Part shown: positions 1 through 64,000 of the stretch, piece after piece | Position numbering within the stretch: the first letter of the stretch is position 1 | How the letters are laid out: every line of letters begins with the position of its first letter | Assembly: GCF_023276405.1 (NCBI RefSeq) | Contig: NZ_JALRMO010000001.1 | Location: 2,852,001 to 2,916,000, forward strand | Origin: Paenibacillus hamazuiensis | Lineage (GTDB): Bacteria > Bacillota > Bacilli > Paenibacillales > NBRC-103111 | Direction: 5' to 3' | DNA: 64,000 bases | The notes under the pieces: generated by a model | The model's database searches: none | What the model saw: only the letters and a program-made list of their open reading frames with translations | Told to the model about the DNA's origin: nothing | Translations under genes and position numbers: made by a program

Positions 1-731
1 CGGAACGAATCGGTCGCGATTTGCGGAGTATTCGTTTTAATATCGACATAAGGCAGTCCAAGCTGGTTGGTCCGCATCATATGGCTGGTCGACATCATCA
101 GACCGTAGTACTGCGTCCCTCCCTCCACGCGCGTCATTTTCTTCGCCAGCTCATACGTTTCGTCCCACGTCATGCCGTCCTTCGGATAAGGAACGCCGAA
201 TTTGTCGAATAGGTCCTTGTTATAGATGAGCGTCTCCGCCGTGGTGAAAATCGGCAGCGCATACATGCCCCCGCTGCTGAAGTTTTTCATATACTCCACC
301 ATCGTCGGTTCCAGCCGGTTCAAATCGAAGTTGTATTTTTTGATCAGATCGGTGTGGTCCATTTGAAGCTTGTAGTTCGGAAATTGCGGCAAAAAGGCGA
401 TGGACAGCAGCATAATATCGATATCATTGCCCGATGTTATCACACCGTCGATCCCGACGTTTTTATCGTAAGGAATAAACTTCGGCGTAACGTTAGGAAA
501 CTTCGCTTTTATCGCATCGCCCATCAACTTGTTGAATTCGTCTTCGGTTGTCGCATTATTCGGACGGTAAAAGGTGATTGTGACAGGCTCGTTGCTTGAA
601 GCCAAATCCTTCACATCCCCCGACTTCACCCCCTGATCCCCTTGAGAAACGCCGCCTCCACCCCCGCAGCCGGCCAAAGAAACCGCAGCAGCGACGGACA
701 GCGACCAAGAAACCGTCTTCCGCCATGACAT
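1..731 (-). CDS. Sugar ABC transporter substrate-binding lipoprotein (3' end outside the window)
   Basis: This is the N-terminal 243 residues of an extracellular solute-binding protein of the family 1 type, which captures a sugar or oligosaccharide outside the membrane and delivers it to an ABC permease pair. The start at 731 (MSWRKTVSW) is chosen over two nearby ATGs because it alone stays open and has GGGAGG about 10 bases upstream. A lipobox SLAGC ends at Cys21 and is followed by a Gly-rich linker. The mature part opens with EPVTITFYRPN and contains AETLIYNKDLFDKFGVPYP, typical of the family. The gene runs off the left edge, so the permeases cannot be seen. A CcpA-like box lies just upstream. 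Substrate is unknown. Confidence 0.85.
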   Translation of the reverse strand, partial: MSWRKTVSWSLSVAAAVSLAGCGGGGGVSQGDQGVKSGDVKDLASSNEPVTITFYRPNNATTEDEFNKLMGDAIKAKFPNVTPKFIPYDKNVGIDGVITSGNDIDIMLLSIAFLPQFPNYKLQMDHTDLIKKYNFDLNRLEPTMVEYMKNFSSGGMYALPIFTTAETLIYNKDLFDKFGVPYPKDGMTWDETYELAKKMTRVEGGTQYYGLMMSTSHMMRTNQLGLPYVDIKTNTPQIATDSF

Positions 732-753
732 GACATTTCCCTCCCCTTCTTCG

Positions 754-767
754 TAAAAGCGCTTTCA
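754..767 (-). promoter_or_regulatory. cre-like site (CcpA box) upstream of the binding-protein gene
   Basis: On the minus strand the bases read TGAAAGCGCTTTTA, one base away from the symmetrical form TGAAAGCGCTTTCA that CcpA binds in Bacilli. It sits 23 to 36 bases upstream of the start codon of the sugar-binding protein, so occupancy would block expression when a preferred sugar is present. The match is seen in the sequence; the regulation is inferred. Confidence 0.5.
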
Positions 768-846
768 ACATATTGTACCAAGGGAGGGCGGCGGTTTCGT
801 TAGCGGATATTAAGAAATTGTTGTCTATTCTTCATTTCCTCGCCTA

Positions 847-1218
847 TCATCCGAATAAAAGGTCCATGATCGTTCCCAACCTTCCCGATGTATGTCCTCT
901 CAGCACATCGGGATTATACACCTCGACAAAACCGCAATTCGTACAAGACACAAATAAAAAATGGTTATACTCAATATCAAAAATTTTGCTCAACCCTGTT
1001 CCGCTCATGGAAACTTCTTTGGTTAAACATTCATTGTGGTTGCATTTCGAGCACCGGAACTTGTTCATGATGATTTCTTCGATGCTGGCATGCATAATTG
1101 CCTGATCGACAGAATTCGTTTTTGGTTGAACATGTTCGGGCAAAACCTCGTGTTTGCACTCCGGACAAATATTATCGACGAGTTCGACTTCGCAAGAGAA
1201 CCACGGGCATTGAATCAT
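847..1218 (-). CDS. Small Zn-ribbon protein (DUF2082/nucleic-acid-binding type)
   Basis: A 123-residue protein with paired cysteines: CPEC near residue 18, CSKC near residue 55 and SCTNCGF near residue 90. The last two pairs frame a segment (KEVSMSGTGLSKIFD) that I associate with the small predicted nucleic-acid-binding Zn-ribbon family PF09855; the family name is from memory. A GGAGGGA ribosome binding site precedes the ATG at 1218. It starts 21 bases after the GTP cyclohydrolase II-like gene, so the two are probably one transcript. The role is unknown; a structural zinc is likely. No membrane segment is visible. Confidence 0.6.
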   Translation of the reverse strand: MIQCPWFSCEVELVDNICPECKHEVLPEHVQPKTNSVDQAIMHASIEEIIMNKFRCSKCNHNECLTKEVSMSGTGLSKIFDIEYNHFLFVSCTNCGFVEVYNPDVLRGHTSGRLGTIMDLLFG

Positions 1219-1239
1219 AAGCCGTCCCTCCGTTTTGGA

Positions 1240-1995
1240 TTATCCTCGCTCGATATTTTGAATCATCATTCCGGTGGTTAAATGGCCGGATTTTGCGATT
1301 TTCGTCGCCAAATAGCGAACGTTATGCTTGGATATACTGCCCCATATCGAAATATGACGATCGGTCGACAAGCCCTGCTCCCGCAGCGATTCCAATTTTT
1401 TCGGATTGTTTGTGATCAAAGTGACCGGCTTTGAACGTAACCCCCGAAGCACGCGGATGGCTTCGTCATAAGAACGTTGATCGTCCGCAAAGCCGAGACC
1501 GTGATTCGCTTCCACTGTATCGAAGCCTTCTTCCTGCAGCAAGTATGCCAGTGATTTGGCAAAAAGCCCGATTCCGCGTCCCTCGTGGTCGGCTAAATAA
1601 AAAAGAGCGCCGCTGCCATTGTCCGCGATCATACGCAGGGCGCGCTGCAGCTGGTAACCGCAGTCGCAGCGCTTGCTCCCGAAAATGTCCCCCGTATGGC
1701 AAATGCTGTGCATCCGGACAAGCGCCTGCTGCGAATGGGAGAAATCTCCGAAAACAAGCACGGAGGATTGCTGAAATGAAGCAAGCTCCGCCTTCGGCAG
1801 CATGTCGAGCAGGTCTTCCTTTTGCACATCGGTTTTTTCCGTGTTTAACCAAGTGTACCATTGAAAGGTGATTTCCCTATCTTCGAGCTGAACGGGAAGC
1901 TGAACCGGACCGACCAAAGCGATATCCGAAGCTCCCGGCTGCGTTAAAATGGTCATCTTGTCCGCCAGCATTTCTCTGACTAGGCTTGTTTGCAT
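1240..1995 (-). CDS. ribA: GTP cyclohydrolase II-like protein
   Basis: GTP cyclohydrolase II opens GTP to 2,5-diamino-6-ribosylamino-pyrimidinone phosphate, the first step of riboflavin synthesis. The zinc-binding signature is present as SICHTGDIFGSKRCDCGYQL (cysteines about residues 99, 110 and 112), followed by HEGRGIGL and DTVEANHGLGF and, further on, TNNPKKLE. At 251 residues it is about 50 longer than stand-alone RibA, the excess being N-terminal. The usual RQEGR is DHEGR here, so it may be a paralogue rather than the housekeeping enzyme. It is not fused to RibB and no other rib gene is nearby. The ATG at 1995 is preferred to the TTG at 1998 because of GGAG ten bases upstream. A riboswitch-like leader with a terminator precedes it. 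Confidence 0.85.
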   Translation of the reverse strand: MQTSLVREMLADKMTILTQPGASDIALVGPVQLPVQLEDREITFQWYTWLNTEKTDVQKEDLLDMLPKAELASFQQSSVLVFGDFSHSQQALVRMHSICHTGDIFGSKRCDCGYQLQRALRMIADNGSGALFYLADHEGRGIGLFAKSLAYLLQEEGFDTVEANHGLGFADDQRSYDEAIRVLRGLRSKPVTLITNNPKKLESLREQGLSTDRHISIWGSISKHNVRYLATKIAKSGHLTTGMMIQNIERG

Positions 1996-2121
1996 CAACG
2001 TTCCGCTCCTTGTATAAGATGGCTGCTGTTTGCTTCCGCAAAATCGTGACGGACCCGTTTCACTATGTGCTGACCCATGCTCTTAAAACAAAAAAACTTT
2101 GCGATCAACGATATTTGCGAC

Positions 2122-2157
2122 AAAAAAATCCCCGCCATCGTTGCCGACGACAGGGAT
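2122..2157 (-). terminator. Rho-independent terminator, probable expression platform of the riboswitch
   Basis: On the minus strand ATCCC-TGTCGTC pairs with GATGGCG-GGGAT (12 bp including G-U pairs) around a GGCAAC loop, and is followed directly by seven Ts. It lies between the riboswitch-like core (2221-2310) and the GTP cyclohydrolase II-like gene starting at 1995, the place where a switchable terminator would act. Confidence 0.75.
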
Positions 2158-2217
2158 GGAGATATAAAACATCACGAAGAGACCGCAGAGACGGTCCTTC
2201 CGGGATTCTCCAAACGA

Positions 2218-2312
2218 TACGGCAACTGGCTGGCATCGGACTGCAGCACCTGCAATCCCTTAGCCCCTGTAGCTTTGCGTCGCTAATTTTCACTAGCTTT
2301 GCCTGTTCGATT
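2218..2312 (-). ncRNA. Class I cyclic-di-GMP riboswitch (GEMM-I), upstream of ribA-like gene
   Basis: Read on the minus strand the segment contains, in the right order, the hallmarks of GEMM-I RNAs: AGGCAAAGC, a short hairpin closed by a GAAAA loop (CTAGTGAAAATTAG), GACGCAAAGCTACAGGGGCTAA, a second hairpin (GCAGGTGCTGC) and CAGCCAGTTGCCG. The first ligand-contacting position appears to be G (AGGCAAA), which favours cyclic-di-GMP over the cGAMP variants that carry A. A smaller hairpin (GACCG TCTCTG CGGTC) and then a strong terminator follow before the next gene on the strand. The motif match is by eye; a covariance search is needed for certainty. The target gene is unusual, since known members mostly control motility, chitin, pili or matrix genes. 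Confidence 0.8.
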
Positions 2313-2403
2313 TCTCCAAAACACAAACTAAATATAAACTACAATACCTGAAATTACAAGGGTCATCCCCAAAATTCATCCAATATTTACTTGGAAGCCA
2401 GAG

Positions 2404-3267
2404 TCACAATCCAAGAAAGCTTTCATTCAAGTAGATGTTTTTTTTCAACATGTTTCTTACTCTTGCCGCGGTTTCTTTTCCTTTGATCAGATTAAACATT
2501 CTGTGCAGCAAGACCCATCTCAGACAAGCCATTGCTTCGAATAATTCCAGTTCATCCGCTTCATATCGAGTTGCCGCCAACAGGGCCGAACGGTAAATCG
2601 AGCCGTTTCTTTCACTCACAAACACGGTGATCAAAACGATCGACCAAGCCAGATCGTACCTCGGATCGCCCATTTGTCCATTCGTCCAGTCAATTACGGT
2701 ATACCTTCCTGCGGTTTCCAAAATATTGCCTAAATTAAAATCTCCATGAATCAATTTATCCTGTTTCATTTGGCTTTGCTTAACGAGTTGAAGGAGCAAG
2801 GGATGTATATCTTTATGTTCTTCCACTCGCGGATAAAAATAAGTTACAAAGTCGTATTTTCGAACGATGCTTTCGTCCAAATCTTCAAGCGGGAACTTGT
2901 GAATGCCGGTCAATATTTTCGCAATTTGAGCAAATAACGACTTGTTCACTTTCCTTACTGGTTCGCCGTCAAAACTTGTTAACAATACCTGGTTATTATT
3001 GTTATCCAGTCCCCACCCCAAAGGTTCCGATACCGATAACCCCCGGTCAAATAATGCCTGCAGCAGCTTGTACTGATTCTCGATACTGGGCTTCGATGAC
3101 CGGTTCCATACTTTGAGCACATAGTCGGCTCCTTTTAGACGAATTCTTGTCACTTCAGCCTCGAGGCCGGGAGCCAAAGGGATTGCTTCAATTGAGTCGC
3201 TTGACGAGAGCAGCACATCAACAACCCGGCTTTTTTCTTTCCAACGGATGCCGCTGATCGGGTTCAT
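2404..3267 (-). CDS. Aminoglycoside phosphotransferase-family kinase
   Basis: A 287-residue cytoplasmic protein of the APH/choline kinase fold. The ATP-binding lysine is in YVLKVW (about residue 52), the catalytic loop is HGDFNLGNIL (174-183) and the metal-binding IDW motif is at 192-194, followed by GDPRYDLA. These show an active kinase, but the acceptor could be an aminoglycoside, a macrolide, a metabolite such as homoserine or a sugar; nothing here decides it. GAGGTGG stands upstream of the ATG at 3267. It is transcribed alone, with 125 bases to the next gene upstream and the riboswitch leader beyond its 3' end. Confidence 0.8.
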   Translation of the reverse strand: MNPISGIRWKEKSRVVDVLLSSSDSIEAIPLAPGLEAEVTRIRLKGADYVLKVWNRSSKPSIENQYKLLQALFDRGLSVSEPLGWGLDNNNNQVLLTSFDGEPVRKVNKSLFAQIAKILTGIHKFPLEDLDESIVRKYDFVTYFYPRVEEHKDIHPLLLQLVKQSQMKQDKLIHGDFNLGNILETAGRYTVIDWTNGQMGDPRYDLAWSIVLITVFVSERNGSIYRSALLAATRYEADELELFEAMACLRWVLLHRMFNLIKGKETAARVRNMLKKNIYLNESFLGL

Positions 3268-3392
3268 GGCACAAAATCCACCTCAATCTTTCCTTCTGCT
3301 ATCATTGATTAGAATGTCTAGTCTTTCTATGATTCTTTCGTCGTTTTGAAGTTTTTTCCTTAGTTTGTAATCGATGCTGCTCAGTCCAAAAA

Positions 3393-4523
3393 TCATAATT
3401 GAAAAACGTCATAATCTTCCGGTAATTTTGAAGCGGAAGGCTTATTTTTACAGGCATTAATAATTTCCAGCTTTAGCTTAAGATCGTACATTTCATTACA
3501 TTTCTCAATAATTTCTTTTAATGGTTCAACGAAAGCCATTTCCGATTCCAGATATATAACTACCATGTATACAGCCACTTTTATTTGTTCAGAAATCATA
3601 TATTGGCATAGCTGCTTTTCAATCCCGTGCTTTAACTTTTTATTTCTTGCCAGCTTCACTTCGATCAATAATCTTTCATTCGATCCCCTGCTTAATTTAA
3701 AATCTACAGGTCCTCTTCCTGTGTTTGCTTCACGAGATATATTAATATTATTTAAACTAAAAAAAACAAAGGAAATACCAAAAAACAGGTTTTGAACCGA
3801 CGCTTCATCCCTTGGTTCCTGCTCGTTATCCCAAAGTAATTTGTAAATACCACGATTCATAATCGAGTGTTGAAAATATTTTATTCCTTCCCGGACTGTC
3901 CGCTCAAAATTATCGTCTTTTGAATTTTTGGTTTTTGACAGTCTCAGAAATTCTTCCTCTATATCAGTGGGCATCAAATCAGTATAAGTATGTAAATTAA
4001 TTCTAAGTTGTTTAAATTGGGTATCTGTCATCGTTTTAAAGCAAGAGTAGTATAAGGCGACATCCAAAAAATCAACATCCTGAAAACAATTATTATAAAA
4101 AAAATCAAACTTAAAACGGTTTATGTCTTCAAGGCTCCAATCCTCATCCTCGTCAACGAAATTTTCAAAAATGGCTTCATTGGTATCCGTATGTTTAAAA
4201 AACAACGCTTCATTATTTTCTTTCCAGAATTCTTCATCGGCTTCTTCGCAATACTCGATAATGTTATACAGAGCATACTCGTGCAATGGAGTTAATGTAT
4301 GTATAAAATCGTCTCTCGTCCAATAAAACAATTCCTCAACAGCCTTTATACACTTTGCTTTCCTGCTAAAATAGACCAGTTCCGGAAATATATCCGAATA
4401 CAGGTCATCAAAATTTTCATCCAGATCCTTTTGAATGTCCATATAAAAGTGGATAAAAGATTCCAAGTGAGCATTTGCAGCTTCTTTTACTTCGTCTGGA
4501 ACACCATGATAAATTTCAATCAT
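3393..4523 (-). CDS. Unclassified protein with C-terminal PD-(D/E)XK nuclease-like domain
   Basis: A 376-residue protein that I do not recognise as a named family. The C-terminal third has the PD-(D/E)XK nuclease core: GRGPVDF with Asp274, then LLIEVKLAR with Glu288 and Lys290, then a helix with Gln304 and Gln307 (KQLCQYM), which is the usual order Asp, Glu-X-Lys, Gln. The first 260 residues are rich in acidic and aromatic residues (many Phe, Tyr, Asp, Glu) and look all-helical. The start at 4523 is chosen for AGGGG seven bases upstream; the TTG at 4553 has no such site. The gene is markedly AT-rich next to its neighbours and has no partner methylase or helicase. It could be a solitary defence nuclease or a repair factor. 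Confidence 0.6.
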   Translation of the reverse strand: MIEIYHGVPDEVKEAANAHLESFIHFYMDIQKDLDENFDDLYSDIFPELVYFSRKAKCIKAVEELFYWTRDDFIHTLTPLHEYALYNIIEYCEEADEEFWKENNEALFFKHTDTNEAIFENFVDEDEDWSLEDINRFKFDFFYNNCFQDVDFLDVALYYSCFKTMTDTQFKQLRINLHTYTDLMPTDIEEEFLRLSKTKNSKDDNFERTVREGIKYFQHSIMNRGIYKLLWDNEQEPRDEASVQNLFFGISFVFFSLNNINISREANTGRGPVDFKLSRGSNERLLIEVKLARNKKLKHGIEKQLCQYMISEQIKVAVYMVVIYLESEMAFVEPLKEIIEKCNEMYDLKLKLEIINACKNKPSASKLPEDYDVFQL

Positions 4524-4611
4524 TCTTAATCCCCTCGATTTTACGTCCAACACCGGTCACAATCCGACAACTTCCCCTTCCATTATACCAATCAAACCAT
4601 TTATTAGAAAT

Positions 4612-4654
4612 TAAAAAGGGAGCTCACAAAGTTTGTAAAACTTTGCAGTCTCCC
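4612..4654 (-). terminator. Terminator of the ArsR/DUF2087 gene
   Basis: On the minus strand GGGAG...CTCCC closes a hairpin containing an inner AAAGTTT/AAACTTT stem, followed by TTTTTAATTT. It lies 50 bases past the stop codon of the regulator gene at 4704 and before the next gene starts at 4523. Confidence 0.75.
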
Positions 4655-4703
4655 GATGTTTTCGTTTTCTAAAGCCCCGAGTTCAAAATGTGTCAGAGCA
4701 GCG

Positions 4704-5309
4704 TCACGACAACGTCTCCCACTTGGCCCACAGCTCCGGTGGGTTCAACTCGTATACTTCATTCTCCCTGAACATGAATTGATGCATGATAAACTCCCTG
4801 CGTATCGTCGCGAAGTCGTCATGAAACCGTTTGATGAAGTCGTTGATTTCTTTCTCCGTATATTTTCGGCCCTTGTCCAGTTGGGAGACGACATGTTCCA
4901 GGACGATCAGCTTTTTCTTAAGCTGGACGGGAACATGCTTTAATTTGCCCTCCGCTGTAAAAAAATTTTTCAGAACGGAATCCTTTAACCGTTTGTTTTT
5001 CTCATCCATCGCTTCGGGACCTCCTGGCGCGCTAACGTTTTTGTAAATCAACTCGACCGTAGCCGCCGAGCTGCTTTTAAGGAAGTAGTGATTCAGCGAA
5101 AAATAAATCGTGTTTTTATCGCGCCGTTCGTTTATCAGGCTCGCTTCGCGAAGCTTGGCGGCATGATGCGTGACGGTTGCTGGAGATATGCATAATTTTT
5201 CCGCCAAAATCTGGCCGTTCATTTCGCCTTCCGCCAGAAGGATCAGAAATCGGATCCGCGTCGGATCGGCCAGTGCTTTATGGTAGCTGACGACTTTATC
5301 CAATTGCAT
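4704..5309 (-). CDS. ArsR-family regulator with DUF2087 domain
   Basis: A 201-residue transcription factor. Residues 1-75 form an ArsR-type winged helix (KALADPTRIRFLILLAEGE, then LCISPATVTHHAAKLREASLI), and residues about 135-201 form DUF2087 (YTEKEINDFIKRFHDDFATIRREFI). No cysteine metal site of the arsenical or cadmium type is visible, so the signal is probably not a metal. It is a single gene with a terminator behind it and a repeated palindromic sequence in front, suggesting autoregulation. No obvious target gene is linked. GAGGTGA precedes the start at 5309. Confidence 0.85.
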   Translation of the reverse strand: MQLDKVVSYHKALADPTRIRFLILLAEGEMNGQILAEKLCISPATVTHHAAKLREASLINERRDKNTIYFSLNHYFLKSSSAATVELIYKNVSAPGGPEAMDEKNKRLKDSVLKNFFTAEGKLKHVPVQLKKKLIVLEHVVSQLDKGRKYTEKEINDFIKRFHDDFATIRREFIMHQFMFRENEVYELNPPELWAKWETLS

Positions 5310-5356
5310 AACGGATAGTTCACCTCATTATTTCATCATAATCGAATTTGGTATTT

Positions 5357-5381
5357 ATCTAATTAGATAATAATCTAATTA
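5357..5381. promoter_or_regulatory. Candidate operator: direct repeat of ATCTAATTA, first copy palindromic
   Basis: ATCTAATTA occurs at 5357-5365 and again at 5373-5381, 16 bases apart, and the first copy is part of the perfect palindrome ATCTAATTAGAT (5357-5368). It lies about 50-70 bases upstream of the ArsR-type gene, where such a regulator would bind to control itself. Confidence 0.45.
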
Positions 5382-5405
5382 CAAACGATTGTAAATAGGC
5401 AAAAC

Positions 5406-5432
5406 AAAAAGCCTGTTTGCACAGGCTTTTTT
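5406..5432 (-). terminator. Terminator of the polysaccharide lyase gene (symmetrical)
   Basis: AAAAAGCCTG...CAGGCTTTTTT is a near-perfect stem with A and T tracts on both sides, 37 bases past the stop of the lyase gene on the minus strand. It can also stop antisense transcription from the other side. Confidence 0.8.
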
Positions 5433-5468
5433 AAAAAAATCGGCTTTATCGGCCTTAAGCTTCTGGCT

Positions 5469-7781
5469 TCAAGCGTTCTCCCAAAGATTTTTCAGCGCTT
5501 CCGCATAGTTTTGGAGCGCCTGGCGCGCCGCCGGCGTGATGCTGTCAGCCATTTCGTCGCGGGTCAAATGCTTGACGAAATTGTCCAGAAATTTCGCCGC
5601 CTGCTTCACCGAGCCTTTGTCGTTTTGATGGCGAGCCTGATCCAGGCTGCCCATCAGCTGCGGTACGAGCGGACCGCGAACGGCCCCTGTCGTCACATAG
5701 CCGTCCAGCAAAGCAGATAACGTATCCCAAGTCGGAGTTACCTTGAACGTAATTGCCCCCGTCTTCACGTTGCCCGCAGTGTCCTCCGCCTTGAAGTCAA
5801 TGCGGCTCTCCCCGAGCAGCCCGGCAAGCGGCAGAGCGGCTTGCGACGCGTAGGTAGCGCCCGCAACCGTAAAGCTCGTGTTCGCAATGCCGGACAAATT
5901 GTCCGAAGCCCGAAGCTGCAGCGCGAGCGTCACCGTATCGGCGAACACTGCACCGTCTGCCAATTGCTGCCCGTTCGCGAGTAAGGTCGCCAGCGGGGCC
6001 GATTTATCTATGCGGAACGTCTGCGCATTCTCCGACTCGGCCATTCCGTCTTCGTTCAGGTAACGGTAGCTCAGCGTATGCGTGCCTTCCTCCGTCAAAC
6101 GGATCGGCGAGCCGGCATACTCCTGCCAAGCGGCCTCCGCATCCGTCCGGTATTCGACCCGCCCGACGCCGGGCTCCGTATTCAGCGGACTGAGTGCGAC
6201 GCTGACGTCCGACCGGTACCAGCCGCTGTGCTCCGTTCCTTGCACCTTCGACTGTACGACAATGACGGAACCGGGGCCGACATCCGAGACGGTCAGCGGC
6301 CGTCGACGAACCGGGTCGCCCGAATATTCGTCCGCACCGGTATCCGCTGCCTGGCGCGGCTGACCGTCCATATCTTCAACGAGCAGCGGGCTGCTCCACA
6401 TCGACGCGTCGATAGCCGGGCTTCCCGCCGTCAGCCTGCTCACGCCGTCCGCCTGGACAAGCAGCGGATCGATCTCCCGGATCTCGTCCGCGGTTCGCGA
6501 AACGTTCGAGAGCGTTCCGCCGCCGAACCCGATGTTTCCGTAAAAGGCGGTGTTTGTTTCTTTCATTTCGTTATACAGAGGCCCGCCGCTGCCGATGACG
6601 ATGTTGTTCGCCACAATGCTGTCCACCGGTGCGTACGTATAGCTTTTGCCGATCACAATACCGGAAGAGCTGCCGACGATCGTGTTGTTGAACACCTGGG
6701 CGCGGTACACCCGCCAATGTTTGGTCAGTACGGACGAATCGTAGTTTTTGCCGTCCGGCCCCGCATCGTAATCGCCGCCGTCGATATGAATCGTGCCCGG
6801 AATATTTTCGAAGTAATTGTTGTATATTTTCTGATCGTTCGCATAAATACGCAAGCCGCCGACGCCCGGTTTGTCGCCGGTACGGAAAAAATAGTTGCCG
6901 TAATAGCTGTTTGCATGTCCGTGACGGGCGGTAACCTGGCCTTTGTTATCGATGAACGTGTTGTAACGGATCGTGTTGTTTCCGCTCTTTACGCTGATGA
7001 TTTCGGCATCGCTGTCGCAGTTCACGAACAAATTGTACTGAATCGTCGTAAAACCGCTGCTCATCGAGGAGCCGGACAAACCGACGCGAATCGTCTCCCC
7101 GCCGTTCTCCGTCTGCGGCGCCGCGTCATGGAAATAATTGTACTCGATGACGTCGTATTGTGACATCACCGTTCCTTGAAAAGCGATCATTTGCCCCAAA
7201 TCGCCGCGCGGTCCGAACTCGTTGCGATCGATCCGGTTATGGTGGCTGTTCGAGCCTGAAAACTGCAGCCATTTGAACCCGCTCGGATTGTTGATATTGG
7301 CCAGCGCGAACGTATTGCGGGTAACGCGAATGTGGTTCGAGTTGTTCAGATTTACCGCCGTAACGGTTCCGGTAAATTTCATGCCTTGAATAACGACATA
7401 CGACGAGTTGCTGATATTGAAGCCGGCTTTCCCGCTAATGACCGCCTTTCCCGCGTGTCTGGCAGCAATGGTGATCGGGCTGTCGGAGGTGCCGTTTTTA
7501 CCGCTGATGCTGAACGTGCTGTTTTGCGCATACTCGCCATCCTCGAGCAAAATCGTCGTGCCCGCCGTCGCGGCGGCGATGGCCGCAGCAAGCTCCGATG
7601 CGTTCGAAACGCTAACCGCATCAGCTGTATCGGCTGCGGAAACCGGCGCATAAGTCGAGTTGGAAGCGCTCACAAAGTTGCCCTGCTCTGCGTTGCCCGA
7701 ACCCGCCGCCAACCCGGCTGCAGGCAATGCAAGAACGCCGATACAAACCATTTGAAGGACTTTGAACATATTTTTTTTCAA
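5469..7781 (-). CDS. Secreted PL6-type polysaccharide lyase (chondroitinase B/alginate lyase fold) with FIMAH domain
   Basis: The secreted protein should cleave a uronate-containing polysaccharide (alginate, dermatan or chondroitin type) by beta-elimination. After a signal peptide (MFKVLQMVCIGVLALPAAGLAA) comes a right-handed beta-helix of about residues 60-480 with repeated N-N/Y-F turns and the PL6-type segments KWLQFSG, NRIDRNEF, ENGGETIRVG and TARHGHANSYYGNYF. Next are an OmpL47-like beta sandwich (GWYRSDVSVALSP, VEYRTD), a second Ig-like repeat (FKAEDTAGNVKTG), and a C-terminal FIMAH helical domain (last 80 residues). The TTG at 7781 is chosen because AAAGGCGG lies ten bases upstream; the TTG at 7820 lacks a site and the ATG at 7769 is possible. 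It stands alone, with no importer beside it. Confidence 0.8.
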   Translation of the reverse strand: MKKNMFKVLQMVCIGVLALPAAGLAAGSGNAEQGNFVSASNSTYAPVSAADTADAVSVSNASELAAAIAAATAGTTILLEDGEYAQNSTFSISGKNGTSDSPITIAARHAGKAVISGKAGFNISNSSYVVIQGMKFTGTVTAVNLNNSNHIRVTRNTFALANINNPSGFKWLQFSGSNSHHNRIDRNEFGPRGDLGQMIAFQGTVMSQYDVIEYNYFHDAAPQTENGGETIRVGLSGSSMSSGFTTIQYNLFVNCDSDAEIISVKSGNNTIRYNTFIDNKGQVTARHGHANSYYGNYFFRTGDKPGVGGLRIYANDQKIYNNYFENIPGTIHIDGGDYDAGPDGKNYDSSVLTKHWRVYRAQVFNNTIVGSSSGIVIGKSYTYAPVDSIVANNIVIGSGGPLYNEMKETNTAFYGNIGFGGGTLSNVSRTADEIREIDPLLVQADGVSRLTAGSPAIDASMWSSPLLVEDMDGQPRQAADTGADEYSGDPVRRRPLTVSDVGPGSVIVVQSKVQGTEHSGWYRSDVSVALSPLNTEPGVGRVEYRTDAEAAWQEYAGSPIRLTEEGTHTLSYRYLNEDGMAESENAQTFRIDKSAPLATLLANGQQLADGAVFADTVTLALQLRASDNLSGIANTSFTVAGATYASQAALPLAGLLGESRIDFKAEDTAGNVKTGAITFKVTPTWDTLSALLDGYVTTGAVRGPLVPQLMGSLDQARHQNDKGSVKQAAKFLDNFVKHLTRDEMADSITPAARQALQNYAEALKNLWENA

Positions 7782-7884
7782 ATCATCATAACCGCCTTTC
7801 CACATATGGGATTGCTTCAATCCGGAAGCGTTTCGAGGCGATTATAGCATACTTCAATATGTACAAAGCTCCGATGTAGTTGCA

Positions 7885-8499
7885 CTATATTAACCATTTC
7901 GTGATAGCGCTTTCTTTATTTTCCGTGCCGCCACATAATTTTTCTATTAATACCGGCAGAGCCTGCGCGCACTCGTTTTTGTAGGTGCCGAAGCTTCCCT
8001 GCCGCATAATCCGAAAACCTGCCTGCAAATAGATGCCGATCGCTTTATAACTCCACGTTTGCGTGTGCAAGTAAATGTCCAGGTCGCCTTCCAAATGCAG
8101 CAATCTTTGCAGCCCTTCGGCAACGAGCGCCTTCCCGAGCCCGAATCCCTGATACTCCGGCTTAACGGCCACCCAATGAATGGAAGGATCGCGCCGCCGG
8201 CCGGTGTAATTCCACCAGCCGGTAATTGCGGCGACTTCTTCTCCCTTTTCCGTAACAATAAACAGCAACCGTCGTTCAAGTTCCGGAGAGAACGGCAAAT
8301 ATTCGCTTGCAAAATATTTCAATGCATCCGCAGTGCGCTCAAATTCGCCGACCGAGGTAACGATCTCCGCCCATTTCTCTTCCTTGCCTGGAGTAAACAA
8401 TGAAAACCTGAAGCCCGCGGGAAGCGCGAATTTCGGAACGGATGAACCTGCTTGACGCAGCATGATAACGTGATAATAGGGCAGTGTTTTATCGAGCAA
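7885..8499 (-). CDS. GNAT-family N-acetyltransferase
   Basis: A 204-residue acetyl-CoA-dependent acyltransferase. The acetyl-CoA loop is PEYQGFGLGKALVAEGL (about residues 114-130), preceded by the strand IHWVAVKP and followed by QAGFRIMRQG. Together these are motifs A and B of the fold. The substrate cannot be told. The start is a TTG at 8499 with GGTGA upstream. It is a single gene between the lyase and the envelope cluster. Confidence 0.75.
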   Translation of the reverse strand: MLDKTLPYYHVIMLRQAGSSVPKFALPAGFRFSLFTPGKEEKWAEIVTSVGEFERTADALKYFASEYLPFSPELERRLLFIVTEKGEEVAAITGWWNYTGRRRDPSIHWVAVKPEYQGFGLGKALVAEGLQRLLHLEGDLDIYLHTQTWSYKAIGIYLQAGFRIMRQGSFGTYKNECAQALPVLIEKLCGGTENKESAITKWLI

Positions 8500-8550
8500 A
8501 CGGGTTCACCTGCATTCATCGAAAATATACGCCGGCTTGCGTACGTTTAA

Positions 8551-9921
8551 TCAATGGTTGGAAATAAACTGGCTTTCGAACGAAACGGCGGAAGTCACGG
8601 CAGGATCTTCAGCGAGCAGCTCCGCCACAGGGGTGGGGGCGGGAAATGCGGATATCAGCTTTTTGGTCGAGATCGCGAGTATCTTCGGCGTCAAAAGTTC
8701 AGGCCGCGCCTGCAGCCTGGCTTTGCCATCCGGGTGAATGGCATACAGCAGCGCCCGCAGGTAAATGCGGGAGGCGAATAAAAACCATCCGCGCGGCAAA
8801 TCGGTAATCGTAAATCCGAGCTGCTCGGCGCCGCGGTGGATCATCGTGATGCCATAAACCGCCTTAACCGGTCCTTCGGCTGCGTCTTTCAGCAAATTAG
8901 CCGTAATTTGCGGCAATGCCTCTTTGACGGTGCGGATCAATTTCACCGCAAGCTGCATAGTCGAACGGGTTTCGGCGGCGATCGCCAGCAATACTTTATT
9001 GTTAAAATGCAGCTCGATCACGCGGTCGCCGCTTGCCAGCGTCTCGCCGTCCGCGAGCGGAATCGGTTTTCCCCGGTACGTGACCGTACGGTAAAACAGG
9101 AACGGATTTTCCGGGTCCACCTGCTTGATTCGGAACAGCAGATGAAAAAGCTCATCCCATTTGAACCACAGGGAGGCGAACAACCGTTTCGTGAGCCCAA
9201 TTTTCGCATGCCCGCTTCGTTCGTCCTGCGAAATCTTTTCGTCTATCCGTTCAAAGTTGTATCCTTTGGCCTGCGCTTCGCCGATAAATTCATGCAGCGC
9301 CTCAAGCATGTAGACCGGGGCGTCCAGATCGGCGCCGAACGTCCGTCCGCTGTCATGCAGTACGATCACGGCCCCTGGCCGCAGCTTGGATAGCAGCCTC
9401 ATTTTGATTTTTCTTTTGCCTCCGCGGCTTCTCCAGTCGCCGACAATAATGGACCACATAATCATCCGGAATCTTTTCATCAGCAAAAAATCGAAGATGT
9501 TGATGATCCCCCACGGCGGCCGGTAATGAACGGGACGAATTCCGACGATGCGTTCGATGACGCTGACGGAATGTTCGATCTGCCTTCTGACCCGCTTCGG
9601 CGTCATCAGGGCGTTCGCCCAATGCACATAATTATGTACGCCGACCAGGTGCCCCTCTTCATGCATCCGCACGATGAGCTCGGGATGCTGCTCCGCCTTC
9701 GAGCCGAGCACAAAAAACGTCGCTTTAATTTGATGCTCCCCCAGCAAATCAAGCAGCCGGGGTGTGTATTCCGGATCCGGGCCGTCGTCGAACGTGAGCG
9801 CGATGCTTCGTCCGGCCGTCCCTTGTCTGTATACTCCGAAGCCGAACAGCCGAATGACAAAGGTTGGAATGATCGTATACACGAGTAAACCGCACACGAT
9901 TAGGATCAATATATGATTCAT
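8551..9921 (-). CDS. Membrane-anchored polysaccharide deacetylase with YkoP-like C-terminal domain
   Basis: Residues 1-25 form one membrane segment (ILILIVCGLLVYTIIPTFV). Residues 35-235 form a NodB deacetylase domain with motif 1 TFDDGPDP, motif 2 HNYVHW (the H-x3-H zinc ligands) and motif 3 RPPWG, then VLHDSG. The last 200 residues resemble the YkoP-like domain found attached to such enzymes in Bacilli. It probably removes acetyl groups from a cell-wall or glycolipid-linked N-acetylated sugar at the membrane face. GAGGAGGA precedes the ATG. It follows the MFS and glycosyltransferase genes closely, suggesting one operon similar to the ykoN-ykoP group of Bacillus (gene names from memory). Confidence 0.8.
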   Translation of the reverse strand: MNHILILIVCGLLVYTIIPTFVIRLFGFGVYRQGTAGRSIALTFDDGPDPEYTPRLLDLLGEHQIKATFFVLGSKAEQHPELIVRMHEEGHLVGVHNYVHWANALMTPKRVRRQIEHSVSVIERIVGIRPVHYRPPWGIINIFDFLLMKRFRMIMWSIIVGDWRSRGGKRKIKMRLLSKLRPGAVIVLHDSGRTFGADLDAPVYMLEALHEFIGEAQAKGYNFERIDEKISQDERSGHAKIGLTKRLFASLWFKWDELFHLLFRIKQVDPENPFLFYRTVTYRGKPIPLADGETLASGDRVIELHFNNKVLLAIAAETRSTMQLAVKLIRTVKEALPQITANLLKDAAEGPVKAVYGITMIHRGAEQLGFTITDLPRGWFLFASRIYLRALLYAIHPDGKARLQARPELLTPKILAISTKKLISAFPAPTPVAELLAEDPAVTSAVSFESQFISNH

Positions 9922-9951
9922 GCCCCGTCCTCCTCAGCCCAAAACAACTGG

Positions 9952-11127
9952 TCATGCGAGCTCTTTATCCCCTTCTAGCGGCACTGCGATATAGTAGGCG
10001 GCAATGGCGGCGAGCAAGGCGGCGCTGGTCCAAATCGCTACCCGGGCGTCGAAAAGATCCGCGAGCCAGCCCCCCAGCACAGGGCCGATGATAACGCCGA
10101 TCCCCTCCACGCTGGAAAACAATCCCCAACCGAGCCCCTGCTGGTTGGCCGGAACAAACCCCGCAATGATCGCATTCCAGGCAGGGAGCACCGCGGCGTA
10201 AGATAAGCCGAGTAAAGCCGCGAGCAGAACGGCTTGCCACAACGTATGGGCAAACGTCAAACTGTACAGCATCACGGCGAACCCGGAAAAACCGGCGATC
10301 AGGAACCATTTTCTGCCCCAGCGGTCCGACCATTTCCCCATCGGTACGAGAAAAATGACGGTAAAAGCGCCGCCGGCTATAAGCACGTAAGAGTATTGGG
10401 AATACTGCAATCCCAAATAAGTTGAAGCAAATCCCGGCAAAATCGGGACGAGCATGCCGGCGGAAGCGGTTTGCAAAATCATGCCGGGCAGCAGCTTCTT
10501 CATCGCAATCAGTCGTTCCCACAACATGGAAATTTGCTGGCGGACGGGAATTTGCTCCGGCGCCGATTCCTTCGCATTGGAAATAAATAACGAAAGCAGC
10601 CAGCCCAGCCCCCACAGCACAAGCATGATCTGAAACGAGATGGTGTAGCTCCGATCGATGACGAAATTGATGACGACCGGTCCCGCCCCAAGGCCGCAAA
10701 GCCAACAAGTGTACAATAACCCCATACCCGCCGCGCGCTGCTCCGGCTTGACTTTACTTAAGCATACCAGCCAAATGGGAGAAATTCCAACCCCGAATAA
10801 AGCGGCAGCGGCGACAAGCAGCCAAAAGGAATGGGCGTATTGCATCATTATAAGTCCGGTGAAGGAAATGAACAGGCCGGACTGGACGATCAGCCGCAGC
10901 GAAAAGCGATCCAATAAATAACCTGCGTAACATTTGATGAGCGTATCCGTAACATAGTGGACAGATACGGCGGTGCCGACCGCGGCGGCGGAAAAACCCA
11001 ATGCTTTTTCACCATAAGTGGGCAAAAAGGAAACAAGATACGCTCCCCTGACGAATTCGACGATAAATAATACAATCCCAAACATCAGCATATTCCCGCG
11101 CACGAGCGTCTTGCTTACAGCCTCCAT
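9952..11127 (-). CDS. MFS transporter
   Basis: About 390 residues with twelve hydrophobic segments and the MFS loop 2 motif in degenerate form (GYLLDRFSLR near residue 70) and again in the second half (GKWSDRWGRKWFLIAGF). It has the even spacing of drug or glycolipid exporters of 12-helix type. The ATG at 11127 is preferred to the TTG at 11148 because an AGGCAGG stretch precedes it. It lies between a glycolipid-type glycosyltransferase and a polysaccharide deacetylase, 28 bases or fewer from each, so the substrate may be an envelope glycolipid or sugar; this is inference from position only. Confidence 0.8.
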   Translation of the reverse strand: MEAVSKTLVRGNMLMFGIVLFIVEFVRGAYLVSFLPTYGEKALGFSAAAVGTAVSVHYVTDTLIKCYAGYLLDRFSLRLIVQSGLFISFTGLIMMQYAHSFWLLVAAAALFGVGISPIWLVCLSKVKPEQRAAGMGLLYTCWLCGLGAGPVVINFVIDRSYTISFQIMLVLWGLGWLLSLFISNAKESAPEQIPVRQQISMLWERLIAMKKLLPGMILQTASAGMLVPILPGFASTYLGLQYSQYSYVLIAGGAFTVIFLVPMGKWSDRWGRKWFLIAGFSGFAVMLYSLTFAHTLWQAVLLAALLGLSYAAVLPAWNAIIAGFVPANQQGLGWGLFSSVEGIGVIIGPVLGGWLADLFDARVAIWTSAALLAAIAAYYIAVPLEGDKELA

Positions 11128-11155
11128 ACCCAGCCTGCCTTTCTTCAAACGAAGT

Positions 11156-12292
11156 TTAGATCAGGATGCTTGCCCGCTCCTTTACGTAATGCAGCACGTC
11201 CTGAACGATCAGACCGGCCGCCGAAGGTTTGCGAAGCAGCGCCATCTGCCGCCTCATCTGAGCCCCGGTAGTTTCCTCCGCGAGCAATTGTGCGATTTGC
11301 CCCGCCAGCTCTTCCGTGCTGCGGGCTATGCGGGCCGCCCCCTTGCCGGACAAATACGCGGCATTTTCTTTTTCCTGCCCGGCAAAAGGCTTAAAGATGA
11401 ACACTGGAACCTGCATCGCAATCGCCTCGGACAACGTCAGCCCGCCGGCTTTGGTGACGATGCAGGATGAAACGGCCATCAAATCCTGCATTTGTTCGAC
11501 AAATCCGAATATGCGGACATGCGGTTCATGTCCGTATTTGAGCCGCAGCTTACCCTCCAGCTTCTGATTTCGCCCGCAAACGACGGCAAGCTGGCAGCCC
11601 GTATTCCTGATTAACGCTTGAATCATGTCCTCAATGCTTCCAAGCACTCCATATGATCCCGCTAATATTAAAATGGTTTTGCGGTTCTTATCGAACAGGT
11701 CCGCGAACGAATTTGCCTCCCTGTCCGTGGTCTGCTCAAAAGCTTTTCTGATCGGAATGCCGCTGACCATAACATTCCTTCGTGAAATTCCTCTGGAGAC
11801 AAGCTCTTCCCGTAAGTCCTCGGTCGCCACATAATATTTGTCGATTTTCGGATGAATCCAGCGCGAATGCAGGGAAAAATCCGTTACAACGGTAAAAGCG
11901 GGAATGCCTTCCTGCTCGCAAAGCTCGGGCACAGCCCCGAACGGAAACGTGCAGACAATCGCATCCGGCCGATCCTGCTCCACACGCTGCTTCAGCTTCT
12001 TTTTGCCCATCGCATTGAAATACCGGTTCCACCCTGCATATGGGTTGGAGTCCCGGGTCAAATAATAACTCCATCCGTAATAATCGAAGCCGAACTGAGA
12101 GGTCAGCATGCTTTTTATGTAAAGCGTCGTTGTAATCTTGTTGATAATAGGATGCGCTTCTTTCATCAAATCCATGATATGAACAAGCCCGGTTTCTTGC
12201 TGTTCGAAGGCAGCCTTCAGCGAACGGGCTGCCTGCAAGTGCCCGTCTCCGTAACTTGCCGTGAGAATCAATATTCGCGGATTGCGCTCCAT
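11156..12292 (-). CDS. MGDG-synthase-like processive glycosyltransferase (UgtP/YkoN type)
   Basis: The 378-residue protein has an N-terminal MGDG synthase domain (RILILTASYGDGHLQAARSL, residues 5-24, with the glycine-rich start of the family) and a C-terminal MurG-like GT28 domain (ILAGSYGVLGSIEDMI, then TKAGGLTLSEAIAMQVPVFIF and AGQEKENA for UDP-sugar binding). Such enzymes move glucose or galactose from UDP-sugar to diacylglycerol at the inner membrane face. The start at 12292 has GGGGAGGAAAAG upstream. It is the first gene of a three-gene minus-strand run with the MFS carrier and the deacetylase. Confidence 0.85.
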   Translation of the reverse strand: MERNPRILILTASYGDGHLQAARSLKAAFEQQETGLVHIMDLMKEAHPIINKITTTLYIKSMLTSQFGFDYYGWSYYLTRDSNPYAGWNRYFNAMGKKKLKQRVEQDRPDAIVCTFPFGAVPELCEQEGIPAFTVVTDFSLHSRWIHPKIDKYYVATEDLREELVSRGISRRNVMVSGIPIRKAFEQTTDREANSFADLFDKNRKTILILAGSYGVLGSIEDMIQALIRNTGCQLAVVCGRNQKLEGKLRLKYGHEPHVRIFGFVEQMQDLMAVSSCIVTKAGGLTLSEAIAMQVPVFIFKPFAGQEKENAAYLSGKGAARIARSTEELAGQIAQLLAEETTGAQMRRQMALLRKPSAAGLIVQDVLHYVKERASILI

Positions 12293-12537
12293 TTTCTTTT
12301 CCTCCCCCCATGCAAGCGGCAATCAGTGAAACATTGGATCTATTTGCTCCAGTATAGTATTCATCATACAACCGAAAAGTAAATACCCTGTGAAGAAAAT
12401 ATTAACATTTTCTTAAGGAGTTCGCATGTGAAATCTTTATGATTCGGACGTACGGGCGGCAGTTTGTTCACCTTGTGGACACCCGCTGAATACGATAGCA
12501 AATAAAACCGATTTTGACAAAGGAGAAAGATCCGCCG

Positions 12538-13260
12538 ATGGTAAGCTGGACGAAATGGGGCAAATATAAAATACTCCGAAAATCGCCGGAACTGGCGATC
12601 TATCTGCCGGAAACCCGCTACATGAAGATGCGAAATCTGTGGCGGATGCTGGATAAATACGGCAAGGTCATCGTAAAACCTTCGGGAAGCTACAGGGGCA
12701 ACGGAGTCGTGCAAATTTCCGAAACCGTTGACCGCCGTTATGAGACGCATCACGAGAACAAAACAAACATGTTCGAAAGCCGCGAAACCCTTGCTTCCTA
12801 TTTGCGAAAGCGGAAGCTGAAAAATTATATCGTGCAGGAGCGAATCCCGCTGGCCCGGGTGGATGGGCGCCCCTTCGATTTAAGGGTCATGGTGCAACGC
12901 CGCAAAAATTCCCCATGGGCGGTAACGGGCAAGCTGGCCAAAATTGCCGGAAAAGGCTTCATCGTCACTAATATATTACGAAGCAAAGGCAAAGTCGTTC
13001 CGGTCAAATATGCGCTGCAGCGCTCATCTTTAAGGAAATATTCTTCCTCGGAGATTCTTTCGGAAATCGACGAGGTGGCGCTCATGACAGCCAAGCTGCT
13101 CGGCAAATATTTTAAACGAATTCGAATGATGGGGATCGACATCGGTCTCGATCGCAAGGGCAGAGTATGGGTTATCGAAGCGAATTTTAAACCGAACGTT
13201 CATCTGTTCCGAAAATTGAAAGACAAATCGGTGTTCCGCAGCATTGTTTCATTCAAATAG
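12538..13260 (+). CDS. YheC/YheD-like ATP-grasp spore coat protein
   Basis: A 240-residue ATP-grasp protein: KVIVKPSGSYRGNGVVQIS (nucleotide-binding loop, about residues 42-60), YIVQERIPLARVDGRPFDLRVMVQ (about 105-128) and GIDIGLDRKGRVWVIEANFKPN (metal-binding end, about 200-221). In Bacilli the family belongs to the spore coat. The ATG at 12538 with AAAGGAGAAAG upstream is used rather than the TTG at 12514, which would put the binding site inside the gene. It is divergent from the glycosyltransferase operon. It lacks the YheC N-terminal domain that the paralogue at 35973 keeps. The ligated substrate is unknown. Confidence 0.8.
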   Translation: MVSWTKWGKYKILRKSPELAIYLPETRYMKMRNLWRMLDKYGKVIVKPSGSYRGNGVVQISETVDRRYETHHENKTNMFESRETLASYLRKRKLKNYIVQERIPLARVDGRPFDLRVMVQRRKNSPWAVTGKLAKIAGKGFIVTNILRSKGKVVPVKYALQRSSLRKYSSSEILSEIDEVALMTAKLLGKYFKRIRMMGIDIGLDRKGRVWVIEANFKPNVHLFRKLKDKSVFRSIVSFK

Positions 13261-13290
13261 GTTCGGCGATGTCTCCCCGCCCTCTCGCAC

Positions 13291-13335
13291 AAAAAGAGCA
13301 AGCCCTGCCGGGGATGTCATCGGCAAGGCTTGGCT
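13291..13335 (-). terminator. Terminator of the siderophore permease operon
   Basis: Minus-strand AAGCC-TGCCG pairs with CGGCA-GGGCTT and is followed by CTTTTTG, just past the stop at 13339. It also sits beyond the 3' end of the convergent ATP-grasp gene. Confidence 0.75.
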
Positions 13336-13338
13336 GCG

Positions 13339-14373
13339 TTATTCTTTGGATTTGACCAGCAAATAAAGAAAGTAAGGCGCGCCGATGACGGCGACGACGA
13401 TGCCTGCCGGAAGTTCGCTCGGCTGCATGATCCAGCGGGCCAATGTGTCTGCGACGATGACGAGCAGCCCTCCCGCAAGCGCCGAAGCCGGAAGCAGCAC
13501 CTGATGCTTCGGTCCGACGAGCCGCCTGGCCAAATGCGGGCCGATCAGGCCGACAAAGCCGATGCCGCCCCCCACCGCCACGCACGATCCGGCCAAACCG
13601 ACCGAAACGGCAAGCAGGCGGAGACGTTCCTTTTCCACGGAAGCACCGAGACCGGCCGCCATTTGATCTCCGAGGCTGATCACGTTCAATATTTGCGACT
13701 TGTATATCGCATAGGGCAGCAGCACGAGTATCCAAGGCAGCAGCGCCGCCACGAATTTCCAATTCGTCCCCCAAATGCTGCCCGCCAGCCATACGGAGAC
13801 AAATTGGTATTTTTGCGGATCGATTCTCAGCGTAAGCACGATCATCGCCGCATGGATCCCTGCCGCGACGGCGATTCCCGTCAAGACCAGCCTCGTGCGC
13901 GACAATCCTGTATGTTTTTGATAAGCAAGCGCATATACGAGGGCGGCGGCCAGCCCTGCGCCGACCAGCGCCAGAAACGGCAGAAGAAATATCGAAGAAG
14001 CCGTGTTAGCCGGATAAAACGCGACAAATAACACGACCATCAGCCCCGCGCCCGCGTTAATGCCAAGAATGCCCGGATCGGCGAGCCCGTTGCGGGACAA
14101 CCCTTGCATAATGCAGCCCGACACGGCGAGCCCCGCGCCGACAAGCACGGAAATCACGATCCGCGGTAGACGAAAATCAAACAAAATGATCTGCTGCTTC
14201 GCAGTCCCCGCTCCAAACAACGTCTTGATCACATCGAGCGGCGGCAGCCGGGTAAAGCCGGTGTTCATACTCACGATAAAGGCGATGATGATCAAAACCC
14301 CGAGTACCGCGCAAACGGCGATGCCGCGAATCGGCATTCGATGAGACGAGCCGGGAAACGGCTCTCCGTTCAT
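13339..14373 (-). CDS. Iron-siderophore ABC transporter permease (FecCD family), second subunit
   Basis: A 344-residue integral membrane protein with about ten hydrophobic segments and the FecCD hallmarks FRLPRIVISVLVGAGLAVSG and CIMQGLSRNGLADPGILGINAGA in the first third and GGGIGFVGLIGPHLARRLVG in the last third, where the ATPase couples. Its ATG overlaps the previous stop codon as TGATG, with GGAGGGAG upstream, so the two permeases are translationally coupled. It imports ferric siderophore together with the next two genes upstream. No ATPase gene is linked. Confidence 0.9.
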   Translation of the reverse strand: MNGEPFPGSSHRMPIRGIAVCAVLGVLIIIAFIVSMNTGFTRLPPLDVIKTLFGAGTAKQQIILFDFRLPRIVISVLVGAGLAVSGCIMQGLSRNGLADPGILGINAGAGLMVVLFVAFYPANTASSIFLLPFLALVGAGLAAALVYALAYQKHTGLSRTRLVLTGIAVAAGIHAAMIVLTLRIDPQKYQFVSVWLAGSIWGTNWKFVAALLPWILVLLPYAIYKSQILNVISLGDQMAAGLGASVEKERLRLLAVSVGLAGSCVAVGGGIGFVGLIGPHLARRLVGPKHQVLLPASALAGGLLVIVADTLARWIMQPSELPAGIVVAVIGAPYFLYLLVKSKE

Positions 14374-15407
14374 CACAGCTCCCTCCCTTCCCGGCGCGCC
14401 AAATAGAGGAAAAACGGAACGCCGATCAAGGCGATCAGCGCGCCGATCGGCGTCTCGTACGGCGGGTGGACCATTCTCGCGCCAATATCGGCGAACACCA
14501 TAAGCAGGCCGCCGAAGATCGCGGAGACGGGGATGATCCGGCGGTAGTCAACGCCGACAAAGTAACGCGCAATATGAGGTATGACTAACCCGACGAAGCC
14601 GATCGGACCGACGGCCGATACGGCGGCGCCGGCAAGCACAAGCACGACGGCCGCGCAGCCGAGCTTCGCCATCGCGGTCCGCCCGCCAAGCCCGGTCGCC
14701 ACTTCCTCTCCGAGGCTGAGCAGCGTCACCGAGCGCGAAAGCAGAAGAGCAGCGGCAAGCGCACCTGCCGCCCAAGGAAACATGACGCGAAGCTGCGTCC
14801 ATTTGACGCCGGCCACGCCGCCCGCATGCCAGAAGGCGAGATCTTGCCCGATGCGAAAATAGATCGCGATTCCTTCGCTTATCGCCGTGAGCAGCGCGCT
14901 GACCGTCGCTCCGGCCAGCGCCAGACGCACCGGTGTCAGCCCTTTGCCGGCCAGCGAGCCGAAGCCGTACACAAGTGCGGCGCCAACCGCCGCTCCTAGA
15001 AAAGAAAGCAGGATCAGCTTCAGAAACGGAAGCCCCGGAAAAAAGGCAAAACAAACCGCGAGCACCAGCCCGGCTCCGGCGTTAATGCCGAGCAGCCCGG
15101 GATCGGCGAGCGGGTTGCGCGTCATGCCCTGCATTATCGCACCGGCTACGGCGAAGCAGGCGCCGACAAGCGCCCCTGCCAAAGCGCGGGGGAGGCGAAG
15201 CTCCCGGACGATCTGATGCTCGGTCAGCTCCGGATTGTAGCTGAAAACGGCTTGCCATACCGCAGCCGGCTTGATGTTCGCCGCACCGTAGCTGACGGAT
15301 AAGATAATACCTAGCGCCAGCAAGGCGATGCCGCCGAACATAATGAACGCGGCGGCAGCCGGCCTGGAGCGCAGCTTGGGTTCGGAAGATGCCGCTGTCG
15401 TCATCAT
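14373..15407 (-). CDS. Iron-siderophore ABC transporter permease (FecCD family), first subunit
   Basis: A 344-residue FecCD permease with LRLPRALAGALVGACFAVAG, IMQGMTRNPLADPGLLGINAGA and GPIGFVGLVIPHIARYFVG. An Ala-rich cytoplasmic N-terminus precedes the first membrane segment. The ATG overlaps the stop of the binding-protein gene by four bases (ATGA), the usual sign of coupling. It pairs with the following permease as a heterodimer. Confidence 0.9.
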   Translation of the reverse strand: MMTTAASSEPKLRSRPAAAAFIMFGGIALLALGIILSVSYGAANIKPAAVWQAVFSYNPELTEHQIVRELRLPRALAGALVGACFAVAGAIMQGMTRNPLADPGLLGINAGAGLVLAVCFAFFPGLPFLKLILLSFLGAAVGAALVYGFGSLAGKGLTPVRLALAGATVSALLTAISEGIAIYFRIGQDLAFWHAGGVAGVKWTQLRVMFPWAAGALAAALLLSRSVTLLSLGEEVATGLGGRTAMAKLGCAAVVLVLAGAAVSAVGPIGFVGLVIPHIARYFVGVDYRRIIPVSAIFGGLLMVFADIGARMVHPPYETPIGALIALIGVPFFLYLARREGREL

Positions 15408-16405
15408 TTTCCGGGCACCGACCGTTTGAAATGGTCGAGTATCAAATCGAGCGACTTGCTTTTAATATGCGGATAATCGCTGATGATCCATTGCGGCATC
15501 GTAAACACATGGCCGTTTTTGACCGCCTTGAGATTTTTCCATACCGCCGACTGCGAGATGCCGGCCAAATTTTCTTCGGCTTTCTTGTCGCCGCCGGCTG
15601 TCGGCGAACCGACTTCCATAAATATGTAATCCGCGTTATAATCGGGCAGCTTCTCCAGCGAGATCGCTTCAATCCGCTGCAATTGATCGAGACCCGGTGC
15701 GGGAGTCAGCTTCAGGTCGCGGAACAGAGTTGCGCCGAACAGCTCCTGTGTGCCGTGAAGCCGTATTTCCTTCGGCATGATCCGCAAATATACGAACGTC
15801 TCGCCGGGCTTTACGAAGCGCGCGAGTTCGCTGCGGACGTCAGCCGCTTTCTTATCGTAGTTCGCCAGCCATTCGGCGGCTTCTTTATCGCGCTGCAAAA
15901 TGCTGCCCAGCTCCTTGAATCCTTCGCGCCAATCGGCCGGTACGTCCACAATGACGGTAGGTGCGATTTTGCTCAGTTGATCGTACACCTTCTCTTCGGT
16001 TCTGCGGGCAATGATCAGATCGGGACCGGCCTGGAGAATGGCCTCCAGGTTCGGTGTATCGCCGAGGGGAATCACATTCGAAAGAGAATTGCCGTCCACA
16101 TAAGGCAGCTCGGTCGAACCGAGAAACGTCGTCATCGCATACGGCTTGATGCCGAGCGCGAGCAGCGAATCGGCGAGACGGTAATCCAGAACCGCGATTT
16201 TTTGCGGAGTGCCCTCGATCGTCGTTTCTCCGCCCAAATGTTTAACGACCCGTTTGGCCCCGCTGCTTCCGGCTTGCTGCGTATCGTTTTGCCCCGGCTG
16301 ACAGCCGGCAAGCACAAATAAGACCAGTAACAAAATCACTGCCCACCGAGTGAAGTCGTGCCGGGATCGAAGCAGGTTGGCTCTATGGGCTGAATGACGC
16401 GTCAT
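15404..16405 (-). CDS. Iron-siderophore ABC transporter substrate-binding lipoprotein
   Basis: A 333-residue lipoprotein of the periplasmic-binding-protein type 2 (FhuD/FecB) class. The lipobox is VLAGC within LLVLFVLAGCQPGQN. The mature part begins KRVVKHLGGETTIEGTPQ and contains QAGPDLIIARRTEEK and the long bridging helix typical of siderophore binders. The ATG at 16405 has AAGGAGGAAC upstream, better than any start before it. A Fur box lies about 80 bases upstream. Type of siderophore cannot be told. Confidence 0.9.
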   Translation of the reverse strand: MTRHSAHRANLLRSRHDFTRWAVILLLVLFVLAGCQPGQNDTQQAGSSGAKRVVKHLGGETTIEGTPQKIAVLDYRLADSLLALGIKPYAMTTFLGSTELPYVDGNSLSNVIPLGDTPNLEAILQAGPDLIIARRTEEKVYDQLSKIAPTVIVDVPADWREGFKELGSILQRDKEAAEWLANYDKKAADVRSELARFVKPGETFVYLRIMPKEIRLHGTQELFGATLFRDLKLTPAPGLDQLQRIEAISLEKLPDYNADYIFMEVGSPTAGGDKKAEENLAGISQSAVWKNLKAVKNGHVFTMPQWIISDYPHIKSKSLDLILDHFKRSVPGK

Positions 16406-16480
16406 AACAAAAGTTCCTCCTTGAAATAACCATATGAGCGCGTTCCCATTCCGGATATGGTTTCGCAAAACCATCATAAT

Positions 16481-16499
16481 TGATAACGATTATCATTGT
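16481..16499 (-). promoter_or_regulatory. Fur box upstream of the siderophore import operon
   Basis: TGATAACGATTATCA (16481-16495) matches the Bacillus 7-1-7 Fur consensus TGATAATNATTATCA at 14 of 15 places, and the palindrome extends on as ATTGTC. It lies 76 bases upstream of the binding-protein start codon, so iron repression of the operon is expected. Confidence 0.85.
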
Positions 16500-16530
16500 C
16501 AACGAAAAAAGTCGTTTTGCATGGCTCATC

Positions 16531-17502
16531 TCATCTACGCTGAAATTTCCCTGCCCTTGAGAGCACCTTTTTTTTCTTTCGTTTGGCGGGGGAGGCCGGA
16601 CGTTTTTTGGTGCGCTCCATATTGATTGTTTTCTTTTTTCGCCTTGAAACTTTTCGCCTCTTTTTGTTCTTCAGCGCCGCTTTACTTGGCAAAACGACCG
16701 AAGGACGGATCTCCTCCATCTCCATGGCGGTTTCCGGCTGGGGGGACTTCTCCCCGAGCTCCCCAAGATTTCCGTAATGAATCAGGTTAATGTTCGATTC
16801 CCGGATGATTTGGCTGACGAGCGGATGGCGAAAAACAGCCAGTTCCGACTCCCGTTCGTTCTTCAGACCGGAGATTTCGCGCACCGTATCGTCGATGTAC
16901 CCGGGATGGCACATGAGTTCGGTCGTGCCGTTCGGAAGGTGGCGAAGATAGTGGAGCAGCCGCTGCAAGCCGTCCTGTTTATGGTAGGAATCGAGCAGCA
17001 CGTAATCCGTAGTCCGCGGAGACGTGACGGTCAGTTCGTGAGGCGTTTGCAAACGGCGCATCGGGACGTTTTCTTTTTCGGCCAAGCGGATCATCGCCTT
17101 GTAAACGGCGGGAAATACCTGATGAATATGGTGATGCGAGTCCAAATGAGTCGGTTTTCGGCCTATCTCGACAAACCGATTCCACTGAGCGGCCAGCTCG
17201 GTTTCGATATCGCCCTCTTCTCTGGTGCACTGCGCGGTGATCGGGTGGAACGAGCCGTCCTTTTGTACAAGTGAGGGGACGAGCCTCGGATCCGATACCG
17301 GTTTGCCGTAAGTCAAATTGAAATGAAGACCCACACCGAGGCCCGGCAGCAAACGGGATAACCCGACGGCGTCGGAAAACCCGGGCATATTGACCATCAG
17401 CGTAGCACTTGTAATTGTTCCGGCCCCGTATGCTTCGGCGATTCCTTTGTTCACACCGGGCGACAAACCGAAATCATCGGCATTAATAATCAAATATTTC
17501 AT
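16531..17502 (-). CDS. YdjC/ChbG-family carbohydrate deacetylase with a highly basic tail
   Basis: Residues 1-255 form a complete YdjC/ChbG deacetylase: NADDFG (residues 7-12) with the metal-binding Asp, GLHFNLT near residue 58, THLDSHHHIHQVFP near residue 118 with the histidine ligands, and ELMCHPGY near 195. Such enzymes remove acetyl from N-acetylated oligosaccharides such as chitobiose. From about residue 275 to the end at 323 the protein becomes a Lys/Arg-rich disordered tail with runs such as KNKKRRK and RRKKK, which the family lacks. The tail may bind nucleic acid, teichoic acid or another polyanion. GGAGG precedes the ATG. It lies 76 bases downstream of a glycosyltransferase gene on the same strand. 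Confidence 0.85.
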   Translation of the reverse strand: MKYLIINADDFGLSPGVNKGIAEAYGAGTITSATLMVNMPGFSDAVGLSRLLPGLGVGLHFNLTYGKPVSDPRLVPSLVQKDGSFHPITAQCTREEGDIETELAAQWNRFVEIGRKPTHLDSHHHIHQVFPAVYKAMIRLAEKENVPMRRLQTPHELTVTSPRTTDYVLLDSYHKQDGLQRLLHYLRHLPNGTTELMCHPGYIDDTVREISGLKNERESELAVFRHPLVSQIIRESNINLIHYGNLGELGEKSPQPETAMEMEEIRPSVVLPSKAALKNKKRRKVSRRKKKTINMERTKKRPASPAKRKKKKVLSRAGKFQRR

Positions 17503-17578
17503 GTGCTGCGGCCTCCGTCCGTCATCTTATACCTTTATCTCATGCGGCGGCTTGACGAATGGCAATGGACAAATACAC

Positions 17579-18694
17579 CTACCCGATCACATTTTCTATC
17601 GCTTGCTTAAACAACTTTCCGGCTCGATCCCAAGACCACCGAAGCATATCTTGCCTGCCCTGCCGTCCCTTTTTTCTGCACAGGTCGGGATGGCTGTAAG
17701 CATATCTCATTTGCTTTCTCAGGCTGCCGATGTCCGGTTCGGCCCAGCGCTGCCCGCTACCCGCGAACAAATGGCGGAAAGTTCGGGAAATCGCGCTGCC
17801 CCCGTTCATGCTTGCCGTCGGCTTGGTCAGCTTGTATGCGACGATAAACGAATTATTGCGGGTTAAAAAGTCCATATGTCCGCCCCAGCCTGTGGCAATG
17901 ACGGGGACACCGCTTGCCAGCGATTCGAGAAACGGCAATCCGACCCCTTCTCCCCTTGTCGGAAGTACGAAAACATTCCCGAGCGCGTACAATTGCTTAA
18001 TCCGGTCTTTGCCCATCTGGCCGGCATAAATGGCAATCGGCGCCGTGTCCTTGCGGAGATTCAAGCTGTTTTTGTATCGCGCAATTTTGGTTTTGATCCA
18101 CGCGGAATTTTCATAACGGGCATAGCCGTTCGTTTTAATTACCAACAAGACCCGATCCTTTGCGGAAAACTCCTGCCAATACGCCTTGAGCAGAGCTTCG
18201 GGATTTTTGCGGTGCTGAAAGCCGAACACCGAAATAAATACGAATCTTCCTGCGGCCTGTTTAAGCGGAAGCTTCTTATTGCCGGGACGAAATTGCTGCG
18301 TGTAAACGCCGTGGGGCACGACAAAAATCGGAACGGTTACGCCGCTGTTGCGCAGCGCGGTTTTGTTGTGCTCAGACGGCACGCAAACAGCGTCGAACCG
18401 GTTGATATTGGCCATCCATCTTTGCGGAATGCGCGTCGTTTCCCAAACGGTATTCAATATGATCCGGTCGAATCTTTTTCTTTCCTTATTCATGTTGATC
18501 ATCGAAGGAGGATAATGGTAGATCAGTATTTTTCGTTTGCCGGTATCCCCTGCTTTCGCCTTTTCCGAAACGCCGGTATCGACCTTGACGTCCACGCCTT
18601 GTCTTCTTAATGCCCGAACGTATTCGCGGCTCGCTATCCCGAGACCGCTCGCTTTATGGACAGGGCCTCTCCAGACCACCCGATAATTTCCCAT
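17579..18694 (-). CDS. Family 4-type glycosyltransferase (GT-B)
   Basis: A 371-residue GT-B enzyme. The N-terminal half has RGPVHKASGLGIASREYV and the acceptor-side NTVWETTRIP and CVPSEHNK, and the C-terminal half has the donor site FISVFGFQHRKNPEALL, IYAGQMG and TRGEGVGLPFLESLASGVPVIAT with the E-x7-E pair. It probably adds a sugar to an envelope or spore glycan. The ATG at 18694 has GGAGGAGAAAGG upstream. The next gene on the strand is the YdjC deacetylase, so the two may act on the same glycan. Confidence 0.85.
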   Translation of the reverse strand: MGNYRVVWRGPVHKASGLGIASREYVRALRRQGVDVKVDTGVSEKAKAGDTGKRKILIYHYPPSMINMNKERKRFDRIILNTVWETTRIPQRWMANINRFDAVCVPSEHNKTALRNSGVTVPIFVVPHGVYTQQFRPGNKKLPLKQAAGRFVFISVFGFQHRKNPEALLKAYWQEFSAKDRVLLVIKTNGYARYENSAWIKTKIARYKNSLNLRKDTAPIAIYAGQMGKDRIKQLYALGNVFVLPTRGEGVGLPFLESLASGVPVIATGWGGHMDFLTRNNSFIVAYKLTKPTASMNGGSAISRTFRHLFAGSGQRWAEPDIGSLRKQMRYAYSHPDLCRKKGRQGRQDMLRWSWDRAGKLFKQAIENVIG

Positions 18695-18906
18695 AAAACC
18701 TTTCTCCTCCCCGAATGTGACGGTCCTCGTTGCCGGCGCGACAAGGCACACAACCGCATTTTATATGGCTACATTATGATCCCGAAAACGATGCGTGTGG
18801 GCAGACGGAGAAAAAATTACCAACCGGATTCTCATTATTTTCTCATCGTCGGCACTTATACTGGAACACGCAGCACACCAGACAACATGAGAAGGGAAGA
18901 ACGCCC

Positions 18907-19386
18907 GTGAACAAACTGCTTGCAGCCTCTGCTCTTGCCGTCACGCTTCTTGGCACATGCAGCGGTGTCGCTATGGCATCCTCTGCGGCCACCGCCCAAA
19001 TCTCGTCATCGACCGCCGATCGCATCGTGAACACAGCGGAATCCTACATCGGCAAAGTGAAATATGTGTATGGCGTCAGAGATCCTCAGCGCCTTATTTT
19101 CGACTGCTCCGCGTTTACCCAATTCGTATTTGCCCAAAACGGCATTAAACTTCCATGGGGTTCGAACGCACAAGCTCAATACGGAAAGCCGGTTACAAGC
19201 AAAGCGAATCTGCAAAAGGGCGATCTTGTCATGTTCAGCGTAAGTACGCCCGGTCACATCAACCATGTCGGTATTTATATAGGCGGAGGAAAAATGGTGC
19301 ACAATCATCCGGGACGCGGTGTGGAAATAACGGATATCAACTCGGGGTTCTGGCAAAGCCGGTTCATCGTCGGCCGCCATTTCTAA
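18907..19386 (+). CDS. Secreted NlpC/P60 (C40) cell-wall peptidase
   Basis: A 159-residue secreted gamma-D-glutamyl-diaminopimelate-type endopeptidase that cuts peptidoglycan stems. A signal peptide (LLAASALAVTLLGTCSGVAMA) is followed by a single C40 domain with the catalytic Cys67 in FDCSAF, His120 in HINHVGIY and the third polar residue in HNHPGRG. No LysM or SH3 domain is attached. The start is a GTG at 18907 with AAGGGAAG upstream; a nearby ATG is in another frame and stops at once. It converges on the response-regulator gene across a terminator. Confidence 0.85.
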   Translation: MNKLLAASALAVTLLGTCSGVAMASSAATAQISSSTADRIVNTAESYIGKVKYVYGVRDPQRLIFDCSAFTQFVFAQNGIKLPWGSNAQAQYGKPVTSKANLQKGDLVMFSVSTPGHINHVGIYIGGGKMVHNHPGRGVEITDINSGFWQSRFIVGRHF

Positions 19387-19443
19387 GCCGAAAACACTTC
19401 TCCATCTCCTCCGGATCTCTCCGAACACTTGGCGGCATCAAAC

Positions 19444-19481
19444 AAAAACGACTTCACCCGTTATGGAGCGAAGTCGTTTTT
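19444..19481. terminator. Bidirectional terminator between the C40 peptidase and response-regulator genes
   Basis: AAAAACGACTT and AAGTCGTTTTT form a perfect 11-bp stem around a 16-base loop, with A and T tracts at both ends, between two convergent genes. Confidence 0.85.
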
Positions 19482-19510
19482 GCCGCGGTTTGCGGCACGG
19501 AAAATTTCGG

Positions 19511-20185
19511 TTATCGAAGAACGTATCCGATCCCGCGGACGGTCTCTATGCAGCTCTTTTTCCCAGGATCCTTCAGTTTGTTCCGCAAGTAACGCACGTA
19601 CACGTCCACCACATTGGTTTCCACGGGCGAATGATGGCCCCATACGTTATCCAGCAGCTGTTCGCGGGAAAGCACGACGTTAGGATGCCTCAAGAACATG
19701 ACGAGCAGATCGAATTCTCTTTTGGTCAGGTCAACGAGCTCCGATCCTTTGGTAACGACGCGGGCAAGGATGTCCGCCCGGATATCGCGAAACGTTAACC
19801 TTGACGAGCGGCAAGGATCCATCATTTCCGTCCTGCGGAGCAAAGCGCGAATACGGGCTACAAGCTCCCGGGCGTCAAACGGCTTCGGCATATAATCGTC
19901 GGCACCGCTTTCCAGCCCCAATACACGGTCTGCGATGCCGGATTTTGCGGTCAGCATAATAATCGGCGTCGTTTTCTCGGCACGAATGCGCCGGCAAATC
20001 TCGATTCCGTTTAATTCCGGAAGCATGACGTCAAGCAGTACCAGGTCCCAGTCATCATTCAATGCGCACTCAAGTCCGGCTTGTCCGTCAAAGGCGGTTT
20101 GAACGATAAAATGCTCATGCCGAAGCTCCAGTTCTATTACACGGGACAAGCTGCTTTCATCTTCTATCAGCAATATGCGCTTCAT
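19511..20185 (-). CDS. OmpR/PhoB-family response regulator (orphan)
   Basis: A 224-residue two-domain regulator: a receiver domain with acidic pocket EDE (residues 8-10), phospho-acceptor Asp52 in LLDVMLPE, Thr/Ala of MLTAKS and Lys of MPKPF, then an OmpR-type winged helix with TKREFDLLVMFLRHPNVVLSREQLLDNVWG and ETVRGIGYVLR. No histidine kinase gene is adjacent on either side, so the partner must be elsewhere. The ATG at 20185 is the only good start. Confidence 0.9.
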   Translation of the reverse strand: MKRILLIEDESSLSRVIELELRHEHFIVQTAFDGQAGLECALNDDWDLVLLDVMLPELNGIEICRRIRAEKTTPIIMLTAKSGIADRVLGLESGADDYMPKPFDARELVARIRALLRRTEMMDPCRSSRLTFRDIRADILARVVTKGSELVDLTKREFDLLVMFLRHPNVVLSREQLLDNVWGHHSPVETNVVDVYVRYLRNKLKDPGKKSCIETVRGIGYVLR

Positions 20186-20354
20186 TCCGATCGCCGCCCT
20201 TCCAAACTCTTTAAGGTGCGAAATGCTTCATAGTTTAGTTTATAACATCGTAACATGAGGGGAAAACAAGCAGCATTAGAAATCAATGAGAAGCCGATTA
20301 GAAAATGGAAGAGAATCCGCTCCATACACCCTTCTTAGCCCATTCCCTGCAGGA

Positions 20355-20401
20355 CAAAAAACGGACATCGGGCTCTCCGTAAGGAGAAACCCGGTGTCCG
20401 T
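20355..20401 (-). terminator. Terminator of the purine salvage operon
   Basis: Minus-strand ACGGACACCGGG...CCCGATGTCCGT with an inner CTCC/GGAG stem, followed by TTTTTTG. It lies 22 bases past the stop of the adenine deaminase gene. Confidence 0.85.
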
Positions 20402-20422
20402 TTCATTACCGCATAAAGGCGG

Positions 20423-22135
20423 TCAGCTGTGGACCAGCAAAGGCACCACTTTGCCGGCGTTTACGTCGATCAGGCCGAAATCGGTAATTTTCAGCGCCGG
20501 GCTGACCGGCAAGGAGTGCGTGCTGATCGACATGATCGGGTTATAATGGCGATACCCGAGCGATTCCATCGCTCTGCGCAGCCGCTCCACCTCTTCGGCG
20601 AGCCGCTCCAGCGGCGCTTCCGTCAGGATGCCGCCGACCGGCAGCCGGAGGCTGGCCAGCACTTGGCCGCCATCGACGACGCAAAACCCGCCTTGCCCGC
20701 GGATGACTTCATTCGCGGCCAGCGCCATGTCGGCGGCCGAGTGCCCGACCACGAGCAGGTTGTGATTGTCGTGCGAATACGTCGTCGCCACGGCGCCGCG
20801 TTTGATCGTATCGCCGCCGATCAGGCCGTAGGCTCGGCCGCCGGTTTTGCCGTAGCGCTCGAACGTCGCGATGAGGCCGAAGCCGGTTTCCTGCCAACGG
20901 AGCTTGCCTTCGCGCACCTCCGCTTCGGCGATATATTCCTCCGTGAAGGTGGAGCCGTCCTTCACCGTCATAACACGGCACGGATACCGGCCGTCGTTCA
21001 CCACTGCGGAGACGATAAAATCATCTTCGCTCAGCAAGGGCAGCTGCACGCTGCGGTAATAATGCGCCGGAAAAGCATAGGTGCCGGCCTTCGGCTCATA
21101 CGGCTCCTGAGCGTCGTACACCTTCCGTCCGCTCTTGTACACCTGCTCGATCGCCAATTGCTGCACATCGCTTACCAGCACAAAATCGGCAATTTTGCCG
21201 GGAGCGATTGCGCCGCGGTCGTACATGCGCATCCGGCGCGCCGGCGTGAACGTAGCCGCGTATATCGCTTTTTCCGGCGGCATGCCCATCGAGATTGCTT
21301 TGCGCACAATGTGGTTGAGATGCCCGCGCTGCTGGAACGAATCCGGCATGACGTCGTCGGTGACGAAGCAGAAATGCTCGGCCACGTCATTTCGGATGAG
21401 GTAGTCCATCACTTCCGGCGTCATCGATTTTTCCTGAATCTCGATAAACATGCCCGCGGCGATCCGCGCCTCCATGCCTTCGATCGATTGGTGCGTATGA
21501 TCGGAATCGACGCCGCTGTAAATGATCCGGTGCAGATCCAGATCGAGCAGCTTCGGGCAGTGTCCCTCGATGATCAGCTGCGGGTAATTCGAGCGGATGT
21601 GCCTGAGGATCTTGTTCGTTTTGCAGTCCGGATCGCTGATCACGTCGACGTAGTTCATGATCTCGCCGAGACAAATGATGCGCTCCGTGAGCAGCAGCTC
21701 GTCCATGTCTTCGATTTCGATCGATCCGCCGCTCGTTTCCATCGCCGTTGCCGGTACGGAGCTCGGAATCGCATAGAACATGTCCGCGGCGCAGTCCCGG
21801 CTCGCCCATATCATCTGCTTCACCCCGTCCAGGCCGAACACGTTGGCCATTTCATGCGGTTCCGGCACGATGGTGGTCACGCCGTTGCGGATAATTCCTT
21901 GCGAAAACGTCTGCGGCGTCACCATCGTGCTTTCGATATGCAAATGAATGTCGATCAGACCGGGAATAACGTACCGGCCCTGCGCGTCGACAACTTCATC
22001 CGGCTGAAAGCTTTCAGTCCCCCGAGGGCCGATATATAGAAACTTGCCGTCCAATACGGCGGCGCTGCCATGGATGAATTTTTTAAAGTAGCTGTTGTAG
22101 ATTTGAGCGTTTTGTATCAGCAGGTCCACTCTCAT
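20423..22135 (-). CDS. ade: Adenine deaminase
   Basis: A 570-residue amidohydrolase that turns adenine into hypoxanthine and ammonia. Metal-binding HLHIEST is near residue 65, followed by PHEMANVFG, EGHCPKL, DSDHTHQS and FVTDDVMP, the conserved ladder of bacterial adenine deaminases (AdeC type), and the C-terminal glycine-rich HDNHNLLVVG and GGILTEAPLE segments. The ATG at 22135 with GGAAGGGGAAG upstream is used; the frame is open further but has no start signal. It is the last gene of an operon with a nucleoside hydrolase and an ABC importer, consistent with nucleoside uptake and adenine salvage. Confidence 0.92.
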   Translation of the reverse strand: MRVDLLIQNAQIYNSYFKKFIHGSAAVLDGKFLYIGPRGTESFQPDEVVDAQGRYVIPGLIDIHLHIESTMVTPQTFSQGIIRNGVTTIVPEPHEMANVFGLDGVKQMIWASRDCAADMFYAIPSSVPATAMETSGGSIEIEDMDELLLTERIICLGEIMNYVDVISDPDCKTNKILRHIRSNYPQLIIEGHCPKLLDLDLHRIIYSGVDSDHTHQSIEGMEARIAAGMFIEIQEKSMTPEVMDYLIRNDVAEHFCFVTDDVMPDSFQQRGHLNHIVRKAISMGMPPEKAIYAATFTPARRMRMYDRGAIAPGKIADFVLVSDVQQLAIEQVYKSGRKVYDAQEPYEPKAGTYAFPAHYYRSVQLPLLSEDDFIVSAVVNDGRYPCRVMTVKDGSTFTEEYIAEAEVREGKLRWQETGFGLIATFERYGKTGGRAYGLIGGDTIKRGAVATTYSHDNHNLLVVGHSAADMALAANEVIRGQGGFCVVDGGQVLASLRLPVGGILTEAPLERLAEEVERLRRAMESLGYRHYNPIMSISTHSLPVSPALKITDFGLIDVNAGKVVPLLVHS

Positions 22136-22158
22136 GCTGTCTTCCCCTTCCACCGCAT

Positions 22159-23220
22159 CTATTCCACCAGGACGAGCTTCTCGCCTGGAATAAAGAGCCG
22201 GACCTCCTGCCCGTTCGCATAGGGCAGCTCCATCTCTTTGTTGACGGTAAAATCGCCGAGCGTCGTCTCCACCACATATTGGTAGCTGCGACCGAGAAAC
22301 GTGCTGACTTTGACGCGACCGTCCAAACACCCGACCCCTTCGCCGATTTCCTGCGCCGTCCCCATCGCGATATCGTCCGGGCGGATGGCGCCTTTTCGGC
22401 CTTTTTGCTCTCCCCTGCCGGCACCTTTAGCCGCAACGAACGTATATTCCTTCGCCTTGAGCGTAATTTCGTCAGCGTTATCCTGCCGCTCATGGAAATC
22501 GATAAAATTCGTAAACCCGATAAACCGCGCGACAAACTCCGTCTTCGGATATTTAAAAATAGTCGAAGGACGATCGAGCTGCTCGATAACCCCTTTGTTC
22601 ATGATCGCGACCTGGTCGGAGATCGAGAAGCATTCCTCCTGATCGTGGGACACGTACACGGTCGTAATGCCCAGCTCCTGCTGGATTCGGCGGATTTCCA
22701 CCCGCATGTTCACGCGCAAATTCGCGTCGAGATTGCTGAGAGGCTCGTCAAACAGCAGCAGGTCCGGCTCGATGACGAGCGCGCGGGCAATCGCGACCCG
22801 CTGCCGCTGGCCGCCCGACAGCTCCTTCGGGAACCGGTTCTCGAAGCCGGTCAGGCTGACCGTCTCCAGCATCCGGCGTACGCGCTTCTCGATATCGGCG
22901 CCGTTCACCTTGCGCAAGCGAAGGCCGAACGCCACGTTATCGAAAACATTGAGATGCGGGAAGAGCGCGTAGCTTTGGAACACAAAGCCGAAATTGCGCT
23001 TGTTTACCGGCACGCGCGTATAATCTTTCCCGCCGAGCGTAAACCGGCCGGCCTTCGCTTCAAGAAATCCCGCGATGAGCCGAAGCGTGGTCGTTTTGCC
23101 GCAGCCGCTTGGGCCGAGCAGCGAAATGAGGTTCCCTTTTTCCACGTTCAGGTTAAAATCTTTCAAAATATATTGCTGCTCGTAAGCAACCGAGATGTTT
23201 TCCAAAGATAGCAATGCCAT
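22159..23220 (-). CDS. ABC transporter ATP-binding protein (PotA-like)
   Basis: A 353-residue ATPase of the spermidine/iron/thiamine importer class: Walker A GPSGCGKTT near residue 37, Q-loop FVFQSYALFPHL, signature LSGGQRQRVA, Walker B LLLFDEPLSNLD and the H-loop YVSHDQEE, followed by a C-terminal TOBE-like regulatory domain (residues about 240-353). The ATG at 23220 has GGAGG nine bases upstream and is preferred to the TTG at 23226. It energises the two permeases encoded just upstream in the transcript. Confidence 0.9.
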   Translation of the reverse strand: MALLSLENISVAYEQQYILKDFNLNVEKGNLISLLGPSGCGKTTTLRLIAGFLEAKAGRFTLGGKDYTRVPVNKRNFGFVFQSYALFPHLNVFDNVAFGLRLRKVNGADIEKRVRRMLETVSLTGFENRFPKELSGGQRQRVAIARALVIEPDLLLFDEPLSNLDANLRVNMRVEIRRIQQELGITTVYVSHDQEECFSISDQVAIMNKGVIEQLDRPSTIFKYPKTEFVARFIGFTNFIDFHERQDNADEITLKAKEYTFVAAKGAGRGEQKGRKGAIRPDDIAMGTAQEIGEGVGCLDGRVKVSTFLGRSYQYVVETTLGDFTVNKEMELPYANGQEVRLFIPGEKLVLVE

Positions 23221-23235
23221 GGGCAAAAGCCTCCG

Positions 23236-24024
23236 TTATCGTTTGGTAAAATAAGACAATCCCATCAGTCGTTCGATGATAAACATGAACACCGCCGTAA
23301 ACAGCATCAGCAGCACGGAAATCGCGGCGATCGTCGGATCGAAATGGTTTTCCACGTACGTCAGCATTTGAATCGGCAAAGTGCTGACCCCCGGTCCCGT
23401 CATAAAGACGGAGATGTCGACGTTGTTGAACGACTCCAGGAAGGCGATCAGCACCGCCGCGATGATGCCCGACTTGATGTTCGGCAGCACGACTTTGAAA
23501 AACGTCGCCACGCGGCCGGCCCCCAGGCTGAGCGCCGCCTCTTCCACTGCGAAATCGAAGTTCGCGAGGCTTGAGCCGATGACGCGAATGATGAACGGCA
23601 GCATGATGACCGTATGCCCGAACAGCAGCGCGGCGTAAATCGGCAGATTGTATACCGCGATCAAATATTTCAACATCGTAAAACCAAGAACGATCCCCGG
23701 TATAAGCACCGGCGATATGAATACCGCGTTCAGCGCATCTTTTCCTTTAATCGGGAAGCGGCTCAGCGCATACGCCGCCGGAATGCCGAGCAAGAGCGCC
23801 AGCACGTTGCCCGCCAGCGACACGAGAATCGAGGTGTAGAACGTTTTGACGAACATCGTCACTTCCAAAATGTTATGGTACCATTTGAGCGAAAAGCCTG
23901 TCGGCGGAAACTTCAGCACGCTGCTCGGTTCGAATGAGGCTATGGCGATGATGACCAGCGGTCCGAGCAAAAACACGTAGACGAGCAGCGTAAACAGGCC
24001 GAGCCCGCGATTGTTCTCCTTCAT
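23236..24024 (-). CDS. ABC transporter permease (PotC-like)
   Basis: A 262-residue inner-membrane subunit with six hydrophobic segments and the ATPase-coupling loop EEAALSLGAGRVATFFKVVLP near residue 165. It resembles PotC. The start is 4 bases after the stop of the other permease gene. Together with the neighbouring genes it should carry a purine, nucleoside or similar small cation rather than a polyamine; this is inferred from the enzymes in the operon. Confidence 0.88.
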   Translation of the reverse strand: MKENNRGLGLFTLLVYVFLLGPLVIIAIASFEPSSVLKFPPTGFSLKWYHNILEVTMFVKTFYTSILVSLAGNVLALLLGIPAAYALSRFPIKGKDALNAVFISPVLIPGIVLGFTMLKYLIAVYNLPIYAALLFGHTVIMLPFIIRVIGSSLANFDFAVEEAALSLGAGRVATFFKVVLPNIKSGIIAAVLIAFLESFNNVDISVFMTGPGVSTLPIQMLTYVENHFDPTIAAISVLLMLFTAVFMFIIERLMGLSYFTKR

Positions 24025-24028
24025 CCCC

Positions 24029-24850
24029 TCACCCCTTCGGATTTACTTTGTTCGCCAGCTTGTTCATGAGACCGATCACGACAAACGTGATGACCATCAT
24101 GATCGTCGCGATGACGGAAGCGAGATGCCAGTCGTTCAGCGTAATCGCGTTCTGGTACAGAAACGTCGAGATCACCCGCTGCTTGCCGCCGAGCAAGGCG
24201 GGCGTCGTATATGCCGTCAGGCTGCCGACGAACACGAGAATGCTGCCGATGATGAGGCCCGGCACGCTGAGCGGCACGATCACTTTAAAAAACGCCTTGA
24301 AACGGCCCGCGCCAAGACTTTCGGCCGCTTTGATCAAATCCGGGTCGATATTTTCCATCACCCCGACGAGCGTGATAATAATCAGCGGCAAAAACAGATG
24401 AATCAGGCCGATCATCATCGCCGCCGGCGTATACAAGATGTCAAGCGGCTCCTTCACGATGCCGAGCGCGACAAGGGTGTTGTTGAGCAGGCCCCTTTTC
24501 CCCAAAATGATCATCCAGCTGAACGAGCGCACGACGGAGCTGGTGAGCAGCGGAAAAATCGCCAGCGCCAGCAGCAGCGCTTTCTTTCGCGGATTTTGCC
24601 TGGAGATGTAATAGGAAACCGGAAAGCCGAGCAAAATGCAAAGCAGAGTCGTAACCAGACTGACCTTGAGGGTAGTCCATAATATTTTCAGAAAATAAGG
24701 GTCTTGGAAAAAATGCCAGTACCCGGCAAGCGACGGCCGGCCGTTCTCAAAGAAGGTGGATCCGACCGTGAGCAGGATGGGCACGAGCATAAATACGGCC
24801 AGAAAAAGCAGTCCCGGCAGCAGCAATAACGATACGTTCGCTTTCTTCAT
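24029..24850 (-). CDS. ABC transporter permease (PotB-like)
   Basis: A 273-residue inner-membrane subunit with about six membrane segments and the coupling loop AAESLGAGRFKAFFKVIVPLS near residue 178. It resembles PotB and pairs with the following permease. Confidence 0.88.
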   Translation of the reverse strand: MKKANVSLLLLPGLLFLAVFMLVPILLTVGSTFFENGRPSLAGYWHFFQDPYFLKILWTTLKVSLVTTLLCILLGFPVSYYISRQNPRKKALLLALAIFPLLTSSVVRSFSWMIILGKRGLLNNTLVALGIVKEPLDILYTPAAMMIGLIHLFLPLIIITLVGVMENIDPDLIKAAESLGAGRFKAFFKVIVPLSVPGLIIGSILVFVGSLTAYTTPALLGGKQRVISTFLYQNAITLNDWHLASVIATIMMVITFVVIGLMNKLANKVNPKG

Positions 24851-24883
24851 CGCTTGATATCTCCTGTTCGTGGGTTCGCGAGA

Positions 24884-25819
24884 CTAGCCGCGCAGCGTGC
24901 GGACAAACAGCTCGAGGAATGCATCCGCCTCCACATCGATGCACACGTGGACGTTCGACTGTTTGCCGAGCCGGTTTTGAAAATCGCACACCGTTTGCCC
25001 GTCGCAAAGCTCGCTTCTCGTCTCGACATCGACGTAGTAAATCTTGGTCGTCACGAGCCCTTTGTCGAGCGCCACACCGACCGCCAGCGGATCATGCAGC
25101 GCGCACGCCCGCACGCCGTTTCGCTCGAAGTATCTTTGCATGTATCCCGCCGTGCTTTCGCGGACGTAGCGACCCAGATTCGTGTCGCCCAGACGCTCCA
25201 TATGCTCCTCCGTGAGCAGCGCGCGGCGCGTCACATCGAGCCCGACGAGCGTAAGGGAGGCGAAGCCCGCCTGAAAGACGAGCCGCGCCGCCTCCGGATC
25301 GACGTACATGTTGTACTCGGCGGTCGGCGTCACGTTGCCGTAGCCGAGCACGACTCCTCCCATGACGATCACTTCCTTGACGTCCCGGACCAGCTCCGGG
25401 CATTTCATCAGCGCGATCGCCAAATTCGTCAGCGGCGCCGTCATAACCAGCGTCACTTCGCCGGGATGACGCCGCACCTGGCCGATGATAAAATCCGCCG
25501 CGTGCCCTTCGGCCGGCTCCTTGCTGACCGGCATGTCGGCCAGCGCCCCGCCGATGCCGTTCTGTCCATGCACGCGGTGCTCGAAATACGTCTGCCGCAG
25601 CAGCGGCTTATTCGCGCCGCGGACGACCGGGATACCCTCGGCTTCAGCTCCCAGCAGCTGCAATATTTTGCAGGTGTTTTCCGTCGCCTGATCGAGCGAA
25701 ACGTTGCCGTTTGCCGTGGTAATTCCGAGCACATCCATTTGCCCGCTGCGGATCGCGAGCAAAATGCCCAATGCGTCATCCACCCCCGTATCCACGTCGA
25801 GGATCACTTTCTTTTTCAT
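24884..25819 (-). CDS. Inosine-uridine-type nucleoside hydrolase
   Basis: A 311-residue enzyme of the IunH family that splits ribonucleosides into base and ribose. The calcium-binding N-terminal motif DVDTGVDDALG (residues 8-18) is intact, as are TTANGNVSLDQATEN, VMTAPLTNLA and ALHDPLAVG with the distal metal Asp. Within the operon it would supply adenine to the deaminase and ribose to central metabolism. It follows the binding-protein gene across a hairpin and T-tract, so it may be made in lower amount. Confidence 0.9.
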   Translation of the reverse strand: MKKKVILDVDTGVDDALGILLAIRSGQMDVLGITTANGNVSLDQATENTCKILQLLGAEAEGIPVVRGANKPLLRQTYFEHRVHGQNGIGGALADMPVSKEPAEGHAADFIIGQVRRHPGEVTLVMTAPLTNLAIALMKCPELVRDVKEVIVMGGVVLGYGNVTPTAEYNMYVDPEAARLVFQAGFASLTLVGLDVTRRALLTEEHMERLGDTNLGRYVRESTAGYMQRYFERNGVRACALHDPLAVGVALDKGLVTTKIYYVDVETRSELCDGQTVCDFQNRLGKQSNVHVCIDVEADAFLELFVRTLRG

Positions 25820-25888
25820 TGGAATCAGCCCCCCTTGCTCCTGGTCCCCGTTTATTCAACGAATGGTCTTTGCATCGATTTCCAAGCG

Positions 25889-25924
25889 AAAAACAAGGGT
25901 ACATGCGGTTGTCATATACCCTTG
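25889..25924 (-). terminator. Intercistronic terminator/attenuator inside the purine operon
   Basis: Minus-strand CAAGGGTA-T-ATG...CAT-GTACCCTTG followed by TTTTT, starting 12 bases past the stop of the binding-protein gene and before the nucleoside hydrolase gene. Partial termination here would give more binding protein than membrane subunits, a common arrangement in ABC operons. Confidence 0.75.
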
Positions 25925-25936
25925 TCCCATTAAGAT

Positions 25937-27040
25937 TTATTGTGCGACTTCCTTGTTGAAGCGGTCGATCCAGCCTTTCAGGTTCTGGTTGACGAACTTC
26001 ATGTCCAGCTTGCGCAGCTTGCTGACCGTATCCGCTCCGTAGGTGATGCCCTTCGTATCGTCACCGCTCAGCTGCAGCTTCGTGTTGACCGGAGAATCCA
26101 CCTTCGCTTTGGCGATTTTTTCCTGAACTTCCTTGCTGAGGTGGTAATTGATGAAATCTTCGGCGAGCTGCTTGTTTTTGCTGCCCTTGACCACGTTCAC
26201 CGTATTCATGACCGCATACCCGCCTTCCGCCGGGGTGATGAACTTCGTTTCCGGCACGGCCGCTTTCAAATCTTTCACGTACATTTCCATGATCGGTCCT
26301 GCGGCAATTTCGCCCTGGGCGAACATGTTGACGAACTCGGACGTTTGTCCGTAGTACTTCACTACGCTTTTGTTCAGCTCTTTCAGCTTCGCGAATGCCT
26401 GGTCGGCGTTAAACTGCGCACTGCCGGAAACAAGGGAAGCCGCGTCAAGCACCATCGGCCCCGTCGTGCCGGTAATGTTCGGCATCGTCAGCTTCTTGGC
26501 GAGCTCGGGGCTCCACAGGTCTTTCCACGAGGTAAGGTCCTTGCCTCCGAGCGCTTTCGGATTATACGCGATGCCGAGCTGGCCGATCGTGTACGCCGGA
26601 CCGTAATCCTCTCCAAGCGGCGCTTTGGCGATGTCGTAAATATCGTTCAGATTCTGAATGCGGCTGCGGTCGATTTTTTCGAATACTCCCGCTTCGATAC
26701 CCTGCTGCGCATAATAGTCGGATAAATAAATCAGGTCCACGTTGGATGTACCTTGGCGCACTTTGTTTAAACGGTCAGCGTTGTTTCCGGTGTCGAGCAC
26801 AATTTTCACATTATGCTCTTTCTCGAACGGAGCGTACACTTCTTTTTTGAAGAAGTCGTCGGAGAAGCCCCAAGTCGAGATGACGAGCTGCGTCGGTTCG
26901 CCTTTGGGTGCCGCTGCCGGCGCTCCGGTATTCGCGTTCGTTCCCGCTCCCGCCTGATCCTTCGCCGGCGTGCCGCATCCGGATAAAGCGAGTCCCACCA
27001 AGGACAAAGATACCAAACCGCGGATCATTCGTTGTTTCAT
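25937..27040 (-). CDS. PotD-like substrate-binding lipoprotein of the purine/nucleoside importer
   Basis: A 367-residue lipoprotein with lipobox ALSGC near residue 21 and a linker rich in Ala and Gly. The mature part (LVISTWGFSDDFFKKEVYAPF, then DLIYLSDYYAQQG and KALGGKDLTSWKDLW) matches the PotD/spermidine-putrescine and thiamine binding class. It heads the operon with the permeases, the ATPase, the nucleoside hydrolase and adenine deaminase, hence the suggested substrate. The ATG at 27040 has GGGGG a few bases upstream; the ATG at 27055 has no site. Confidence 0.85.
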   Translation of the reverse strand: MKQRMIRGLVSLSLVGLALSGCGTPAKDQAGAGTNANTGAPAAAPKGEPTQLVISTWGFSDDFFKKEVYAPFEKEHNVKIVLDTGNNADRLNKVRQGTSNVDLIYLSDYYAQQGIEAGVFEKIDRSRIQNLNDIYDIAKAPLGEDYGPAYTIGQLGIAYNPKALGGKDLTSWKDLWSPELAKKLTMPNITGTTGPMVLDAASLVSGSAQFNADQAFAKLKELNKSVVKYYGQTSEFVNMFAQGEIAAGPIMEMYVKDLKAAVPETKFITPAEGGYAVMNTVNVVKGSKNKQLAEDFINYHLSKEVQEKIAKAKVDSPVNTKLQLSGDDTKGITYGADTVSKLRKLDMKFVNQNLKGWIDRFNKEVAQ

Positions 27041-27126
27041 TGAGATAACCCCCATGTTTCATAAATTTTACAAGTATTGTTTCCATGAGTCCCCATTCTT
27101 ACGCTCCAACCCCTCACCCTGTCCCG

Positions 27127-27178
27127 AAAAAAAAGAAAAAGCACCCTTGGAAGATAATAAGTCATCTCACAAGAGCAC
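27127..27178 (-). terminator. Terminator between the DUF2294 gene and the purine operon
   Basis: Minus-strand GTGCTCTTG pairs with CAAGGGTGC (with G-U pairs), with an AGAT/ATCT inner stem, then TTTTTCTTTTTTTT. It may simply end the upstream gene 100 bases away, or act as a leader attenuator for the purine operon 90 bases further on. I recognise no riboswitch class in the 100 bases before it. Confidence 0.65.
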
Positions 27179-27279
27179 TCTTCGTCGTAAACAACGTCAA
27201 GCGACATCCGTTTGGCTTTCGTGCGGGCTTTCCTTAAGATAAATCAAAAGAAAAACTCCGCGGCTTATTCGGTTCGTCT

Positions 27280-27624
27280 TTAAGATTCGGCAAGAATGAT
27301 GTTCGTGATCGCCCATTGCGTATGCGGATCGTAGTCCCTCAGCACAGCTTCGATCGAAAGTTCGAATTCCTGCTCCAGCTTCTCGCGGATCCTCTTCTTA
27401 TAGATCGAGGACATGTAAAAATCGACCTCGTGCTTCAGCGTCGGAGCCTCGCCTTCCAAAGCAGTGGAGCGCGGCGACTTGCGGTGCCGGGCGTACAACG
27501 TGATCAGATTGGGTTCAACCGCCGCCCGCAAGGACGTTGTGCCGAAACCGAACAATTCCTTCGAAATCTCGTTGTACATATGGCACAGCTTCTTCTTATA
27601 ATCGTTGGAATCTACAGGGGGCAT
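27280..27624 (-). CDS. DUF2294-type protein
   Basis: A 114-residue protein beginning MPPVDSNDYKKKLCHMYNEISKELFGFG, followed by TSLRAAVEPNLITLYARHR and LEGEAPTLKHEVDFYMSSIYKKRIREKLEQEFELS. This pattern is that of DUF2294, a small family found in Bacilli whose role is not established; the match is by memory. The ATG at 27624 with GAAGGTGG upstream is chosen over the upstream TTG, which would add a hydrophobic stretch without a start signal. It is a single gene followed by a terminator. Confidence 0.65.
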   Translation of the reverse strand: MPPVDSNDYKKKLCHMYNEISKELFGFGTTSLRAAVEPNLITLYARHRKSPRSTALEGEAPTLKHEVDFYMSSIYKKRIREKLEQEFELSIEAVLRDYDPHTQWAITNIILAES

Positions 27625-27788
27625 GGGACCACCTTCTGGAGCGATATCGACCCATATCACAAAACCTATCTTAATAATACATAGGATGACCGATTTTATC
27701 AAGAGAATCGTTCGGTTTTATTCGCGAAAACAAGCAATTTCTGACATAACGTGTGACATAAAATTCATTTTTCCCGAATGGGGCGTTT

Positions 27789-30326
27789 TCATTGGAATGA
27801 TTCGAGACGAATTTTGCTTCCCTTTTCGGTATCGATCTCCAGAAGCGAACCGTTTATGGTCGACGTTTCGTCCCCTCTGCGGACGATCACTTGACGCTCT
27901 CCCCATGGGTTGCGAATCCGGCATATGCCGCCGAGCGTGGACTCGATTTCCACGTAAGGAATCTCGCCGCCCCTCCTTTCGGACGTAACGACAAAGCCGC
28001 CGCGGCACCACAGCGAAAACTGCGCATCCCAATCGTCCGGACAAGCCGGGAATACGCGGATTACGGCCGGTTTCCCGGGGCCTGCGGGCCGGCTTTGGCA
28101 CAGCGCGCTTTGCAGCCCGACGGCGGCGTTGCCCAGACGCTGCGCGCTGATGCAGTTGACGCCTTCGCGGACGGTCAGCCGGTTTTCGAAAAACTTCACC
28201 CGGCCCGTATCTTCGAAATAGCAGTATTCCCGCTCCGCGTTTCTGCATTCCAATTGCGCGAGCACGACCTGCTTGAACGGCTCCGCCTTCCCTAAGTTCG
28301 CGAGTACCCAAGGAACCGTCGACATCTCCGAAGCCGCGTTTCCCCAGTCGCCTCCATGTCTCGCCTGCTCGTGCTCGAACGTGGCTATAGTCGTACGGAA
28401 CATATCCGGGTTGTCCTCAGCCGTTTCGAGTGAAATCAAATCGCAAACCCGGCCGACGTTCAGGCTGACCCCGCTTCGCCCGTCCAACACGGGTCCCAAA
28501 GCGCCTACCCAGACGGCAGGCTCATCTTCCTCCGTTCGCAGCACGGCTTCGGGATGATCGCTCCTCGGCAGCGGTGCGAGATGGTCGTAAAATTCCTGCC
28601 AGAGCGTCCTGAGCTCTTCGTCTTCGCCCAGAATCTCTGAAGCTCTCAGCAGCGCCGGGAATACGAAATGCATGGCCGCCATCGCATCGACCGTATCTTT
28701 GCCGTCAAAATATTTTTCATCGCTGCAGGTGTGATAAATATGGTATAAGCCGTCTTCATCTTTGCGCACCAGCGGGAGATGACGGAAAAACTCAGCCACT
28801 CCTCTTATCATCGGATATGCCCGGCCGCGCAGCCAAGCCTCGTCTCTCGTGTACTCGTAATACAACCAGAAGTGATAAGCGACCTCCGCCTGCGCCAAAA
28901 ACATGAACGTCGTCGCACCGAACGGGCCGTATCCCCGGTCCGTATATACGAGCCTGCCGTCGATCCATTTTTCGTGCCATTTCCAGTTCCAACGGCTTTC
29001 ATGCGGAGGTTTCAAGTATGCATATTCGGTGAACCGCGCCGAACGCTCCTCCCACGGCTTGCGGAACAAATACAGCTCCCGCATTTCCTCCGCGATATCG
29101 TCCGGCAGCTCCGCCGGACCGTTAAACCAGGTCACCTCGGGGATGTATATGCCCTCGCTCCCCCATTGCTGCCGGGCCGCTGTCCTGCACGCCTCGTACA
29201 TTCCGGAGTACATGTCGAATAGCGGATGCATCAGTTCAAAATGTCCCGACGGGAGCACCGCATTGTAATACAAATTCAGATTGTTCCACCACTGCATCGC
29301 GCCCCAGTGGCGCAAATCGCCGCGCGGGCTCAGCAGCATACCGCCGAAATTCGGCGGGTAATGGCCTCCCCGCGAGTTCGAGGCCATGAGGTACAGGTAA
29401 TACGTATAATGCGTCTCCACGAATTCGGCTTTACCGTCGGCACTGTTCAGGCGAATATACGACTTCGTCCAAAAGTCGTTCCACCATGCTTTATGCTCGG
29501 CCAGCAATTGCGCATATCCCTTCGTTCTTGCCGATTCGAGCTGCGCGGCAGCTAAGGCGGCGGCATCCTCCGTCTCATCGAACGCAGCTGCGCTGGCAAT
29601 AAACAGCTCAAATTCCCCTGCTCCCGGTTCGATGCACAGCCGCATTTCCGTTTCGCCGGGCTGGCCGAGCACTTTCGTTTTCCGAAATGCTCCAACCGGC
29701 TGCCGCCCGCCGAACTCATCGTTCATCCGCGCTACCGCCTTTCGGCCGGATATGCCAATAACGACGGCCGAGCTGCAGTAATGGGCTCCTTCGCGGAATT
29801 CCTGCTTCAGCACGATCATATCCCCCAGCATGCTGAGCGTAGAAATCGCGGAGTGCTGCTTGGTCACCACCTCAGCCGGACGCAGCATCTTCAGCCTGAC
29901 ATTAATCGTCTGCGGCATGTCGCGGCTGTCCTCCACCCGAAACGCAAACACATCGCTGTGATCGTAAGCAAACGCTTCGGCCCGAACGCCTTCGCCGCAA
30001 ATGGACGCCACAGCATCGTACATGCTCAAATGCTGGCGGATGCCGCCGTCCCGAAACACATCTTCTCCGTAATCGACGAAATCGATGTCGACAAACCCGC
30101 AAGCGTACGCGTAATCCGTATGCCTTTGGTTGAAGCTGAGGGTCGAACCGTCGCTGGCATACACGTCCACCCTATTAATCTGCAGTTTGACGGCCGACGG
30201 CGACGTCCAGATAAGGCTGCCCATCCTGCCGTTGCCGACCGGCAGCCCCCCTTCGCTGCGTTTGACCGTATGTTCGTAATGTAAATCCGCACGGGAAACG
30301 TGCTCCCGGTAATCCGGCTTGCTCAT
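27789..30326 (-). CDS. Large glycoside hydrolase-like protein (DUF5703 / GH95-like fold)
   Basis: An 845-residue cytoplasmic protein without a signal peptide. The N-terminus (TVKRSEGGLPVGNGRMGSLIWTS) matches the N-terminal beta-sandwich of GH95-like and DUF5703 proteins; the middle has an (alpha/alpha)-barrel pattern (HYTYYLYLMASNSRGG, RHWGAMQWWNNLNLYYN, TTFMFLAQAEVAYHFWLYYEYT), and the end is another beta-sandwich. Candidate acids are in PEVTWFNGPAE and HTCSDEKY. It probably hydrolyses a fucosylated, rhamnosylated or uronic-acid oligosaccharide; I cannot say which. The ATG at 30326 has GGAGGAGGAA upstream. It stands alone. Confidence 0.7.
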   Translation of the reverse strand: MSKPDYREHVSRADLHYEHTVKRSEGGLPVGNGRMGSLIWTSPSAVKLQINRVDVYASDGSTLSFNQRHTDYAYACGFVDIDFVDYGEDVFRDGGIRQHLSMYDAVASICGEGVRAEAFAYDHSDVFAFRVEDSRDMPQTINVRLKMLRPAEVVTKQHSAISTLSMLGDMIVLKQEFREGAHYCSSAVVIGISGRKAVARMNDEFGGRQPVGAFRKTKVLGQPGETEMRLCIEPGAGEFELFIASAAAFDETEDAAALAAAQLESARTKGYAQLLAEHKAWWNDFWTKSYIRLNSADGKAEFVETHYTYYLYLMASNSRGGHYPPNFGGMLLSPRGDLRHWGAMQWWNNLNLYYNAVLPSGHFELMHPLFDMYSGMYEACRTAARQQWGSEGIYIPEVTWFNGPAELPDDIAEEMRELYLFRKPWEERSARFTEYAYLKPPHESRWNWKWHEKWIDGRLVYTDRGYGPFGATTFMFLAQAEVAYHFWLYYEYTRDEAWLRGRAYPMIRGVAEFFRHLPLVRKDEDGLYHIYHTCSDEKYFDGKDTVDAMAAMHFVFPALLRASEILGEDEELRTLWQEFYDHLAPLPRSDHPEAVLRTEEDEPAVWVGALGPVLDGRSGVSLNVGRVCDLISLETAEDNPDMFRTTIATFEHEQARHGGDWGNAASEMSTVPWVLANLGKAEPFKQVVLAQLECRNAEREYCYFEDTGRVKFFENRLTVREGVNCISAQRLGNAAVGLQSALCQSRPAGPGKPAVIRVFPACPDDWDAQFSLWCRGGFVVTSERRGGEIPYVEIESTLGGICRIRNPWGERQVIVRRGDETSTINGSLLEIDTEKGSKIRLESFQ

Positions 30327-30512
30327 GATTCGGTTCCTCCTCCGCAAAACGCGCGTCGCAATGGAGCTAGAGTTCGCTCTCTCCTATTTTAAAAGAAAGG
30401 GCAAAGCTCTAAATTATGCTGAATTGCGGCATGCATACGTTTTTTTATGATAGGAGGTCCTCTATGACAGTCTCTTTATCCGATAATCCGGTAAACTTCC
30501 CTTCGCTTCCTT

Positions 30513-30995
30513 TTATTTGCTCTTCCTGATATAGGTGTAGTATGTATAGGGGATTGTTGAGCTTGTGATCCGCTCCTCATCGACCATTTCGAAATCGTCC
30601 TTATCCCATGCCGGGAAAAAAATATTGCCTTCCACTTCTTGATCGATGACGGTCAAGTAAATTTTATCCGCATGCGGCAAGGCTTCTTTGTAAATCTCTC
30701 CTCCGCCGGCAATAAAAATCTCATTTTCGTCCCTTAGCAGCTCATACGCTTCATCAAGCGAAGTTACCGTTACGCAGCGTTCCGCCGCAATTTTGCAGCT
30801 TCTGGAAACGATCACCGTCTTGCGGTCGGGCAGCGGTTTTCCTATCGATTCGTAGGTTTTTCTCCCCATCACGATCGTTCGGCCCGTCGTCAATTCCTTA
30901 AACCGCTTCTGTTCTCCCGGTATTTTCCACGGGATTGCCTCATCTTTGCCAATAACATTATTGGTTGAAACGGCCGCGATTAATGAGATCAGCAT
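30513..30995 (-). CDS. folA: Dihydrofolate reductase
   Basis: A 160-residue enzyme that reduces dihydrofolate to tetrahydrofolate with NADPH. LISLIAAVSTNNVIGKDEAIPWKIPGE holds the Trp and the acidic active-site region, GRTIVMGRKTYESIGKPLPDR binds NADPH, and FIAGGGEIYKEAL is the glycine-rich dinucleotide site. Length is normal. GGAGG precedes the ATG at 30995. No thymidylate synthase gene is adjacent, unlike many Bacilli, so it may be an additional copy. Confidence 0.93.
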   Translation of the reverse strand: MLISLIAAVSTNNVIGKDEAIPWKIPGEQKRFKELTTGRTIVMGRKTYESIGKPLPDRKTVIVSRSCKIAAERCVTVTSLDEAYELLRDENEIFIAGGGEIYKEALPHADKIYLTVIDQEVEGNIFFPAWDKDDFEMVDEERITSSTIPYTYYTYIRKSK

Positions 30996-31109
30996 GGACT
31001 ACCTCCGTTCCGAGTCACGTATTGTTCCAAGTTTCCAACTGCGCTTTGATCTTCCGTGCTCTTCCCCGCCCTTCCGCCCTTTCAGGGGCAACCGAAGTTG
31101 TTGCTGGGC

Positions 31110-31592
31110 TCACCGTCTCATCGCGTAAAACTGACGGTGCAGCTCGCGAACTTGCTCGGCGAGCTCAGGTACAGGGCCGTCTATGACGGTATCGCGAATG
31201 ACGTCCTGGATCGGAAGATTGCGAACGCGCGGCGCAGCGACCCCCATTTCACTCAGCCATCCAGCCAGTTGCTCAGAGGAACTCGCATAAACAATCCGAC
31301 CTAATTCGACCCAGCCGTGGGCCGCAGCGCACATAGGACAATGTTCGCCTGAGGTATAGACCGTTGCCTTGCCCCGTTCTTCCTTAGTCATGTTGCCGGC
31401 TGCCCAGCGTGCCAACGCGAACTCCGGGTGCTGGGTGTGATCGCCGCCGGCAACATGGTTATGATCTTCCGCAAGCACATCTCCGTCGGCGGAGACAAGA
31501 ACTGAACCGAATGGTTCATCTCCAGCCTCCAGCGCAGCCCTTGCCAGTTCGATACAGCGTCGCAGATGCTTCAGATCGGTTTCATTTATCAT
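31110..31592 (-). CDS. Nucleoside/guanine deaminase-like zinc enzyme
   Basis: A 160-residue member of the cytidine/deoxycytidylate deaminase fold. The zinc site is HPEFALARWA (His plus catalytic Glu) and SGEHCPMCAAAHGW (P-C-x2-C). The sequence DEPFGSVLVSADGDVLAEDHNHV is close to guanine deaminase and to small nucleoside deaminases rather than to TadA. GAGGAGG precedes the ATG. It is divergent from a LysR-type regulator that may control it. Confidence 0.85.
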   Translation of the reverse strand: MINETDLKHLRRCIELARAALEAGDEPFGSVLVSADGDVLAEDHNHVAGGDHTQHPEFALARWAAGNMTKEERGKATVYTSGEHCPMCAAAHGWVELGRIVYASSSEQLAGWLSEMGVAAPRVRNLPIQDVIRDTVIDGPVPELAEQVRELHRQFYAMRR

Positions 31593-31687
31593 GAACGTGC
31601 CTCCTCTATTCGTTATGCAGCAGGCTTACACGCTGCTTTTCCGCTCCTGCCTTCTTCGTTGTTATTCAATTATGTTAACATGAAGAT

Positions 31688-31728
31688 ACCTAAACGAAAA
31701 ATATAAAAAAAATAGGTTTTGCTTAGGT
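31688..31728. promoter_or_regulatory. Inverted repeat in the divergent LysR/deaminase promoter region
   Basis: ACCTAAAC (31688-31695) and GCTTAGGT (31721-31728) are arranged as an inverted pair in a very AT-rich stretch just upstream of the LysR gene. A LysR regulator commonly binds such a site to act on its divergent neighbour. The arms are short, so this is a weak call. Confidence 0.3.
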
Positions 31729-31759
31729 TTTTCATATATATATAGGAGTGAACGCGACG

Positions 31760-32641
31760 ATGGATATAAGGCAGCTGCGATATTTTATAGCGATTGTGGA
31801 GGAACGAACGGTTTCCGCCGCTGCGAAAAGACTTCATCTCTCTCAACCGCCGTTAAGCCAGCAATTGAAAGCGATGGAAGAGGAGCTGGGTATCAAATTG
31901 GTGGAAAAAAGCGGTAAATACTTGGAAGTAACGGAAGCGGGAAAAAAGTTATATGCTTATGCCTTGCAAATGGCGCAGTTAATGGAAGAAGCCACAGCGG
32001 AAGTGAAGGAAGTGGGAAACGGGGTAAACGGAACGCTGGCGATAGGCGTAAATACGTTTTCGGTAGCGGAGCTTCCCGAAATCCTCGAACAATTTCGCAA
32101 GATTTACCCCAAGGTGACATATAAAATTCAGCAAAACGAATCCGCACATCTATGCCGGCTGGTAAGGGACCGGACGGTCGAATTGGCGTTCGTTCGGCTG
32201 CCCCTTGAGCTTGGCGATGATATATGCGTTCTGCACCTTTATACCGAACCGTTTTACTTCATAACATCGGATAAACAGAAACGGATTGGTCATAACGTAT
32301 CGCTTGCCGATGTTCAAGATCTTCCGCTCCTGCTGCCCAGCACTCAAGGATTGGGCGTGCATTATTTGATTCAGGAGGCATTCTCCAGACTCCATCTGCA
32401 TCCCAACATTGCGGGCGAATGCTCCGATATTTCGCTTTTGATGAGCTTGGTTGCATCCGATTTTTGCGCATCGATCGTTCCGGAAACATTGTTGAAAAGG
32501 CACAAAGGATATGCGGTATATGCACAAAAAATATCCGATGCGGCCGAAATGTCTTCCCCGGTAGGACTCATATGGCTAAAAAATCACCGCTTATCCAGCT
32601 CGGCGCAAAACTTTATCGATTTATTCAAAACCCATATTTAA
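31760..32641 (+). CDS. LysR-family transcriptional regulator
   Basis: A 293-residue LysR regulator. The N-terminal winged helix is MDIRQLRYFIAIVEERTVSAAAKRLHLSQPPLSQQLKAMEEELG (residues 1-44, split by convention), followed by the linker helix and an effector domain of about residues 90-293 (GTLAIGVNTFSVAELPEIL, RTVELAFVRLP). The ATG at 31760 has GGAG 11 bases upstream and is preferred to the GTG at 31748. The neighbour transcribed away from it is the nucleoside deaminase. Effector unknown. Confidence 0.9.
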   Translation: MDIRQLRYFIAIVEERTVSAAAKRLHLSQPPLSQQLKAMEEELGIKLVEKSGKYLEVTEAGKKLYAYALQMAQLMEEATAEVKEVGNGVNGTLAIGVNTFSVAELPEILEQFRKIYPKVTYKIQQNESAHLCRLVRDRTVELAFVRLPLELGDDICVLHLYTEPFYFITSDKQKRIGHNVSLADVQDLPLLLPSTQGLGVHYLIQEAFSRLHLHPNIAGECSDISLLMSLVASDFCASIVPETLLKRHKGYAVYAQKISDAAEMSSPVGLIWLKNHRLSSSAQNFIDLFKTHI

Positions 32642-32668
32642 TCGAAAAATATAAGGTAAAAAGAACAA

Positions 32669-32690
32669 AGCCGGCACCGCAAGCCGGCTC
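32669..32690 (-). terminator. Terminator of the small conserved protein gene
   Basis: Minus-strand AGCCGGC-TTGCGGT-GCCGGCTTT, a six-base GC stem followed by TTTGTTCTTTTT, 58 bases past the stop at 32748. It sits between convergent genes. Confidence 0.7.
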
Positions 32691-32747
32691 TGATGCCCTT
32701 AATCGGTTTTCGTCATTCCGAAATAAGAAGTACGGCTCCCCCATATT

Positions 32748-33110
32748 CTATCCAACGAGTATTTTATCCTCTTGTTCATCCCACATCGCGAACAAGGATT
32801 GCAATTCAGCTCCTGCATAGGCACCAACCACTCTTACATATCGATGCACCAACTGCACTCCAATAATGACCGACACAAACTCCTCTTCCACTCTTAGCTT
32901 AGCCACAGTCTCTTTGTCCCCTGTGATAAGGACGAAACCGTTAAAATCGCTGCCGTGAGGCTCAAGAACTACTACCTCAAAGCGGTCTATCTTTCCTTCC
33001 TGCTGCAGTCGAATACAGTATTGCATTGCGCTATTGAGCGTGGCCTGTGCCGCCTTCTCACGCCCCGGGATGATTTCGCCCCAACCAACGATCAGCGAAC
33101 CTTTTGCCAT
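32748..33110 (-). CDS. Small protein of unknown function, ferredoxin-like alpha/beta pattern
   Basis: A 120-residue soluble protein that I do not recognise. It begins GSLIVGWGEIIPGREKAAQATLNSA and has strand-helix-strand repeats (KIDRFEVVVLEPHG, FNGFVLITGDKETV, FVSVIIGVQLVHRYVRVVGAY), which suggest a dimeric alpha/beta barrel like stress or monooxygenase-related proteins. AAAAGGAGAAAT precedes the ATG. Two near-identical operator-like sequences lie upstream, 60 bases apart, so a repressor probably controls it. Confidence 0.6.
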   Translation of the reverse strand: MAKGSLIVGWGEIIPGREKAAQATLNSAMQYCIRLQQEGKIDRFEVVVLEPHGSDFNGFVLITGDKETVAKLRVEEEFVSVIIGVQLVHRYVRVVGAYAGAELQSLFAMWDEQEDKILVG

Positions 33111-33130
33111 ATCAATTTCTCCTTTTCATT

Positions 33131-33213
33131 AATATAGGTTAATTTTAACTTATTATAAAAATAACACATTTGAATTTATGAGTCAATTAAAATATAGGTT
33201 ATTTTTAACATAT
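33131..33213. promoter_or_regulatory. Two copies of a GTTAA-type operator, 60 bp apart
   Basis: AATATAGGTTAATTTTAACTTAT starts at 33131 and AATATAGGTTATTTTTAACATAT-like sequence starts at 33191. Each contains the inverted repeat GTTAA/TTAAC (second copy with one change). They lie just upstream of the small protein gene that starts at 33110, with the first copy right before its ribosome binding site. Spacing of 60 bp is close to a whole number of helical turns. Confidence 0.55.
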
Positions 33214-33351
33214 ATTCATGCTATGTTCCTGACAATATTAAAGAACCTTTGACGCACGAGTGAGAAAAATAGGAAAATATAAACTTTTATTGCCTAATTT
33301 ATCATGTTAAAGTATTCGTAAACGATATATTCGCGTCGATGAGGGAAGCCA

Positions 33352-34266
33352 ATGAAACGAAACCGTATGAAAACAGCCGTCGTTTGTACGCTCCTGTTCG
33401 CCATGATGTGGTTTTATTCGGACAAAGTTCAGGCGGCAGATAACAAAAGCGCTAAAGTGGCGGTACAATCGCTGAATGTGCGCAGCAAAGCGGATGCTCA
33501 ATCACCAGTCATCGGATCTTTGAAGCGGAATGACGTCGTTTCGATTTCCGAGGAATCGTTCGGCTGGGTAAAGGTCAAATCCGGACGTATGACCGGATGG
33601 GTGGCGGGACAATATTTGCAGAGAATGAGCGCCGGTTCAACGGACAAGCAGTCGGGTGCAGCCGCGCGCAGCAGCCAAACTGGCAAGGCAGAGACAAAGA
33701 AGCAAAAATCCGTTCAGTCCGGGCTAAAGGGGAAAGTGATCGTCATCGATCCGGGTCATGGCGGGAACGACAGCGGAGTTATCGGCAAAAAGTACGGCAG
33801 TATGGAGAAGACGCTTAATTTGTCAACCTCCCGTTATTTGGCCGATATGCTGCGTCAAGCCGGGGCGAAGGTTGTCATGACAAGGACTGACGACAAGGAG
33901 CAGCCTGAGCTCTCCGAACGAGTAGCCGTTAGCGAGCGGAACCGTGCGGATGCATTTGTCAGCATTCATTATAACTCGTCCTTGAAATCGAACTCCGGCA
34001 CATTAACGTTTTATTATTCTGAATCGAAGGATTTGACGCTGTCGAGGAAAATCGAAAGCCGTCTTCGTCAAATAACCGGCTTGAAGAGCAGCGGCATTTC
34101 ACACGGCAATTACCATGTGCTTCGCGAGAACGACAGGCCATCAACATTAGTGGAGCTCGGTTTTCTGTCCAATCCGAAGGATGAAGCGGTCGTCCGGACA
34201 AGCGATTACCAGAAGAAAGCGGCGGAAGCGATCGCTGCCGGACTGAAGGATTATTTTAAGCTGTAA
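33352..34266 (+). CDS. Secreted N-acetylmuramoyl-L-alanine amidase with SH3b domain
   Basis: A 304-residue cell-wall hydrolase. A signal peptide (AVVCTLLFAMMWFYSDKVQA) is followed by an SH3b domain at residues 35-85 (VQSLNVRSKADAQSPVIGSL, GRMTGWVAGQYL), a low-complexity linker and an amidase_3 domain at about 127-304 with zinc ligands in VIDPGHGGNDSG, the Glu in MEKTLNLSTSRYLA, SIHYNSS and the catalytic Glu in LVELGFLSN. It releases the peptide stem from MurNAc. GAGGGAAG precedes the ATG. Confidence 0.92.
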   Translation: MKRNRMKTAVVCTLLFAMMWFYSDKVQAADNKSAKVAVQSLNVRSKADAQSPVIGSLKRNDVVSISEESFGWVKVKSGRMTGWVAGQYLQRMSAGSTDKQSGAAARSSQTGKAETKKQKSVQSGLKGKVIVIDPGHGGNDSGVIGKKYGSMEKTLNLSTSRYLADMLRQAGAKVVMTRTDDKEQPELSERVAVSERNRADAFVSIHYNSSLKSNSGTLTFYYSESKDLTLSRKIESRLRQITGLKSSGISHGNYHVLRENDRPSTLVELGFLSNPKDEAVVRTSDYQKKAAEAIAAGLKDYFKL

Positions 34267-34391
34267 TGCAGCTAACCGCCCCGCAAACACGAATAGTGAC
34301 GGCTCCGTAACCGAATGCCGAAAACTTCTATGGCCAACGTGGGCTGCGACAGGCCGTCCACTCGTACAAGAGAGGCAGCATCCTTTCTGTT

Positions 34392-34688
34392 TTAACGAAG
34401 CTGATTCTTTGTAACCAAGCGACGAATGAACGTTCGAATCCCGTAGTAAACCATCGCCAAAACAATGAAAATGCCTATTCCTGACACGTAAGACAGCCAA
34501 TCCGGTCTGTAAATGACTCCAAAAGCGACTTTAGACTCCAGAACATCGGCTGTCCTGTAGCCGTTTGCGATATCCGGCACATATCTCAGCGTTAACAAGT
34601 AGCCTTGGAGCACTTGCCACAAAACCCAAAGCACAATGACTACAAGCGAAAAAATAACGGATTCAATCAGCAATCTTTTATTTATCAT
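34392..34688 (-). CDS. Small two-helix membrane protein of unknown function
   Basis: A 98-residue protein with two hydrophobic segments (residues about 9-30, SVIFSLVVIVLWVLWQVLQGYL, and 68-86, VSGIGIFIVLAMVYYGI) and a basic C-terminus, consistent with both ends inside. It starts four bases after the stop of the GNAT gene, so the two are likely translated together. I do not recognise the family. Confidence 0.55.
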   Translation of the reverse strand: MINKRLLIESVIFSLVVIVLWVLWQVLQGYLLTLRYVPDIANGYRTADVLESKVAFGVIYRPDWLSYVSGIGIFIVLAMVYYGIRTFIRRLVTKNQLR

Positions 34689-34692
34689 GTCT

Positions 34693-35154
34693 CTATAATT
34701 TCAACTCCATCGGCTCATTACAATGGCTGAATCCATTTCGTTCATAAAATTCGACGCTCCATTCACTCGGCCAAACGATGATGAACTCGTAGCTGTTCGT
34801 TTTTGCCCACACCTCAATCTCCCTAAGCAGCTTGCTTCCGATGCCTTTGCTTCTGAATTCGGGCAATGTATATACGTTGGTCATATAACAAAAAGGGGTC
34901 GTTATCCGCCCCGGTCGCGGCACTTTATCGATCAGCTGCATATAAACATGGGCAACAATTCGCCCGTCCTGCTCGGCTACCCAAATAAACCATTTGCCTC
35001 CGCGAATCGCTTCCGTCAGGAATAATCTACATTCCGGGTAAAACGATTCATATCGATCTTCCCCGATTTTGTTCTCCATGTATTCATTGGTGAAATCCCA
35101 CCTCATTCTGATCAACTGATCCAGGTCGTCAGTTACAGCCAATCTATAGTTCAT
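34693..35154 (-). CDS. GNAT-family N-acetyltransferase
   Basis: A 153-residue acyltransferase: MNYRLAVTDDLDQLIRMRWDFTNEY at the start, acetyl-CoA loop PEFRSKGIGSKLLREIEVWA near residue 100 and the closing YERNGFSHCNEPMELKL. AAGGAGGACC precedes the ATG. It is first of a two-gene unit with a small membrane protein. Substrate unknown. Confidence 0.82.
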   Translation of the reverse strand: MNYRLAVTDDLDQLIRMRWDFTNEYMENKIGEDRYESFYPECRLFLTEAIRGGKWFIWVAEQDGRIVAHVYMQLIDKVPRPGRITTPFCYMTNVYTLPEFRSKGIGSKLLREIEVWAKTNSYEFIIVWPSEWSVEFYERNGFSHCNEPMELKL

Positions 35155-35179
35155 TAGGTCCTCCTTCGTTGTGATTCTT

Positions 35180-35281
35180 CTAATCTCTCAAATAAAATGA
35201 AATCGTTAACAGCGGGGGAACTTCCTTGGTAAAAGAGCCGACCAATGATTCTTGGGCCAACCTGATCTCGTGCATCGCCAT
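35180..35281 (-). pseudogene. N-terminal fragment resembling acetamidase/formamidase
   Basis: A 33-residue reading frame with an ideal ribosome binding site (GGAGG, 7 bases before the ATG at 35281). It ends at once after SLVGSFTKEVPPLLTI, a segment like the conserved start of acetamidase/formamidase proteins (G-x-F-x4-PPVLTI). The rest of a 300-residue enzyme is missing; the next gene's signals follow within 30 bases. It is most likely a deletion remnant. The family match is from memory over a short stretch. Confidence 0.4.
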
Positions 35282-35303
35282 GAAATCGCCTCCAACAGAA
35301 TCC

Positions 35304-35894
35304 TTATACCCGCTCAAGCGGCCGAGGCGGCCCGGGCGGCAGCACGACGCGGATCTGGTCGCCGGGCCACACCTCGCCTCCGGCGAGCACAATGCCCATG
35401 ATGCCGGCTTTGCGCACAAGGTTGCCCTGCTCGTCACGCCCCAGAACGGCCGCCATGAGGCCCGGCTGGAAGCGGTCGAGCTGCGCGCAAGGGTTGCGCA
35501 GCCCGGTCACTTCAACCATCGCGGAGCCTCCCAGATGCAGCCGAGCACCGACGGGCAGCCCGAGCAAGTCGACGCCGCGCGTGGTGACATTCTCGCCCAT
35601 CTGTCCGGGCGAAACCGTGAAACCGGCCGCACGCAGCTCATCGTGCAGCTCGGCGTGAATCAAATGCACCTGGCGCAGGTTCGGCTGTGATGGATCTTGC
35701 GCCACCCGCGAGCGATGCTTAACCGTCTTGCCCAGATGAGCATCGCCTTCGACGCCCAAGCCTGCCAGAAGCCGAATGCAGCTCTCATTCGGCTTGCTGA
35801 ACGTATGGGCCGCACTGCGGCTCACCGCCACCACGATGCCGCCTTCGTATGTCACTTTGCTTTCCGATTGGTCATTTGAGGTTTTTCCCGTCAC
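35304..35894 (-). CDS. MOSC-domain protein
   Basis: A 196-residue protein with one MOSC domain, the sulfur-carrier module of molybdenum cofactor sulfurase and YiiM-like proteins. Diagnostic parts are LGVEGDAHLGKTVKHRS, RQVHLIHAELHDEL, PGQMGENVTTRGVDLLGLPVGARL and the conserved Cys in LRNPCAQLD. The GTG at 35894 has AAGGGGCG upstream and is preferred to the TTG at 35924. It probably detoxifies N-hydroxylated bases or handles a sulfur adduct; no cofactor genes lie nearby. Confidence 0.85.
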   Translation of the reverse strand: MTGKTSNDQSESKVTYEGGIVVAVSRSAAHTFSKPNESCIRLLAGLGVEGDAHLGKTVKHRSRVAQDPSQPNLRQVHLIHAELHDELRAAGFTVSPGQMGENVTTRGVDLLGLPVGARLHLGGSAMVEVTGLRNPCAQLDRFQPGLMAAVLGRDEQGNLVRKAGIMGIVLAGGEVWPGDQIRVVLPPGPPRPLERV

Positions 35895-35972
35895 GACACA
35901 GCGCCCCTTCCGCGAATCTCCCAAATCACCGCCATTATACCATATTTTGGCACGATTAAGACCATATAATAT

Positions 35973-37055
35973 TCAATCGTTCTTCGGACCGCCCGATTTA
36001 TTCTTGACGTTATCCATCAAATATCTGGCGTATGCAAGCGGGGTCAAATACGTGGAGTAAAACACGGTGCGCAGGCCTGCTTTTCCAAACGTAATCCGCT
36101 GATCCCTGCCGTTCATTTCGATGAATTTGATGCGTCCGCTCTCATCGACAGCCATGTCGAGTCCGATATCCGCCAAATGCGGAAGCCGCTCCCCCAAATA
36201 TTCGGCGATCTCCAGGGAGGCCTCACGGACTCGGCTCTTCGTCTCCTCGACCGGCAGCCCGCTCGCTTCGAACAATTGCTCGCAACGCCTGACCTTGCCT
36301 CCTTTGGCGACGTTCGTGACATGGCGGCCTTTTGCCGCCACTTTTCCTACGATCCCCGTTACTTGCCATGAGCCGGTTCCGCCCCGCTGCACCGAAACCC
36401 TCAGATCATAAGGCCTTCCACGGTATTGGGGCAGCGGGATCGCTTCCTGGATGAGATAGCTTTTTCTGCCGATATATCGTGCAATTAATAGAGCGGTTTT
36501 AGCAGCCGATCTCCGTATCGCCTTCTTCTTTTTTCCGCAAATCTCCCACCGCCCGCTTTCTTTTCGCGAAATTTTCAGAACGCCGTCGCCGACGCTGCCG
36601 CTGGTCGGTTTAATGTAGAGATCGCCGAATTTCCGCATTGCACGCTTCAAATTTTGCCCCGAATATTTCATCGTCTCAGGCAAATATCCGCGCAGCGAGC
36701 CGCTGCGGGACAATATCCGGTAAATTCGGTATTTGCCGAAACGGGTGATTCTGTTGAACATGATGCACGAGCGGGCCAGCTTCTTCAGCTTTCGGGACCA
36801 ATAGGGCGCCAGCACCATGGCGCGGTTATGGATCACCCCCGGAATCGGCCTTTTGACGAGGCGGTACTTCCCGGAACTGTACGTATAACCGCTGGCTGTC
36901 GCCCCGGATATTTTTCGCAAGCTCATATAAAATGGCTTCAAATTTAGCTCGCCCGCCGCCTTCTCGTAGAAACGGATCCGCTCGTAACCGGTTTTCCTGC
37001 TGCGGATCCCCATAAACGTCTCGTGATCGAGTAAGATGCCGACTGTCCTTTTCAT
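35973..37055 (-). CDS. YheC/YheD-like ATP-grasp spore coat protein
   Basis: A 360-residue protein with the full two-domain layout: an N-terminal YheC-type region (TVGILLDHETFMGIRSRKTGYERI, then PIPGVIHNRA) and a C-terminal ATP-grasp (DLYIKPTSGSVGDGVLKIS, YLIQEAIPLPQYRGRPYDLRVSVQ, DIGLDMAVDESGRIKFIEMNGRDQR). It is paralogous to the shorter protein at 12538. In Bacillus the family contributes to the spore coat. The tail is Lys-rich. It is transcribed alone. Confidence 0.82.
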   Translation of the reverse strand: MKRTVGILLDHETFMGIRSRKTGYERIRFYEKAAGELNLKPFYMSLRKISGATASGYTYSSGKYRLVKRPIPGVIHNRAMVLAPYWSRKLKKLARSCIMFNRITRFGKYRIYRILSRSGSLRGYLPETMKYSGQNLKRAMRKFGDLYIKPTSGSVGDGVLKISRKESGRWEICGKKKKAIRRSAAKTALLIARYIGRKSYLIQEAIPLPQYRGRPYDLRVSVQRGGTGSWQVTGIVGKVAAKGRHVTNVAKGGKVRRCEQLFEASGLPVEETKSRVREASLEIAEYLGERLPHLADIGLDMAVDESGRIKFIEMNGRDQRITFGKAGLRTVFYSTYLTPLAYARYLMDNVKNKSGGPKND

Positions 37056-37172
37056 GTCCGACCTCCGGTCAGTGGAACAAAGTAAAAATCGCCTTCTGCA
37101 GCTTATTCAGAGCCCGGAGCATTTTCATAGGCAGAAGCCCATATGGCCGAAAAAATAGGAGATGTCAGACGA

Positions 37173-37208
37173 AAAAAGAGACGGTTATCCGCGAAGGATA
37201 ACCGTCTC
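37173..37208 (-). terminator. Terminator of the acid-sugar/fumarase operon
   Basis: Minus-strand GAGACGGTTATCC-TTCGC-GGATAACCGTCTC, a perfect 13-bp stem, followed by TTTTTTCG, 36 bases past the stop of the fumarase beta-subunit gene. Confidence 0.92.
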
Positions 37209-37243
37209 CGTATTCCATCTAAAGCCGTTCGGCGCAGACCTCA

Positions 37244-37801
37244 TTAGGGCAGCTGCCGATACTTGGCGATTTCCTGCTCGTACAAGTCGCCGCCGTACGC
37301 GTCGTAAGCCACAAGCATCGGGAACGCCTCCACCTGCAGGCGGCGGATCGCTTCCGGGCCAAGGTCGTCGTAGGCTACGACCTCGACGCCCCGCACCTTT
37401 TGGCTGAGAACGGCGGACAAGCCGCCGATCGCCGCAAACGAAACGGCGTTGTACCGCATGCACGCCTCCTTGACCATATCGCGGCGCGGACCTTTGCCGA
37501 TCGTGCCTTTCACGCCGTACTCATACATGGCCGGCGCGTACGGGTCCATCCGGTAAGCCGTCGTCGGCGCGACCGGGCCGATGATTTGTCCGGGCTTCGG
37601 CGGACACGGGCCCGCGTAAAAGATGATTTGCCCGCGAAGATCGACGGGCAACGTCTCCCCCCGCTCCAGCAGCTCGATCATGCGCTTGTGCGCCGCGTCG
37701 CGGGCCATGTAAATCGTCCCGGTCAGCAGCACCTCGTCGCCGGCGCGAAGCTGCCGGATCGCATCGCCCGCCAGCGGTGTCGTCAGATGATATTGCGCCA
37801 T
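37244..37801 (-). CDS. Class I fumarate hydratase / L(+)-tartrate dehydratase, beta subunit
   Basis: A 185-residue protein equal to the C-terminal domain of class I fumarases. LTTPLAGDAIRQLRAGDEVLLTGTIYMARDAAHKRM and YAGPCPPKPGQIIGPVAPTTAYRMDPYAP match the family, the latter with the carboxylate-binding loop. It pairs with the alpha subunit encoded 15 bases upstream; the pair makes a [4Fe-4S] enzyme that adds or removes water on fumarate/malate or L-tartrate. Being in an acid-sugar operon, tartrate or a related hydroxy acid is possible. Confidence 0.9.
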   Translation of the reverse strand: MAQYHLTTPLAGDAIRQLRAGDEVLLTGTIYMARDAAHKRMIELLERGETLPVDLRGQIIFYAGPCPPKPGQIIGPVAPTTAYRMDPYAPAMYEYGVKGTIGKGPRRDMVKEACMRYNAVSFAAIGGLSAVLSQKVRGVEVVAYDDLGPEAIRRLQVEAFPMLVAYDAYGGDLYEQEIAKYRQLP

Positions 37802-37816
37802 CTACTTCGCTCCTCC

Positions 37817-38659
37817 CTAGATGACCGCCGATTTTTTGCGGGCGGCGTGGCACTGGATATTAACGGCGACCGGAAGCGCCGTTATATGGCAGGCGTACGT
37901 CTCCACCGCGACCCACAGCGCGGTGCTGGTGCCGCCGAGCCCTTGCGGGCCGATGCCGGTCTTGTTGACCAGCTCGAGCAGATCCGCTTCCAGCTTCGCG
38001 ATATGCGGCTCGTGATGGTGCTGGCCGACCTCTCGCAGCACCGCCTCCTTCGCAATCGCCGTCACTTTGTCGAAGCTGCCGCCGATGCCGACGCCAATGA
38101 TCACCGGCGGGCACGCCTTGCCGCCGGCGGCGATCATCGTGTCAAGCACAAACTGCTTGACGCCTTCTTCCCCTTCGCCTGGCAGCAAAAACTTCATGGC
38201 GCTCATGTTTTCGCTGCCTCCGCCCTTGGGCAGCAGCGTCAGCTTGACCAGGTCCCCTGGCACGATTTCCGTATGGACGACCGCCGGCGTATTGTCGCCG
38301 GTGTTGACGCGCAGCAGCGGGTCGCCGACGACCGATTTGCGCAGGAACCCTTCGTCGTATCCTTTGCGCACGCCGGCATGAATCGATTCGAGGAACGCGC
38401 CTCCGGTAATATGAACGTCCTGCCCTACTTCCGCGTAAACGACCGCGAGCCCGGTGTCGTGGCAGTACGGCATATGCTCGCCCGCGGCCAGCTCGGCGTT
38501 TTCGATCAGCTGGCTGATGATCGTTTTGCCAAGGGGCGACTTTTCCTCCTGCTCGGCTTTCTTAAACCCCTGCACGACATCGGCCGGCAAATAATAGCAG
38601 GCTTCCCAGCATAAGCGGGCTACGGTATCCCTGATTTCATCCACATGAACGGTACGCAT
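37817..38659 (-). CDS. Class I fumarate hydratase / L(+)-tartrate dehydratase, alpha subunit
   Basis: A 280-residue protein carrying the oxygen-sensitive [4Fe-4S] cluster. Cysteines are placed as in the family: MPYCHDTGLAVVYAEVGQDV, KACPPVIIGVGIGGSFDKV and the third near the end (YACHITALPVAVN). PKGGGSENMSAMKFLLPGEG is a further family signature. The ATG at 38659 has AAAGGTGG upstream. It is followed by the beta subunit. Confidence 0.9.
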   Translation of the reverse strand: MRTVHVDEIRDTVARLCWEACYYLPADVVQGFKKAEQEEKSPLGKTIISQLIENAELAAGEHMPYCHDTGLAVVYAEVGQDVHITGGAFLESIHAGVRKGYDEGFLRKSVVGDPLLRVNTGDNTPAVVHTEIVPGDLVKLTLLPKGGGSENMSAMKFLLPGEGEEGVKQFVLDTMIAAGGKACPPVIIGVGIGGSFDKVTAIAKEAVLREVGQHHHEPHIAKLEADLLELVNKTGIGPQGLGGTSTALWVAVETYACHITALPVAVNIQCHAARKKSAVI

Positions 38660-38702
38660 GAAAAACCACCTTTCCGGCATGCCGCCGACGGCGCATGCCC
38701 GA

Positions 38703-39890
<1,188 letters not shown>

Positions 39891-40562
39891 TTAGTTTTCG
39901 TTTTTCTTGACAAAAACGATCGTCCGGCGAATATGAGAGATCATCGCTTGCTCGGCGCCGTCGGGCATTCTCGCGGCGATTTTCTCGTAGATCAGGCGGT
40001 GCTCCTTGTAAGCCCGATCCAGCTCGTCCGTATGCGCCAGCGCTTTTTTCCGGAACGTTTGGTCATAAGAGCGGATCGCGGAAATTTGCTGAAAAATGTA
40101 ATTGTTTTTGGCGGCGACCCGGATTATTTTATGAAAGCTGGCATTTAATACGATGAGCTGCCCGTTATCCTTGTTCATGGTCGCGATTTCCATCTTGTCG
40201 ATCACCGAGGTCAATTGCGCCAGCTCCGAGTCCGTAATTTTCAGCGCCGCAAGTCTTGCCGCCACCCCTTCCAGCGCCGAACGCGCCCAGTTGATTTCCT
40301 CGATCGAATTCATGATATCGCTCGAAACGTACGTCCCTTTTCTCGCGGAAGTCGTCACCAGCCCCTCCTGCTCCAGCATGCGCAGCGCTTCCTTGAGCGG
40401 AGTCGTGCTGATGCCGAACGTCTCCGCCAGCTCCCTCTCCCGCAAATGATGCCCCGGCTGAAATTGCCCCGATAAAATGGCCTCCTTCAGCTTCTCGTAT
40501 ACGACCTCGCGAATCGAGCGGGTTTGCGACGTAATCGTATCCGCCATTTGATAAAGCTCCAT
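39891..40562 (-). CDS. GntR/FadR-family (FCD) regulator of the acid-sugar operon
   Basis: A 223-residue repressor-type protein: an N-terminal GntR winged helix (IREVVYEKLKEAILSGQFQPGHHLRERELAETFGISTTPLKEALRMLEQEGLV) and a C-terminal FCD domain with metal-type His residues (ASFHKIIRVAAKN, ISHIRRTIVFV). The ATG at 40562 has GGAGGAG upstream; the longer frame is less likely. It lies inside the operon it probably controls, and a 24-bp palindrome precedes the first gene. The sensed molecule should be a sugar acid. Confidence 0.88.
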   Translation of the reverse strand: MELYQMADTITSQTRSIREVVYEKLKEAILSGQFQPGHHLRERELAETFGISTTPLKEALRMLEQEGLVTTSARKGTYVSSDIMNSIEEINWARSALEGVAARLAALKITDSELAQLTSVIDKMEIATMNKDNGQLIVLNASFHKIIRVAAKNNYIFQQISAIRSYDQTFRKKALAHTDELDRAYKEHRLIYEKIAARMPDGAEQAMISHIRRTIVFVKKNEN

Positions 40563-40582
40563 CGACTGCTCCTCCTCTACGT

Positions 40583-41491
40583 TCATGTGATTTTTCCCCA
40601 CGATTTCAAAATGCGGGTCACTTCCCGTTTGTCCTGTTCATCCAGCGGATCGACCGGCTCGCGTGTTACGCCCGCCCTCAGGCCGAGCTGCTCCATCGCT
40701 TCCTTCACCGCCACGACATTATTTCCGTTATTGTATTTCGCCCTTAAGTTTTCGAACGGCACGACGTTTTCCCAAAGCTGCCAAACCGTTTCCCAATCTC
40801 CGGTCCTCAGTGCCCGAAGCATTGCTTGCGAAAGCTCAGGGTATACGTTCATCAGTCCTGAAGTAAAACCTCTAGCTCCTGCATTGTAAAAAAACGGCGC
40901 CCATTTTTCCGCGGTACCGCAGATCCATGCAATGCCGCATTCGGCCGGAATCGTGCGGACCGTTTGGGTAAAACGGGGCAAATCGTTGATCGCGTATTTG
41001 ACGCCGACGCATTTGTCCAGCTTTGTCACCTCTACCAGCACCTCGTCGGAAATATGCGGATCTCGCACGTACAGCACCGACGGGATATCCAGAGCTTCGA
41101 TTACCTTGCGGTAATACGAGATCGCGCCGCTTGTCGTCATATACGGATGGATCGGCTGGTGGATCATGACGCAATCCGCACCGGCCTTCTCGGCATTGCG
41201 CCCGAGCTCGATCGCCGTCTCCGCCGAATACCCGATGCCCGGCATCACAATCGCCCGGCGGGCGGCCAGCTCCGTAACCCGCCTCGTCTCCTCCTTCGCT
41301 TCCTCAAGCGTAAGCGCATAAAACTCGCTTGTGTTGCCGCAAGGGACGATAACTTCGGCGCCGCCTACGATCAAAAATTCTACGTTGGCGGCTACGCCGT
41401 CCCAATCGATCGCCTTCGTCGTCTCGTCGAAAGGGGTCACCGTTATCGCTGTAATCGTTTCCAGCCTTTTACTGAATTCTCCGTAATTCAT
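40583..41491 (-). CDS. Dihydrodipicolinate synthase-family aldolase/dehydratase (DapA-like)
   Basis: A 302-residue class I aldolase-fold protein. The Schiff-base Lys165 lies in VGVKYAIND and the Tyr141 in VLYVRDP; GNTSEFYALT (52-61) is the carboxylate-binding loop. It is the first gene of an operon with a GntR regulator, an enolase-superfamily enzyme and a two-subunit hydratase, so it most likely acts on 2-keto-3-deoxy or 5-keto-4-deoxy sugar acids rather than in lysine synthesis. A palindromic operator lies 26 bases before its start. Confidence 0.85.
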   Translation of the reverse strand: MNYGEFSKRLETITAITVTPFDETTKAIDWDGVAANVEFLIVGGAEVIVPCGNTSEFYALTLEEAKEETRRVTELAARRAIVMPGIGYSAETAIELGRNAEKAGADCVMIHQPIHPYMTTSGAISYYRKVIEALDIPSVLYVRDPHISDEVLVEVTKLDKCVGVKYAINDLPRFTQTVRTIPAECGIAWICGTAEKWAPFFYNAGARGFTSGLMNVYPELSQAMLRALRTGDWETVWQLWENVVPFENLRAKYNNGNNVVAVKEAMEQLGLRAGVTREPVDPLDEQDKREVTRILKSWGKIT

Positions 41492-41516
41492 ACATTTCCT
41501 CCCGACCGTCTCTATG

Positions 41517-41540
41517 TAATATCTGATATATCAAATATTA
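41517..41540. promoter_or_regulatory. 24-bp near-perfect palindrome, operator of the acid-sugar operon
   Basis: TAATATCTGATATATCAAATATTA is palindromic at 22 of 24 positions, with the perfect centre TGATATATCA at 41524-41533. Regulators of the FCD branch of the GntR family commonly bind such TGATATATCA-centred sites. It lies between the terminator of the mutarotase gene and the start of the DapA-like gene. Confidence 0.75.
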
Positions 41541-41562
41541 CCACAATCTTGCAGCGGTCGAA

Positions 41563-41603
41563 ATAAAAAAATAAGGACTTCGTTCTTTTTAGAACGAGTC
41601 CTT
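41563..41603 (-). terminator. Terminator of the mutarotase-like gene
   Basis: Minus-strand AAGGACTCGTTCT-AAAA-AGAACGAAGTCCTT with one bulge, followed by ATTTTTTTATTT. It isolates the mutarotase gene from the acid-sugar operon downstream. Confidence 0.9.
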
Positions 41604-41663
41604 GAATACAGGCTGGATTAACCACCTTTTAAACAGCTTCATCATCCTCGCGGAACCGGATCG

Positions 41664-42659
41664 CTAACCTCTTTTTACGATGTACAAGCGGCTGGTCTCC
41701 TCCCAAATTTCGCCGGCATCGAGCGAAAACAACCCCGATTGTTCCGCCGGCATATCCACGTTAGGCGCATTGACCAGATTGATTTGCGGCTCCGGGCAAA
41801 AAAATCCGGGCGTCGCGTTGTTGTTCCAAATCATCCAATGCTTGTAGGAAGCCCCCGCATCGTAGACGAGCGTTACCTTCTCGCGCAGATCGCTAAGCTC
41901 GGCTCGGTTTCGGCCGTTTTGCGGAACCGACGTGTAGTGATTGTCCAGCGGCTCGAAGAACGGATAAACTCCCTCGCCCTTCAGCTGCTCTTCCTGCACG
42001 GAGAGCTGCTGAAATCGTCCGGTCGGCAGCATCCTTTCACTCATCTCGTAACGCTTGTCCATTGTCAGCTTCACGCGGTAATCCTCCGCCGTACTGCCGG
42101 CCGCGAAAGGCGCGTTCAGCGCGGTATGGAAAGCGAGCAGGCATGGCATCGTCTCCGCGCCGTCGTTGCGTATCGCCACGTGCTGCTGAAGCCCGTCTTC
42201 GCTCAGCGTATACCGAAGCCGGAACGTAAATTCATGCGGAAAATGATTGTAGACCGCGTGCTGCCGGTCCACCTTTAACACAAGCTGGACGTACGCTTCC
42301 TCTCCGTTCACGCCGCTGTGTTCCACTTCCCAAGGAATGTCCGCCAAAAACCCGTGAAGATGGTTTCCAGTCCGCGCCTCGTTAACCGGAAAGCTGTAAG
42401 TCTTTCCGTTCCACGGAAAACGCCCGTCCTCGTAGCGGTTAGGCGGGAACAAAACGGGAATTCCGTGAATGATCGGTCTCGCCTTAAACGCTTCCATTTC
42501 TTCCGCCGCCGGCTCGTGCAAAAACCGGTACCCGCGAACCGTGTCGCGGAAAGCAATCAGATTCGCGCCGACATTCGGCAGCATCACGGCCTCGTACGGA
42601 CCTGCTGTCAGCCAGACGGCTCGTTCGCCGTTGTATTCTTTTTCAGCAACCAATGCCAT
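41664..42659 (-). CDS. Aldose 1-epimerase-family protein
   Basis: A 331-residue mutarotase-fold protein: YEAVMLPNVGANLIAFRD near the start, PPNRYEDGRFPWNGKTYSFP, NHLHGFLADIPWEV with the catalytic His, and the Glu region of FFCPEPQINLVNAPN. Such enzymes interconvert sugar anomers or bind modified sugars. The ATG at 42659 with GGAGG eleven bases upstream is used. It is a single gene next to the acid-sugar operon, with which it may cooperate. Confidence 0.85.
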   Translation of the reverse strand: MALVAEKEYNGERAVWLTAGPYEAVMLPNVGANLIAFRDTVRGYRFLHEPAAEEMEAFKARPIIHGIPVLFPPNRYEDGRFPWNGKTYSFPVNEARTGNHLHGFLADIPWEVEHSGVNGEEAYVQLVLKVDRQHAVYNHFPHEFTFRLRYTLSEDGLQQHVAIRNDGAETMPCLLAFHTALNAPFAAGSTAEDYRVKLTMDKRYEMSERMLPTGRFQQLSVQEEQLKGEGVYPFFEPLDNHYTSVPQNGRNRAELSDLREKVTLVYDAGASYKHWMIWNNNATPGFFCPEPQINLVNAPNVDMPAEQSGLFSLDAGEIWEETSRLYIVKRG

Positions 42660-42763
42660 AATTCCAATTACCTCCATCTTCGTCTGCTTCTATAAAATCA
42701 TACCATACGCCGGGCCTGGAGCAACAGCAGATTTTGCTTTTCCGGCGGGTGCCCGATCACGGA

Positions 42764-42806
42764 TAAAAAAAGAACCGATGTCCCGCTGAATGCGGAAGCA
42801 CCGGCT
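42764..42806 (-). terminator. Terminator of the chemoreceptor gene
   Basis: Minus-strand CCGGTGCTTCCGC and GCGGGACATCGG pair with one bulge and G-U pairs, followed by TTCTTTTTTTA, 13 bases past the stop at 42819. Confidence 0.7.
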
Positions 42807-42818
42807 GCTGACATTAAA

Positions 42819-44804
42819 CTAAACGGTAAATTTGGAAACGATTTCGGCCAGCTTTTCGACGCTTTGCTCCGTAGACCTCATCAATTCGCCTACGTTGCCT
42901 GCCTTCTGCATCACGCCTTCTGCCATTTGCGCTATATTCTCCGTCCCCTGGGCTCCTTCGTTATTGGAGACGGTTACTTCGTTAATGGCCCGAATCATGC
43001 TTTGAATGGAAGCGAGCAGTTGTTCGGAAGTGGCGCTGAAATCTGTTACAAGGTCCTGGATCGACTCCGAATCCTTGTAATACTGTTCGCCGATACCGAC
43101 CATTTCTTTATAATCGGAAATGACGGTTGTATCAATGAATTTCAGCGCCTTTTCGGAGCTTGCCTTCAAGCTGTCCACTGAGTTTACGACTAGCTCGGCC
43201 ACATGCTGGATCTCATTCGCGTTGTTTTTCGAATCCTCGGCGAGCTTGCGGATTTCCGTCGCGACAACGGCGAAGCCTTTGCCCGCTTCCCCGGCTCTCG
43301 CGGCTTCTATTCCGGCATTCAGCGCAAGAAGATTCGTTTTACCCGTAATTTCAAGAATGGACTGCGTCAAAACGTGGATTTGTTCCACCGCCTTGGTCTG
43401 CTCCAAAGCCGCCCTCATCTCTGCATCAATGTCGTTTCGAATGTCGTAAGCCGTTTTTTGCGATTCAACGGCGCTTTCTTTCAAGCTTTGCGCCCGTCGG
43501 CTGATCGTCTCCGCCATCTCCGAGCCGTCCTGGGCTTTCATCGCGATCGATTCCACGGCATTTCCGATTTCCGAAGACGTGGCATTCATCTGCTGGGTCG
43601 ATGCAGCCGTCTCTTCCATCCCGGCAGACATTTCCTCCGTTGTGGCGGATACTTCTTCGATCTGCGCGGTCAAATCGCGTACGTCCCGGTTAGAATTCGC
43701 AATATTTTCCTTTACGACGTTAGTCTCGCGTATGACATCCTGCACAACGGATCTGATCGATACGCCCATCGTTTGCATGGAACGGGCAAGCAGTCCGATC
43801 TCGTCTTTTCTTCTTTTTAATTTGTCGGGTACGGCTTGGCTGAAATCCGCATTGGCAAGCACGTTCAAATGGGTCGCCGCCTGCTTGATCGGTCTTACGA
43901 CAAAACCGGATGCATAGAACGATACAAGTATTACCAGCAAAACGCCGGCAATGACAAGCATCTGCGATGTCCGGGCTGCCGAGTTTACCCGGGCGAACAC
44001 TTCCTTCGCAGGAGCCGTTACGACGACTTTCCAGCCGGTCCTGGGCACGGTCGAAAAAGCGGCAATTTGCTGCACGCCGGAATCGTCCGTATATGTAACG
44101 GTCCCGGAATCCTGAGCCAATATTTGATCGCTTATCGTTTTCGAAAGATCCTCGTTTTTGACAACCTCTTTATAGCTTTTTCCGACGATCTCCTTGCTCG
44201 GATGATATATAAACTCGCCTTTGGACGATAACAAATACCCGTATCCGGTCTGGGCGAGCTTGATTTTCCCAATATAATTTTCCAGAGCGCTTATATTGAT
44301 GTAAGTGGCGATGATGCCCATGAAATTTTTATTGCCGTCGAGAACGGGAGCCGCCACGACAATATTTCGGTTGCCGGAGGAGCGGTTGACGATCACGTCG
44401 CTGACGGCAATTTCTTTTGTTTCCTTGGCTTTTTTAAAATAATCCCTGTCGCTGAGATTGATGGTATCCGCCTTTCCATCCTTGTCAGCCGCGGAGGCCA
44501 GTTCAATTTCCGCATCACTTTCATCGAGGTAGTTCATCACTGACCGGATACCGTCGGTATTCATTTTTTGAAATTCCGGATGCGCTTTTTGCAGCTCCTT
44601 CAACTGCGATGCTTTGCTGTCCAGCCACGAACTGATCGTTTCCACATTGCTTGCTGCCAGGCCGATCTCCTGCTCTTTCATATTTTCACTGAGCACGGAG
44701 TTGAACTGATTAAGCAAAAAGAGGGATAAGCAAAGCAGCGGAACGAGCGCGACCGCTAACTGAATGAGTGTGAGCCTGAATTTGAGCGAATGGACAAATT
44801 TCAT
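42819..44804 (-). CDS. Methyl-accepting chemotaxis protein with extracellular dCache domain
   Basis: A 661-residue receptor. Membrane segments are at about 12-32 and 280-300 ([21 protein letters not shown]); between them is a dCache-type sensor ([31 protein letters not shown], then [15 protein letters not shown]). A HAMP region follows ([20 protein letters not shown]), then a long coiled-coil signalling domain with the conserved hairpin tip [43 protein letters not shown]. It senses a small molecule outside and controls CheA. AGGGGAGG precedes the ATG. Its promoter region is strongly AT-rich. No che genes are nearby. Confidence 0.93.
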
Positions 44805-45023
44805 ATGGTGCCTCCCCTTGCTGTTCGGAATTCTTCGAAATCAACGATATCTTGTTAGCATTTTTCAGAGAAGTTGTCCTTCTCTCGAAGTATAAAAGAT
44901 GCGGCAGTCCACCTCGTCCTCTACGATCATTTTCGACATTTTTCGTTATATATTTTGTTGAATAATTGAATATTTTGTCGAATATCATCGTAATTATAGT
45001 ACATTTTCCCAAAACGGTAAATA

Positions 45024-45065
45024 GAAAAAAATCCGACGTTCGCCGAAAAAAGCGATACATCGGAT
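45024..45065 (-). terminator. Terminator of the GNAT gene pair
   Basis: Minus-strand ATCCGA...TCGGAT with an inner TCGC/GCGA stem, followed by seven Ts, 15 bases past the stop at 45080. Confidence 0.75.
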
Positions 45066-45079
45066 CTAAGCGCCATCGG

Positions 45080-45532
45080 TCATATTTTCCAAAAATAATG
45101 GCGAAACTCCTCGTCCATCACAAACCCTTGCATTTCATAAAACCGCCAAGCCCTTTCGTTCGTATGTTCTACCGACAGCTCCACTCCTTTTGCTCCGGTA
45201 AGCGTGGCAAACTCCTTTACGGCTTGAAGAAGCCGCCGGCCAGTCCCTCGATGACGGTACGGTTCGGAAATGAAAAAATCGTTCAAAATCCATACGCGCT
45301 GCAAGCTGAGAGAAGAAAACGACGGATACAGCTGGGCAAACCCGGCCATGGCCTCTTCCCCCTCCGCAATAAAAATTACGGATTCGCGGTGTTCGAATTT
45401 TTCAAACAGAAACCGCTCTACCGCAGCCGGATCCTTCGATTGCCCGAAATACTCCCGGTACGAATCGAAGAGCGGCACGAGTCGGGGCAAATCCTGAATA
45501 ACCGCTTGCCGGAAGATCAATGGGCGATTCAT
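45080..45532 (-). CDS. GNAT-family N-acetyltransferase
   Basis: A 150-residue acyltransferase with RQAVIQDLPRLVPLFDSYREYFG at the start, the acetyl-CoA loop EPYRHRGTGRRLLQAVKEFA near residue 90 and the closing YEMQGFVMDEEFRHY. It begins 6 bases after the upstream GNAT gene ends, with AAAGGAGCG upstream, so the two are one transcript. Substrate unknown, probably an amine or amino acid. Confidence 0.83.
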   Translation of the reverse strand: MNRPLIFRQAVIQDLPRLVPLFDSYREYFGQSKDPAAVERFLFEKFEHRESVIFIAEGEEAMAGFAQLYPSFSSLSLQRVWILNDFFISEPYRHRGTGRRLLQAVKEFATLTGAKGVELSVEHTNERAWRFYEMQGFVMDEEFRHYFWKI

Positions 45533-45538
45533 TGCCTT

Positions 45539-46069
45539 CTATCGCTCCTTTCGGACAGTTTGCCGAATATCCGACCAACCGACAGCAAGTTCCTTCAATT
45601 CATCGTCGCCGATCTTTATCATTTTGTCTCCCACCACCTGGCCGCCCATGCGGGTGTAAAATCCGGCCGATTTGTTCGCCTCGAGCACCCACAGCAGCAT
45701 GGATAAATGTCCTTTTTCATGTAGCCACTCCGCCATGATCTTGAAAAGCTGCGAGCCGATCCCTCTCCCCTGATACTCCTTCAATAAGTAAATCGCATAT
45801 AATTCTCCGGTATACGGGTATTCTCCGCTTCTTTCCACTCCGCCGTTAACAAACCCGACGATTTGGCCGGAACTATCCTCGCATACAAAAATATTCTCGT
45901 CTTTGTTCAAATTGCGAAACGTCCAGTCCCAGCTTTTCTTCCGTTTCTCCACGCTTAAATTCGCAAGGTAATCTTCCGAGAGAATGCCTGCGTATGTCGT
46001 TCTCCAACTGTCAACATGCACACGTGCAATAATTTCCGAATCCGCTACAGCCGCTTCCCTGATTTTCAT
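45539..46069 (-). CDS. GNAT-family N-acetyltransferase
   Basis: A 176-residue acyltransferase: IREAAVADSEIIARVHVDSWRTTYAGI at the start, acetyl-CoA loop KEYQGRGIGSQLFKIMAEWL near residue 97, and the end WVLEANKSAGFYTRMGGQVVGDKMIKIG. The promoter side abuts the inverted half of a broken gene; only 12 bases separate them. Its ribosome binding site (GGTGA) lies at that junction. Confidence 0.83.
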   Translation of the reverse strand: MKIREAAVADSEIIARVHVDSWRTTYAGILSEDYLANLSVEKRKKSWDWTFRNLNKDENIFVCEDSSGQIVGFVNGGVERSGEYPYTGELYAIYLLKEYQGRGIGSQLFKIMAEWLHEKGHLSMLLWVLEANKSAGFYTRMGGQVVGDKMIKIGDDELKELAVGWSDIRQTVRKER

Positions 46070-46080
46070 CTTCCAAAATC

Positions 46081-46332
46081 ACCCGCGCCATTTACAAATA
46101 TACATTTGAGCCGGAAAGCTTCACTTTGTACGAACCTAACGCAGGTTACTATACGACTGTGCAGACAGTGAAGCCCGTTTCGGTGGAAAAACTGGACGAT
46201 CTGTTGGGCCGTATCGTGTCTCTCGGTGTCGAGCTGCGAATTACCCCGTCGTTATTGCCTCTGAGGGACGCGATTTTAGCGTCGACAGTCAACTTTTCCA
46301 TGATCCGAATGAAAAATGCCAAACAAATCTGA
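46081..46332 (+). pseudogene. C-terminal half of a DUF6886-like gene, in inverted orientation
   Basis: On the plus strand an open frame without its own start encodes about 83 residues: TRAIYKYTFEPESFTLYEPNAG, then TVKPVSVEKLDDLLGRI, ELRITPSLLPLRDAIL and STVNFSMIRMKNAKQI ending at 46332. This is the C-terminal half of the small family (DUF6886, name from memory) whose N-terminal half lies on the opposite strand at 46347-46605. The two halves together give about 169 residues, the normal length. They face each other and cannot make one protein. Confidence 0.7.
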
Positions 46333-46605
46333 TCCGGCGGCCTTACTCACCCGCTCCAGCCAGTCCGATTCGATGGCGATCATCCGATTCGTTCGGGAAT
46401 GCCCGAAAAAGAGCTGCAAATCGTCATCCGTCGTACTTTCCTGCGGCCATATGCATACCCTCGGGCAATCTCTCGGAAAAAAGTAATGCGGGGCGTGGAA
46501 CTCGTCGATCGTCCAAACCATTGCAGGTTCGTCGGCCCGGTAGGCCAGCTTTCGCGGCTCGAACACTTCAATGCCGGACTCCTCGCTGAAATGATATAAC
46601 TTCAT
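46276..46605 (-). pseudogene. N-terminal half of a DUF6886-like gene, cut by inversion
   Basis: The minus-strand frame starts well (MKLYHFSEESGIEVFEPRKL, DEPAMVWTIDEFHAPHYFFPRDCPRV, ESDWLERV) and keeps family likeness for 86 residues, to 46347. The remaining 23 residues are simply the antisense of the inverted C-terminal half and end at a chance stop. An ERV/TRA junction would restore the family sequence. The product, if made, would be a truncated protein. Confidence 0.7.
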
Positions 46606-46622
46606 AACCGGCTCCTTTTGGC

Positions 46623-47117
46623 CTAAGCTTGTAACAATAGCAGCATCGTAATGGACGTGCCTTCGATTCCGACTTCCTTAAACCCGGTTCGCTTGTATAA
46701 GCTCATTGCGGGATTGGAGGGATCCACACTTAAGGATATCGCCTGAATTCCCGCCGCTCTTCCATACTCCACCAAAGCCTTCATCAACGCGGTTCCTATC
46801 CCTTGTCCCCGGTAAGCCGGTAGTATAGCCATACCTAATTCGGGCGTCTCGTCATTGACATAACCATACCCTTTATCGGCTTGTTTGAAAAAACGAAGGG
46901 TAATGGAACCAACAGGTTCCCCGGACTCATTTACGGCAACAAGCGCAAAATCGCCCTCACGCCCCCAGTTCTCCAAATATTTCGCGATGGAAGGATGAAA
47001 AACGATATTCCGATCCGGTTTCTCCTTCCCTTCGGCCACATGGATGGATTCGTAAAGCATTTCCCATAAAAATGGAACATCCTTCTTCGTTGCGGGTCTT
47101 ATTGTAATGGAATTCAT
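46623..47117 (-). CDS. GNAT-family N-acetyltransferase
   Basis: A 164-residue acyltransferase: ITIRPATKKDVPFLWEMLYES at the start, PELGMAILPAYRGQGIGTALMKALVEYG (acetyl-CoA loop, near residue 100) and SLSVDPSNPAMSLYKRTGFKEVG at the end. The start signal is weak. It precedes the broken DUF6886-like gene by 17 bases. Substrate unknown. Confidence 0.83.
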   Translation of the reverse strand: MNSITIRPATKKDVPFLWEMLYESIHVAEGKEKPDRNIVFHPSIAKYLENWGREGDFALVAVNESGEPVGSITLRFFKQADKGYGYVNDETPELGMAILPAYRGQGIGTALMKALVEYGRAAGIQAISLSVDPSNPAMSLYKRTGFKEVGIEGTSITMLLLLQA

Positions 47118-47144
47118 GAATTCAAACGTCCTTCCATACTTGGT

Positions 47145-47276
47145 TTACAAAACTCTGAATGCCGCCGACATGGAGATTTTTCCGGTCAATCGGCCCCAGC
47201 CGTGATATACGGGATTCGATTCGTTAAACATGTTGACTTGAACATCAATAATTAACAGCGCCTTACCCGAAGACAT
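47145..47276 (-). pseudogene. Truncated isochorismatase-family hydrolase fragment
   Basis: Forty-three residues starting MSSGKALLIIDVQVNMFNE, the conserved N-terminal strand and aspartate of isochorismatase-like cysteine hydrolases, then SNPVYHG, after which family likeness is lost and the frame stops. The start has a perfect AAGGAGGA site that lies in the end of the preceding gene. The family is about 180 residues long, so most of the enzyme, including the Lys and Cys of the triad, is missing. It is a remnant that may still be translated. Confidence 0.6.
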
Positions 47277-47280
47277 TCAT

Positions 47281-47907
47281 TTAATCCTCCTTCATATTTG
47301 CAATAAGCTTGTCAAGCAACTCGGGCGAATACTGTTTGGGCCCCGGATTGTCGCGAACCTTTTTCCATAATTCCGCTGCGATTTTCATCCGGTCTTTCAT
47401 ATTTTTAGTTCGAGGGTCACGATTAAAATCTTTGACAAAGCCGTTCCATTGATACGTCCGTTCCTCGAGGTTGTCCGGATTTCTCCTTCCTTCGTATACC
47501 TCGATTAAGTCGGCAACGGTCATTTCCATATCGTTTTGACGTTCGGCTTCTCTTAAGGCCGCCGCCATTTCTTTGGTGAACGAAAATTTAGGCTTGTTGT
47601 AATAATTGGCAAAAAACTCCCTCGCCTGCCGGTTAAATTTAAAGCCGTCCGCAATAAGCCTCGTGCTCAGCTTTAATTCCTGAAGCTCCTGCTTTTTCCT
47701 GACAGCCGAATTTGCTTTGCGAGGATCGGTTATTTTTTCGCCGGACAACCATTTTTTAATTCTTTCTTCCAGCTCCGCTTTTGTTCCGGACACAGGGAGA
47801 TTGCATTTGCCGCATATGGCAGTTAATTCGTTTTTATACCAATAATGCTTCTCGAATTCTTGCACGGACAGATGCTTGGAAAATGTCGGCCGGTCGTTGC
47901 TCGTCAT
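47281..47907 (-). CDS. SAP-domain protein (DUF6434-like)
   Basis: A 208-residue protein. Residues 20-60 form a SAP-like helix-turn-helix (KNELTAICGKCNLPVSGTKAELEERIKKWL), a motif that binds nucleic acid. A middle region (ADGFKFNRQAREFFANYYNKPKFSFTKEMAAALREAERQNDMEMTVADLI) and a C-terminal region (RTYQWNGFVKDFNRDPRTKNMKDRMKIAAELWKKVRD) are typical of a small family in Bacilli of unknown role. The ATG at 47907 has AGAGGGAG upstream and overlaps the TGA of a short upstream frame by four bases. Confidence 0.75.
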   Translation of the reverse strand: MTSNDRPTFSKHLSVQEFEKHYWYKNELTAICGKCNLPVSGTKAELEERIKKWLSGEKITDPRKANSAVRKKQELQELKLSTRLIADGFKFNRQAREFFANYYNKPKFSFTKEMAAALREAERQNDMEMTVADLIEVYEGRRNPDNLEERTYQWNGFVKDFNRDPRTKNMKDRMKIAAELWKKVRDNPGPKQYSPELLDKLIANMKED

Positions 47908-48010
47908 AAAGCACTCCCTCTTGTACATTGCTTGATCGCATTATAAAGCGCTATCTCGATTTCTTCCAGCGTTTTATGGCCCCAATTTCGCATGATTTCC
48001 AACATTCCCC
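47906..48010 (-). pseudogene. Remnant resembling an RNA polymerase alpha C-terminal (HhH) segment
   Basis: A minus-strand frame ending with a TGA that overlaps the ATG of the SAP-domain gene encodes MLEIMRNWGHKTLEEIEIALYN. This looks like the helix-hairpin-helix end of alpha-CTD-like proteins (IRN-x-GKKSLEEI-x-x-AL). The frame upstream is degraded: a good GGAGG site opens a different frame that stops early. A frameshifted small gene is likely. Weak call based on a short match. Confidence 0.3.
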
Positions 48011-48141
48011 ATAACCGCCATACCGGCGAGCGGTCTTCGAGTCGGCTTGAACTCCATCGAATACCTCCAAACAAACAATTTCATAGACTCATAAATAATA
48101 CCATAAAATGGAACAACCTAGTTGTTTTTTCCCGTAGAAAA

Positions 48142-48165
48142 GGAAAATCCCGCCATCCGGCGGGA
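48142..48165 (-). terminator. Probable original terminator of the LplABC-like operon
   Basis: Minus-strand TCCCGCC-GGAT-GGCGGGA, a seven-base stem followed by TTTTCCTTTTCT. It lies 470 bases past the last stop codon of the operon, with the 416-bp repeat element in between. This suggests the element was inserted between the stop and the terminator. Confidence 0.6.
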
Positions 48166-48222
48166 ATGCAGATCAGCTATTTCGTGCCCTTATAAGTTTT
48201 GCTCTTTTTACTCTTTCTCCCA

Positions 48223-48638
48223 CGAATATAAGCAGCTTGCGTCAAGTGATCGTAAGCTCGGCTGCTTAAAAATCCAAATCAGAATGAATCCAGCGATAGG
48301 GTGAGGGGTAACCCCCGAAGAGTTTACGTGCCGCCTTTGAAAACTTATTTGGTTGTATATTGATGAAAAGAAGCGGAGTGGACGGATTCGTGCTGAAGAA
48401 GCGGCAGCGTTCGCCTTTGTTCTCGGATTTCAACCGCTGAAAAGCGGTATAAATCAAGAAATCCGAGAACAAGAGCGATCGGAAGCACGATCCGGGACAC
48501 GAAGCGGACCATTTTCATCGTACTTCATCATTTCAAGAGCGGCCGGAGGGGGTACCCGCCCATGACACACGGATTCACTCATTGTTTGAGGCTGCTTTTA
48601 AGCTCCAGCTCACGATCCCACGCAGCTGCTTATATTCG
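48223..48638. repeat. 416-bp quasi-palindromic element with about 50-bp terminal inverted repeats
   Basis: The left end CGAATATAAGCAGCTTGCG and the complement of the right end CGAATATAAGCAGCTGCG are the same for 15 bases and remain alike (GATCGTAAGCT against GATCGTGAGCT, then TTAAAA) for about 50. In the middle a perfect 15-bp stem (48417-48431 with 48458-48472, TTGTTCTCGGATTTC) carries a small inner hairpin CCGCTGAAAAGCGG centred at 48440, close to the element's midpoint. GGGTGAGGGGTAACCCCC on the left and GGCGGGTACCCCC on the right (complement) are also alike. No open frame spans it. The right end abuts the stop codon of the binding-protein gene. It may be a MITE-like mobile element or a large structured RNA; no clear target duplication is seen. 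Confidence 0.7.
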
Positions 48639-50210
48639 CTACTTCTTCTTCATTTCCAAATAAGCCTTCCTCTGCTCATCCATCACTTCTTTGCCGCCGA
48701 TTTTCATGTATTCGTTCACCATGTCGTCGTACAGCTTGTCGAAGTCGGCAGGTTTCGCCGTCACCGTTTTCACGAGAATTTCGACGGATTTGTCGCCCAA
48801 CGTCTGGTTGTACTTGATCTGCGCTTCAATCGGCCGGTCGAAGCGTGGAGGCAGCTGGCCGTCCTGCGTGCCGACCTTGATGCTGTTCATCGTGAAATCT
48901 TTATATTTCGGATCGGCCGCATTCGCCTTTAACGTCTTGTCCGGATCGCCCATGTCCTTGCCGTTGATAAGCATGCTGTAGTCGAGGTAATTGTACATAA
49001 TCCGCTTGGCTTCATCCGTATCGAGGAACACCGGAATGCCGTCGTCGCCCATTTTGTACGTCACGCCTTCGGTGCCGTTTTGCAGGTCGAAAATGATCTT
49101 GTAATCCGACATCCAGTTGAGGAATTTGATCGCTTCCACCGCCCGCTGGCTCGATTTCGGGATCATTATATGCGCCGAGAGCGGATGGTAGGTCGCTTTC
49201 GGATGTTTGCCTTCGTAGTTGGTGAACGGATCGACCGGAAGCAGCTCGGAGCCGGGCACGTTTTTTTGCATCGTCGAGTAATAAGCGAAGTACACCGGCT
49301 CGTTCGTGTTCGTCACCGTAAAGCCGACGAGACCGTTGACGAGGTCGGCCTGAAACTTTTTACCGTCCTTGTCGAGCGCGAAGTCCGGACTGATCAGCCC
49401 TTCGTTGTACAGCTTGTTCAGGAACCGGTAAGCGTCCTTGTTCCCGGGTTTCATCAGGTCCGGCAGCGCGTAATAATCCTCTTCCGACATCTTCTGCCAA
49501 AACGAGCGGATCAGCGGGTCGAGGTTGTTGTTGTACTTGATCCCGTACGGTATCACCTTGCCGCCGGTACCGCCGGGATCCTTTTCCTTAAACGCCTTGA
49601 GCGTGGCATAAAGCTCGTCGGTCGTTTTCGGCGGCTGCATGCCGAGCTTGTCGAGCCAATCCTTGCGGATGATCGGCGTTTGTGAAGCAAGAATGATGCG
49701 TTTGGCCGGTATCGTATACTGCTTGCCGTTAAAATTGCCGTAGGCGAGCAGCTGGTCGCCGAGATATTTTTTCAAATTCGGGCCGTATTGATTGAGCAGG
49801 TCGTTCAGCTCGGTGAGACCGCCCTGCTTGATCCAGTTTTGCACAGCGGGGTCGCTGTACGTGAAAATAATATCCGGCGCTTCGCCCGCCGACATCAGCA
49901 CGTTCAGCTTGGGCACCTCCTCGGTGCGCGGCACGGTAACGAATTCGAGCTTGATGTTGTTCGGATCGCCGAAGTTTTTTTGCATGTACTTGACGAAGTG
50001 GCTCTCGGTGAGCGGCGGCGCTCCCGGCGGCGTATTGCCGCGGTCGAACAGCTCGATTTTCAGCGTGACCGGATTGCCCTTCTTCGCTCCTCCGCCGCCG
50101 GCCCCTTGACCCGAAGGTTCCCCTCCGGAGCAGGCAGCCGCGATCCCCGCCAGCAGGCAAACGGCAAGCGAACAGCCGGCCGTTTTATATAACGGTCTGC
50201 GAATGCGCAT
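48639..50210 (-). CDS. Oligosaccharide ABC transporter substrate-binding lipoprotein (LplA-like)
   Basis: A 523-residue family 1 solute-binding lipoprotein of the long LplA class. The lipobox is GIAAAC near residue 26, followed by a Gly-rich linker. The mature part includes LKIELFDRGNTPPGAPP, SAGEAPDIIFTYSDP, IIRKDWLDKLGMQPPKTTDELYATLKAF and KFLNWMSDYKI. The ATG at 50210 with AAAAGGGAG upstream is used; the frame continues upstream through the permease gene by chance. It is the last gene of the operon after two permeases. The pectin enzymes nearby suggest oligogalacturonides as cargo. Confidence 0.9.
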   Translation of the reverse strand: MRIRRPLYKTAGCSLAVCLLAGIAAACSGGEPSGQGAGGGGAKKGNPVTLKIELFDRGNTPPGAPPLTESHFVKYMQKNFGDPNNIKLEFVTVPRTEEVPKLNVLMSAGEAPDIIFTYSDPAVQNWIKQGGLTELNDLLNQYGPNLKKYLGDQLLAYGNFNGKQYTIPAKRIILASQTPIIRKDWLDKLGMQPPKTTDELYATLKAFKEKDPGGTGGKVIPYGIKYNNNLDPLIRSFWQKMSEEDYYALPDLMKPGNKDAYRFLNKLYNEGLISPDFALDKDGKKFQADLVNGLVGFTVTNTNEPVYFAYYSTMQKNVPGSELLPVDPFTNYEGKHPKATYHPLSAHIMIPKSSQRAVEAIKFLNWMSDYKIIFDLQNGTEGVTYKMGDDGIPVFLDTDEAKRIMYNYLDYSMLINGKDMGDPDKTLKANAADPKYKDFTMNSIKVGTQDGQLPPRFDRPIEAQIKYNQTLGDKSVEILVKTVTAKPADFDKLYDDMVNEYMKIGGKEVMDEQRKAYLEMKKK

Positions 50211-50248
50211 ATGCGTCAACTCCCTTTTCCATTTGTCCGATCTGCTCT

Positions 50249-51121
50249 TCAACCTTTGACCGCCCCGATCATAATGCCGGAAATAAAATAACGCTGCAGC
50301 CAAGGGTACACCAGTAAAATCGGTATCGTCGCGAACATGATGCTCGCCGCCTTCAGGCTCTCCGGAATCGGGGCCGTCGACGTCAGCCCTTCCGTAGCGG
50401 TGGCGTCGCTCATCTGGTTGCTGATCACAAGCTGGTACAACTTCAGCTGGATCGGGTACAGCTCCGCCTTCGTGATGTAAAACAAAGCGTCCATAAAGCC
50501 GTTCCAGCGGCCGACAGCGTAAAACAGGCTCAGCGTCGCCAGCACGGGCAGCGACAAAGGCAGCACGATGCGCACGAGCGTCCCGAAATGCGTGCTGCCG
50601 TCCATCTTCGCCGACTCCTCCAGCTCTTCGGGTATCGAAGAAAAGAACGATTTTAAGATGATGAGATAAAACGCATTGATCATGCCGGGAAGAACAAGCG
50701 CCCAAATCGTGTTCGTCAGCTTCAGCGTCTTGACCAGGATATATTCGGGGATCAACCCCCCGCTGAAAAACATCGTGAAGACGATCATCAGCAGGAACAA
50801 ATCGCGGCCTTTCAGCTTTTTCTTGGTCAGTGGATATGCCGCGCAGATGGTCATGATCATGCAGATAATGGTATACAAGATGACCAGCAAAATCGTAAAA
50901 AACAGCGACCCGATCATTTTCGCATCCTTCAAAACGACCTCGTACGCCATGATGCTGAGCTCGACCGGAATGATCGTCACTTTGTTGGAGAGAATCGCAC
51001 CGTTCGAACTGAGCGATATGGCGGCCAGGTGCAAAATCGGCACGAGACATAAAACGGAAGCCGCCGTGACCACGACAAGGATAAATGAGTCCATGATTTT
51101 ATCCTGAATACTTCGTTTCAC
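50249..51121 (-). CDS. Carbohydrate ABC transporter permease (LplC-like)
   Basis: A 290-residue subunit with six membrane segments and the coupling loop EESAKMDGSTHFGTLVRIVLPLSLPVLA near residue 180. A cytoplasmic N-terminus (SIQDKIMDSFILV) precedes helix one. It starts 12 bases after the stop of the partner permease. As usual for this class, no ATPase is encoded in the operon and a shared MsmX-type ATPase is expected elsewhere. Confidence 0.9.
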   Translation of the reverse strand: MKRSIQDKIMDSFILVVVTAASVLCLVPILHLAAISLSSNGAILSNKVTIIPVELSIMAYEVVLKDAKMIGSLFFTILLVILYTIICMIMTICAAYPLTKKKLKGRDLFLLMIVFTMFFSGGLIPEYILVKTLKLTNTIWALVLPGMINAFYLIILKSFFSSIPEELEESAKMDGSTHFGTLVRIVLPLSLPVLATLSLFYAVGRWNGFMDALFYITKAELYPIQLKLYQLVISNQMSDATATEGLTSTAPIPESLKAASIMFATIPILLVYPWLQRYFISGIMIGAVKG

Positions 51122-51133
51122 GTTACGCCTCCT

Positions 51134-52099
51134 TCACCAGATGCCCTGGTCGGTAATTTTTTTGGAGATGTAATTGGACGAGAGCAAAAACACGAGGCCG
51201 ACCACCGCCTGGAACAGCCCGATCGCCGTCGCTATCGTGTAGCGCGCGGAATGAATGCCGACCTTGTACACGAACGTGCTGATCACGTCCGATACGTCGG
51301 TGACGAGCGGATTGCCCAGCACGTACGGACGTTCGAAACCGATGCTGGCCATGTGGCCGATGTTGATGATCAAGAGGATAATGATCGTCGGTTTGATGCC
51401 GGGCAGCGTGATGTTCCATATTTTGCGCAGCCGCCCTGCCCCGTCCACCTCCGCCGCTTCGTACAGCTCCTTGTTGATGCCCGTCAGCGCGGCGAGATAA
51501 ATGATCGTGCCCCAGCCCGCATTTTGCCAGACGCCTGTGCCGACGTACGTAGCGACCCAATAAGCCGGTTCGGTCAGAAATGGAATCGCTTTCACCCCTG
51601 CGGATTTTAACAAAATATTGACCAGCCCCGTATTCGTGGACAGCAGCTGGTACACCATGCCCCCAATAATGACCCAGGAAATGAAATGAGGCAAATACAA
51701 CACCGTTTGCGCACCTTTTTTGAACCATTTGACGCGGACTTCATTCAGTAACAAAGCCAGGATGATCGGCGCCGGGAAAGAGATGACGAGATCGAGCAAA
51801 TTCAGCATGAACGTATTGCGCAGCACCTTGTAGAAATCTTTCATTTTGAAAATTTCGCGGAACGCGTCGAACCCGGCCCACGGGCTTTTCCATATGCCCT
51901 GAAACATGTTGAACTCCTTGAATGCAATCGTGACGCCATACATCGGAATGTACTTGAATACGACGAAGTACAGCATCGGAACCAGCAGCAGGGCGTACAG
52001 CTGCCAGTCCTGGATAACAGACAGCTTCCACCTTTTTTTAGTTAAACTTCGGGGCATCGCATGAGCGGTTATCACTTTGTCCGTTTCGTTGCCCGGCAT
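51134..52099 (-). CDS. Carbohydrate ABC transporter permease (LplB-like)
   Basis: A 321-residue subunit with an N-terminal cytoplasmic tail and six membrane segments (YALLLVPMLYFVVFKYIPMYGVTIAFKEF first). The coupling loop is YEAAEVDGAGRLRKIWNITLPGIKPTIIILL near residue 220. It heads the operon; the ATG at 52099 has GGAGG upstream. It pairs with the next permease. Confidence 0.9.
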   Translation of the reverse strand: MPGNETDKVITAHAMPRSLTKKRWKLSVIQDWQLYALLLVPMLYFVVFKYIPMYGVTIAFKEFNMFQGIWKSPWAGFDAFREIFKMKDFYKVLRNTFMLNLLDLVISFPAPIILALLLNEVRVKWFKKGAQTVLYLPHFISWVIIGGMVYQLLSTNTGLVNILLKSAGVKAIPFLTEPAYWVATYVGTGVWQNAGWGTIIYLAALTGINKELYEAAEVDGAGRLRKIWNITLPGIKPTIIILLIINIGHMASIGFERPYVLGNPLVTDVSDVISTFVYKVGIHSARYTIATAIGLFQAVVGLVFLLSSNYISKKITDQGIW

Positions 52100-52260
52100 A
52101 GGTCTCCTCCTTTTCGCAGATTCTACCTTTACGGTAATCCACCTTTCGCCGGACGGTCAATTTACGAAAATCGCCGTTTAACCAAATGTAATGTCGGGCT
52201 TCGCCCCGGACCGATTAACATTTTGTCACACTTAACGTTTTCGCAAAAACCCTGCTCTCG

Positions 52261-54504
52261 CTATCGGATCTCCGCTTTTTTCCGGTAATCGCCTGGCGGC
52301 ATTCCGAACATGTTTTTAAACGCGCGGTGAAAAGAAATGACATGAACGTAACCGACCGTCTCGGCGACGCTTTGTACCGGCAGATCGGTGTCCAGCAGCA
52401 GGCGCCGCGCCTTCTCCAAACGCAGCCGCATCATATAATCGATGAATTTTTCGCCGAATTCTTCCTTAAACAGCTTGCTGAGGTAACGCGGATTCATCCC
52501 GAACCGGTCGCTGACGCGGATTAACGAGAGCTCAGGGTCGGCGTAATGCGTCTCGATATACTCTTTGACCTGGGTCATAACGGCATGTTGGTTTTTCACC
52601 GTTCGCACTTCCCGGATACGCGGCTCAAGCGCCGCAAACAGCATGCCGAGCCGGTCGTACCATTCCCCCAGCGTTTCCGCCTGGTCCGCAACAGCGGCCA
52701 GCTTCGAAGCGTATTCGTCCGCCCACAGGCGTCCTATGTCATCGCCCATTTCCGGCAACTCTTTACCGAACTGGTTTTTCAGGTAAAGCGTGATGCTCTT
52801 CAGTTCCCCCTGCGAGACAAGCCCGCGGGATAACGCTTCGTAAAGATGGTTCAAGTGGGATGTCCACTGCCCGTCATCCAGACGGAGCGATTTGGCGATC
52901 GACCGCACCAGCTGCAGATGGGGATATATGCGTCCTTCCTCTCTGTAACGGACGTCAGCTTGTGTGATGAGCGCCCCGACACCAAACACGGGTTTGCAGG
53001 ACAACGCTTCCTTGGCCATCTTGTAGGAATCGGGCACCTCCACCATGCCGCGGCTGTATGGACCGACGCCGACGGAAACGGTAAATTCAAGGTTGGCGCC
53101 GACCCAGCTTTGCAGTTTTTTCATCATACCGCATGATCCCTCTTCGTTCGAAACAGGCTCACAGTTCAAAAAGAGGACAACCGCCATCTGCTGCGGCTCA
53201 AGCCACTCGTTCCAAATGAACATGCCCGACTCTTGGGCGATTTCCTGCAATACGTTGCTGACGACATACTTGAACAAATACCGGTCACGGTCGTTGTACG
53301 TTTCGGAAAACCGTGCAAAGCGGTCGATCTCCAGCACCGCTACGCCGAGCCACCGGTACGGCACGCGGATTTGCAGCTTCTCCAATTCCCGGCCCCACTC
53401 GGCTTCGCTTAGCTTCTTGTGCCCTTCCAGCCATTCGAAAAACAGCTGCCTTTTGCGGATCAGCAGATCGTCCTTATGCGACTGCTCGTATCGGATCGTT
53501 CTCTCCAGCAGCCCGTCGATGGCCGCGTCGATAAATTTGATCTCGTCCGGCGACGTTTGACGGATGAGCTCTTCGCTTTTGCGCTTCGCATACTCCCGGA
53601 TGCGCCCGGCGATCGAGCGGATCGGCTTGTAGTTGCGGTGTGTGATGTAGGTGAACCCGATCAGTCCGGTCACAATGGCGGTAAATCCGACAACAAGCCA
53701 CCAATTGTTTAAAAACGCCAGCAGCGACAGCCGCCGGCTGCTCGTTCCGCCGGAATAAAGCAGCCACCCCGTATACTCGGAACGGGTGGGGACGATTTCA
53801 TCCCCCGCATCCGGTGGCAGCGCGGAATGGGAGTTGATTTTATCGAACGGAATGCGGTTCGGGGTAAACAGCTGAACGAGGCCGTCGTCGTAGCGGGTCA
53901 AATCTTTGACGAACCCGATGAGCGAAGACACCCGGACGTTGACGACGAGCACTCCCGTCTTATCCGCAGGCGAGGGGTACTGCTTCGCCAGCGAGACGAC
54001 GTATTCCTCGGACGGATCGTTGACGAACTCCCGGAACGTTCTCGGGCTTGTCCATGCGTAGGCGGGTTTTGAACGGTAGGCTTCCTCCACAAAATCGCGG
54101 TCCCCGAACTGCTCCAAAGCCGAGATTCCGCTGCGGGACAGCACCTGGCCCGTTTTTTCGTTGTATAAATAAATCGAACTCGAAAAGGGCAGGACGGAGG
54201 CGAATTGATCCATTTTCTGCGAGATCATGAAGTAATCGTAAAGCTCTTTTCCGTCCGTATCGGAGAAAAACGATTTGAACGTTGCGTTCTGGTACATTTC
54301 CTTGATCACAACCCGCTCGGTCGCCTTCAGGTTGGCATCGATCACCTGCATCACCTTCGTGGCGATCGCTTTGTCGGTCAAGTCGATCTGCTTTTTCATG
54401 GAAGCGTTTAACTGGGCGAAAAAAGAGAAGATAAGCACGGAGATCACGACGAAGAAAATCGGGGTATACGACAGCAGCACACGATAATACCAGCTCATTT
54501 TCAT
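52261..54504 (-). CDS. Membrane-bound AraC-family regulator with extracellular sensor (YesN/YtdP-like)
   Basis: A 747-residue regulator. Membrane segments lie at about 9-30 (LLSYTPIFFVVISVLIFSFFA) and 255-275 (WWLVVGFTAIVTGLIGFTYI), with a dCache-like extracellular part between them that probably senses the sugar or its binding protein. A HAMP-like and degenerate GGDEF-like region follows (VAVLEIDRFARFSETYNDRDRYLFKYV), and an AraC helix-turn-helix pair closes it (residues about 647-747; DRFGMNPRYLSKLFKEEFGEKF, VQSVAETVGYVHVISFHRAFKNMFG). Such proteins sit upstream of LplABC-type importers in Paenibacillus and switch them on. Next gene along is the importer, 161 bases away. Confidence 0.9.
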   Translation of the reverse strand: MKMSWYYRVLLSYTPIFFVVISVLIFSFFAQLNASMKKQIDLTDKAIATKVMQVIDANLKATERVVIKEMYQNATFKSFFSDTDGKELYDYFMISQKMDQFASVLPFSSSIYLYNEKTGQVLSRSGISALEQFGDRDFVEEAYRSKPAYAWTSPRTFREFVNDPSEEYVVSLAKQYPSPADKTGVLVVNVRVSSLIGFVKDLTRYDDGLVQLFTPNRIPFDKINSHSALPPDAGDEIVPTRSEYTGWLLYSGGTSSRRLSLLAFLNNWWLVVGFTAIVTGLIGFTYITHRNYKPIRSIAGRIREYAKRKSEELIRQTSPDEIKFIDAAIDGLLERTIRYEQSHKDDLLIRKRQLFFEWLEGHKKLSEAEWGRELEKLQIRVPYRWLGVAVLEIDRFARFSETYNDRDRYLFKYVVSNVLQEIAQESGMFIWNEWLEPQQMAVVLFLNCEPVSNEEGSCGMMKKLQSWVGANLEFTVSVGVGPYSRGMVEVPDSYKMAKEALSCKPVFGVGALITQADVRYREEGRIYPHLQLVRSIAKSLRLDDGQWTSHLNHLYEALSRGLVSQGELKSITLYLKNQFGKELPEMGDDIGRLWADEYASKLAAVADQAETLGEWYDRLGMLFAALEPRIREVRTVKNQHAVMTQVKEYIETHYADPELSLIRVSDRFGMNPRYLSKLFKEEFGEKFIDYMMRLRLEKARRLLLDTDLPVQSVAETVGYVHVISFHRAFKNMFGMPPGDYRKKAEIR

Positions 54505-54723
54505 AAGTTCGGTCCTCCCAGCGATAGGCGTTCCGGTTCCGCCCCGGCTTGCGGCTGTAACTTATCGTATGCTGGAACCGTTTGCAAATATGTGCCGGTT
54601 CATGGACGCGGAGCGAGTATGCTTCTATCATCACGCAATTGTCGTGTGGTGTAAATGGTCAAATTCGTCTATGGATTTGCCCGTGCGGCGGCGGCGCTTC
54701 CCTTCGCTTTCCCTATCCGCCCG
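54505..54723. other. Upstream region of the AraC-type sensor gene, no gene seen
   Basis: About 220 bases between the start of the sensor gene and the tandem array. It holds the promoter and ribosome binding site (GGGAGGACC) of the sensor gene; I see no RNA or gene. The plus-strand open frame that begins here and runs into the array is fortuitous, since the array period is not a multiple of three and every frame is open. Confidence 0.5.
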
Positions 54724-55309
54724 CTCCTTCTCCCCCCTCGGCCCGAGAGCGCGTTTTCGCGCTCTCAGGCGTTGGAGCAGCGGGGCCACTTGGCCGAGAG
54801 CCGGGTTTTCCTCCTCTCGGCCTCCCGGTTCGCTCGCTCCTCCGCCTTCCCCGGTCCGAGAGCGCGTTTTTGCGCTCTCGCGTGCTGGAGCAGCGGGGCC
54901 ACTTGGCTGAGAGTCGGGTTTTCCTCCTCTCAGCCTCCCTACCCGCCCGCTCCTCCGCCCTCCCCGGCCCGAGAGCGCGTTTTTGCGCTCTCAGGCGTTG
55001 GAGCAGCGGGGCCACTTGGCTGAGAGCCGGGTTTTCCTACTCTCGGCCTCCCGGTTCGCTCGCTCCTCCGCCCTCCCCGGCCCGAGAGCGCGTTTTTGCG
55101 CTCTCGCGCGCCAGAGCAGCGGGGCCACTTGGCCGAGAGTCGGGTTTTCCTCCTCTCGGCCTCCCTACCCACCCGCTCCTCCGCCTTCCGCGGCCCGAGA
55201 GCGCGTTTTTGCGCTCTCAAGCGCTGGAGCAGCGGGGCCACCTGGCTGAGAGCAGGTTTTTCCGCCTCTCGGCATTCCGGTCCGCTCACTCCTCCGCCTT
55301 TCCCGGCCC
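54724..55309. repeat. Tandem array of five 113-bp units, each with two stem-loops
   Basis: The landmark GAGAGCGCG occurs at 54745, 54858, 54971, 55084 and 55197, exactly 113 apart. Units start at 54724, 54837, 54950, 55063 and 55176, with a partial sixth from 55289. Each carries stem A (GAGAGCGC/GCGCTCTC around a T-rich loop) and stem B (GGCCGAGAG/CTCTCGGCC). In unit 2 stem B is GGCTGAGAG/CTCTCAGCC, a paired change that keeps pairing; units 3 and 5 use G-U pairs. Units 1 and 3 are most alike, as are 2 and 4, so the array grew by duplication of a 226-bp dimer. 113 is not divisible by three, so it is not coding. Confidence 0.9.
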
Positions 55310-55375
55310 TTCGTCTCCCTTCTCAGGCCCCTCAACATGCCTGAGCACCCGCACAAGCCGGCGTCCTCCAAACAA

Positions 55376-55405
55376 GGAAAGGCAGCCCGCGATGGCTGCC
55401 TTTCC
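55376..55405 (-). terminator. Terminator of the pectin enzyme operon
   Basis: Minus-strand GGAAAGGCAGCC-ATCGCG-GGCTGCCTTTCC, a perfect 12-bp stem followed by TTGTTTGG, immediately after the stop at 55413. The T-tract is modest. Confidence 0.75.
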
Positions 55406-55412
55406 GTCCCCC

Positions 55413-56699
55413 TCAATACCCGCCGGCAAACCGGTCGGCCCCGGAACCGCCCGCCTGCGCCGCGCGCTCCATGAAACGCTCCCGCTTCTCCTGCGTGACG
55501 GCAGCGGCTTGCTGCGCCTTTTCCTGATCGCCACGGTGCACCCCGTCGATGATCCACTTTTGCCCGAACCCGGCGTGAACGACCTCGTCGGCCCAGTCGA
55601 AATCCTGGAACGTCGTCATCAGCGGCTCCTTGACCGTATCGCGGCAAAACTCCCATTCCTCCCGCTTGCCCGGAGGGTATTTCATCGCCGCTTTTTCGAT
55701 CGCGATCGTTAAGTGCGTATATGCTTCGTCAATATCGTCGAATACGTTCCGGCACATCTCGTAAAACCCGATCCAGCTCGGGATCGCGTACACATCGCGG
55801 CCCCTCGCACGCAGCGCCGCCTCCCCGAACCAGGAATGCCGAGTTTCGTCCCATATGTGCCGGGCCACATCGCAGTAAAACGCCCACGGCTTATCTTCCG
55901 CGGTAAAATAAATATAAGCCAGCGCCTCGGCGGTCGTCATTTCATAATAGCGGTGCAGCAGCATCGCCTCAAATCGCCCCGCATCGCTGTCCTCGAACGT
56001 CATCCCGGCGAATTTGCGGACGCTTGTCGTAAACCGGCTGTCCCGCGGGCTGCTTTTTGGCACCTGAAACGGCGAGGTCACCACGGCCAAAAGGGAGTCG
56101 GGCTCCCTGCGAGGCCCCGCTCCCGTCACTTCCCCGGCAGCCTGCACAAGGTCCTGCAAATGCGCCGTCCACCGCGCCAGCTGCCGCAGCTCCTCCTCCG
56201 TCGCCCCCTGCTTCAGTTCCGCCAGCGCCGCGATGCCCCATTCGATCTGCGCCTCGCGGTCCAGCCGTTGGTGCCTAAGCAGCGCAATCGTCGGCTCGTC
56301 GACAATCGGCTGCGCCCTTTGCATGTAATCTTCGATCGCCTTCAGCTGTGCCGGCTTGACGACTTCGAACAGCGCGCCAAGCAAAAGCAGCGCCGAACCG
56401 GATTCCAGCACAAGCTGTGTCAACTGCTCCAGCAGCGGATCGGGACACTTGTCGAAAGCAACGGAGCTCATGCGCAGCTGCCTGCAGCGTTCGCGAAGCT
56501 GATCGCAGTGGACCGAGTCCTGCCACAAAATGCGGCCCAACGCGCCTTTGATTTCATATTCCGCACGGGCGATCATATGCCCCGCTTCGATCATCGCCAG
56601 CTGCCTGTCGAGATAGGCGATTCGCTGAAGCCGGCCGGCCGATTCGGCGACGGACATGCCGATTTTGTCCCACTCTTCGATTCCCATAAAAGGATGCAT
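55413..56699 (-). CDS. Di-iron ferritin-like protein (DUF455-type) in a pectin operon
   Basis: A 428-residue helical protein. Its C-terminal half has a complete di-iron ligand set for a ferritin-like four-helix bundle: Glu in TTAEALAYIYF, E-x2-H in WDETRHSWFG, Glu in DDIDEAYTHL and E-x2-H in WADEVVHAGFG. The N-terminal half repeats the helical pattern in weaker form (IARAEYEIKGALGRI, WQDSVHCDQLRE). The resemblance is to DUF455 and MiaE-like oxygenases, so an O2-using oxidation is possible. It is the third gene of a transcript with GH4 and PL22-like enzymes, 26 bases after the latter. Why a di-iron protein is there is not known. Confidence 0.65.
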   Translation of the reverse strand: MHPFMGIEEWDKIGMSVAESAGRLQRIAYLDRQLAMIEAGHMIARAEYEIKGALGRILWQDSVHCDQLRERCRQLRMSSVAFDKCPDPLLEQLTQLVLESGSALLLLGALFEVVKPAQLKAIEDYMQRAQPIVDEPTIALLRHQRLDREAQIEWGIAALAELKQGATEEELRQLARWTAHLQDLVQAAGEVTGAGPRREPDSLLAVVTSPFQVPKSSPRDSRFTTSVRKFAGMTFEDSDAGRFEAMLLHRYYEMTTAEALAYIYFTAEDKPWAFYCDVARHIWDETRHSWFGEAALRARGRDVYAIPSWIGFYEMCRNVFDDIDEAYTHLTIAIEKAAMKYPPGKREEWEFCRDTVKEPLMTTFQDFDWADEVVHAGFGQKWIIDGVHRGDQEKAQQAAAVTQEKRERFMERAAQAGGSGADRFAGGY

Positions 56700-56725
56700 A
56701 ATCTTAAATTCCTCCTGACTGTCCG

Positions 56726-57964
56726 CTAAACGTTTTGCTGCAAATCGACGACGTACACATTCCCGCGGGTCCGATCATTGTGAGCGTCGGATGTAAATAA
56801 AACGTACCGGTCATCGTGGCTGAAAATCGGGTGAGGATGCACATCCTGAACAGAGAAGCTGCTGTCGTGGCGGCAAACGAGAGACATTCCTAAGCTCCCC
56901 CGCCGCCAATCCATGCGGCACAAATGAATGCTGCGCGCATCGATGATGCCGTCCGTGACGAGCAGCGAATCGTCGCTGCTTGCCGTAAAATGCCCGTACG
57001 CCGTCATCTCCGGCTCAAAGCTGACCTCCTTATACTGCGACGAACGCATGTCCATATACCCGACAAAGCTGACGATGCCGCCGTCCTTTGCCACATCCTT
57101 CATCGCCGGATCGTTCGGAACGCCGCGCGTGCCGTGATAGATGACGCCGGCACCGCCGGCCGCCCACATTTCGTGGCAAATCCATAACGTCTCCGCGGAG
57201 CCTCCTTCCGACTGATCCCTCACCCTGCCGATGACGCCATGGTCATAAAGCCAAATACGCTGATCCACCATTCCCCCTTCGTGGTTGAACAAAATGACCC
57301 GCGGATCCTTCGGATGAAATTGCACGTGCGTCACCCAGCCCTGATGTGCAAAGGAGTAAACCTCGACGCCCGTTTCCGTATCGACGACAACGACCCGCGA
57401 TTCAATGCCTTCCCTTTTCACTTTCTCCCGGATAAGGCTGAACGGATTACCCTCCCCCACTTCAAACGCCTCAGCGTCGATGTAGGGAATACATGCATAC
57501 CGCCCATCGGCGGAAAGATGCGTAAAGCCGGTCATGACGCGCTCCGGCAGCGTATGGATCACCCGTTCCTCGAGGCTCTCCACGTCAAGCAGCCGCACTT
57601 CGCCGCCCTGAATGTACAGTAGCCGCCCGGTCCCCGGCGAGAAGCTCGGGCTTGCCTTGGCGAGTCCGCGGTACGGATGGCCGTCGTAGTACACATAGCT
57701 TTTCATATACCCATCGCGGTTGCCGGTTAACTGCACGGCGTTTCCGTCGTCCAGCGACAGCTTGAACAAGTTCGGGCTGCCGCTGCCGCCATCGCTAATG
57801 TACAAGACACTGCGGTTATCCGCAGTAAAGCTGCTGCTCGTAAAATACAGATGATGATGGTTTCCCGGCAGCGAAGTCAGCTGCGTCACCGTTCGCCCCG
57901 TCGCGGGGTCGGGGCGCCTCTCGAATCGATGCTGCAGCACGGTGCCTTTGGCCATATGGTTCAT
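56726..57964 (-). CDS. Oligogalacturonate lyase-like beta-propeller protein (PL22 type)
   Basis: A 412-residue cytoplasmic protein with propeller blades starting DPATGRTVTQLTSLPGNHHHLYFTSSSFTADNRSVLYIS and repeated S-P-N-L-F/QLT turns. The metal-site histidines fit VTHVQFHPKDPRVILFNHEGGMVDQRIW and the late VQDVHPHPIFSHDDRYVLF, as in oligogalacturonide lyases that split unsaturated di- and trigalacturonate. The ATG at 57964 has GGGAG nine bases upstream. It starts 14 bases after the GH4 stop. No signal peptide, so it works on imported sugars. Confidence 0.8.
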   Translation of the reverse strand: MNHMAKGTVLQHRFERRPDPATGRTVTQLTSLPGNHHHLYFTSSSFTADNRSVLYISDGGSGSPNLFKLSLDDGNAVQLTGNRDGYMKSYVYYDGHPYRGLAKASPSFSPGTGRLLYIQGGEVRLLDVESLEERVIHTLPERVMTGFTHLSADGRYACIPYIDAEAFEVGEGNPFSLIREKVKREGIESRVVVVDTETGVEVYSFAHQGWVTHVQFHPKDPRVILFNHEGGMVDQRIWLYDHGVIGRVRDQSEGGSAETLWICHEMWAAGGAGVIYHGTRGVPNDPAMKDVAKDGGIVSFVGYMDMRSSQYKEVSFEPEMTAYGHFTASSDDSLLVTDGIIDARSIHLCRMDWRRGSLGMSLVCRHDSSFSVQDVHPHPIFSHDDRYVLFTSDAHNDRTRGNVYVVDLQQNV

Positions 57965-57978
57965 ATCTCTTCTCTCCC

Positions 57979-59361
57979 TCATGAAAAAAATCTCGGCAGC
58001 CACCGGCGATTCGCCTGCAGCAGGTCGTCCGCCAGCTCGCCGAGCTCGGAAAAATCGGCGAGCCCGCTGAGCGGGTCGAGGCTCAGCGCTTCAATCAGCG
58101 TCCGGCGGCTGCCCTCCAGCGCGGCCTTCACCGTCAACTCATGCACGTCGGCATGAAGACGGCACAAGCTGCCGATAGCGCCGGGAAGATCGCCGGACGG
58201 CCATGGATGCACCCCGTCCCTGTCCACGGTGGCGAGTGTCTCGACGACAACGTCGCGGGGCATATTGGCGATTTGCCCCCGGTTCGGCGCATTCACGATG
58301 GCTGCCGTCTCTCCTCCGGTTACGACCGCCTTCATAATTTCCGTCATTTCTTCGCCGGACCGTTGCCAGGAAACTTCTCTCTCGCCGCTGGCCAGCTTGC
58401 GGATCTGCTCCAATTGGCTGACCTTGGTGAGGCGCCGCGCGTCAACGGTCGTTTTGAGCACCGAATATTTCATTCCGTATCCAATTCTTACATTGCACAG
58501 GCTCGGGTAAAACTCGATCAGGTGACGGTCTCCGGCAAGCGGCAGGCAGCCGAGCTGGCGACAAAGAGCCAGCTTCGCCGCTCCACGGTTATGGAACGAA
58601 TCGACCGGTTTGGCCGAATCGCCGTCGAACTCCCAGCGGCTTTCGGCATAACTTCGAATTCTCGGCAGCACATCCTCGCCGTTCAGCTTCGCTTCGGTGA
58701 GCCAGATGAAATGGTTCACCCCGGCGACGGTATAGCGCAGCCCCTGCTCGGGCAGCCAGCGGTACAGGTAATCCGTCACTTCCATGCCTTCCGGCTTGCT
58801 TAAGCCGAGCATCGGGCCGAAATATTTCGGCGCCGCATGCAGCTCATGGCACATGCCGACCACCTTGACCGTTTTCGCCGCCATATTCATCGCGCGGGTG
58901 ACGACGCTCATCGGATTGGTCACATTGAGCAGCCAAGCGCCTGGGCACATCTCCTCCATCTCCTGCACGAGCTCGTAAGCCGCCGGAGCGGTCCGCAAAG
59001 ACGCGGAGATGCCGCAGGGCCCGACCGTCATCGACACCGGCTGGCGGATGCCGTATTTGATCGGCAGCTCCAGGTCGTTCCAGAACGCATCCATCGCGCC
59101 GGGACTGAACGTGGTGAGCACGAAATCCGCTCCATCCAACGCTTCCTTCCGGTTTTCGAAGATGCGTATGCCGTACTCTTTGCCTCTCAACCTGTTGAAC
59201 GTTTGCAGCATCGCCGCAACCGCTTCCACGTGCTCGCGGTTCGGGTCGACAAGGCGGATTTCGCCCCCCTTGATCTCATCCAGCAAATAGACGTCGCGCA
59301 TAAGCCCCGTCATCCAGTTGACGCTGCCGCCCCCAATGACCGTTAATACGATGTTATCCAT
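57979..59361 (-). CDS. GH4 glycosidase, probable alpha-galacturonidase (LplD-like)
   Basis: A 460-residue NAD- and Mn-dependent glycosidase. NAD site VIGGGSVNW (residues 7-15), substrate site NVTNPMSVVTRAMN, metal ligands Cys in GMCHELH and His in AGVNHFIW. The CHE form of the metal motif and the pectin-lyase partner point to alpha-galacturonidase, like LplD of Bacillus subtilis. GH4 enzymes work by oxidation at C3 and need a reductant and Mn. The ATG at 59361 has AGGAGG upstream. It is the first gene of the operon and divergent from an AraC regulator. Confidence 0.88.
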   Translation of the reverse strand: MDNIVLTVIGGGSVNWMTGLMRDVYLLDEIKGGEIRLVDPNREHVEAVAAMLQTFNRLRGKEYGIRIFENRKEALDGADFVLTTFSPGAMDAFWNDLELPIKYGIRQPVSMTVGPCGISASLRTAPAAYELVQEMEEMCPGAWLLNVTNPMSVVTRAMNMAAKTVKVVGMCHELHAAPKYFGPMLGLSKPEGMEVTDYLYRWLPEQGLRYTVAGVNHFIWLTEAKLNGEDVLPRIRSYAESRWEFDGDSAKPVDSFHNRGAAKLALCRQLGCLPLAGDRHLIEFYPSLCNVRIGYGMKYSVLKTTVDARRLTKVSQLEQIRKLASGEREVSWQRSGEEMTEIMKAVVTGGETAAIVNAPNRGQIANMPRDVVVETLATVDRDGVHPWPSGDLPGAIGSLCRLHADVHELTVKAALEGSRRTLIEALSLDPLSGLADFSELGELADDLLQANRRWLPRFFS

Positions 59362-59523
59362 AGATACCGCCTCCTGGCCCCAAAGTGAATCGGGCAATTG
59401 CACGCTCCTATCGTATCATCCCGGTTTTTGGGAAATCTTCGTCTATCTTGTTTTTCATCGCCAATATTCACGTATCTTGCTATAATTTATACGACTAAAT
59501 TTCCAGGTGCTGGAGGTGCTCCC

Positions 59524-60384
59524 GTGGAACACGTTCCTTACGACCAAACTCCCCCCTGCTGGGTGAGCTATTCGAACGAACGGGATATCCGCAACAAACC
59601 GGCGATCCACCATTACCACAATGCGTTCGAGCTTGACTTTTTCGTAAAAGCGGAGCTGGATATTTTCGTGAAGGATAACAAATATACGATCCGCGACGGC
59701 GACTTCTTTTTCATCGACGAATATGAAATTCACCGCATTTTTTATCAGCCGAACCGGCCTTACGCAAGATATGTGATCAATTTCAGCAAAGATTTTATAA
59801 GGGGAGTTCTATGCGAAGCAGGTCTTGAGGAGACGTTGGAATGGATTGTGAGCGAAGGACCCCGCAAGGTTGAAACGACGCCGGAGCAAAGAAACGAGCT
59901 GCTTTCCTTATTTGCCGCGATGGCGGCGGAGTTCGGCCGATTTTCGGAATCCGGCGATCCGGTCGCGCTCGCTGCGCTCAAATGCAATTTGCTGCTTCTG
60001 CTCATCCGGTTTCGGCGGCTTGCCGGGCAGCAGCCTCCGCCGGTTCCATACAACCCGCATATCAAAGGGCTGATCCGCTACATCGACGAGCAGTATATGA
60101 ATCCGATCACCCTCGAGCTGCTGGAAAAGCAGTTCGGACTGAGCAAATATTACATCAGCCATTTGTTCAAGGAAACGACGCGATTTACCGTGTTCGAATA
60201 CGTGGCGAACCGGCGCATTTTGGAAGCGAAAAAGCTGCTCGAGCAAACGGACCAGCCGATCGTGCAAATCGCCCTCGGCTGCGGCTTTAACAATTTGCAG
60301 CATTTTTACCGGATGTTCGGGCGTTATGCGAAAATGTCTCCGCTGCAGTACCGCAAAACGTTCGGCGCGCTGCCGAAAACGTAA
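59524..60384 (+). CDS. AraC-family regulator with cupin sensor domain
   Basis: A 286-residue soluble activator. An N-terminal cupin (HHYHNAFELDFFVKAELDIFVKDN, RDGDFFFIDEYEIHRI) binds a small sugar or sugar acid, and the C-terminal pair of helix-turn-helix motifs is LLEKQFGLSKYYISHLFKETTRFTVFEYV and IVQIALGCGFNNLQHFYRMFGRYAKMSPLQYRK. The GTG at 59524 has GGAGGTG upstream. It is divergent from the GH4 operon and should control it. Confidence 0.88.
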   Translation: MEHVPYDQTPPCWVSYSNERDIRNKPAIHHYHNAFELDFFVKAELDIFVKDNKYTIRDGDFFFIDEYEIHRIFYQPNRPYARYVINFSKDFIRGVLCEAGLEETLEWIVSEGPRKVETTPEQRNELLSLFAAMAAEFGRFSESGDPVALAALKCNLLLLLIRFRRLAGQQPPPVPYNPHIKGLIRYIDEQYMNPITLELLEKQFGLSKYYISHLFKETTRFTVFEYVANRRILEAKKLLEQTDQPIVQIALGCGFNNLQHFYRMFGRYAKMSPLQYRKTFGALPKT

Positions 60385-60878
60385 AAAATGAGATGTTATT
60401 CACGGAATGGAAGCCCATATTCCGCCAGCCGCGTAAGCATGCTCTCGTTATAGGCCGTCGACGCTGCGGTTCTCTCCCCCCAGCGCTTGCCCACGTTATC
60501 AGGCAGATGGATGCAGAACGCCGCCCCACTTGTCCCCCGGTTCATAAAGGAACTGCAGTGCGCTAAAATGGCCATTTTGAGCCGTTCGCCAAGGTTAGAG
60601 GAACCAAGGTGCGTTATTTGCTTGTTTTTCCGGCCCTCAAGCCATTTTCCGACGATTTAGCGCATCTCAGTTCCTCTACTTTTTCGAATGTGACGATTTT
60701 CCCGAGGATAGCGAACCTCAGTTCCTTTATGCTTATGAACAACTATATTTAGCGGGATAACAGTTCTTTTCTTGGTAGTTCGGTCTGCTTAGCGCTTGCC
60801 GGTTTGTGAAGTCGCACCGCACGCAGCTTCCCGTATGCGGTGTGACATCGCAGGACGGCCGTCAATCGCATGCCGCCA
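60385..60878. other. Gene-free 494-bp interval with repeat cluster
   Basis: This stretch lies between the AraC regulator end and the sulfatase operon end, so it lies at the 3' ends of both transcripts. It contains five copies of a short repeat (separate entry). I see no convincing protein frame and no clear rho-independent terminator with a T-tract. Confidence 0.5.
60546..60770. repeat. Five-copy degenerate repeat, core TAGCG-N4/5-CAGTTCCT, in both orientations
   Basis: Copies at 60656-60676 (TTTAGCGCATCTCAGTTCC), 60708-60729 (ATAGCGAACCTCAGTTCC) and 60748-60770 (TTTAGCGGGATAACAGTTC) are forward; copies at 60546-60567 (AAAGGAACTGCAGTGCGCTA) and 60597-60618 (AGAGGAACCAAGGTGCGTTA) are reversed. 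Between them are AT-rich spacers ending in TTTT with CCG or CCGACGATT. The opposed copies could pair as large hairpins. It resembles short interspersed repeats common in Paenibacillus intergenic DNA (from memory). Confidence 0.7.
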
Positions 60879-62363
60879 TCAGCGCTGCATCGGCTCTTCA
60901 AGTCCAAGCCGCTCGTACTGCTCGGCGGGCGCATCGTGCTCCTGCATCAGGCGTACCAGGTGCCCGACCATCTTCGCTTCGGCCTCGGGATCGCGGACCG
61001 GCTGCCGCTGCTGCGGATCGGCATGCAGGTCGTACAGCAGCGTCCCGAAGTGATGGGCCGTATGCCGCGAGGCCGCCGGAATTTTCAGCGTGCGGACCCC
61101 CTTCGTGAACGAAAACGGTTCCGCCAGCTCCAACTGCCTCAGCTCCTCTGCGCTGAACATCGACGCCATGTGCGTCGGCATCAGTGTGTAATTGTAAAGC
61201 GGCGTATTGTCGGAGCGCGCCGGAGCGCGCATGTACACGTAGCGCCCGTCCGTGCAGTTGACGTGGCCGCCGTGCATGCCGAACAGCACGGCCTCGCGGG
61301 CGCGGTCGTCCCCCCGCAGCGTCTCGCGCAGCGGAATACCCTGCATGTCGCCGGTTGCGTCGGCGCCGAAGAAATCGAGCAGCGTCGGCGCCAGATCGAT
61401 CATTTGGGTCAAGCCGCCGCACCGTTCCCCCTGCCGCCCTTCGCGCGGGTCCCACATAAAGAGCGGAGTGCGGGCAATTTCGTTGTAAAACGGCATGATG
61501 TTTTTGCCCCACCAGTCGTGCTCGCCGAGCAGGAAGCCGTGGTCGGTCGTGACGATCAGCATCGTATCCTTCCACAAATCGCATTCGTCCATCACGTCGA
61601 GGACGCGGCCCAAATAGGCGTCGCACATGCTGAGCAGCGCAGCGTACTCATACCGGCAGTGTTCGACTTCATCCCGCGTCTCCTGTACGCGCTGGTAAAG
61701 TGGCCAGTCGAAATGCTTTCCCGCGTATTCGTGTGGGTACAGCTCCTTATAGCGCTGCGGCGAAAAAAACGGCTCATGCGGGTCGAAAGCCTCGATTTGC
61801 AGCAGCCAGCGGTCTTCCTTGCCGTTCATGCGGATAAATTCGATCCCCCGCGCAAACGTTTCGGCTTGCGGATGAAGCTCCTCCTCCGCCATATATTTGC
61901 GATTGATCCAGTCCTGGCGAAACAGCTTCGCCCGGTAGCCCTGTACGTCACCGACATGGTCGGGAATGTCCGGGTCCGCCACTTCGCCTTTCCACGGATC
62001 GCCCTCCTGCCCGCGGATAAACTCCCACGTGCTGTACTGGCTGTGATACGTCGCCCCTCCGGGCTCCCAATAATGATAATGGTCGCTGACGAGATGCGAA
62101 TAAACGCCGTGCTCCCCAAGAATAGCGGGCATCGAGTCGTCGAACGGCTCGAGCGGCCCCCAGCTGCGGTGCAGGAAGTTGTACCGTCCCGTCAGCAAAT
62201 CGCGGCGGGCCGGCATGCAGGGCATGCTGCCCACCCAGTTGTTGTCGAAGGTGACGCTTTTGGCCGCAAGCCGGCTGAAATTCGGCGCATGCACGCCTTC
62301 GCCCCCGTAAGGGGGCAGCATATGCCGGTTGAGCGAGTCGAACATGACGATGATCGCTTTCAA
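60879..62363 (-). CDS. Sulfatase (Cys-type), second of the pair
   Basis: A 494-residue cytoplasmic arylsulfatase-family hydrolase. The formylglycine site is C49 in MPCMPARRDLLTGR (C-x-P-x-R), the N-terminal metal ligands are in VMFDSLNRHMLP, and the others lie in TTDHGFLLGEHDWWGKN. No signal peptide. The start is a TTG at 62363 with GGAGGAGG upstream, 23 bases after the preceding sulfatase stop. Its place after a binding-protein gene suggests removal of sulfate from an imported oligosaccharide. It needs a maturase (anSME or FGE) that is not in this window. Confidence 0.88.
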   Translation of the reverse strand: MKAIIVMFDSLNRHMLPPYGGEGVHAPNFSRLAAKSVTFDNNWVGSMPCMPARRDLLTGRYNFLHRSWGPLEPFDDSMPAILGEHGVYSHLVSDHYHYWEPGGATYHSQYSTWEFIRGQEGDPWKGEVADPDIPDHVGDVQGYRAKLFRQDWINRKYMAEEELHPQAETFARGIEFIRMNGKEDRWLLQIEAFDPHEPFFSPQRYKELYPHEYAGKHFDWPLYQRVQETRDEVEHCRYEYAALLSMCDAYLGRVLDVMDECDLWKDTMLIVTTDHGFLLGEHDWWGKNIMPFYNEIARTPLFMWDPREGRQGERCGGLTQMIDLAPTLLDFFGADATGDMQGIPLRETLRGDDRAREAVLFGMHGGHVNCTDGRYVYMRAPARSDNTPLYNYTLMPTHMASMFSAEELRQLELAEPFSFTKGVRTLKIPAASRHTAHHFGTLLYDLHADPQQRQPVRDPEAEAKMVGHLVRLMQEHDAPAEQYERLGLEEPMQR

Positions 62364-62386
62364 GGTGTTCCTCCTCCTTCCCCTTC

Positions 62387-63760
62387 CTAACAACGAGGCA
62401 CCGGCCCGTTCGATATGTCGGCCCGGCGCTCCGCTATCGACGCGCAGCGCTGCCCGCCGGCTCTGGATACAGCCGGCACAATGACAGGAGCCTGCTCGCC
62501 GGCCTCCATCATCCTCGCGATCAACCGCTGCCGCAGCTGCTCCGTAACCGCTTCATAGCTGTCCATGCCGATCAGGTTCGTGAGCTCATGCGGATCCGCA
62601 TGAAGATCGTACAGAAACTGCTCCTCGTATCGGTCTGCACCTGCATCGTTCCAGCCGCTTCGTTCCGGAGCGTGGATAGCGTATTTCCACCGGTCCGTGC
62701 GGATCGCGCGGGCGACCTGGGATTCGCTGATCTGAACGAAAACTTCGGAGCGTCGCTCCGACTTCTCCCGCCGGATAAGCGGCATTACCGACCGGCCCTG
62801 CATATGAGCCGGCACCGGGATGTCCGCTGCGTCCAGCAAGGTCGGCGGCAGATCGATCAAGCTGACGAGCTCGCGGATTTGGCCGCCGTTCAACCAATCC
62901 GGCCCGGTCATCGCGCACGGAATTCGAATCGAGCTTTCGTGGCAGGAGCGCTTGTACTCGCTGTTCCGCGTCTTGAAATGGCAGCCGTGATCCGAGGTGA
63001 ACAGCACGAGGGTCCGCTGCTGCAGGTTCAGGCTTTTCAGACAGTCCAGCAGCCTGCCCAGCGCCTCGTCGAGCCGCTTTACCATTCCACAGTAGCCGCC
63101 GAGATGCTGGGGGGCCGTCCCTCCGAGCGCCTGCAAATCCGGCGGCATCCATTTCCCCGCGTACATTTCCTCGTAGCCGTCCGGGGCCGGGTAATTGTCG
63201 GTATGGTTTTGATGATGCGGCTCCAAATAAGAAAGGAACAGGAAAAACGGATCGTCCCGGTGCCGGTCGATGTAGCGGATCGCCGCATCCGTCTGCGCGT
63301 CGACCCGGTAGCCGGGAAGCTTCACCTCCCGGTTGTCGTTGTCGTACAGCACCGTATCGTAGGCGTCCGAAGAAAATTCGAGGAGGTTTGCGGCCAACCA
63401 CTCCTCATAACCGCCCCGCTCCTCCTGCGGCACCGGCTCGTGCGCGGCGAGGTGCCATTTGCCGATATAACCGGTCGCATACCCCGCATCCTTAAAATAA
63501 TGCGCGAGCGTGCGGCTGCCCGGCGGCAGCGGAATGCCGTTGCGGTAGCAGCCGGACGCCGTCGCATACAGTCCGGTTTGCAGGCACGAGCGCGCCGGTC
63601 CGCACACCGGCTGGCAGGTGAAAGTGTTGAACAGATGGGTGCCGGCTCGCGCCATCCGGTCGAAATGCGGCGTAAGGCCCAGCGGGTTGCCGTGCGCGCC
63701 GGTCGTATCCCACCGCTGCTGGTCGGTAAAAAACACGATCACGTTCAGTTTTTCCGTCAT
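62387..63760 (-). CDS. Sulfatase (Cys-type), first of the pair
   Basis: A 457-residue sulfatase with FGly site C53 in QPVCGPARSCLQTG, metal-site Asp residues in VFFTDQQRWDT and FTSDHGCHFKTRNSEYK, and GYIGKWHLA with conserved Lys and His. No signal peptide. The ATG at 63760 begins 16 bases after the binding-protein stop. Its C-terminal 40 residues lack family likeness. Together with the next gene it probably desulfates one oligosaccharide at two positions. Confidence 0.88.
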   Translation of the reverse strand: MTEKLNVIVFFTDQQRWDTTGAHGNPLGLTPHFDRMARAGTHLFNTFTCQPVCGPARSCLQTGLYATASGCYRNGIPLPPGSRTLAHYFKDAGYATGYIGKWHLAAHEPVPQEERGGYEEWLAANLLEFSSDAYDTVLYDNDNREVKLPGYRVDAQTDAAIRYIDRHRDDPFFLFLSYLEPHHQNHTDNYPAPDGYEEMYAGKWMPPDLQALGGTAPQHLGGYCGMVKRLDEALGRLLDCLKSLNLQQRTLVLFTSDHGCHFKTRNSEYKRSCHESSIRIPCAMTGPDWLNGGQIRELVSLIDLPPTLLDAADIPVPAHMQGRSVMPLIRREKSERRSEVFVQISESQVARAIRTDRWKYAIHAPERSGWNDAGADRYEEQFLYDLHADPHELTNLIGMDSYEAVTEQLRQRLIARMMEAGEQAPVIVPAVSRAGGQRCASIAERRADISNGPVPRC

Positions 63761-63776
63761 GGATAACCGTCTCCCG

Positions 63777-64000
63777 TCATTTTTTTAGCGCGGCATAATC
63801 CTGATCCGTGTAATCCTTCTTCGGGTCCCAGTTCGGAAAGCTGAAATCGGAAGCGTCGACTTTGGCTCCGCTTTGCTTCACTTTCTCGAGGCCGTCCTTA
63901 AAGCCCTTGGCCATCTTCTCGTTATATGCCCTAAGCGCACTGTCGGGATCCTTCTCGGCTCCCATGATGATCGCCTGCAAAAGCTCGTTAAAGCTCGGCT
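63777..64000 (-). CDS. C-terminal end of a sugar ABC transporter substrate-binding protein (start outside the window)
   Basis: About 74 residues of the C-terminus (FNELLQAIIMGAEKDPDSALRAYNEKMAKGFKDGLEKVK, then NWDPKKDYTDQDYAALKK) of the kind found at the end of sugar-binding lipoproteins of this class. It is followed by the two sulfatases 16 bases later. The rest of the gene lies past the right edge. Confidence 0.75.
   Translation of the reverse strand, partial: PSFNELLQAIIMGAEKDPDSALRAYNEKMAKGFKDGLEKVKQSGAKVDASDFSFPNWDPKKDYTDQDYAALKK

Follow-up and report, generated by a model that had tools for sequence, protein, structure and literature searches.

On its reverse strand, the window (the whole 64-kb stretch of Paenibacillus hamazuiensis DNA that was analysed) carries a class I cyclic-di-GMP (GEMM-I) riboswitch aptamer and an intrinsic terminator in front of a GTP cyclohydrolase II-like gene, a paralogue of ribA, which is followed by a Zn-ribbon gene (Table 1). 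The match to RF01051 spans model positions 1-87 of 87 and reaches 71.9 bits (E 3.8e-12), the cut-off being 35; in the 64 kb of the window no other Rfam match exceeds its gathering score. The initial annotation had recognised the class from motifs in a given order, and both GACGCAAAGC and CAGCCAGTTGCCG are present in the aptamer in the expected order. The strong terminator and the two downstream genes that it described were likewise recovered, the former as a 13-bp GCAA-capped stem with a T-run and the latter through profile matches to PF00925 and NF001591 for the first gene and to PF09855 for the second. The linker between aptamer and terminator is 60 nt long, and 110 nt lie between the terminator and the AAGGAG ribosome-binding site. 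The promoter-like site, with TTGTAA at 2359 and TATATT ending at 2331, is located just 5' of the aptamer and is weak, 0.7 such sites being expected by chance. The Zn_ribbon_13 gene is probably co-transcribed with the RibA-like gene.

Table 1. Features of the riboswitch and RibA-like locus, with positions counted from the first letter of the window.
Feature	Position	Strand	Basis
Sigma-70-type promoter-like site (TTGTAA, 17-nt spacer, TATATT)	2331..2359	-	consensus scan, 9/12
GEMM-I (c-di-GMP-I) riboswitch aptamer	2218..2313	-	RF01051; covariation, 8 homologues; G at position 20
GUUGCCG, aptamer 3' strand, predicted switching strand	2220..2226	-	exact 7-nt complement of 2146-2140
Intrinsic terminator, 13-bp stem and GCAA loop (2157-2128), T-run	2122..2157	-	-21.7 kcal/mol
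CGGCAAC within terminator, predicted antiterminator partner of GUUGCCG	2140..2146	-	complementarity and folding
AAGGAG ribosome-binding site	2006..2011	-	sequence reading; 10 nt 5' of ATG at 1995
GTP cyclohydrolase II-like gene (RibA paralogue), 251 aa	1240..1995	-	PF00925, NF001591, model against 2bz0
Zn_ribbon_13 (PF09855) gene	847..1218	-	21 nt after the RibA-like gene

The window leader is confirmed as a class I c-di-GMP aptamer and is an ordinary member of this known class. Covariation in relatives had been proposed as a check, and among eight homologous ribA-leader aptamers 7 of the 21 pairs have changed on both sides, a number equalled by 1 of 500 shuffles. The covariation score for these eight aptamers is 0.294 against 0.116 in the shuffles, none of which (0/500) reaches it, and structures slid along the same alignment score at most 0.080; for further pair types, 11 of the 500 shuffles reach the value of the aptamer. 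The covariation is confined to helices 2 and 5, the remaining helices being nearly invariant. The window aptamer also has a GAAA loop (a GNRA tetraloop), G at position 20 and a GCCG 3' end. Position 20 in the numbering of Vc2 is position 2303 of the window, and it is occupied by G in all eight leaders. GEMM-I aptamers of the cGAMP type often have A at this position. The probable ligand of the aptamer is c-di-GMP. Some members of GEMM-I sense cyclic AMP-GMP, according to the parts of the sources available to us, and this dinucleotide might be the ligand here as well; the G at position 20 in 8/8 leaders makes this very improbable, even if the equivalent of G20 is described, in the available part of PMC9262584, as a selectivity factor and not as a hard filter.

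The genome contains 16 matches to RF01051, 14 of them above the cut-off, and several precede genes of the chemotaxis, EAL/HD-GYP, PAS-GGDEF and PilZ types, the genes here and in the following cases being named by reading the downstream sequence. One aptamer (L008, G000:C1:6898420-6898511, + strand), which lies before a PilZ-like gene, has A at Vc2 position 20 and may prefer another cyclic dinucleotide. Another (L009, G000:C1:427303-427392, - strand) is followed by a terminator and an HD-GYP-type phosphodiesterase-like gene, an arrangement that would constitute c-di-GMP feedback if the HD-GYP reading holds. A third (L004, G000:C1:2442952-2443044, + strand) precedes a TPP-dependent dehydrogenase E1 alpha-like gene and a transporter, and its leader resembles the platform of the P. 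cookii and P. lautus ribA leaders. A further match of 43.1 bits is found 6 kb outside the window (L014, G000:C1:2922450-2922507, - strand); a long stretch inserted into the P3 hairpin seems to have shifted its second half.

The RibA-like protein matches PF00925 with a score of 150.3 against a cut-off of 23.3 (E 4.6e-44) and passes NF001591 (190.8 against 148). It fails TIGR00505, the model for the ribA equivalog domain (175.2 against 205.85), which suggests that it belongs to a RibA-like subfamily and is not the canonical equivalog. The AlphaFold2 model of the protein has a mean pLDDT of 83.6, and its best structural match is E. coli RibA (2bz0, E 4.7e-15). The zinc motif CX2GX7CXC, HSIC and [DNH]HEGR are present in 93 of 93 extracted RibA-like proteins, and HEGR is also found in the RibBA chain of M. 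tuberculosis (4i14); the initial annotation had taken the DHEGR deviation as a hint of a paralogue, but these sequences show a trait of the subfamily and give no support to a local mark of this gene. HSIC, with Ile, is characteristic of the subfamily, whereas canonical RibA has HSEC, with Glu. C99, C110, C112 and R174 are invariant among 22 aligned sequences, and the protein keeps the residue aligned with the catalytic Arg128; both the zinc motif and Arg128 are described in the part of PMC10366380 available to us. We infer that the window protein probably has GTP cyclohydrolase II activity, although the Ile of HSIC and the score below the equivalog cut-off count against it.

Three PF00925 proteins are encoded in the genome, namely RibBA, the window RibA-like protein and a second RibA-like protein (L018) that is 60% identical to it, and the paralogue status proposed for the window gene is thereby borne out. 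No Rfam match is found at the L018 locus. This second paralogue is common to the window genome and Cohnella sp. CFH 77786 (L082). In the phylogeny the RibA-like subfamily stands apart from the RibBA of the same genome. The one other member of the genus examined has a single match, 47% identical and in a 407-residue frame, which marks the RibA-like gene as an accessory one for this lineage.

The related loci that we compared are the best 80 of 442 relatives. A model search places a GEMM-I aptamer upstream of the RibA-like gene in 4 of these 80 loci (Paenibacillus cookii, L024; P. lautus, L025; a Paenibacillus MAG, L026; and Cohnella sp. CFH 77786, L027), and Rfam, applied to 29 of the 80, agrees with the model search. 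Among 392 genomes drawn evenly from the order, 12, that of the window included, have a RibA-like match at E <= 1e-98, and in 8 of these 12 (the window genome and 7 of the 11 others) the RibA-like gene is preceded by GEMM-I; no GEMM-I is found upstream of it in L104, L112, L113 and L114. Merging the loci from the order draw with the contig loci and removing four duplicates left eight distinct leaders. Another gene might have followed the aptamer in relatives, a possibility raised in the initial annotation as one that would speak against the link, but the RibA-like gene comes next in 8/8 distinct leaders. The seven other GEMM-bearing RibA-like proteins are 68-72% identical to that of the window.

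For the tree, identical proteins were collapsed to 86 RibA-like rows, and L019-L023, L106, L107, L110 and L111, which are duplicates or canonical RibBA copies, were left aside. All eight GEMM-bearing rows fall into one clade of ten (support 99/98), whose remaining two rows, L032 and L033, are without the aptamer. Presence of the aptamer requires 2 changes on this tree, whereas shuffled labels need 7.8 on average, and a single change is enough in 38% of the bootstrap trees. This distribution would fit a single gain of the aptamer with few losses. The Zn-ribbon gene was rejected as part of the conserved unit, there being no match to it in the 80 contig loci or in L104-L114. A gene for an ArsR-DUF2087 regulator is located near the GEMM-ribA unit in the window (4704-5309, - strand) and in Cohnella sp. 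CFH 77786 (L027:4852-5454), the two being 69% identical; the window also encodes a 386-aa protein (3393-4553, - strand) that has no match in Pfam or NCBIfam.

The eight leaders have two types of platform. In the type of the window, which includes L026 and L109, the exact 7-nt complement GUUGCCG/CGGCAAC is present in 3/3 leaders, and UCGGCAACGA is invariant in their alignment. The genome has 15 other GEMM-I aptamers, and such a 7-mer complement follows none of the 12 that were tested (0/12); it is also absent from the five other ribA leaders (0/5). The predicted co-transcriptional fold of the window leader passes through the GUUGCCG/CGGCAAC antiterminator; the strongest duplex in this leader is in a shifted register, and AUCGUU with AACGAU is also used. 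In the second platform, found in five relatives, the 5' arm of the terminator (UCCGUCUAUUC or similar) has as its partner GAAUA-c-GACGGA, or a similar sequence, immediately 3' of the aptamer. The strength of the duplex shows a modest excess over shuffles in six of the eight leaders (13-48 of 1000) and is no better than shuffles in L024 (546/1000) and L027 (311/1000), in a test whose tail spans only part of the second-platform antiterminator.

The ligand-bound state was modelled only by removing the aptamer and folding the downstream part alone. Treated in this way, the window terminator, 12 nt before the end, is predicted at 0.53 with the aptamer sequestered against 0.10 in the free state; at full length, the values are 0.95 sequestered and 0.97 free. 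Since the terminator is predicted in both full-length states, switching in the window leader must be kinetic. For the second platform, folding gives the sign of an OFF switch in 4/5 leaders, of which L025 and L105 show the effect strongly at full length and L027 and L108 show it only at earlier stages of transcription; in L024, sequestering the aptamer gives no gain of the terminator at any length. A difference between the two states at full length is absent in 6/8 leaders. The predictions thus offer moderate support for an OFF switch, and we consider it likely that c-di-GMP promotes termination. The initial annotation had supposed that high c-di-GMP directs more GTP towards flavin; the folding predicts, with the same moderate strength, the reverse, namely termination and less enzyme.

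c-di-GMP could also bind and prevent termination, or bind and have no effect in vivo. The terminator is predicted to dominate the free-state equilibrium in six of the eight leaders, which speaks for a switch that is ON or locked, and in Bacillus thuringiensis the Bc1 GEMM-I riboswitch is described, in the available part of PMC11218506, as forming its terminators without ligand and as having downstream genes that do not respond to c-di-GMP. Nevertheless, both platforms among the eight leaders set the antiterminator against the 3' end of the aptamer or the bases next to it, and we regard an ON or locked switch as unlikely.

RibD lies immediately 3' of the RibA-like gene in 53 of the best 80 of 442 loci (52 at full length and one, L091, as a piece), and it does so in 6 of the 8 GEMM-bearing loci, the exceptions being the window and Cohnella L027. 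The RibD of L024 passes TIGR00326 with 416.9 against 156.35 bits. In 13/13 genomes checked, a separate RibD, 45-49% identical to that of L024, has an FMN riboswitch no more than about 0.6 kb away, which shows the GEMM unit to be an additional route outside FMN control. In the window genome, the FMN riboswitch, RibD and RibBA are located together at 1.904-1.908 Mb, and this RibD is the only one at full length. The single full-length RibD and the three PF00925 genes would both fit the idea that the window unit is a relic that has lost its RibD and whose enzyme is redundant with the two other PF00925 genes. The intact reading frame, the retention of all invariant residues, the complementary platform strands, the ribosome-binding site and the promoter-like site argue against decay, and we find a relic quite improbable. 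The missing RibD partner in the window would also agree with an enzyme that cleans the nucleotide pool, for example of oxidised guanine nucleotides, and makes no flavin-type product; E. coli ribA is reported, in the available part of PMC6906586, to be under SoxRS and to take part in the removal of 8-oxo-dGTP. We give pool cleaning very little credence, because RibD directly follows the RibA-like gene in so many of the related loci and in most of the GEMM-bearing ones.

Other genes in the neighbourhood bear on the product of the pathway. Among the best 80 of 442 loci, 40 have an NT5C-type HAD phosphatase at most 2.8 kb from the RibA-like gene, and 29 have a PF01494 flavin monooxygenase no farther from it than about 1.5 kb (after the gene in 22 and before it in 7). 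Searches with the riboflavin synthase and the lumazine synthase encoded in the genome's own rib operon gave no match at E 1e-8 across the 80. These counts, the frequent RibD and the separation of the subfamily from the RibBA of the genome would be expected if the operon served a separate product of 5-A-RU or its phosphate instead of riboflavin and the RibA-like protein catalysed the first step of a specialised Bacillales pathway. The neighbourhood of the GEMM-free relatives favours giving such a special product some consideration. However, no monooxygenase or NT5C-type phosphatase is found around the eight distinct GEMM-bearing loci, a count that did not change when wider stretches of the window genome, G302, G331 and G130 were included, and a short operon of this kind could simply boost riboflavin. 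We therefore hold a separate product to be possible but lean against it. A GEMM-free cassette of RibA-like gene, RibD, PF01494 monooxygenase and often NT5C HAD phosphatase occurs in L029, L030, L036, L039 and other loci of Bacillales, in some together with an HxlR regulator; it possibly represents an undescribed pathway derived from 5-A-RU.

The reading that we favour, with some reserve, is that a transcriptional GEMM-I riboswitch shuts an accessory GTP cyclohydrolase II at high c-di-GMP. Without ligand, the free 3' strand of the aptamer, GUUGCCG, would pair with CGGCAAC as the polymerase moves through the hairpin sequence, and readthrough would result. With c-di-GMP bound, this strand would be held in the aptamer, the terminator would fold and the RibA-like gene would be off. 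The enzyme would convert GTP to DARPP, the pyrimidine of the riboflavin pathway, which in most GEMM-bearing relatives the adjoining RibD would carry on to the stage of 5-A-RU phosphate; in the window species, the RibD of the FMN operon would have to supply this step. If the switch is indeed OFF, the RibA-like enzyme would be made at low c-di-GMP, presumably in motile cells. Its product would presumably be of the flavin type.

That aptamer and RibA-like gene have been kept together in several relatives suggests that a GTP-consuming, flavin-type chemistry is coupled to lifestyle signalling. A more far-reaching version, which we consider rather doubtful, is that c-di-GMP directly gates, by way of RNA, an FMN-independent RibA-RibD branch to 5-A-RU that yields a specialised or secreted flavin-like product in the motile state and is shut by high c-di-GMP; if true, the gated branch would use GTP from the very pool that also feeds the synthesis of c-di-GMP. 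Where the first step of flavin synthesis is duplicated and the extra copy is under a conserved switch, without feedback by FMN, lifestyle signalling would be tied to the supply of cofactors or redox metabolites. Known targets of GEMM-I are motility, surface and signalling genes, according to the part of PMC7288161 available to us. No link between a c-di-GMP riboswitch and GTP cyclohydrolase or riboflavin was found in the open-access literature searched, a partial coverage with subscription papers mostly outside it; the pairing of GEMM-I with a RibA-like target, which the initial annotation had considered a possible new regulon link, is thus provisionally new.

Several known systems resemble parts of this locus. 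At the level of the protein, the RibA-like enzyme has in common with E. coli RibA (2bz0) the fold, the CX2GX7CXC zinc motif and the residue aligned with Arg128, but about 68 residues precede its aligned part, as against about 22 in E. coli RibA, it has HSIC in place of HSEC, and it carries an extra residue before HEGR, as does 4i14. The likeness to UTP cyclohydrolase (7eev, 7ej3) in fold and profile is that of distant homologues, the profile match (E 3e-6) being far weaker than that to E. coli RibA (2.5e-50). At the level of the RNA, the Cd1 switch of Clostridioides difficile is located before flagellar genes. The window leader has in common with it the aptamer fold, G20, an intrinsic terminator and, by prediction, a 3' aptamer strand that takes part in the antiterminator, whereas the target in the window is a paralogue of GTP cyclohydrolase II; Cd1 is described, in the available part of PMC9262584, as an OFF switch in which strand A of the aptamer joins the antiterminator. 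The rib operons controlled by the FMN riboswitch (RF00050) likewise place a riboswitch over RibA- and RibD-type enzymes, but the sensor in the window belongs to a second-messenger class.
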